Source: a virus
Reading direction: 5' to 3' (one strand)
IMG/VR virus record: IMGVR_UViG_3300027749_000448
Location: 1-25,635 of that record
DNA: 25,635 bases
The position numbers were made by a program, and so were the translations under genes. Below, piece by piece: positions 1-25,635 of this stretch. How positions within the stretch are numbered: the first letter of the stretch is position 1; every line of letters begins with the position of its first letter. The notes beneath the pieces are model-generated. The model did not search any database. It saw only the letters and a program-made list of their open reading frames with translations, and was not told the origin of the DNA.

Positions 1-293
1 AAAGTATTACTGCTAACTCACACTTTGTGACTATTAATTTTGATAGAGGTTATATTAGCATATCTAATCTAAAAGAAAACTTCTATAACCCAAGTGGTGC
101 CAAATCATATAAGATGAAGGAAAAAGAATCTGTATCTTCTAATCTAACATCGGATAAATGGAGAGAATTGATTAGTAAAAAAGATGAGTTCCTCTCATGG
201 GTAGATAAGTTACTTATCTTCTGTGATATGGATAGACAAGCAATGAGACAACTATTAGTATTAATGTCTGAAAAAGAAAGAAATAATTGGTAA
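1..293 (+). CDS. C-terminal part of an unknown protein (5' partial)
   Basis: The reading frame is open from the window edge to the TAA at 291-293, so the gene begins before base 1. A GTG at 27 could pose as a start, but the codons before it (S-I-T-A-N-S-H-F) are also open, so I treat it as internal. The visible part is about 97 residues, hydrophilic and lysine/glutamate rich, and ends in a probably helical segment (KWRELISKKDEFLSWVDKLL and on). I do not recognise the family. Its stop lies inside the left arm of a strong terminator hairpin, so it is the last gene of a plus-strand transcript. Confidence 0.7.
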   Translation, partial: SITANSHFVTINFDRGYISISNLKENFYNPSGAKSYKMKEKESVSSNLTSDKWRELISKKDEFLSWVDKLLIFCDMDRQAMRQLLVLMSEKERNNW

Positions 294-321
294 GTTATTC
301 AAATAACTTACCAATTTTTTT
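285..321. terminator. Bidirectional intrinsic terminator
   Basis: A perfect 15-bp inverted repeat (285-299 against 302-316, aattggtaagttatt) with a very small loop is followed on the plus strand by a run of seven T (315-321). It carries the stop codons of both convergent genes (plus TAA 291-293, minus TAA 297-295). The minus-strand side has a weaker T-rich exit (ttattt). Confidence 0.85.
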
Positions 322-711
322 GTCCCTATCCGTTTGAGTTATTATACCTTTAATAATTGGAGTCTTTTCCAATTCAATAATAGTATGATATATTCTAAAA
401 TATCCTGGTTGGTGTTCCAACACATATGGGATTTTTAATAAGTCAAAATCAGGATGTTCTAATATACAATATTCTTTTATAGCTTCCATTCTAGCATCTT
501 CCCAACTCATATCGTTATCAAGATTCCCAATTAACTTACCGATTATTGGAGTAAGGTGTTCCATATTAATTATATTTATAGTATTCCCCTTGAGATTCCA
601 ACTGGTAAATACCATTTTTATTTCTTTAAGCGGGTAAGTGTTGTTAGGATCTTTAATCGACCATTCACCGGGTCCGATAGTTCCCGCATTTGCTTTGTAT
701 ATTGGTTCCAT
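295..711 (-). CDS. Hypothetical protein, 138 aa
   Basis: A full-length frame, ATG at 711, with no homology that I recognise. It is a soluble, mixed alpha/beta-looking protein with no signal peptide, membrane segment or obvious metal motif. It has acidic and hydrophobic stretches (a MSWEDARMEAIKEY helix in the middle) and ends in a lysine-rich tail (DRDKKIGKLFE). It is convergent with the preceding plus-strand gene and divergent from the guanylate-kinase-like gene. The shared upstream stretch 712-765 is extremely AT rich and must hold both sets of start signals. Confidence 0.7.
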   Translation of the reverse strand: MEPIYKANAGTIGPGEWSIKDPNNTYPLKEIKMVFTSWNLKGNTINIINMEHLTPIIGKLIGNLDNDMSWEDARMEAIKEYCILEHPDFDLLKIPYVLEHQPGYFRIYHTIIELEKTPIIKGIITQTDRDKKIGKLFE

Positions 712-765
712 ATCATTTATAAACTTATAATAATATTTTGTTTATAATAATAAAAATATTTTAAT

Positions 766-1299
766 ATGCCAAATACCAAAAAGGAGAAGATGATTATCCT
801 AGGTGCTAGTGGTAGTGGTAAGGATTTTCTACTTCGTGAGTTAGTTAAAAAAAGTCTTAGATACTCACCAAAATTCACCACACGACCTAGAAGATCTCTA
901 GAAAGAGAAGGCATTGATTATAATTATATTAACAACGATAAGTTCCTAACGATGAAAGATAAGGGAGAAGTTAAAGTTTATCAAAGCTTTCCAATCGGAG
1001 ATGAGATATGGTACTATGGTATAACTAAAGAGAACTTCAATGATAATCAAGTATTCATAATGACTCCACATGAGTTATCACAATTGTCTGAAATTGATAG
1101 AGCTGGTATATTCATAGTTTATTTAGATATACCAGAAGATGTCAGAAGAAAAAGAATATCTAACCGTAGTGATAATAACGACTCGGTTGAACGCCGAATA
1201 AGAGCAGATGAATTAGACTTCGAGGGATTTAATACTTATGACTTAAAGATAACTGATCCGGAATTTGATGCAGATTCTCTTTATGAGTTAATGGATTAA
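766..1299 (+). CDS. gmk: Guanylate kinase-like protein (GMP kinase family)
   Basis: The likely reaction is ATP-dependent phosphorylation of GMP/dGMP to the diphosphate, supplying nucleotides for phage DNA synthesis. The P-loop GASGSGKD is at residues 13-20, the GMP-binding TTRPRR at 38-43, GIDYNYI at 49-55 (the family's G-x-D-Y-x-F) and the YYGI element near 83-86. An arginine-rich lid-type segment (DVRRKRISNRS, then ERRIRADELDF) follows at about 125-152. At 177 aa it is slightly shorter than typical cellular enzymes (around 200). A KD replaces the usual K-S/T at the P-loop end (GKD), which is odd because that S/T normally helps bind Mg-ATP. It could therefore be a divergent or regulatory kinase. 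The start ATG sits inside ttttaatatg, with almost no leader behind that box. Confidence 0.8.
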   Translation: MPNTKKEKMIILGASGSGKDFLLRELVKKSLRYSPKFTTRPRRSLEREGIDYNYINNDKFLTMKDKGEVKVYQSFPIGDEIWYYGITKENFNDNQVFIMTPHELSQLSEIDRAGIFIVYLDIPEDVRRKRISNRSDNNDSVERRIRADELDFEGFNTYDLKITDPEFDADSLYELMD

Positions 1300-1300
1300 T

Positions 1301-2362
1301 CTATAATGATTTTTTATACTCACTTTCCCATATAGAAACTATATTATATCCTTTATTGATAAGGTTTTTTTCCTTATTAAGAGTTTTCTTATATAGATAC
1401 CCAAATGTTGAATTGGTGAGGGGATTTATATTATTTGGATTGTAAATATTTGGATTACCATGCCAAAAATCACCATTGAACTCATAAATTGTATTTGTTA
1501 ATGGATCATATCCATCAACAATATATTTACCTATTTTATATTGTCTATGCTCATTTTTGATACTTAATGAGTCTAACCATTCTGTCTCTAATTTAGAAAT
1601 CGATATTTCAGATCCACAAGATTTACATCCGAATCCACGTATATGATCATTTGCTATTTGTTTAAATATACCATGTTTGGGACAAATTATTTCAAGTTTT
1701 AATTTAGATGATTCATATTTTGTTATTGAGTAGTCATATTTATTATTATGTACCATATTAGAATAATCAATAAATTCAATTGTTGATCGCTTTCTATTTT
1801 TTAATGAACATTTAAAACATCCAAACCCTCTCAAATGTTGACTAGCGGTTTGTTCAAACAATCCATGTTCTTTGCATATTATTTTAATCTTTGAATGAGA
1901 TCCTTTATATATTGATTGAGAGTAATCATACTTATTTTTATGTTTATTTTTGCAAATTTCGATGAAGTTATCTGTTGTTATTTTTTTACACAAAGGGCAA
2001 CCTTGTCCTCTTAAATGGTTTTTTGGTGATTTCTCAAACACTCCATGTTTTTCACATATAATTTTAACCTTATTGTGTGTAGTGGAATAACATACCATTG
2101 AGTAATCATATTTATTATTGTGTATTGTATTAGATGATTCAACAAATTTTAAAACAGATGTTCTTCTATTATCATTTTTGCATTTTTTGCAAGAGTTTCC
2201 AATTAAATGTGAACCAACTCTCTGTTTAAAAATTCCATGAGTTGGACATATTATACACACAATTGAATCATTATTTGTAAAATATACAAGAGAATAATCA
2301 TACTTATTATTATGGATATCATTTGACCTTTCGATAAATTCTGATAATACTATTTTTTTCAT
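1301..2362 (-). CDS. Zinc-repeat homing-type endonuclease with Vsr/EDxHD-like nuclease domain
   Basis: This is probably a free-standing homing endonuclease. I choose the ATG at 2362 (MKKIVLSEF, 353 aa). The frame extends up to 2437, but that part lies inside the 3' end of the next gene and carries the box ttttaatatata (2378-2367) four bases before the chosen ATG. From that start there are four tandem repeats of about 55 aa (8-61, 70-125, 132-185, 195-249). Each has HNNKYDYS or a close variant, C-x2-H (C39/H42, C103/H106, C163/H166, C227/H230), a HLRGxGC-type end and C-x2-C, as in the DUF723-type zinc modules of phage endonucleases. The C-terminal 100 aa has VDGY (D283) and YEFNGDFWHG (E294, H301), which look like the Vsr-like EDxHD nuclease core. 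Known for the family: DNA cleavage at an allele lacking the gene. Inferred here. Confidence 0.75.
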   Translation of the reverse strand: MKKIVLSEFIERSNDIHNNKYDYSLVYFTNNDSIVCIICPTHGIFKQRVGSHLIGNSCKKCKNDNRRTSVLKFVESSNTIHNNKYDYSMVCYSTTHNKVKIICEKHGVFEKSPKNHLRGQGCPLCKKITTDNFIEICKNKHKNKYDYSQSIYKGSHSKIKIICKEHGLFEQTASQHLRGFGCFKCSLKNRKRSTIEFIDYSNMVHNNKYDYSITKYESSKLKLEIICPKHGIFKQIANDHIRGFGCKSCGSEISISKLETEWLDSLSIKNEHRQYKIGKYIVDGYDPLTNTIYEFNGDFWHGNPNIYNPNNINPLTNSTFGYLYKKTLNKEKNLINKGYNIVSIWESEYKKSL

Positions 2363-2366
2363 ATTG

Positions 2367-2378
2367 TATATATTAAAA
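2367..2378 (-). promoter_or_regulatory. TTTTAATATATA box before the zinc-repeat nuclease
   Basis: The minus strand reads TTTTAATATATA and ends four bases before the ATG at 2362. It matches the box seen before 3140 (minus), 3223, 9518 and 25520. The very short gap means that either the transcript is leaderless or the real start is further in. It is a phage promoter candidate by recurrence only. Confidence 0.4.
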
Positions 2379-2408
2379 TCCAACCCATTACTTTGTCCAT
2401 TATAATTT

Positions 2409-3140
2409 TTATGGTTCTGTAAAAATTTTATTACCATCTGTGAACTTTAATCCCTTTAACTGTCCATTAATGGAGTTACAAATATGCTCACTGTTACTAA
2501 TAGTATTTTCTAATATTGAAAGCATTATATTCAATATAGAATATATTTTTAATAAATTCTTTTCAGAAGTATAAAACTGACTATCACAAACACCACTTAT
2601 TAAATCTATTGTAAGTGATATTATATCATTATTCTTTATCTTCATCTTCTCAATAACTATCTTAGGTATTCCACTATTTTCCATTTCCCTTTCATAGTCG
2701 TAGATAGTATCATTAATAAGAGTTAATAATGAGTTCCAAAGAGTAGGATCATCCATAGTCTCAAACTTTTTATCATCAACATATTTCTTAATATTTTCTT
2801 TGTGCTTTTTTAGATAAATAGATAAGTATTTTCTAAACACAACAGTTCTATACTCAGTTGAAAACTGAATAGTTGGGACTCTTGAATACATCCAAAAGTC
2901 AATATACTTAAAGATTTCATGGTTTAATATATCGGATTCTGTTATAGTTCTAATATTAACAGTCTCCGTTTTTTTCTTCATTACTTTATCAAGAAAACGA
3001 TCACTTATCTTAGTCATAAAACTATTGAACCATGTGGACTTAGTTAACATAAGGACAAGAGTATAAACTACACCAGCTAGTATAGTAACCATCACACTTT
3101 GACCCAAATGTTTTTCAAAATATTGAAATATATCTTTCAT
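2409..3140 (-). CDS. Membrane-anchored protein of unknown function, 243 aa
   Basis: Residues about 15-33 (SVMVTILAGVVYTLVLML) form one clear transmembrane helix. It is followed by a charged soluble domain of about 200 aa rich in helices (YRTVVFRKYLSIYLKKHKEN, and a long hydrophobic-amphipathic part near 195-225). With a short N-terminus and a lysine-rich stretch after the helix (KVMKKKTE), the bulk probably lies in the cytoplasm. There is no signal peptidase site, so it is not a classic spanin or endolysin, and one TM is few for a holin. The gene is divergent from the baseplate gene. Both have the same 16-base box (aattttaatatatatt) upstream, in opposite directions. Function unknown. Confidence 0.75.
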   Translation of the reverse strand: MKDIFQYFEKHLGQSVMVTILAGVVYTLVLMLTKSTWFNSFMTKISDRFLDKVMKKKTETVNIRTITESDILNHEIFKYIDFWMYSRVPTIQFSTEYRTVVFRKYLSIYLKKHKENIKKYVDDKKFETMDDPTLWNSLLTLINDTIYDYEREMENSGIPKIVIEKMKIKNNDIISLTIDLISGVCDSQFYTSEKNLLKIYSILNIMLSILENTISNSEHICNSINGQLKGLKFTDGNKIFTEP

Positions 3141-3143
3141 ATT

Positions 3144-3202
3144 AATATATATTAAAATTGTAGACCAATTTTAATTAAGAGCTTAGAATTTTAATATATA
3201 TT
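3144..3202. promoter_or_regulatory. Divergent pair of identical TTTTAATATATATT boxes
   Basis: The 16-mer aattttaatatatatt occurs on the plus strand at 3187-3202 and, inverted, at 3144-3159. Each points at the gene on its own side. The plus copy lies 22 bases before the baseplate ATG (3223); the minus copy lies five bases before the ATG at 3140. This is the clearest occurrence of the recurring box and reads as a bidirectional phage promoter region. There is no recognisable host -7 box (TAnnTTTG) here. Confidence 0.55.
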
Positions 3203-3222
3203 CAAGAAACATAATATATCAC

Positions 3223-4944
3223 ATGAATTTAACCGAGTTAAGTTTTAGTAAAGTAAAAACACAAATAGAATCATTTCTACAACAGGAGTATTCCAAGTCG
3301 GGAATACTTTATTCTAATGCTAGTCCATATGGACAGATACTATCTGTCGTTGAAAACTTATATCAATTATCTTTTCTTTATCTAAAGAATAGTATTAAGC
3401 AATATGACTTGTCTAACTACAACTCACTTAACTCCAGAATAATCAGAAACGCTGCCATATTCGCTGGACATATTCCGGGTAGGAATATAAGCGCAACCGG
3501 AACGTTAAAGTTTACGCTAAAAACATCAGCTGATCCTTCAACTGATATACCCGGCTCAAGACTAACATTAATAAATCATCAAACTCTAAAAAATAAAACC
3601 AATGGTTTATTCTATTCAATAAATTTAGGAACAGATAAACAATCTTATAAGATATCAACCAATTCAGTATTCTATGTGAATATTATTCAAGGTCAGTGGG
3701 AGATAACAACATTTACAGGCACGGGACAAGAAAATCAGACATATCAAATATCATTAAGAGGTAATCAAAAAGATGTAGAACAATTTAACTATTTAGTTCT
3801 TGTAAATGGTCAATATTGGACTGTTAAAAAGGGTATATATGATATGTTACCTGACGAACAAGCTTGTGTTATTAGAACAGGATTTGACGGTGGCATTGAT
3901 GTTATATTTGGTAACTCTGGTTTTGGAGCTATCCCACCAATTGGATCGGTTATTAAAGTAAACTATTTGGTAAGCGATGGTTCTGTTGGATCTATATTTA
4001 GAAGGACATTAAATGACTGGACTTTTGTAGACCCAGCAACTGATGGATTTGGTAATACCATAGATTTATCTAAATACTTTGATGTATCCATCTATACTGA
4101 TATTAACTTTGGTGCTGATAAGGAAACAACCACTTTTACCAAGAATGTTTTACCAATAGTAAGTACCAATTTTGTACTAGGACTTCCTCAACAATATGCT
4201 TATGCGATTAAAAGACTAGGAGTATTCTCTTATGTAAATGCTTATGAATCATATGGTACTGTTTATATAGTTGCTGCACCAAATGTATTGCTATTCAAGA
4301 ATGCTAACTCTGATTACTTCACAATAGATATTAGAGCTTTTGAACTTGATTCATATGAAATATCTAAAATAGACTTGTATTTAAGAACTGGTGGTAATAT
4401 TTTATTATCACAGAGATATCAAATAAGCTCACCTACCTTATCTTATTATGTAATGAATGTATTTGTTATAACTTACTCCGATGCTCAAATGGACTCGGTT
4501 AATGCTCAAATACAAGAAGTCGTGTCTAACTACTTTTTGAATTTTACTAGATTGGATAGAGTACCTAAAAGTGACCTAGTACAGTTAATATCACAGATAA
4601 ATGAGATATACTCAGTTGATGTATCTTTTATCAGTAAGAAGAATGAAGACTACCACATTAGGAATATAACAGCTGATACAAATAGATATAACCAATATAC
4701 TTCAAAAGCTGCTTTGAAACTGGTAAGACCTAACCCAACATATAACAAGAGTGAATCATTGGGATTAGATCCAATACTAGGAGATATTATTTTTAAACCA
4801 AGTGAGATACCTGTTATTAGAGGTGGTTGGTCAGATAGAAATGGTATATACTATTCAGATCATATAGATGATTCTGGACTAAAGTCACTTAATATAATAA
4901 ATAAGGGAACTATTGACGCTAATAATAGACCACAAATACAATAA
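3223..4944 (+). CDS. Baseplate wedge protein, T4 gp6 / baseplate-J-like
   Basis: This is a structural protein of the tail baseplate wedge. The diagnostic part is residues about 217-258, where IRTGFDGGIDVIFGNSGFG, then IPPIGSVIKVNYLVSDG, gives the baseplate-J/gp6 signature (FGdg.fG..p..G..I.v.Yl...G). The N-terminal 80 aa is helical (LSFSKVKTQIESFLQ) as in gp6 proteins, and the middle is beta rich. The C-terminal third (about 415-500) has a helix-rich dimer-like region (SDAQMDSVNAQIQEVVSNYF). At 573 aa it is close to the T4 protein in size. It is the first gene of a plus-strand block and sits behind a TTTTAATATATA box, as fits a late gene. Confidence 0.8.
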   Translation: MNLTELSFSKVKTQIESFLQQEYSKSGILYSNASPYGQILSVVENLYQLSFLYLKNSIKQYDLSNYNSLNSRIIRNAAIFAGHIPGRNISATGTLKFTLKTSADPSTDIPGSRLTLINHQTLKNKTNGLFYSINLGTDKQSYKISTNSVFYVNIIQGQWEITTFTGTGQENQTYQISLRGNQKDVEQFNYLVLVNGQYWTVKKGIYDMLPDEQACVIRTGFDGGIDVIFGNSGFGAIPPIGSVIKVNYLVSDGSVGSIFRRTLNDWTFVDPATDGFGNTIDLSKYFDVSIYTDINFGADKETTTFTKNVLPIVSTNFVLGLPQQYAYAIKRLGVFSYVNAYESYGTVYIVAAPNVLLFKNANSDYFTIDIRAFELDSYEISKIDLYLRTGGNILLSQRYQISSPTLSYYVMNVFVITYSDAQMDSVNAQIQEVVSNYFLNFTRLDRVPKSDLVQLISQINEIYSVDVSFISKKNEDYHIRNITADTNRYNQYTSKAALKLVRPNPTYNKSESLGLDPILGDIIFKPSEIPVIRGGWSDRNGIYYSDHIDDSGLKSLNIINKGTIDANNRPQIQ

Positions 4945-4950
4945 TAAAAT

Positions 4951-5205
4951 ATGTACTACGAAGAACAATCACTACCAGAGTTACACACTCTGAAACATAG
5001 ATGGGATGATGATAAGAACTATGTTGATTATGAAAATAAAATACTTAATAATACTTTATCTCCGTTTATTTTCTCAAGTGATCTAATGAATAGTTTTTTA
5101 CAGAAGTTACAGAGACCGGTATCTATACTTTTTGATAACTTTAACATCATTAAGAACTTTAAAAACTATAATGTAGATAAATACTATTATAAACATAAGC
5201 ATTAA
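4951..5205 (+). CDS. Small orf behind the baseplate gene, 84 aa
   Basis: The ATG comes six bases after the baseplate stop, so it is almost certainly co-transcribed. The protein has an acidic N-terminal half (WDDDKNYVDYENK) and an aromatic, asparagine/lysine-rich C-terminus ending YYYKHKH. There is no TM segment or known motif. The position suggests a small baseplate or tail accessory protein, but nothing in the sequence proves it. Confidence 0.65.
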   Translation: MYYEEQSLPELHTLKHRWDDDKNYVDYENKILNNTLSPFIFSSDLMNSFLQKLQRPVSILFDNFNIIKNFKNYNVDKYYYKHKH

Positions 5206-5235
5206 TTTAAAAAAAGATAAAAAACCAGATTGATT

Positions 5236-5247
5236 CTTTAATATATA
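5236..5247 (+). promoter_or_regulatory. TTTAATATATA box upstream of the CTS-like gene
   Basis: The sequence ctttaatatata lies 29 bases before the ATG at 5277. It differs from the full box only in the first base. The leader between box and ATG is A rich (aagataaaagataaaaaacct), as is usual for Bacteroidota-type translation starts without a Shine-Dalgarno. Confidence 0.45.
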
Positions 5248-5276
5248 AGTATATTAAGATAAAAGATAAAAAACCT

Positions 5277-5897
5277 ATGATTAAAAAGTTTTCAGAAATG
5301 AGTGGACCTAACCCAGGTAAAGAGTCAACTAAGAAGCCAGCTTCTAGTCCAGTTCAACCTGATGTAGACTCAGATAGACCTATGAACCCCAACCTTCCTT
5401 ATAACAAGGAAAAGGTTGAGAAGCCTATGTCTACAAAGTATATGATGCCGAATGCTGATACTGATCCACAAGAACCGTTTAGTGATATTAAGGTTGCTAA
5501 AAAAGATGATACTAATGAAAATGTAAAATTCTATGGTAAAGTTGCTAAACTTCCTAAGGGAACAAAAGCTTCTAAAGGATATAATTTCTTAGAGAATGTA
5601 AAGGTATCTAAATCTTCTATCTGGTATTTAATGGTTGAGAAACAAGACAACGAACTTCAAATGGTTAAGTATAATCATAAGAAAGGTGTTAACCTTAGTG
5701 AGTTTGTAACTGATTTGAAAACATATTATATATCTAAGTATAAGAGCAATCCAAAGGTTTGTAAAATGATCGAAGCAATCGAGGTTGATGGTAACGATAA
5801 ATACTCTTGGATTAAAAATATTCCACTGGTTGAAGTTGAAGGAAAGAAAATGATTTCTAAAATCACCGAAGACTTAATAAAACTTTTAAGTAAATAA
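5277..5897 (+). CDS. Putative virion/packaged protein with capsid-targeting-like N-terminus, 206 aa
   Basis: The start MIKKFSEMSG resembles the T4 capsid-targeting sequence (MKTYQEFIAEA), which leads internal proteins into the prohead and is cut off by the head protease. Residues 10-75 are a low-complexity, proline/lysine/aspartate-rich linker (GPNPGKESTKKPASSP and so on). A compact domain of about 130 aa then follows (KFYGKVAKLPKGTKASKGYN onward, with a WYLMVEKQ strand and a C-terminal helix KITEDLIKLLSK). I do not recognise that domain. The gene lies downstream of a TTTAATATATA box and runs into the next gene with a one-base overlap. A packaged role is an inference from the N-terminus and the strand. 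Confidence 0.6.
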   Translation: MIKKFSEMSGPNPGKESTKKPASSPVQPDVDSDRPMNPNLPYNKEKVEKPMSTKYMMPNADTDPQEPFSDIKVAKKDDTNENVKFYGKVAKLPKGTKASKGYNFLENVKVSKSSIWYLMVEKQDNELQMVKYNHKKGVNLSEFVTDLKTYYISKYKSNPKVCKMIEAIEVDGNDKYSWIKNIPLVEVEGKKMISKITEDLIKLLSK

Positions 5898-6139
5898 TGA
5901 AACATTTAAGAAAGATAAATGAAAATAGAGAAGATATAGTAAATTCATCTTTTCACTTCCTAATCCACTCTGGTGGACACAAATTGTGGCAAGATAAATT
6001 CAACAAAGGAATCGAATTTTTAAAATCTCTTAATCTTACAGATGAACAATATAAGGAGTTGGGAAAATTATGGGAAACCTACGAAGATTTTGTAATAGAA
6101 AGGGAAGACACTAAGGACGCATACAATGAAGAATATTAA
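5897..6139 (+). CDS. Small orf, 80 aa, coupled to the CTS-like gene
   Basis: The ATG uses the last A of the preceding stop (taATG), a one-base overlap that indicates translational coupling. The protein starts MKHLRKINENRED, a looser version of the K-x-F-x-x-F/I-N-E pattern of the other CTS-like starts. It is otherwise helical and acidic (LTDEQYKELGKLWETYEDFVIERED). No family is recognised. It is the last gene before a strong terminator. Confidence 0.65.
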   Translation: MKHLRKINENREDIVNSSFHFLIHSGGHKLWQDKFNKGIEFLKSLNLTDEQYKELGKLWETYEDFVIEREDTKDAYNEEY

Positions 6140-6167
6140 AAAGACTCAGATTACTCTGAGTCTTTTT
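6138..6167. terminator. Bidirectional intrinsic terminator
   Basis: A perfect 13-bp stem (6138-6150 aaaaagactcaga with 6155-6167) has a TTAC loop and five T on each side. It ends the plus-strand block 3223-6139 and the minus-strand block whose last stop (TAA, 6153-6151) lies in the loop. Confidence 0.9.
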
Positions 6168-6483
6168 CATTTAATAAATCATTTAACTTTTCTTCTCTTT
6201 CCCTTGATGTAGAATAATACTCTATACGAATCTGTGTTATCCTACCCATTCTTTTATTATCTGGAATCGGTATAGTACTTGGGAATGTTATTTTTAAGAC
6301 TTGTGTTGGTACATTATAATGAAATCCACACATATACTCCCAATCATCCTCAATAATAGCATATACTGATGATATACTATTTGCATCTATATTAATGACG
6401 CTCTTGACTCCATGTGAGTATATCCCAGAGTATGGACTCCAAGTAAGATAATCATAATCAATATAGTCTTTATATAGTTTCAT
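6151..6483 (-). CDS. Hypothetical protein, 110 aa
   Basis: A small soluble protein, aromatic-rich at the N-terminus (KLYKDYIDYDYLTWSPY), with a beta-rich middle and a charged helical C-terminus (SREREEKLNDLLNEKDSE). The start overlaps the end of the upstream gene by 14 bases, so the two belong to one transcript. The C-terminal D-L-L-N-E tail resembles the tail of its neighbour (DDILNETI). No known family is recognised. Confidence 0.65.
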   Translation of the reverse strand: MKLYKDYIDYDYLTWSPYSGIYSHGVKSVINIDANSISSVYAIIEDDWEYMCGFHYNVPTQVLKITFPSTIPIPDNKRMGRITQIRIEYYSTSREREEKLNDLLNEKDSE

Positions 6484-6742
6484 TTAATATATCATCTATT
6501 TTCTCATCTCGTAAGTCGTTTAGATTAATAAAGTGTTCATTAAAAGTATCTAAACTGTAAGGTCCTAGATAAACTGGGTTAGTAAGCGAATACTTATTAA
6601 ATATCCTATCTTCAATAAAATACCCTTCCTCCTCATTTCGTATATCACTTACTGCGCTCAGCAAATGATAATGATAATCATCACCTAAATTAAAAACTCT
6701 AAGACCTCCTGCAGTTAAATCCTTCTTACATCTTACTTTCAT
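6470..6742 (-). CDS. Small phage protein, 90 aa, 'MKVRCKKDL' type
   Basis: It begins MKVRCKKDLTAGG and then FNLGDDYHYHLL. This matches the common layout of small phage proteins of SH3-like beta fold (M-K-V-x-C-x-K-D-L, then G-x-x-Y). It ends with a charged helix INLNDLRDEKIDDILNETI, a tail type also seen at 25278-25520 and 25559-25635. The start overlaps the kinase-like gene stop by four bases (ATGA), which indicates translational coupling. Function unknown. Confidence 0.65.
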   Translation of the reverse strand: MKVRCKKDLTAGGLRVFNLGDDYHYHLLSAVSDIRNEEEGYFIEDRIFNKYSLTNPVYLGPYSLDTFNEHFINLNDLRDEKIDDILNETI

Positions 6743-7296
6743 CCAATAACTTTTAATATATGATCTACCCGATCTTCGAGTTTTATTAGACTCATATCGT
6801 TATGGGTTATATTCTCCAGTTCTAAATAAGATTTAATCCATCTATCAATTTTAACAATTTCTTCTTTGTTTTGATATCTAATACCATCTTCAGTGTCAGT
6901 ATCGATTGACGGAACATAAAAAATGTAGTCGATAAAGTTAATATGCTTTAGAATTTCTTTTTGTATATGATTAATTGAGGCTATATCTTTATTTGAGAGT
7001 TTACTAGGGTATAGAGATCTATAGTAGAAATAATTCAAAATAGAGCTAGAGTCACATATAATATAATCTTTATTTTCCAAAAACATCTTCTCTCTATTTA
7101 ATTGTTTATAAAATATAACTAATTGATCAATTGGCTCATTTGGTATTCCATACTCTGCGATATAGTCAGTAGATACCTCGGAAATAAACATAGAATTTTT
7201 GCCCATTTTTTTCAGCCTAGTATGAACTTCAGCAGCAAGAGTTGATTTACCAGACGCCGGCGGTCCAAATATTTGAATTAATTTTCCTTTCTTCAT
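6739..7296 (-). CDS. P-loop NTPase, nucleoside/nucleotide kinase-like (AAA_28/NadR type)
   Basis: Walker A GPPASGKST is at residues 11-19. EVSTDYIAEYG follows at about 40-50, in the place where the AAA_28 kinases have their E-x-x-R/D-Y element. A hydrophobic strand ending in aspartate (DYIICDSS, around 77-84) serves as Walker B or substrate-binding D. FIDYIFYVPS is a further core strand. At 185 aa the size suits a small phosphotransferase. The substrate cannot be told from the sequence; nucleosides, nucleotides or NMN-riboside are the family's usual ones. It is the first gene of a three-gene minus-strand set (kinase, 90-aa orf, 110-aa orf) with overlapping stops and starts. Confidence 0.65.
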   Translation of the reverse strand: MKKGKLIQIFGPPASGKSTLAAEVHTRLKKMGKNSMFISEVSTDYIAEYGIPNEPIDQLVIFYKQLNREKMFLENKDYIICDSSSILNYFYYRSLYPSKLSNKDIASINHIQKEILKHINFIDYIFYVPSIDTDTEDGIRYQNKEEIVKIDRWIKSYLELENITHNDMSLIKLEDRVDHILKVIG

Positions 7297-7312
7297 TTAT
7301 TTTATAAAATAA
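7297..7312. promoter_or_regulatory. 16-base palindrome between divergent genes
   Basis: ttattttataaaataa is a perfect palindrome immediately upstream of the ATG at 7296 (minus) and 27 bases before the ATG at 7340 (plus). In so AT-rich a region such palindromes arise easily. It could be an operator, but nothing else supports that. Confidence 0.25.
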
Positions 7313-7339
7313 AATATGGGTAAAGTTTATATATAGATA

Positions 7340-8257
7340 ATGGGAATATCTAATAAATATAATAAAGACGAATTTGTAAGGAGAGCTAATTTAGTTCATA
7401 ATAATAAATACGACTATTCTTTATCTGATTATAAAAATAGCCGAGATAAAATTGATATTTTATGTCCTAAACACGGTATATTTAGACAAATGCCATATAA
7501 TCATTTACAAGGAAAGGGATGTAACTACTGTTCTATGAATCAAAAAAATACTATTAATGATTTTATAGATAAGTCGAATAAAAAACATAATAGTAAGTAT
7601 AACTACCCCGATAAAAATTACATAAATAGCGTAACCCAAATATCCATAGAATGTCCTAATCATGGAGTTTTTAGACAAACTCCCGGAAATCATTTAAGAG
7701 GAGTGGGATGCCCAAAATGCAGTGGGAACAGAAAATTAACAACCGATGAATTTATAGATAAAGCTAATAAAAAACATAACTTCTTATATAAGTACCCCAA
7801 CTTAAACTATAAAAACTATGATAGTGAAATAGATATAGAGTGTCCCAAACATGGAATATTTAAACAGATAGTCAGAAATCACTTGACTGGAAGAGGATGT
7901 CAAAAATGTAGAAATTCTAAAGGTGAGTTAAAAATATCAGAAATTTTAAGCAAAAATAATATAAAATACAAAAAAGAATATACATTCAATGATTTAAGAC
8001 ACAAAGATTTATTAAAATTTGACTTTGCTATTTTAGATGATAAAGAACTAATAAAATATCTAATAGAATTTAACGGACAACAACATTATGACTTTAAGAA
8101 AAAGTTCCATAAGGATTATGATAATTTTATTATAAATAAACATAGAGACAACCTAAAGATAGACTACTGTAGAAGGAATGGATATAAGTTATATATAATA
8201 AGATATGATGATAATATCGAAGATATTATGAATAATATATTGAATGACAATATGTAA
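7340..8257 (+). CDS. Zinc-repeat homing-type endonuclease, second copy (305 aa)
   Basis: This has the same architecture as the gene at 1301-2362, on the other strand, with three repeats instead of four. The zinc ligands are C42/H45/C61/C64, C105/H108/C124/C127 and C168/H171/C187/C190, with HNNKYDYS and CPKHGIF-Q consensus words. The C-terminal nuclease region (about 195-305) has KFDFAIL (D228) and LIEFNGQQHY (E243, H249), the D and E-F-N-G-x-x-H of Vsr-like nucleases. The two copies differ clearly in the nuclease part, so they are not a recent duplication. The gene is very AT rich (13 G+C in the 60 bases 7981-8040). A free-standing homing role is inferred from the family. Confidence 0.75.
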   Translation: MGISNKYNKDEFVRRANLVHNNKYDYSLSDYKNSRDKIDILCPKHGIFRQMPYNHLQGKGCNYCSMNQKNTINDFIDKSNKKHNSKYNYPDKNYINSVTQISIECPNHGVFRQTPGNHLRGVGCPKCSGNRKLTTDEFIDKANKKHNFLYKYPNLNYKNYDSEIDIECPKHGIFKQIVRNHLTGRGCQKCRNSKGELKISEILSKNNIKYKKEYTFNDLRHKDLLKFDFAILDDKELIKYLIEFNGQQHYDFKKKFHKDYDNFIINKHRDNLKIDYCRRNGYKLYIIRYDDNIEDIMNNILNDNM

Positions 8258-8280
8258 AAAAGAGGGTTAAAACCCTCTTT
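8257..8280. terminator. Bidirectional intrinsic terminator
   Basis: The stem aaagagggtt (8259-8268) pairs with aaccctcttt (8271-8280). The minus-strand exit is a run of six T (complement of the A run 8256-8261), so it best terminates the glycosyltransferase transcript; the plus side has only TTT. Confidence 0.8.
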
Positions 8281-8282
8281 GA

Positions 8283-9437
8283 TTACATAAAGAACTGTGA
8301 GTTTGAATTTATCTTCATAAGATCTTCCGGTGTGAAATACTGTGGAGACTTCTTCATTACTTCTTGAAGCTCCTTATAGTTTGCACCTGCTTCTTCTTTC
8401 CTACCAGTGTAGAAACAAGCTGCTGCATGTACCTCAAGGAATCTCCATACATAAAGTGATTCATCAACGAATAACAAACGACCAGGATAAGGGTTCTTAC
8501 CATGGAATAACCCTTTAGCTGACTTAGTATAAAGGTAAGCCATATGCCATTCACCTACACTTAGATAGTAATCTATGATTGCTTTAATAGGTTCCGCTCT
8601 AAGTGGATCCATTGCATAAGCTTTAAGTAGTTCTTGGTGAGTTTCATTCCAAGGAAATTCAAGAGCTCTCATAATAGTACCTATACGGAACTGAGAATAG
8701 AATCTCTCCTCTTCATAACCATCCATACGATTAACCCTTTCACGGTAGTACTTCATACTTCTACGAAGTCTTTCCTCATTCTCAGATCTGTTATCTGGAA
8801 TAGAAGCTGAGTCATGATAAGACTGTGCTGTATAGAATACCCAACGAGCATTTCGATCTTTGTTATCGATATAATCTTCAAGAATAGCCGAGTGCTTCTT
8901 ATACTTATCCGCAATATTCCCTTTCCAAGAACCACCATCCATTTGTACTTTAACAGATATACCTTCCATCAAACCAGAAGTAATATTCTGTTGATCACAT
9001 ACAATGAACTCATGGACGCACCCATACCACCTGTATGGTAGTTCAGTTCTCCAACATTCGTTACGAGTGTATTTCATATTACCAATAAAGGTATTGAACA
9101 TGTAAAGATCTTTATCAAGTTTATTCTTATTAAACGAAGGTTCAACTTGTAACATTTCATCAGCATCTAACCAAAAAGCATACTCTGATTTATCTTTAAT
9201 CATTTCCATCGCATAGTTTCTACTATTTTCAAAATTATCAAATGGTCGCTCATATACAAATGTTGGAATATTGTTATCAACCCCCCATTTTCTTATAATG
9301 TCCTGTGTACCATCTGTTGATCCAGTATCAACTATAACTACACAATCAACAATTTGCTTTATAGTATTAAGCATTCTTTCTATTACATGAGCTTCATCTT
9401 TAACTATTTGTGATAATCCTAATTTATATTTTTTCAT
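8283..9437 (-). CDS. Family 2 glycosyltransferase, SunS-like, 384 aa
   Basis: A GT-A fold sugar transferase. Residues 8-45 give the family start (LSQIVKDEAHVIERML, then VVIVDTGSTDGT at 33-44). NSRNYAM is at 71-77 and the metal/nucleotide-sugar motif is LDADE at 90-94. The second half carries tryptophan-rich and helical segments like TPR units (TGRKEEAGANYKELQEVMKK near the end), as in SunS-type enzymes. It has no TM segment, so it is cytoplasmic. Possible targets are modified DNA bases, a virion protein or host surface precursors; the sequence does not choose. No base hydroxymethylase is visible in this window. The gene stands alone, with a terminator at its end. Confidence 0.85.
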   Translation of the reverse strand: MKKYKLGLSQIVKDEAHVIERMLNTIKQIVDCVVIVDTGSTDGTQDIIRKWGVDNNIPTFVYERPFDNFENSRNYAMEMIKDKSEYAFWLDADEMLQVEPSFNKNKLDKDLYMFNTFIGNMKYTRNECWRTELPYRWYGCVHEFIVCDQQNITSGLMEGISVKVQMDGGSWKGNIADKYKKHSAILEDYIDNKDRNARWVFYTAQSYHDSASIPDNRSENEERLRRSMKYYRERVNRMDGYEEERFYSQFRIGTIMRALEFPWNETHQELLKAYAMDPLRAEPIKAIIDYYLSVGEWHMAYLYTKSAKGLFHGKNPYPGRLLFVDESLYVWRFLEVHAAACFYTGRKEEAGANYKELQEVMKKSPQYFTPEDLMKINSNSQFFM

Positions 9438-9481
9438 TATACTATTTTATTTTAGATTTATAGATAAAAATGAGTTTTTTG

Positions 9482-9493
9482 TTTTAATATATA
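9482..9493 (+). promoter_or_regulatory. TTTTAATATATA box before the GIY-YIG gene
   Basis: A full match to the recurring box, 24 bases before the ATG at 9518. A long A/T leader (atgtaataaaaagtaataaaatgt) lies between. The spacing is close to that before 3223 and 25520 (22 bases each). Confidence 0.5.
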
Positions 9494-9517
9494 ATGTAAT
9501 AAAAAGTAATAAAATGT

Positions 9518-10282
9518 ATGGTAATATATAAAGCCACTTTTCCTAATAATAAAGTGTACATCGGTAAAACTAAAAACTTCAAGAGCAGAAAATATCAACA
9601 TATATGGAACAGTAAGAGAAATGTTAATAAACATTTGATTATGTATAAAGCCATAAGAAAATATGGCGAAGAAAATATAAAATGGGAAATATTATGTGAG
9701 TGTGATAATTTTGAGGATATGAAAGAAAAAGAAATTTTCTTTATTAAATTATACAATTCGACATCACATAAATTTGGATATAATATGGTTTGTGGAGATA
9801 AAGAGGATTATAATAAAAGAGAAAATTTTAATAAAGAATACCAATTAGATATAATTAAAAGAAAGCTAATATCTAACGGACATGATCCATCGAAATACAT
9901 AGAAATAACAGATGAACTATCACTTGAGATATTAAATGATTATGGTAAAATTGGAATAAGAGGATTGGCAAATAAATATAAAATATCAAGACAAAGACTA
10001 ACTAGATTTATTAAATCAAAAGACATTGAAATAATTAAAGATATGGCTACAATTACAAATTCAATTAAGATAGATGATAGTTTTATTAAAACTGTAATTC
10101 AAAAGTGGCAAAATGGTAAAACAATTAAAGATATATCAAGTGAAGAAGGACAAACAATACAAACAATAAGTCGAATATTACACGATTCTAACATAAGAAA
10201 ATCAAAAAGATTTAAAAATGGAAAAAGATATGACGGGAGACAACCGAAAAAAAGCAAACCTAACAATACGATTGGACACTAA
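9518..10282 (+). CDS. GIY-YIG homing endonuclease with helix-turn-helix tail, 254 aa
   Basis: The GIY-YIG catalytic domain fills residues 1-90: VIYKATF (2-8), KVYIGKT (12-18), the catalytic arginine in FKSRKYQH (R24), the metal-binding glutamate in EKEIFFI (E72) and GYNM near 87-90. The C-terminal part has two DNA-binding helix-turn-helix segments, GIRGLANKYKISRQRLTRFI (about 146-165) and the stretch around KTIKDISSEEGQTIQTISRI (about 195-214), in the manner of NUMOD-type modules. Family knowledge: these cut a DNA target to spread their own gene. I see no split host gene or intron ends around it, so it is probably free-standing. Its last 50 or so bases overlap the next gene in another frame. 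Confidence 0.85.
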   Translation: MVIYKATFPNNKVYIGKTKNFKSRKYQHIWNSKRNVNKHLIMYKAIRKYGEENIKWEILCECDNFEDMKEKEIFFIKLYNSTSHKFGYNMVCGDKEDYNKRENFNKEYQLDIIKRKLISNGHDPSKYIEITDELSLEILNDYGKIGIRGLANKYKISRQRLTRFIKSKDIEIIKDMATITNSIKIDDSFIKTVIQKWQNGKTIKDISSEEGQTIQTISRILHDSNIRKSKRFKNGKRYDGRQPKKSKPNNTIGH

Positions 10283-10400
10283 TCTATTAGAAAGATATAA
10301 GTCTCTATGTGAGAAAAATGGATTCGATATGTCCAAAAGGTTAAGAAAATTTATAGAAATGGAAATTAAATCCGAGACTGGTCAAGGCTTTAAGTTTTAA
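10230..10400 (+). CDS. Small ribbon-helix-helix (CopG/Arc-type) protein, 56 aa
   Basis: After a short basic start (MTGDNRKKA), the sequence NLTIRLDTNLLERYKSLCE gives the beta strand and first helix of a ribbon-helix-helix. The second helix is MSKRLRKFIEMEI. This is a dimeric DNA-binding fold, so a small repressor is likely. Two starts are possible (10218 and 10230); I prefer the second, as it reduces overlap with the GIY-YIG gene to 53 bases. The overlap is unusual and suggests that the endonuclease gene grew into, or was placed over, the start of an older gene. The DNA target is unknown; it could control the endonuclease or a neighbouring promoter. Confidence 0.6.
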   Translation: MTGDNRKKANLTIRLDTNLLERYKSLCEKNGFDMSKRLRKFIEMEIKSETGQGFKF

Positions 10401-10405
10401 GTTTA

Positions 10406-10780
10406 TCAGATACTAAAGAAATCTCCATTACTATCATATTTTGATATTTTCTTTTGATATTTACCATAACTCTCCATAATTTTTTTAATCCGGTCAAGTT
10501 CATCAGTCGATGTATTTTTCATTCTAGAGGAATTTGATAATGTTATTATTGTTGTGTAGAAAACTACGTCGCCCTCGGTTACAAAACTGATTTTTTTTGA
10601 TTTTACTTCATAATCTTTACCATCAACTCCAATAATAGTTCCATTGGACGGAGCTTGGATAGGACTTTCAGTATCTATATCTTCCATAGAAGATAGAATA
10701 GAGTTCAACTTACTATCCCTCATTTCACTCTTATTAGTTTCATCAAACCTAAACTGCAATCTGTATATTACTTTTTTCAT
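10406..10780 (-). CDS. Hypothetical protein, 124 aa
   Basis: A soluble protein with a strand-rich first part (KKVIYRLQFRFDE) and a middle that reads like a small beta barrel (GTIIGVDGKDYEVKSKKISF, then GDVVFYTTIITLS). A charged helix with the sequence DELDRIKKIMESYGKYQKK closes it. No family is recognised. It follows the nucleotidyltransferase-like gene by two bases and is the last gene of the minus-strand run that begins with dUTPase. Confidence 0.65.
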   Translation of the reverse strand: MKKVIYRLQFRFDETNKSEMRDSKLNSILSSMEDIDTESPIQAPSNGTIIGVDGKDYEVKSKKISFVTEGDVVFYTTIITLSNSSRMKNTSTDELDRIKKIMESYGKYQKKISKYDSNGDFFSI

Positions 10781-10782
10781 AG

Positions 10783-11385
10783 TTATCTTTTATGAGAATG
10801 TAACTTTGATATAATCAAGTTACAATCTTTTATATGTTTTGTATCTGGTGAAAGTTCTATCAAGTCTAACTTACCTTGAATAATACTTTCAAGTGTTGCT
10901 ACTTTATACTTACCAACTTCTATATACGGAGTTTTATCACCGTCCTGAGCGACAATATCTATTTCATGTTTAAACATAAATCTATCAGGACCACCATATC
11001 CATCAGACCCCATATTAACTCCAGTCTTTATATCAACCATTATTCTACTTGTAGAATATTTGAAGTTAGATATGTTATTTTTACCACAAAATTTTAAGAA
11101 GGTTTCTCTATCTAAAATATAATCCCAATCTTTTGGAGTTCTACCAAGCAGAGGTTCTCCATTAAATCGATAAAATGATAAAGCAGTAGAACCGGTTAAA
11201 ATACCACCCATCTCATTCAAGTCATCTATCAACCCCCAACCTTTATATAGGAAGGAAAAGGACCCCTTCCTAGGGGTCTTTAAAGTTATCTTATTCAATG
11301 AGTCTCCAACCATTTCTGATAGTTTGAAGTCTCGGAATTCTGATTTTGTTTCCGATAAAAATTCCTTTATTTCTAAATCGCTCAT
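10783..11385 (-). CDS. Nucleotidyltransferase-fold protein, 200 aa
   Basis: The layout is that of the polymerase-beta/MNT nucleotidyltransferase superfamily. GILTGSTALSFY (61-72) supplies the G-S helix, KDWDYIL (85-91) the D-x-D metal pair, and HEIDIV (140-145) the third aspartate. The tail (LESIIQGKLDLIE, then KHIKDCNLI) matches the K...K-D...L segment following the core in many such proteins. All three carboxylates are present, so it may be active. Possible roles are tRNA or protein nucleotidylation, a toxin-antitoxin style modifier, or counter-defence. No HEPN partner is seen next to it. It lies two bases upstream of the 124-aa orf and one base after the membrane protein start. Confidence 0.55.
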   Translation of the reverse strand: MSDLEIKEFLSETKSEFRDFKLSEMVGDSLNKITLKTPRKGSFSFLYKGWGLIDDLNEMGGILTGSTALSFYRFNGEPLLGRTPKDWDYILDRETFLKFCGKNNISNFKYSTSRIMVDIKTGVNMGSDGYGGPDRFMFKHEIDIVAQDGDKTPYIEVGKYKVATLESIIQGKLDLIELSPDTKHIKDCNLIISKLHSHKR

Positions 11386-11386
11386 A

Positions 11387-11857
11387 TTATTTTGTTAAGT
11401 CCTCTAACTTTTTATCCCTTTCTAACTGAACAGATGTATATCCGTTCCAGTCATCCCAAACATCTTTCTTTACTTTATCTATAGATTTTCTATACCCATG
11501 TATCTGTGATACCTTGATGTTTATACGATTCTTCATAGTCTCAATATCAGAATATTGAAAATAATCGACCCTCTTAACAAATAAACCTTTTACATCGTAA
11601 AGATAAACATAATGTTGACTATTCTTATAAACCAACTTTATAAAAAAACAACCCCATTCAGTGTGTATTTTTTTTACAGGTAAAAGGGAGAACCCAAAAA
11701 TAGTATCGTCCATATTATCTGAATCGGTGTTGTTATAAATCTCAAAGAAATAAATAAGAAGTAGAGCCAAGTTTCCTATAAGGAACCACATTGATAAAAG
11801 GGATGTTAGTCCCAAAAACAGGGCAAATAACCCATAGAAATACCAAATCGATTTCAT
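11387..11857 (-). CDS. Two-TM membrane protein, 156 aa
   Basis: Residues 5-42 are two hydrophobic helices (WYFYGLFALFLGLTSLLSM and LIGNLALLLIYFFEI) joined by a very short turn, so the N- and C-terminal parts face the same side. The following 110 aa are soluble and polar, with beta-like strands (HYVYLYDVKGLFVKRVDYF) and a basic C-terminus (KSIDKVKKDVWDDW). It is probably in the inner membrane with a cytoplasmic domain. The family is unknown. Its ATG abuts the stop of the PRPP synthetase with no gap, so the two are co-expressed. Confidence 0.7.
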   Translation of the reverse strand: MKSIWYFYGLFALFLGLTSLLSMWFLIGNLALLLIYFFEIYNNTDSDNMDDTIFGFSLLPVKKIHTEWGCFFIKLVYKNSQHYVYLYDVKGLFVKRVDYFQYSDIETMKNRINIKVSQIHGYRKSIDKVKKDVWDDWNGYTSVQLERDKKLEDLTK

Positions 11858-12820
11858 TTATACTAAGTTTAGTTCGTGAATACTCTTCCTTTGATATAGT
11901 GCAGCTATTGACTTAGCAATCAAACTAGCACAACTGATAACATTAAGCTTGTGACTTGGTGATACCTTTGTAGACTTATTATATGTTGACTCGATTGTAT
12001 CCGATACAATCAGTTCCGATATTTTAGATGTACTCAGATTATCCAAAGCAGCACCACTCAATATACCATGTGTAGCTACACACCTAACAGATGCAGCACC
12101 CCTAGAAATAAGAAGTTCGGTAGCTTTCTTCATAGTTCCCATTGTATCAGCCATATCATCTACCACGATAACATTCTTACCTGTAACATCTCCAACCAGT
12201 TCCATTGAGTGAACTTCATTTGGTTTAATACGTTTTTTATTAATCATAGCGAATGTAGCATCAGGGAAAGCTTTACAGAAGTCAGACGCTCTTTTAACCG
12301 CACCTTGGTCTGGAGCAACAATACAAAGGTTTTCTAGGTTAAGAGACCTAAAGTATTCAATGAATATCTTATTACCGTTCAAGTGGATAACTGGAATATT
12401 ATAGAAACCTTGAATAGCTGAAGCATGTAGGTCAATAGTCATAACACGTGTTACACCAGCCTTTTCTAAGATATCAGCTAACATTTTAGAACCAATAGAT
12501 GAACGTAGGTGGTCAGTTTTATCCTGACGAGAATAAGATTGGTAAGGAGCAACAAGAGTAAAAGATTTACATCCAGCTCTTTTAGCTGCGTCGATTACAA
12601 GAAGGGTCTCAACGATTGAGTCAGAAGAGTCGGTGCTATTGACGAAGAACACATCTTCGTCACGAACTGACTCACGAAAACATGGGAGTATTTCACCGTC
12701 AGAGAACTTTTCTATTTTAAGTGCCTTGAAACTTGATTCTGGAATATCAAATATTAAAGATAATTCCTTATGGATTTCAGAGGCTAATTTTGGATTGGAA
12801 GTACCAGAGTAGATTTTCAT
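11858..12820 (-). CDS. prs: Ribose-phosphate pyrophosphokinase (PRPP synthetase-like)
   Basis: Known reaction: ATP plus ribose 5-phosphate to PRPP plus AMP. The conserved parts are present: FSDGE (39-43), SYSRQDK (95-101), TIDLHASAIQGFYN (128-141) and the PRPP loop VVDDMADTMGTM (219-230). At 320 aa the protein has the usual full length, with both N- and C-terminal halves. In the PRPP loop a methionine stands where family members usually have G or C (ADT-M-GT). Phages can use a prs-like enzyme for nucleotide and NAD+ synthesis. In the published NARP1 system a homologous protein (Adps) makes ADP-ribose pyrophosphate for NAD+ rebuilding, so the substrate should not be assumed. No nicotinamide phosphoribosyltransferase gene occurs in this window. 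Confidence 0.9.
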   Translation of the reverse strand: MKIYSGTSNPKLASEIHKELSLIFDIPESSFKALKIEKFSDGEILPCFRESVRDEDVFFVNSTDSSDSIVETLLVIDAAKRAGCKSFTLVAPYQSYSRQDKTDHLRSSIGSKMLADILEKAGVTRVMTIDLHASAIQGFYNIPVIHLNGNKIFIEYFRSLNLENLCIVAPDQGAVKRASDFCKAFPDATFAMINKKRIKPNEVHSMELVGDVTGKNVIVVDDMADTMGTMKKATELLISRGAASVRCVATHGILSGAALDNLSTSKISELIVSDTIESTYNKSTKVSPSHKLNVISCASLIAKSIAALYQRKSIHELNLV

Positions 12821-12830
12821 ATAAATATTT

Positions 12831-13097
12831 TTAATCGATCAAATGATCTATTACTGCGTTTCTTTTATTTTGTAGGTTAGGTACATAACTCATACGTCTT
12901 GTCCTAAGGAAATGTTTGAACTTATTATTCGGTAACATCTTGTGATAGCTTCTCCAAGAGAAGACAAAACTGTATCGAGCTTTTATGGTTAAAGAATTCC
13001 ACCATATTAAATCCGACCCATGAAGTTTATTCTCCACAGACTTATACATATTTAGAATCTTTCTACGGTGTCGTTCTCTTACGTTGAGAGTTTTCAT
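12831..13097 (-). CDS. Small basic protein, 88 aa
   Basis: A strongly basic small protein (RERHRRKILNMYKSVENK at the start, KHFLRTRRMSY near the end) rich in tryptophan and aromatic residues. This suits binding to nucleic acid or a membrane surface, but no motif decides it. The ATG at 13097 lies only four bases after a host-type -7 box (TAAATTTG), so the transcript would be leaderless or nearly so. It is followed ten bases later by prs. Confidence 0.65.
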   Translation of the reverse strand: MKTLNVRERHRRKILNMYKSVENKLHGSDLIWWNSLTIKARYSFVFSWRSYHKMLPNNKFKHFLRTRRMSYVPNLQNKRNAVIDHLID

Positions 13098-13101
13098 ATC
13101 A

Positions 13102-13109
13102 CAAATTTA
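13102..13109 (-). promoter_or_regulatory. Host-type promoter -7 box (TAAATTTG)
   Basis: The minus strand reads tcgTAAATTTGtgatATG. TAnnTTTG is the Bacteroidota vegetative -7 element, and the preceding TCG is shared with four other sites here. A TTG at the -33 spacing is not visible (the place reads TTTT). The gap of four bases to the ATG predicts a leaderless mRNA. Confidence 0.55.
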
Positions 13110-13116
13110 CGAAATA

Positions 13117-13479
13117 TTATTGAACTAAAAAATTAATTTTAAGGTCACGAGCCATTATAGTTGATAATATAAACACCCTATAGTTATTTGATATACCATC
13201 TTTAGTTACAACCACATCAATAATGGGAATACTTACTATTTCACCATTATTTTGGTATTGTTCTTGAGTCAAATGATACCCACTTATATCACCATTTTGT
13301 TTATATCTATCCAGTATTGGATAGAAGAATGAGAAATATCCTGGTGTTATAACCCCACCAATATTTTTAACCCTTTCATATTCTTTTTCACACTCAGTTC
13401 TAAGCTGTTTGAGTGTATCTGATAACATTCGTTCCCTCATTTGAATGTTATCAAATAACCTTTTTATTTCTGTATTCAT
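13117..13479 (-). CDS. Hypothetical protein, 120 aa
   Basis: I choose the ATG at 13479 (MNTEIKRLFDN). The frame stays open to 13584, but that part covers the 3' end of the dUTPase gene, which is certain. The N-terminal 45 aa is a charged coiled-coil-like helix (MRERMLSDTLKQLRTECEKE). The rest is beta rich (EIVSIPIIDVVVTKDG). No family is recognised. It lies 40 bases after the dUTPase stop, in the same direction. Confidence 0.6.
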   Translation of the reverse strand: MNTEIKRLFDNIQMRERMLSDTLKQLRTECEKEYERVKNIGGVITPGYFSFFYPILDRYKQNGDISGYHLTQEQYQNNGEIVSIPIIDVVVTKDGISNNYRVFILSTIMARDLKINFLVQ

Positions 13480-13519
13480 TTTGTAAAAAAATTTTAATTC
13501 TTCTATATCATAGAAGAGT

Positions 13520-13957
13520 CTATACCCCAGTTGATCCGAATCCACCTTCCATTCTTTCACTAGTGGATAGTTCTTCAACCTCAACTAATTCTATCTGTGG
13601 ATATGGGATTATAACCAATTGTCCTATTTTATCACCAACATTGTACTGTGGAAATATCTCTGGATTTTTAAAAGACAAAACTGGATTTTTAAATCTCAAT
13701 TTAATCTCACCTCTATAACCTGAATCAATAACACCAACATGATTTGCTAATATGTGTACTGTTTTAGATATAGACGATCTTGCAAAAAGTAATCCAACAT
13801 AACCCTCTGGTATCTCTACTGAAATACCAGTTCCAAACTCTATAAATAGTTTATCATCCACTTTAGATGTAGCGGTCAAATCCATACCAGCATCCCCTGG
13901 TTTGGAGTAACATGGCGTAACCGCCGATGGACTTAGTTTTTTAAATTTTACCTTCAT
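13520..13957 (-). CDS. dut: dUTP diphosphatase (trimeric dUTPase)
   Basis: It hydrolyses dUTP to dUMP and diphosphate, keeping uracil out of phage DNA and feeding dTMP synthesis. All five motifs are present: I GDAGMDLTA (21-29), II ARSSISKT (59-66), III GVIDSGYRGEIKLRF (75-89; catalytic D78, Y81), IV KIGQLVI (110-116) and V GGFGSTG (138-144). At 145 aa it is the normal length for the homotrimeric all-beta enzyme. It ends with a TAG stop. It is the first gene of the minus-strand run ending at 10406, in which prs is also a nucleotide gene. Confidence 0.95.
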   Translation of the reverse strand: MKVKFKKLSPSAVTPCYSKPGDAGMDLTATSKVDDKLFIEFGTGISVEIPEGYVGLLFARSSISKTVHILANHVGVIDSGYRGEIKLRFKNPVLSFKNPEIFPQYNVGDKIGQLVIIPYPQIELVEVEELSTSERMEGGFGSTGV

Positions 13958-13986
13958 AAATAAATATTTTTATTCTTATATTTAAG

Positions 13987-13998
13987 ATTTAATATATA
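13987..13998 (+). promoter_or_regulatory. TTTAATATATA box before a virion-type gene
   Basis: atttaatatata lies 33 bases before the ATG at 14032 and differs from the full box only in the first base. The leader is A rich (gaataataacaaaaataaaa). This is the divergent region between dut (minus) and the plus-strand pair 14032-15846. Confidence 0.45.
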
Positions 13999-14031
13999 GT
14001 TTTTAGAATAATAACAAAAATAAAACTAACT

Positions 14032-15108
14032 ATGGAAGTTAAAAAATTTTCCGACTTCAGAGAGGAATCAGTAAATGAGGAATTCCTAATGCCTGCTATT
14101 AAAGGAGCACTTGGTAAATTAGCTAATCTATTCGCTGGTCCCTTCAAGAACCTTATAGGGGATATTAAAAATATGTTTAATCCAGATGACCCAACATCCA
14201 TTAAGAATATTATAATGACTGAATTTAATAAGGCAGTAGATGCTGCTCAAAAATCTATACCAACTTTAGCTGGTGAAAATGATGTTGATACTGTTATGGA
14301 TACCATGGTTAATGACTTAGTAGCTTTTGGGATTGGATTAAATAAAGATGTTGAAGGAGCACTTGGTAAACAAAAAGCCCCTAAGTTTGATAAAGTTGCT
14401 CAGGCTGTATTATTAGGTAATAAAGAAGCTGACTGGTCAGGTATCATTGGATTGCTCGATCCAAATAAAGCAGCAGAGGGATTGAAAAAAATTGGTCAGC
14501 CAGCAGGTAGAAGGGTCGATAAGTGGAAATATTCTAATGTAATGTATAAGGAAGCTCTTAATAACGCCGCTAAAAATAATACAGCAGATCCTAAAAAAGC
14601 TAAAAAAGACGCAGCTATTAAGTTTATAGATGCAATGCAGAAAGAGGTTAAAACGATGTTAGATAAGGAACTCAGTAATGAGGAGATAGAAAAGATCTAT
14701 AATCAAGGTGGACCTCAATATAAAGTAGGTGATATGGTAACATATCTTTTACAAGATAAGAAACCGGAGTGGGATAAGTTAGATGATAATGCCAAGAAAA
14801 ACCTAACAGCGGAACCAGCAAAATCTTTAGTTGGAACTGGTAAGATAGAAAAGATAGAAGGTAATGAATATAGTATTGTATACGGTAATAATCTGAGAAC
14901 AAAAAAAGCAGCTAATGAAATAGTAGGAAAGTCTGGTGGTGGAGAAGAATCTCAAAGTGCTACTAAGTTACATACTCTTTTAGCAGATATGAAAGGAGAC
15001 GAGGAAAAAATGTCAGCTGTTCTTAAATTTTCAGAGTTTGTTAAAGACCCTAATAATAAAGCAAAGGCTGAAGAGTTAATCAAACAAATACCAGGAGGAG
15101 GAGCGTAA
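14032..15108 (+). CDS. Putative virion/internal head protein with capsid-targeting-like N-terminus, 358 aa
   Basis: The start MEVKKFSDFREESVNEEF closely resembles the start at 19517 (KTFIQFNESKINEF) and the T4 capsid-targeting peptide, with the E-rich end where a head protease would cut. After it comes an alanine/lysine-rich helical protein. Near residues 225-300 there is an SH3-like stretch (QYKVGDMVTYLL, then GTGKIEKIEGNEYSIVYG), and the end is glycine rich (IPGGGA). It has no TM segment, apart from a mildly hydrophobic helix at 20-48. The family is unknown. The order (late-type box, plus strand, second structural-looking gene directly behind) supports a virion role, but this is inferred. 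Confidence 0.65.
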   Translation: MEVKKFSDFREESVNEEFLMPAIKGALGKLANLFAGPFKNLIGDIKNMFNPDDPTSIKNIIMTEFNKAVDAAQKSIPTLAGENDVDTVMDTMVNDLVAFGIGLNKDVEGALGKQKAPKFDKVAQAVLLGNKEADWSGIIGLLDPNKAAEGLKKIGQPAGRRVDKWKYSNVMYKEALNNAAKNNTADPKKAKKDAAIKFIDAMQKEVKTMLDKELSNEEIEKIYNQGGPQYKVGDMVTYLLQDKKPEWDKLDDNAKKNLTAEPAKSLVGTGKIEKIEGNEYSIVYGNNLRTKKAANEIVGKSGGGEESQSATKLHTLLADMKGDEEKMSAVLKFSEFVKDPNNKAKAEELIKQIPGGGA

Positions 15109-15111
15109 CAC

Positions 15112-15846
15112 ATGTCATATAAAAAAGACTTATTAAAAATTTATAACAAGATTGATACAATAGTCAAAAGGGGACATACGTCCATTTATGATTACTATAG
15201 CTATATCGATGAGCTAATAGATAATGGTAAATATCAGATGTTTCAGGATGTACTACTTCAGTATTATAAAATTGACGTGCGTACATATAGACATGTTTCT
15301 GATTATAGAAAAATTAGTTTTGAACAAATCAGTGAACTCACTAACTCTTCTTTTCAAAAACAATTTAAAAAGGTATGTGACTCAACTGGAGTTTATCCTA
15401 ACGGATTCCACTATTATGACTACTATACTAATGTATATTTAGGTGACATTAAAGAAGTAGAAATACCACATAGTACTATTATGTATAAAGACCCAGAGTT
15501 AACAAAGGTTCAGAAAGCAGTTGACAATGGTGAGATAAAAATAATAACTCTTGAGGTTACCGTTGGTTCAGCTAACGCCCTAGCTGAAGCCATACCACAA
15601 TTTGAAACTAGAGAATCACAAGTAATAACCTATCCACAAGGATGTACCATACTTTATGGTACAGATTTATATAGATGTTTACAAACATATACTTGGGAAA
15701 AGGGTAACTTCATAACACCAACAAACCCATCATATTGGACTCAAGTAAGTTCACCAACTTATAGTTTTACTGTTATTAATGATGATACTATTCCACTTTT
15801 GGATAAATACAAGTTAGCAATAAATATAATAAAGACGAGTCAATAA
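15112..15846 (+). CDS. Putative tail/virion protein with carbohydrate-binding-like module, 244 aa
   Basis: It starts three bases after the preceding stop. The N-terminal 120 aa is helical and tyrosine rich (HTSIYDYYSYIDELIDNGKY). At about 178-210, ITYPQGCTILYGTDLYRCLQ followed by G-N-F-I-T-P-T-N-P-S-Y-W gives the Y..G..v.y.g..Y.c......P....YW pattern of small CBM5/12-type chitin-binding folds, which are common on phage tail and baseplate proteins. I infer a virion protein that binds a glycan or a partner. It is convergent with the exonuclease-like gene with no spacer. Confidence 0.6.
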   Translation: MSYKKDLLKIYNKIDTIVKRGHTSIYDYYSYIDELIDNGKYQMFQDVLLQYYKIDVRTYRHVSDYRKISFEQISELTNSSFQKQFKKVCDSTGVYPNGFHYYDYYTNVYLGDIKEVEIPHSTIMYKDPELTKVQKAVDNGEIKIITLEVTVGSANALAEAIPQFETRESQVITYPQGCTILYGTDLYRCLQTYTWEKGNFITPTNPSYWTQVSSPTYSFTVINDDTIPLLDKYKLAINIIKTSQ

Positions 15847-16584
15847 TTAATTCTGACCAGAAGTCAATTCTAAATAGTTATATAAAGCATCTTTGAAGTC
15901 AAAACACTTATGTATTTTGGCTTCTTCATTTGGACCTATATAAACTAAATAACCAACGTGTACATCTATACCTATTTCTTTAAGTATCAAAGCGTACATA
16001 GATATTTGAATAGAGTATTCAGTTAAATGACATTTATCATAATCTTGAAATGGTTCAAGTAACTTTTCACCATAACCATTATGAGTCTCAAATTTTTTAT
16101 TTGTCTTCCAGTCTAAAATAACTATTTTATCCTTGTAAAGGAATATAGAGTCAATCATACCTGCAATATTCCACTTGGTAGAAAATACCCTTTGTTCAAA
16201 CTTAACCGGAGTTAGTTTAAATAAATGGGTCGCATAAATATTATTGAACTTATTTATTCTGTCTATTATATCAACATCATTTGGTAATGGTTGATATATT
16301 TGGTTGTAGTAGTTTTCAATCCAGTTGTGTGTGGAAGTACCAATATGATTAGCCCTATCGTTAAGAACTTGCCATTGGCGAAGTATTTCAGTTTGTTCCA
16401 CACCAGCTTCCTCAGCTTTCTTTTTAGACCAAAAGTCACTATCAAACTTTTCGTGGAATCTTGAGATGAATTGAGTGACCGATATAAAGTGTTGACCCTC
16501 ATAAGTGTACTTATGTTTGACAGGATCAAACTGAAACTTAGGGTCATCGTATTTATTTAAAAGGTCAAGAACAGTATCTCGCAT
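15847..16584 (-). CDS. PD-(D/E)XK nuclease, RecB/Cas4-type exonuclease-like, 245 aa
   Basis: The RecB-family nuclease motifs appear in order: GTSTHNWIENYY (82-93, H86), KFEQRV (128-133, E130), AGMIDSIF (141-148, D145), ILDWKTNK (156-163, D158 and K160) and the QxxxY element SIQISMYALIL (191-201, Q193, Y197). These are the residues for metal-dependent DNA hydrolysis, and they are complete. No cysteine cluster for an Fe-S centre is seen, unlike Cas4 or AddB. A role in phage recombination, host DNA breakdown or end processing is likely. The start codon lies within an 11-bp inverted repeat that could hide it in the mRNA. Confidence 0.8.
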   Translation of the reverse strand: MRDTVLDLLNKYDDPKFQFDPVKHKYTYEGQHFISVTQFISRFHEKFDSDFWSKKKAEEAGVEQTEILRQWQVLNDRANHIGTSTHNWIENYYNQIYQPLPNDVDIIDRINKFNNIYATHLFKLTPVKFEQRVFSTKWNIAGMIDSIFLYKDKIVILDWKTNKKFETHNGYGEKLLEPFQDYDKCHLTEYSIQISMYALILKEIGIDVHVGYLVYIGPNEEAKIHKCFDFKDALYNYLELTSGQN

Positions 16585-16611
16585 AACATATATATGCTAA
16601 ATACTGTTCTT
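16567..16611 (-). promoter_or_regulatory. Inverted repeat spanning the start codon of the nuclease gene
   Basis: The 11-base arms aagaacagtat (16567-16577) and atactgttctt (16601-16611) are perfectly complementary and enclose the ATG at 16584. An inner arm pair gcata/tatgc (16581-16585, 16593-16597) overlaps the ATG itself. In RNA this would be a long hairpin with the AUG paired; in DNA it could be an operator for a dimeric repressor. Confidence 0.5.
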
Positions 16612-16620
16612 TGTTTATTT

Positions 16621-17991
16621 CTACCTTCTAGACCTTGATCTTAACCATGTTAAGAAACTATCGGAATTTAAATCTGAACTTGCGTATTCTCTTATCATAT
16701 CAGACACACTATTCCTTCCAAACGACCAACCACCTTGAAGGTCTGCTAGTCTCTCTTCATTTATATTTGTATCACGAGACCTTTGTTCTCTTTCGGATAG
16801 AAGTCTTTTTGTCCTCTCAGCTTGCTCAGCAAGAATCCTTTCGTGTTCCTCAATCTGCTTATTAATCAGATCCATATCATTAAGAGATTCGTCCTTATAT
16901 ATCCAGTCTCTTAAAAGAGGATGTCTATAAGCGTCGTCTTCAAGAATATAAACATCAAGTATATTAGAATACTTTGCTCGACCTTCGAATACATGAAACC
17001 CACGACTAGGTATTTCGACCATTTCATGTGTATAGTGAAACAGATTAGTAGTTCCATCTTCTGTTAGATGTCGGTGGTTTTCATAGTAACCTTCCGAACC
17101 AGAAATAGTGATTATATCCTCAGAACCATTTTTATAGTTAAAAATAGTATTAGTATCACGACAAAGAAACTTAAACGTATCTAAGTAAGGATACCTATCA
17201 TAGTCAGATATATTCAACTTAGCAGACAACCTCATTATTTCAAGGTCTTGGTTATTAGATACAAACTTCAAAGTGTTATTCCACTTTTGTTCCTTCTTAT
17301 AGATGAACCCATTTGCATCAGCCCACTTTTTAAAATGGAAGACATAGTCTTCATCAGCAATCGTATATATACGATCCATCAGTTGGAATACCTTACCATT
17401 TGGGTCAGTAGTATTCATCCAAAGCAAAGCTCTACCTAATATATGGTCTGTGTTGTCAACCATAATAAGCATTTTTATTTGTTCTGGGTTATCAACATAA
17501 AGTTGAAACCAAGGTTGACATGACTTATGTTTCATACAAGAATTACCTAATGTAGAATCTTGTGTAACATATCTCTCATAATGATAATACTTACGAATGT
17601 CTTCACCTTCGACTATTTTGAAAGTAAAAGATGGTGATGACTGGACATTACGATAAAGAGTAGAGAACAACTCTACTTCCTTATCGGAGACATCCTTGAA
17701 TATCTTCTTGATAAAAGAACCGGGTTTAGCAAATATACGTTTACTTGAATGCCATACATCCTCACCAGATTCAATCATTTGAGATGACCGTTCTGGGGTT
17801 AGATATGATATCTTAGTCTTATCCGAAGAGGACACGGATAAGTAGTTGACGTGATTATCAATAAGTACATCCAATGATAAACGAGACTTCAAAAGCATTC
17901 GAGCTATCTCTGAAGCTGGTTCCATTTGTAACAGAACATCATTAAGTTCCGGTGAAATATGTATATCAGAAGTTTTCCTTGTATATGGCAT
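16621..17991 (-). CDS. Unknown conserved-looking phage protein, 456 aa, S-C-M motif
   Basis: I do not know a function for this protein. A well-ordered core lies at about 135-235: DSTLGNSCMKHKSCQPWF (S151-C152-M153), the strand LYVDNPEQIKMLIM, GRALLWMNTT, LMDRIYTIAD and a helix with KKWADANGF. It reads like a folded domain of mixed alpha/beta type. The C-terminus has a charged coiled coil (INKQIEEHERILAEQAERT, about 382-405) and then a serine/arginine-rich end (FLTWLRSRSRR). There is no TM segment or nucleotide motif. Its own host-type promoter lies just upstream, so it is probably expressed early. Confidence 0.75.
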   Translation of the reverse strand: MPYTRKTSDIHISPELNDVLLQMEPASEIARMLLKSRLSLDVLIDNHVNYLSVSSSDKTKISYLTPERSSQMIESGEDVWHSSKRIFAKPGSFIKKIFKDVSDKEVELFSTLYRNVQSSPSFTFKIVEGEDIRKYYHYERYVTQDSTLGNSCMKHKSCQPWFQLYVDNPEQIKMLIMVDNTDHILGRALLWMNTTDPNGKVFQLMDRIYTIADEDYVFHFKKWADANGFIYKKEQKWNNTLKFVSNNQDLEIMRLSAKLNISDYDRYPYLDTFKFLCRDTNTIFNYKNGSEDIITISGSEGYYENHRHLTEDGTTNLFHYTHEMVEIPSRGFHVFEGRAKYSNILDVYILEDDAYRHPLLRDWIYKDESLNDMDLINKQIEEHERILAEQAERTKRLLSEREQRSRDTNINEERLADLQGGWSFGRNSVSDMIREYASSDLNSDSFLTWLRSRSRR

Positions 17992-18007
17992 TCCTTGAAA
18001 GTTTTTA

Positions 18008-18039
18008 CAAATATACGATAAATATTTTAATAAAACAAC
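18008..18039 (-). promoter_or_regulatory. Host-type promoter of the 456-aa gene
   Basis: The minus strand has TATATTTG at 18015-18008, preceded by TCG, with GTTG at 18039-18036 (spacer 20). This fits the Bacteroidota -33/-7 pattern. The ATG is 16 bases downstream of the -7 box. Confidence 0.6.
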
Positions 18040-18041
18040 CT

Positions 18042-18371
18042 TTATAGATCTTTTTTGTAAACATAATCAAGTAACTCAAGTACCCTATTATTTGTTATCT
18101 CCTTGAATTTCGCCTTCTTAATCTGTGAGACTAGATCATTTCTAGATATAGTTTTCCTAGCAGTAGAAAGCTTCTTGATCCAATCCAATTCTGATTTACT
18201 AAACGGTATTGGTGGTCCATCATACTTAGGTATTTTTGTAGCCACCGGTGGTGGTGGTGGATTACCTGATTTCTTTTCCTTTGGAATAGACTTCTTGTTT
18301 ATACTCACTTCGGGTATTTCAAACTCCGCTGATAGGTCTTTCATACCTAGAATCCTTCTTATTAAACTCAT
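18042..18371 (-). CDS. Hypothetical protein with proline-rich linker, 109 aa
   Basis: The N-terminus is a short basic helix (MSLIRRILGMKDLSAEF). A flexible lysine/proline linker follows (KKSGNPPPPPVATKIPKYDG, residues 34-53). The rest is a compact helical C-terminal domain (SKSELDWIKKLSTARKTISR onward) that looks like a small winged-helix or helical bundle. The linker with five consecutive prolines suggests a tether between two binding parts. Function unknown. It follows the small membrane protein by ten bases. Confidence 0.65.
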   Translation of the reverse strand: MSLIRRILGMKDLSAEFEIPEVSINKKSIPKEKKSGNPPPPPVATKIPKYDGPPIPFSKSELDWIKKLSTARKTISRNDLVSQIKKAKFKEITNNRVLELLDYVYKKDL

Positions 18372-18381
18372 ATTTTTATTT

Positions 18382-18585
18382 TTATTTTATTCTAAATGTA
18401 TCTTGAATTGTTGTTGTTACAATACTATCCTTACCGTCATCAGAATGATATGAAAGCACTTTAACTACACCATGTCGGTGTAGTTTAGCTTTCTCCTCAT
18501 CAACCTCATTACGATGCAACCTATATAATATAGCCCCGATAGTTAAAGCTATAAAAATAACTGAAAGAAAAAATCTTATCCTCAT
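18382..18585 (-). CDS. Small single-TM protein, 67 aa
   Basis: A short basic start (MRIR) is followed by one hydrophobic helix (FFLSVIFIALTIGAILY, residues 5-21). A charged tail of about 45 aa comes next, with a beta-rich end (HGVVKVLSYHSDDGKDSIV). It is probably a type II inner-membrane protein or has an uncleaved signal anchor. The ATG overlaps the upstream stop by four bases (ATGA), so it is translationally coupled to the 290-aa protein. It could belong to a lysis or membrane-remodelling set, but nothing specific shows it. Confidence 0.65.
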   Translation of the reverse strand: MRIRFFLSVIFIALTIGAILYRLHRNEVDEEKAKLHRHGVVKVLSYHSDDGKDSIVTTTIQDTFRIK

Positions 18586-19454
18586 ATAAGTTCAAGTAGT
18601 TGGTTTAGTTTTTCGTCACGAATAAAACACTGTGTAATCTTCAAAATCTTTTCAGTTTCCTTCTTAACTACATAAGAGTCCTGACGAGAAAATATCTGAA
18701 TATAACAGTTAAATACCTTAAACGCTTCAATCGAAAAATCATTATGTTGATTCAGTTCCAACTTATCCGAAGGTGTCATTAAGACAGCAAGTTCCGACTT
18801 ACTCAACCCACTAAGACGATCAGTTGCTGAGAAACGTATAGAGTTCTTAAACGCATCAAACTTCTGGTGATTTACTTTCAAATCCTTATCAACGATAATC
18901 TTCCTTATCTCCGATAACATTACACGTTCTCCAATCAAAGACTTAATAGAAGCAATCTGTTCATCAAATGTTTCAACATCTATTGTCTGTGATATTTCTT
19001 CAGCCATTTTAGTAACACCCTTCAAATGTTTCTTAGACAAGGACATATTACGAATAGAAGAAACTAAATAAGAGTTGTTATCCTCACGGAATAAACCCAT
19101 ATTCATATTAAGTCTACGAGACTTATCAGTAGAGTTAAGAATAAAGAAAGCTTTATGGAATTTTGTAACACCAATCTCAACACTATCAGAAAGAAGTGTT
19201 AGTTCCTGAGTACCACGTTTCATAACGAAACGGTAGTTAGTGATGTTGAAGTTAGCTTCAAGTTGAGTAATCTTTGATTTAAGGAAAGCCCGAATATCGA
19301 ATATTTCGTATAGACGGGATACTGTTGATGTGTTTATCACATGGTTAAAATACTTAGTAACTACTTGGTCACCTATTTGGGAAATCTCAATAGCGTCAAT
19401 CTTGTTAAAGAGTTCTGACTTGTTGTATTCGATAAAACCGTAACGTTTAAGCAT
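18582..19454 (-). CDS. Hypothetical protein, 290 aa
   Basis: I choose the ATG at 19454 (MLKRYGFIEY). The open frame goes on to a TTG at 19472, but that TTG is part of a promoter -7 box (TATATTTG, 19477-19470), so it cannot be the start of that transcript. The protein is soluble and mixed alpha/beta. A central region, FHKAFFILNSTDKSRRLNMN, then MGLFRED, looks conserved in character, and a C-terminal helical half follows (HLKGVTKMAEEISQTIDVET and so on). I thought of DUF932-like proteins, but the resemblance is too weak to call. It is the first gene of a set of three small-to-medium orfs with its own strong host-type promoter. Confidence 0.65.
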   Translation of the reverse strand: MLKRYGFIEYNKSELFNKIDAIEISQIGDQVVTKYFNHVINTSTVSRLYEIFDIRAFLKSKITQLEANFNITNYRFVMKRGTQELTLLSDSVEIGVTKFHKAFFILNSTDKSRRLNMNMGLFREDNNSYLVSSIRNMSLSKKHLKGVTKMAEEISQTIDVETFDEQIASIKSLIGERVMLSEIRKIIVDKDLKVNHQKFDAFKNSIRFSATDRLSGLSKSELAVLMTPSDKLELNQHNDFSIEAFKVFNCYIQIFSRQDSYVVKKETEKILKITQCFIRDEKLNQLLELI

Positions 19455-19469
19455 AGTTGAATATTTATA

Positions 19470-19500
19470 CAAATATACGACATTTTTCCTGATTTACAAA
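19470..19500 (-). promoter_or_regulatory. Host-type promoter, best match in the window
   Basis: The minus strand reads TTTG (19500-19497), a spacer of 19, then TATATTTG (19477-19470) preceded by TCG. This is an exact fit to the Bacteroidota vegetative promoter (TTTG, N19-20, TAnnTTTG). The ATG at 19454 follows 15 bases after the -7 box, and the site decides the start codon of the 290-aa gene. Confidence 0.75.
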
Positions 19501-19516
19501 CTGAATATATACTTAT

Positions 19517-19984
19517 ATGATTAAAACATTTATTCAGTTTAATGAAAGTAAGATAAATGAATTTGTATCATTTGATAAGGGATATGAAAGAATGTATAAA
19601 GGTTCGTCCGATTTTGAGCACTATTGGAATATGTCAAAGAAAATGAATGATTCAGACTATAACTCAATAGTTAAGTTTTTCGAAAGGAATTACCCTGATT
19701 TATCACATTTAGTTGTTAGACAACACAATACAGTCTATATAAACCAGTATAGATCAGGTGTTGATACCCTAATCAAAAGAAAAATAGATGGTAGAATAGT
19801 AGACGTTTGGCATTTATACATTTGGGAAACCGCTTATCCGGAAGAAAATTACTTTAATATATCAGTTCAACAAGGTGATATGAAACCATTAACTCCAGAC
19901 CCGATTGCTTATTACACAGCAGATACAATTCATGGACTATTAAACTTTTTCAAGGACTTCTTCGACACAACAAAAGAAATATAA
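19517..19984 (+). CDS. Putative packaged protein with capsid-targeting-like N-terminus, 155 aa
   Basis: The start MIKTFIQFNESKINEF is the closest in this window to the T4 capsid-targeting sequence (MKTYQEFIAEA) and to the start at 14032. The remaining 135 aa form a compact soluble domain with paired aromatic strands (DVWHLYIWETAYPEENYFNI) and a C-terminal helix (IHGLLNFFKDFFDTTKEI). No catalytic motif is seen. It is the only plus-strand gene between 15847 and the window end and has its own terminator. It is therefore an isolated transcription unit, consistent with a late, virion-packaged or injected protein (inferred). Confidence 0.65.
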   Translation: MIKTFIQFNESKINEFVSFDKGYERMYKGSSDFEHYWNMSKKMNDSDYNSIVKFFERNYPDLSHLVVRQHNTVYINQYRSGVDTLIKRKIDGRIVDVWHLYIWETAYPEENYFNISVQQGDMKPLTPDPIAYYTADTIHGLLNFFKDFFDTTKEI

Positions 19985-20014
19985 AAACCCCAGTCATTTG
20001 ACCGGGGTTTATCT
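19985..20014. terminator. Bidirectional terminator between the CTS-like gene and gltX
   Basis: The stem aaacccc/ggggttt (19985-19991 with 20004-20010) is extended by gtc/gac across one A-C mismatch, with a short loop. On the minus strand the exit is TTTTTAT. It lies just past both convergent stops (19984 and 20016). Confidence 0.8.
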
Positions 20015-20015
20015 T

Positions 20016-21506
20016 TTAAAGAGTATTATGTATTCTCTTAACTACTTCGTCCTTACCTAAGATACCCATTGTCGTCATCAAATCCGGTCCAGGAACACCA
20101 CCGGTAATCGATATACGCAAACCTGGCATTATCTTACCCATTTTCACACCCATTGATTGACATATATCAGAGATAATCTGTTTGATAGTGTCAGCGACCC
20201 AATCAAATGTATCAATCTTACTAATAAAGTCACTCATTACCTTCTTATAATCGTCAGTAAGAGATTTACTCGCCTGGAATTTCTCGCCATCAACATCACT
20301 AACAATGACCGGTTTGAAGAATATATCAGCTACCGGTTGTAAATCTCCTGTAAAAATAGACCTATTCTTACAGATATCAACAATCTTTGATATGTTATCC
20401 GGAGAATACTTGTAAGTATCACCCATATCAATATACTTCAACAAATAATCGTCAGTCCTTTTGTGTTTAATATAATAACTATTAAAGTGTTTCGCTTTAT
20501 CCATATCGAAACGAGCACCAGACTTATGAACCCTATCTAGTGAAAACTGACTAATCAAATCGTCCATAGAGAAAATTTCATTAGTATCAGTTGGTGACCA
20601 ACCAATCAAAGAAAGAGTGTTGATAAATACATCAGCATCAAATCCACAATCCTTCCAACCATTCACAAAGTTACCATCTGCGTCGGTATAACCAAGTGGA
20701 GCAATCGGAATACCGTATTTAGCGGCTGTTCTCTTTGACAACTTACCCTTACCATCCGGGTTCATAATCAGCGGTAAGTGAGCAAAGGTAGGAATATCCC
20801 AACCAAATGCTTTGTAAAGCAGTACGTGAAATGGTGTTGAAGCAACCCACTCCTGACCACGAAGGACATGAGTAACCCCCATATCATGATCGTCAGAAGT
20901 ATTAGCCAAGTGATAACTTGCTATACCATCGGACTTCAAAAGAACCTTATCATCCAACTGGTTAGAGTTGATAGTAATATCCCCTAAAATCGCATCACTG
21001 AAAGTAATGTCAATATTAGCAGGTACAGCGAAACGAACAACATACTTATCCCCATTATCCATACGAGCAGCAACATCATCTTTACTTAGAGAAAGTGAGT
21101 TCAACATACTCATACGAGTAGATGCATCGTATTTAAAGTTAGGGATAGATTTATGAGCTTTATCCAAGTCATCCTTACTATCAAATGCGTAGTAAGCGTA
21201 TCCATTATCAATCAAATAAGCAACCTTAGCTGAATAATCTCTTTGAGACTGGATAAATGAACCAACCGAAGGGTCTGGGTTCCAATAAGAAGCATCAGGT
21301 ACGATACCTAACCAATCACACATCTTCCTAAAGTAATCGAGGAAGTCTGGTGTATATCGATCCCTGTCAGTATCTTCAAGACGAACAAGAAACTTACCAC
21401 CATTCTGTTTAGCTAGAAAGTAGTTATAAAGTAAAGTCCTAACGTTACCAATGTGACAAAAATTGGAAGTAGGTGAGGGTGCTATTCTTGTTACTATCTG
21501 TTTCAT
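20016..21506 (-). CDS. gltX: Glutamyl-tRNA synthetase
   Basis: It charges tRNA-Glu with glutamate using ATP (class I). The HIGH signature is SPTSNFCHIGNVRT (11-24) and the KMSKS signature is GKLSKR (254-259). Typical GluRS words lie between: FLVRLEDTDRDR (39-50), YAYYAFDSKDDL (103-114), and LANTSDDHDMGVTHVLRGQE (200-219; cellular forms usually have R-G-E-E-W). The wording around YYAFD and STRMSMLNSLSLS is of the Bacteroidota bacterial type. At 496 aa the enzyme is full length, with the C-terminal anticodon-binding region present, so I see no decay. It stands apart from other genes with its own host-type promoter and terminator. No tRNA gene is in the window. A synthetase gene in a phage is unusual. 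Confidence 0.95.
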   Translation of the reverse strand: MKQIVTRIAPSPTSNFCHIGNVRTLLYNYFLAKQNGGKFLVRLEDTDRDRYTPDFLDYFRKMCDWLGIVPDASYWNPDPSVGSFIQSQRDYSAKVAYLIDNGYAYYAFDSKDDLDKAHKSIPNFKYDASTRMSMLNSLSLSKDDVAARMDNGDKYVVRFAVPANIDITFSDAILGDITINSNQLDDKVLLKSDGIASYHLANTSDDHDMGVTHVLRGQEWVASTPFHVLLYKAFGWDIPTFAHLPLIMNPDGKGKLSKRTAAKYGIPIAPLGYTDADGNFVNGWKDCGFDADVFINTLSLIGWSPTDTNEIFSMDDLISQFSLDRVHKSGARFDMDKAKHFNSYYIKHKRTDDYLLKYIDMGDTYKYSPDNISKIVDICKNRSIFTGDLQPVADIFFKPVIVSDVDGEKFQASKSLTDDYKKVMSDFISKIDTFDWVADTIKQIISDICQSMGVKMGKIMPGLRISITGGVPGPDLMTTMGILGKDEVVKRIHNTL

Positions 21507-21524
21507 ATTTTATCTTTTGTTTTA

Positions 21525-21556
21525 CAAAGATACGAAAAAATACTGACAATACCAAG
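21525..21556 (-). promoter_or_regulatory. Host-type promoter of gltX
   Basis: The minus strand has TATCTTTG (21532-21525) preceded by TCG, with CTTG (21556-21553) at spacer 20. The ATG at 21506 is 18 bases after the -7 box. This predicts transcription of gltX by the host sigma factor from the time of infection. Confidence 0.65.
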
Positions 21557-22138
21557 TTAATCTAAGAGTATATCCAGCTTGGTTTCCCTGATGTATGGTG
21601 TTATATCAGATGTATAATCCTTATTACTTCTACCATACCTATTCTTTGATACTACAAACCTACCGTCACAGATACTACAATAGTAAGTTGAAGAGAATAT
21701 AAAACTACTACCATTTTTAATATTAAATGTGGGTTTGGATCCACCCGATTTATACAACTGAGCTTTTATTATAATAGAGTTTTTTCTCTTATTCATTAGA
21801 ATTCTAAATTCATTAAATGATTTACTACTAAAATTGGAATAAACTCGCGATAAAGTATCTTCGTCCCTTTCTGCAATAATTGGATCCACTATATCATCTA
21901 CACCAAGAACCATAATTGAGTTTGAAGAACTTGTCTCAAAATTTATTTTACGATTAGTAGAGTTAGGATACTTAATACGTTTACTAACGTCATTACAGAT
22001 GGGTTTAGTAACCTTTTCAAGTACATCATCAATGATACGATTAGCAATATATTCATCCTTAGGTAAATAATACCCAAAGACGAAAATACCACCATCCTTA
22101 TCATTTATCATAGTTGATAACTCATTTATTAATTCCAT
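21557..22138 (-). CDS. Hypothetical protein, 193 aa
   Basis: A soluble alpha/beta protein. The second half has strands and loops (NSIIIKAQLYKSGGSKPTFN, then GSSFIFSSTYYCSICDGRFV) ending VVSKNRYGRSNKD. This faintly recalls the C-terminal part of phage RecA/DnaB-type ATPases (a Q-x-x-K/R-x-G loop and a K-N-R-x-G end), but no Walker A motif is present, so I do not name it. The C-x-x-C in CSIC is a lone cysteine pair. It overlaps the start of the upstream orf end by 17 bases. Confidence 0.6.
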   Translation of the reverse strand: MELINELSTMINDKDGGIFVFGYYLPKDEYIANRIIDDVLEKVTKPICNDVSKRIKYPNSTNRKINFETSSSNSIMVLGVDDIVDPIIAERDEDTLSRVYSNFSSKSFNEFRILMNKRKNSIIIKAQLYKSGGSKPTFNIKNGSSFIFSSTYYCSICDGRFVVSKNRYGRSNKDYTSDITPYIRETKLDILLD

Positions 22139-22364
22139 ATAGAATTCTTTCTATTTTATTAGTTCTAATACTTCTATTCATCATAGATGATATTCTTTTA
22201 GAAGTATAAATATCAAGTTGATTAGGTGTCATTCCTAATCTTATGTAACACACAATCATCCTAAACACCCACAAGAATACGTTTCTCCAACCTTTCCAGT
22301 AGGTTATACCCTTGCGAAATCCTCTTCTCCATTGTACATTCCACAAGTATCTTAAAGTTCTCAT
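22122..22364 (-). CDS. Small basic, tryptophan-rich protein, 80 aa
   Basis: It is rich in tryptophan and arginine (LWNVQWRRGFRKGITYWKGW), followed by a hydrophobic patch (VFLWVFRMIVCYI) and a basic C-terminus. It may be peripherally membrane bound. The ATG is only two bases behind TATATTTG, so the mRNA would be leaderless. Its 3' end overlaps the 193-aa gene by 17 bases, and the pair forms a short operon. No family is recognised; a real gene is supported by the promoter and the overlap pattern. Confidence 0.6.
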   Translation of the reverse strand: MRTLRYLWNVQWRRGFRKGITYWKGWRNVFLWVFRMIVCYIRLGMTPNQLDIYTSKRISSMMNRSIRTNKIERILYGINK

Positions 22365-22366
22365 AG

Positions 22367-22374
22367 CAAATATA
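22367..22374 (-). promoter_or_regulatory. Host-type -7 box (TATATTTG), leaderless type
   Basis: The minus strand reads TATATTTGctATG. It lacks the TCG seen before the other boxes and has no clear -33 TTG at 19-20 bases, so it is weaker. It lies directly behind the terminator hairpin of the SPFH transcript. Confidence 0.4.
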
Positions 22375-22375
22375 T

Positions 22376-22411
22376 AAAAAAAAGTCCAATAGTTTGGAAA
22401 CTATTGGACTT
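22376..22411 (-). terminator. Intrinsic terminator of the SPFH transcript
   Basis: A perfect 14-bp stem (aagtccaatagttt 22382-22395 with 22398-22411) is followed on the minus strand by a long T run (complement of the A run 22376-22383). It lies 127 bases past the SPFH stop. Confidence 0.85.
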
Positions 22412-22538
22412 AAAAGTTTTTGAGGATTACGGTCTTTACCTCAACTTCACTACCTCATACAAGCATGATGTATGTTCTATAGCCAGGGCAGGTGTAGTGT
22501 GTGCTAATACCGACAGTCACCGAGGACTTTTTACACTA
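22412..22538. ncRNA. Candidate structured RNA or structured 3' UTR of the SPFH gene
   Basis: This 127-base gap has no good coding frame. Its G+C is about 45% (45 of 100 bases in 22421-22520), against far lower values in the other gaps. On the plus strand CACTAC (22448-22453) pairs with GTAGTG (22494-22499), and inside it CATAC (22456-22460) pairs with GTATG (22470-22474). TGAGG (22421-22425) can pair with CCTCA (22439-22443). AGTC/GACT (22515-22518, 22525-22528) is followed by TTTTT. On the minus strand it would be the 3' UTR before the strong terminator. I found no tRNA features. The strand is undecided. Confidence 0.35.
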
Positions 22539-24422
22539 TTACTTTTTCTTTTCTTCTGTTGTTACAACAGTAGATGGTGTTACAGGGGTTTCGTCAGTTT
22601 TAACGATGTTCTTCTTCATCATATCCACTAACTGCATTCCCATGATACCTTCAAGGGCACTTCCACCATTTGCTCCTCCACCGATAAGGATATCAGGGAT
22701 AACCTTTATCTTATTCAGACCGATAGACTCAGTCACCTTGAACTTAGTGAAGTTATCTTCACCCATTGCTTCAACTTGAAGTTTATAAGCTTCAGCGGTT
22801 GACTTACCAATCGCTTCAATCTTAGAAGCTTCTGCTTTACCAGTTACGGTAATCTTTTCAGCTTCAGCGTTAGCCCTCATTTTAGTTGACTCCGCTTCAG
22901 CTTCAGCGTTCAGCTTAACAGCTTTTGCTTTACCCTCAGCGTTCTTAACTTCAGCGGCTGCGTTTCGTTCAGCGATATTTACTGACTGTTCAGACTTAAC
23001 AACCTCTTTCTGCATATCAGCGATAGCGTTAGCCTTTTCGAACTCCTGACGTTTAGCCTGAGCCATACGTTGAGTATCATAGGTTACCTGTTGTTCTTCT
23101 GCTATCTTACGGTCAGTAAGAGTCTTCATAAGACTTTCAGGTGGAGTAATATCTCCGATAAGAGTATCGACCGCATGTACGTTATACTCATCCAACACCT
23201 TAGAGATGTGTGACTTAGCTGATTCCTGACGCTCTTTACGAGTACTTAGGAAAGCAATAACGTCACTATCCTGTGCTGAGTTACGGAAATAGTTACCGAT
23301 TGTTGGTTCAAGTACCTGACTAACAAGGTTAGACATATTACCGAAACGAGCGATTACCTTAGGTGCTTCCGTAGAAGGAACGTGGATAATCTGTGAAACG
23401 TCAAGGTTGAATGGGAAACCGTCTTTAGAACGTACAGTGATTGTACTAAGACCAGCGTCCAACTTGTGAGATTCAGTACGAGCGGATGCCCAGTTTAGAA
23501 CAAGGTTGGTAGTCGGAACCTGTTCAATACGCATTGTCATGGTATTGATTGGGTATTTGCCCGGACCGAGTGGTTCAATCCACACACCTTTCTGACCTTT
23601 CTTCACGATGTTACCGTGTTTGAAGTCCGAACCGGTTAAGTCCGCACCGTCCTCACCAACATAAGATACAACAACACCTACATAACCAATCGGAATCTCG
23701 GTCATTTTGACTTCCTCGACTGTAACAGCCCAAGGGTTGATGTTATAAGTACCTGCTAGGATTATTTCTTGCTGTAGACCACGTTGTCCACCGTTCTCCA
23801 AAAACTTATTAAAGTCTTGAAACTTATTGTGTCCAGTAATAACGTCTGCTGCAATCTGACCTTCGGAAAGAGGAGCACCGTCTAATGTAGTAACAATACC
23901 TACAGCGTTATCAGTAATAGTGTGTTGGTCACACATAGCAACGTCAAATAGATGACGATTGATACGATAAGAACCCGCTACAAGGACAGTAGCCTGACGA
24001 CCCTTATTACCACCGTTTGTTAAGAACTTCTCAGCGTCTTGGAAGTTATCTGAATCAACAGAACGACCCAAAATTTGACCGTTAGATGGAACAGAACCGT
24101 CTTTAGACGACACGAGACCGATTTTACCTTGAGGAATAACGGTAAAATCTACCAGTTTGATTTCATACTGCCAAGGCCAGTACCCGAAGTAAAGACCCGG
24201 TGCTAAAGTTTTAGCTTGGAAACCCGCCTCACCCTTTGTCGCTATGATACGACCATCCGGAAGAGACTTTTCTTTGCCAAAGAGAACGAATTTCTTGGTT
24301 ACTAGACCAATCTGGCTTTCAGGAACAATCACGACACCAAAAAGTCGGAATACCCATTTGTACATAACTACGGCTAAAATGACTGGTATAGCCCACCAAT
24401 ACGCTGACAATAAATTTATCAT
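22539..24422 (-). CDS. SPFH/band-7 (flotillin-like) membrane scaffold protein, 627 aa
   Basis: An N-terminal hydrophobic segment (about 9-32, WAIPVILAVVMYKWVFRLFG) anchors it in the inner membrane. Residues about 33-240 hold repeated units with similar words: IGLVTKK, IGLVSSKDG and VGIVTTLDG, each followed by a G-Q-I/G-R-I turn, then FQDAEKFLTNGG or FQDFNKFLENGG, and AGSYRIN or AGTYNIN. The SPFH core follows (about 245-440), then a long charged coiled coil rich in A, E and K (about 440-560, AAAEVKNAEGKAKAVKLNAE type) and a glycine-rich patch (IGGGANGGSALEG). Family knowledge: SPFH proteins form ring or cage-like membrane microdomain scaffolds. Its G+C is higher than its neighbours (27 of 60 in 23401-23460), which suggests acquisition from a cellular genome or strong codon selection. 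The role in infection is unknown. Confidence 0.9.
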   Translation of the reverse strand: MINLLSAYWWAIPVILAVVMYKWVFRLFGVVIVPESQIGLVTKKFVLFGKEKSLPDGRIIATKGEAGFQAKTLAPGLYFGYWPWQYEIKLVDFTVIPQGKIGLVSSKDGSVPSNGQILGRSVDSDNFQDAEKFLTNGGNKGRQATVLVAGSYRINRHLFDVAMCDQHTITDNAVGIVTTLDGAPLSEGQIAADVITGHNKFQDFNKFLENGGQRGLQQEIILAGTYNINPWAVTVEEVKMTEIPIGYVGVVVSYVGEDGADLTGSDFKHGNIVKKGQKGVWIEPLGPGKYPINTMTMRIEQVPTTNLVLNWASARTESHKLDAGLSTITVRSKDGFPFNLDVSQIIHVPSTEAPKVIARFGNMSNLVSQVLEPTIGNYFRNSAQDSDVIAFLSTRKERQESAKSHISKVLDEYNVHAVDTLIGDITPPESLMKTLTDRKIAEEQQVTYDTQRMAQAKRQEFEKANAIADMQKEVVKSEQSVNIAERNAAAEVKNAEGKAKAVKLNAEAEAESTKMRANAEAEKITVTGKAEASKIEAIGKSTAEAYKLQVEAMGEDNFTKFKVTESIGLNKIKVIPDILIGGGANGGSALEGIMGMQLVDMMKKNIVKTDETPVTPSTVVTTEEKKK

Positions 24423-24482
24423 ATTTTGTTTTTTGTTTCCCTACTCTATTGTTTATAGGATTTTCAGGTTACTCCTTTAGTC

Positions 24483-24523
24483 TCTCGGCCGAGATACTTT
24501 ATGTAAAGGTAAAATATTTTACC
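24483..24523. promoter_or_regulatory. Two palindromes upstream of the SPFH gene
   Basis: tctcggccgaga (24483-24494) is a perfect 12-base palindrome, GC rich in a poor context. ggtaaaatattttacc (24508-24523) is a perfect 16-base palindrome. They lie between the metallopeptidase stop and the SPFH ATG (gap 24423-24535). The second may be a weak terminator on the minus strand (followed by TTTAC). The first could be an operator. No TAnnTTTG is seen in the gap, so the SPFH promoter is not identified. Confidence 0.4.
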
Positions 24524-24535
24524 GATATAAAAAAA

Positions 24536-24919
24536 TTAAATTATTATTCCCTCTTTTCTAAGATGTTCCAGAACGGATAAGTGATATATTTTTGCAAACT
24601 CTTCAGCTTCTACCTCAAAGGGGTGGTCTTTATATCTATGTATCTCAAGAAGTTTATGATACTTATCTATATCTTTTTTTCTTGGCATTTGTAGGAAGTG
24701 AGTGTATTCATGTATAATAGTACCGATTATATCCTTTCTACCTTTACAGGTATTCATAAATACAACAATCTCTTTATTCTGATATTCACCATATTTTCTT
24801 GAATATCTTTTATCGGTGTTCAATGTTAGTTTAGGATATTTTTTTAATGGAGTACCCAGATACTTACAACACCACTTAAACGTCTCTTCTGCAATCAGGG
24901 CAGACTTTTTGTCTTTCAT
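24536..24919 (-). CDS. Minigluzincin-like metallopeptidase, 127 aa
   Basis: The zinc motif HEYTHFLQ has H70, E71 and H74. The third ligand is probably a glutamate of HPFEVEAEEFA (around 99-109), the usual gluzincin spacing. I choose the ATG at 24919 (MKDKKSALIAEE), since the longer frame to 24937 runs through a promoter -7 box (TATCTTTG, 24931-24924). There is no signal peptide, so it would act in the cytoplasm. At 127 aa it is a minimal protease domain. The substrate is unknown; host proteins are possible targets. Not all such small zincins are proven proteases. Confidence 0.75.
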   Translation of the reverse strand: MKDKKSALIAEETFKWCCKYLGTPLKKYPKLTLNTDKRYSRKYGEYQNKEIVVFMNTCKGRKDIIGTIIHEYTHFLQMPRKKDIDKYHKLLEIHRYKDHPFEVEAEEFAKIYHLSVLEHLRKEGIII

Positions 24920-24923
24920 ACTA

Positions 24924-24955
24924 CAAAGATACGACATTTTTTTGGAATTTCCAAA
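24924..24955 (-). promoter_or_regulatory. Host-type promoter of the metallopeptidase
   Basis: The minus strand reads TTTG (24955-24952), spacer 20, TATCTTTG (24931-24924) with TCG before it, then tagtATG. The four-base gap predicts a leaderless mRNA, the same gap as at 13102-13097. This also decides the start codon. Confidence 0.7.
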
Positions 24956-25291
24956 TTATTTTAGTATTATTTCTAACTTCATATCCCTCTTTAAGTCTAT
25001 GTAGTCTGGGTGGTCAAAATCCACTATGTAATGGAAATAGTTACCATCTCTAACTAATACGAATCTACCATATTCTATTAGACTATGTCTATCATTAGAA
25101 TCAGGGTGAAGGGGTAATCTCTCCCATAGGTCGGGAAATTTTTGGGATAATAGTTCTTTAAGACTTCTTACTGAAATATCTTCTATTTCTAGATCAACTA
25201 CCTCAATAATACTATTGATATCAGGTGAAACATCTTTAGGTACGTCATGTCTGCTCCCTTCAAAGTAAGTAACTATTTTATATAATCTCAT
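24956..25291 (-). CDS. Hypothetical protein, 111 aa
   Basis: I choose the ATG at 25291 (MRLYKIVTYFEG), which overlaps the upstream stop by 14 bases; the frame goes on to 25324 with another ATG. The protein is acidic in the middle (IIEVVDLEIEDISVRSLKEL) and has a repeated D/H-rich end (YFHYIVDFDHPDYIDLKRDM). No family is recognised. The 14-base overlap equals that between 6470 and 6483. Confidence 0.6.
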   Translation of the reverse strand: MRLYKIVTYFEGSRHDVPKDVSPDINSIIEVVDLEIEDISVRSLKELLSQKFPDLWERLPLHPDSNDRHSLIEYGRFVLVRDGNYFHYIVDFDHPDYIDLKRDMKLEIILK

Positions 25292-25520
25292 TATTTGAGT
25301 TCTTATCGTGAATAATCTGGTCAATTAAATCATCCCTTTTTTCAGTAATCAAAACTGATTTATACTGACTTAAAGGGATAAGTTCTTCTTCATTAAAAAA
25401 ATCCTCGTGATATACTTCGGTAATCCAACCACATTGTACACCACTTTTATCATAGGATATGATCCTCATTTTATTTCCACCAGTGTTTTTAATAACCAAA
25501 TCTCCGGGTCTAAACTTCAT
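25278..25520 (-). CDS. DUF2158/YodC-like small protein, 80 aa
   Basis: The first 50 aa match the family layout F-x-x-G-D-x-V-x-x-x-x-G-G-x-x-M-x-V/I: KFRPGDLVIKNTGGNKMRII, then VQCGWITEVYHEDFF, where the family has V-x-C-x-W. Such proteins are small beta-barrel-like domains of unknown function. An added C-terminal helix (EKRDDLIDQIIHDKN) resembles the tails of 6470-6742 and 25559-25635. The TTTTAATACATA box lies 22 bases before the ATG. Confidence 0.65.
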   Translation of the reverse strand: MKFRPGDLVIKNTGGNKMRIISYDKSGVQCGWITEVYHEDFFNEEELIPLSQYKSVLITEKRDDLIDQIIHDKNSNNEII

Positions 25521-25542
25521 TTTTAATACTTTAGATTTTATC

Positions 25543-25554
25543 TATGTATTAAAA
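25543..25554 (-). promoter_or_regulatory. TTTTAATACATA box before the DUF2158-like gene
   Basis: The minus strand reads TTTTAATACATA with exactly 22 bases to the ATG at 25520, the same spacing as before the baseplate gene (3223). One base differs from TTTTAATATATA. Confidence 0.4.
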
Positions 25555-25558
25555 TAGA

Positions 25559-25635
25559 TCAACTCTCTAAAAGTTTATTAATGATTTCATCTCTCATATA
25601 GTCAATAGTTATCAAATATGACTTATGTACTTTTA
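25559..25635 (-). CDS. C-terminal end of a further small protein (partial)
   Basis: A minus-strand frame enters from the right edge and stops with TGA at 25561-25559. The visible 24 codons read KVHKSYLITIDYMRDE, then IINKLLES. The end resembles the tail of the preceding DUF2158-like protein (SVLITEKRDDLIDQIIHDK), so the two are probably members of one family of small tandem genes. The N-terminus lies outside the window. Confidence 0.55.
   Translation of the reverse strand, partial: KVHKSYLITIDYMRDEIINKLLES

Follow-up and report, generated by a model that had tools for sequence, protein, structure and literature searches.

The genomes of huge phages encode components of the translation apparatus, which raises the question of why these phages keep whole aminoacyl-tRNA synthetases. 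The closest described systems are Mahaphages. Al-Shayeb et al. (2020; PMC7162821) described genomes of 634, 636, 642 and 735 kb with predicted replication in Bacteroidetes, presented a phage glutamyl-tRNA synthetase (GluRS) subtree close to Bacteroidetes as an example of phage synthetases (their Extended Data Fig. 7a) and suggested that such enzymes charge the phage's own tRNAs. Here we describe gltX, a GluRS gene on a viral contig (positions 1 to 25,635 of IMG/VR record IMGVR_UViG_3300027749_000448; this whole stretch of 25,635 nucleotides is referred to below as the window), the product of which is 67% identical to the GluRSs of LR745206.1 (634 kb) and LR756502.1 (642 kb). On sequence grounds, we consider it probable that a Mahaphage-type phage encodes its own competent, discriminating GluRS, in a single-gene unit with a host-type promoter, that would charge phage tRNA-Glu and most likely that of the host as well. 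The original prediction treated a phage synthetase as a rarity known mainly from very large phages; the megaphage setting holds, whereas the surprise does not extend to the Mahaphage group, which was published together with its GluRS (PMC7162821), and the window gene is best regarded, modestly, as a good but ordinary further example whose one unusual detail is a small active-site change common to its entire phage lineage.

The phage origin of the window can be read from a structural gene (Table 1). The closest relatives of its baseplate wedge protein are Mahaphage proteins (65% identity to LR756502 and 62% to LR745206), followed by those of the 735- and 636-kb phages and of Lak phages; neither a terminase gene nor a major capsid gene was recognised within the 25.6 kb. 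By these relationships, the window represents part of the genome of a Mahaphage-type megaphage with a predicted Bacteroidota host. A bacterial chromosome, the identity that the original prediction had allowed for as its undoing, is rejected in view of the baseplate wedge gene and of megaphages being the closest relatives.

Table 1 Features of the gltX locus and of the window
Feature	Position	Strand	Basis
gltX, glutamyl-tRNA synthetase (GluRS), 496 aa, ATG to TAA	20016..21506	minus	ORF call, Pfam, NCBIfam, AlphaFold2 model
Class I catalytic domain including acceptor-binding insert, residues 3-337	20496..21500	minus	PF00749, 4.8e-70
Anticodon-binding domain, residues 366-495	20022..20411	minus	PF19269, 7.3e-26
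HIGH signature as HIGN, residues 18-21; loop before it one residue longer	21444..21455	minus	Alignment
R-G-Q-E, residues 216-219	20850..20861	minus	Alignment, clade conservation
KMSKS signature as KLSKR, residues 255-259	20730..20744	minus	Alignment, clade conservation
Arg382, aligned with T. thermophilus Arg358	20361..20363	minus	Alignment, conservation
Bacteroidota-type promoter-like site TTG-N20-TATCTTTG, 18 nt 5' of the gltX ATG	21525..21555	minus	Pattern match
Intrinsic terminator-like hairpin, 11-bp stem (-17.9 kcal/mol), then T-rich tail	19985..20010	minus	Fold
Gene-order block downstream of gltX, common to L129-L131	8283..17991		Glycosyltransferase, GIY-YIG, PRPP synthetase, exonuclease, ORF 16621-17991
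Baseplate wedge protein (PHROG 219)	3223..4944	plus	Profile match; Mahaphage relatives

The gene lies on the minus strand, which the original prediction had left unspecified, and has the domain composition of bacterial-type GltX (class Ib), with PF00749 and PF19269 in a full-length protein. Its product scores 390 bits against the NCBIfam equivalog TIGR00464 (gltX_bact; cut-off 290) and falls far under the cut-off of the NCBIfam GlnRS model. Identity as GluQRS (YadB) was rejected, given a score of 158 bits against a cut-off of 276.7 and the presence of the anticodon domain. An AlphaFold2 model (mean pLDDT 90.7) has its best solved-structure match in 6brl, the GluRS of Elizabethkingia (40% identity; Z 47.7 across 486 residues), and both class I signatures are present, as HIGN and KLSKR. 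The full-length phage enzyme with intact class I motifs that had been predicted is thus borne out and, by these measures, the window gene encodes an intact bacterial-type GluRS.

Signals that could govern expression flank the gene. The upstream site TTG-N20-TATCTTTG matches the Bacteroidota -33/-7 promoter pattern, of which the window holds 7 sites against 2.7 +/- 1.5 expected. In most members of the 14-member phage clade described below, a TAnnTTTG box precedes gltX by at most 90 nt. With this promoter-like site before it and a terminator-like hairpin after it, gltX looks like a single-gene transcription unit that would be read by host RNA polymerase, in line with the host promoter and terminator originally proposed. 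Going away from gltX, the window has ORF 16621-17991 followed by the exonuclease, PRPP synthetase, GIY-YIG and glycosyltransferase genes, an order kept at loci L129-L131. In relatives with tRNA arrays, gltX sits between the arrays; the position of gltX therefore varies across the phage clade while the gene itself is kept.

Other features of the window are recorded here as observations. A match to Rfam RF02914 (DUF805b RNA) at 24438-24477 on the minus strand (37.9 bits against a cut-off of 35.6) lies just 5' of the SPFH/Band 7 gene at 22539-24422, and a 13-bp inverted repeat at 22382-22411, terminator-like on both strands, separates that gene from ORF 22122-22364. Two regions (1301-2437 and 7340-8257) each encode a protein in which a treble-clef zinc finger motif (DUF4379) is repeated. 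Both are probably homing-type nucleases, and relatives of these proteins are found near gltX in several phage loci.

Scanning viral sequences with a GluRS profile returned 30 loci; a viral scan with a single GluRS sequence gave no matches. The tree comprised 114 proteins, 34 of them from phages and 80 from genome contigs that nearly all belong to Bacteroidota, and was built by a quick method with midpoint rooting for drawing only. In it, the window GluRS belongs to a phage-only clade of 14 (SH-aLRT 100), nested in a phage-only set of 21 (99) that has long stem branches and adjoins Bacteroidota GluRSs. The remaining phage GluRSs are placed separately, near or among Bacteroidota, so it is likely that phages have acquired the gene more than once. 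Because its clade and the surrounding set are exclusively of phages and the stem branches are long, the window gltX is, on this tree, no recent capture and has long resided in phages. Acquisition from a Bacteroidota-type host, as originally suggested, thus retains its support from affinity but not in the form of a recent event. Estimates of dN/dS (0.08-0.22) indicate purifying selection, although they are rough, with dS near saturation for pairs that include the window gene. Decay of the gene, the other outcome that the original prediction had set against itself, is rejected on account of the intact ORF, the low dN/dS among relatives and the phage-only clade. That we are looking at a decaying bacterial acquisition, or at a bacterial contig, is extremely improbable; the Bacteroidota affinity is the sole point in favour, and it is opposed by those same three observations together with the baseplate gene and the megaphage relatives.

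A synthetase that charges phage tRNAs requires tRNA genes to serve. None were found in the 25.6-kb window, and each of the six large GluRS-bearing relatives carries two to four tRNA-Glu genes (the complete megaphages LR745206, 4; LR756502, 3; LR756504, 2; LR756501, 3; and the large contigs G011, 4; G012, 3). By comparison, three related megaphages that lack any PF00749 protein, and hence both GluRS and GlnRS, each show a single tRNA-Glu in those tRNA clusters that were read, and the total number of tRNAs is 43-62 in four complete GluRS megaphages versus 28-34 in megaphages without the enzyme. The higher number of tRNA-Glu genes in GluRS phages backs a charging role as support rather than proof, being non-specific in that it tracks total tRNAs in phages that are themselves related. 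From these counts, the charging of phage-encoded tRNAs that was envisaged at the outset appears to be the likely role. Unlike the tRNA-rich relatives, the clade-member contigs L124, L125 and L133 (127-191 kb) gave one weak tRNA match each. Both LR756500 and the Lak phages have tRNA-Glu and no GluRS, so the host GluRS can suffice. In LR745206 and LR756502, GlnRS lies beside tRNA-Gln arrays (the GlnRS family was confirmed for LR745206), and for this reason a discriminating GluRS fits these phages.

Several unusual tRNAs and a further synthetase-like gene were noted in phage loci. In L002, L004, L038, L148 and L151, ARAGORN assigns some tRNAs a four-base or uncertain anticodon (gtag, tcta, ttac, acat); these could be genuine frameshifting tRNAs or artefacts of the prediction. 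Class II tRNAs, with a long variable arm and a UUC (Glu) anticodon, adjoin tRNA-Tyr in phage arrays and are near-identical in three phages (L003:593-678, L151:529-615 and L179:15627-15713). LR745206.1, which has a full GluRS and a GlnRS, also encodes a second GluRS-like protein of 285 aa (L021:1375-2232; LR745206.1 near 23461-24189), a length that leaves no room for a normal anticodon domain; it is possibly GluQRS-like or a truncated GluRS. Finally, tRNA-Glu with an A11-U24 pair occurs in L023, L003, L151, L179 and L036, and the tRNA clusters read in LR756500 and Lak-A1 contain it too.

Such tRNAs raise the possibility that the phage GluRS is specialised for phage tRNA-Glu lacking host identity elements, with A11-U24 in place of U11-A24 or with class II UUC bodies. 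In E. coli, GluRS uses U11-A24 as a major determinant (PMC9976931), and A11-U24 is present in 7 of 17 phage tRNA-Glu but in 2 of the 158 other phage tRNAs, a contrast inflated by related copies, and in none of 54 Bacteroidota tRNA-Glu (26 genomes, searched with a pattern permitting both pairs). However, host-like tRNA-Glu is also present in several GluRS phages, and a link between A11-U24 and possession of a GluRS is not supported, as two of the three GluRS-less megaphages checked, LR756500 and Lak-A1, show the pair. The unusual pair is therefore a property of the tRNAs in these phages for which the synthetase offers no explanation, and we judge such specialisation to be improbable. Still less credible is that Glu-tRNA made by the phage enzyme feeds a non-translational reaction, such as peptide dehydration or C5 tetrapyrrole synthesis. 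Uses of this kind exist (PMC9993889, PMC4284751), but those window ORFs that were compared with Pfam and PHROGs gave no match to a dehydratase or glutamyl-tRNA reductase.

General charging of tRNA-Glu during infection is the reading that we favour. The window GluRS would be made from its host-type promoter as a single-gene unit, would attach glutamate to the additional tRNA-Glu encoded by phages of this type and, most probably, to host tRNA-Glu as well, and could in this way keep up the supply of Glu-tRNA when expression of the host gltX drops or host translation is attacked. The evidence is that the enzyme is intact, with its catalytic and anticodon-reading residues kept, that selection on it is purifying, that it has long resided in phages and that relatives carry two to four tRNA-Glu genes; from this we infer enzymatic activity, expression, tRNA-Glu genes in the window phage itself and a benefit to that phage.

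The active site is both conserved and altered. The glutamate-binding residues of Thermus thermophilus GluRS are R5, A7, S9, E41, Y187, N191 and R205, and the aligned residues are all present in the window enzyme (R7, A9, S11, E44, Y198, N202 and R216). These seven, together with E219, W220, K255, K258, R259 and R382, are identical in all 14 clade members. Arg358 of the T. thermophilus enzyme reads C36 and marks a discriminating GluRS; R382 occupies this position in 14 of 14. Set against this conservation are three differences. In every clade member the stretch from SPT (SNT in L129-L131) to the HIGH motif is longer by one residue, and the motif itself ends in GN rather than the GG found elsewhere. 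Residue 218 is Q in nine members and N in five, versus E in all 100 outgroup sequences (20 from other phages and 80 bacterial, the latter collected with a pattern allowing Q, E or N at this site and so with no bias to E). The R-G-Q-E near the active site that drew attention originally is thus real, but it is not a mutation of the window gene alone. Borrelia burgdorferi GluRS (4gri) naturally has Q at the equivalent position (R-A-Q-E-W), so Q at residue 218 is compatible with a working enzyme, and a private or inactivating mutation is rejected given this counterpart and the clade-wide Q or N. A literature search on the role of the equivalent T. thermophilus residue, Glu207, found nothing.

These changes bear on a possible conflict with the host. 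In E. coli, excess GltX suppresses the toxin HipA, which phosphorylates Ser239 of the KLSKR motif (PMC6581861); the equivalent residue in the window is Ser257. The phage GluRS might therefore act mainly as a counter-measure, replacing or swamping host GluRS that has been inactivated by a toxin such as a HipA-type kinase acting on this serine, and so allowing translation to go on. Besides the E. coli precedent, the altered HIGH loop and RG[Q/N]E in all 14 members would suit such a role, as would the KLAKR of L122:2157-3611 and L151:10001-11455, which leaves no serine to phosphorylate. Yet the serine is kept in the window GluRS and in 12 of the 14, the two KLAKR proteins are close relatives and count as one event, and no defence-system family was matched among the ten window proteins tried; we regard this function as unlikely, though not negligible. 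A related and similarly doubtful idea is that the clade has remodelled its active site (the HIGH insertion, HIGN, E218Q/N beside Glu219 of the catalytic site and, within one sublineage, the disappearance of the HipA-target serine) to resist inhibitors or kinases of host GluRS or to accept divergent phage tRNA-Glu. If true, the phage GluRS would be a synthetase evolved for conflict and not a plain copy. What deserves an experiment in this finding is the set of active-site changes found across the clade: 14 phage GluRSs differ in three defined active-site features from every outgroup sequence examined, so that the question of why huge phages keep whole synthetases could be tested using a single enzyme and two tRNA types.

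Compared with known enzymes, the window GluRS is closest to those of Mahaphages LR745206.1 and LR756502.1 (PMC7162821), which belong to the same phage group and, at the 67% identity noted above, share HIGN, RG[Q/N]E and the Bacteroidota affinity. The setting differs: in both Mahaphages gltX lies between large tRNA arrays, whereas in the window its neighbours include genes for PRPP synthetase and an exonuclease and the 25.6 kb hold no tRNA, an arrangement matched only by L129-L131 among the loci compared. Cellular Bacteroidota GluRSs (Elizabethkingia 6brl and 6b1z; 40% identity) have in common with it the full domain set, the discriminating-type Arg and, unlike T. thermophilus GluRS, a long stretch after KLSKR; the phage clade is set apart from them by the extra residue before HIG, by HIGN for HIGG, by RG[Q/N]E for RGEE and by its separate, phage-only position. 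The B. burgdorferi enzyme shares the natural Q, but has no HIGH-loop insertion and no special relatedness. T. thermophilus GluRS (1j09, 1g59; 33% identity) has E207 where the phage enzyme has Q218; the two share the same fold (Z 37.5), with their substrate-binding residues aligned.
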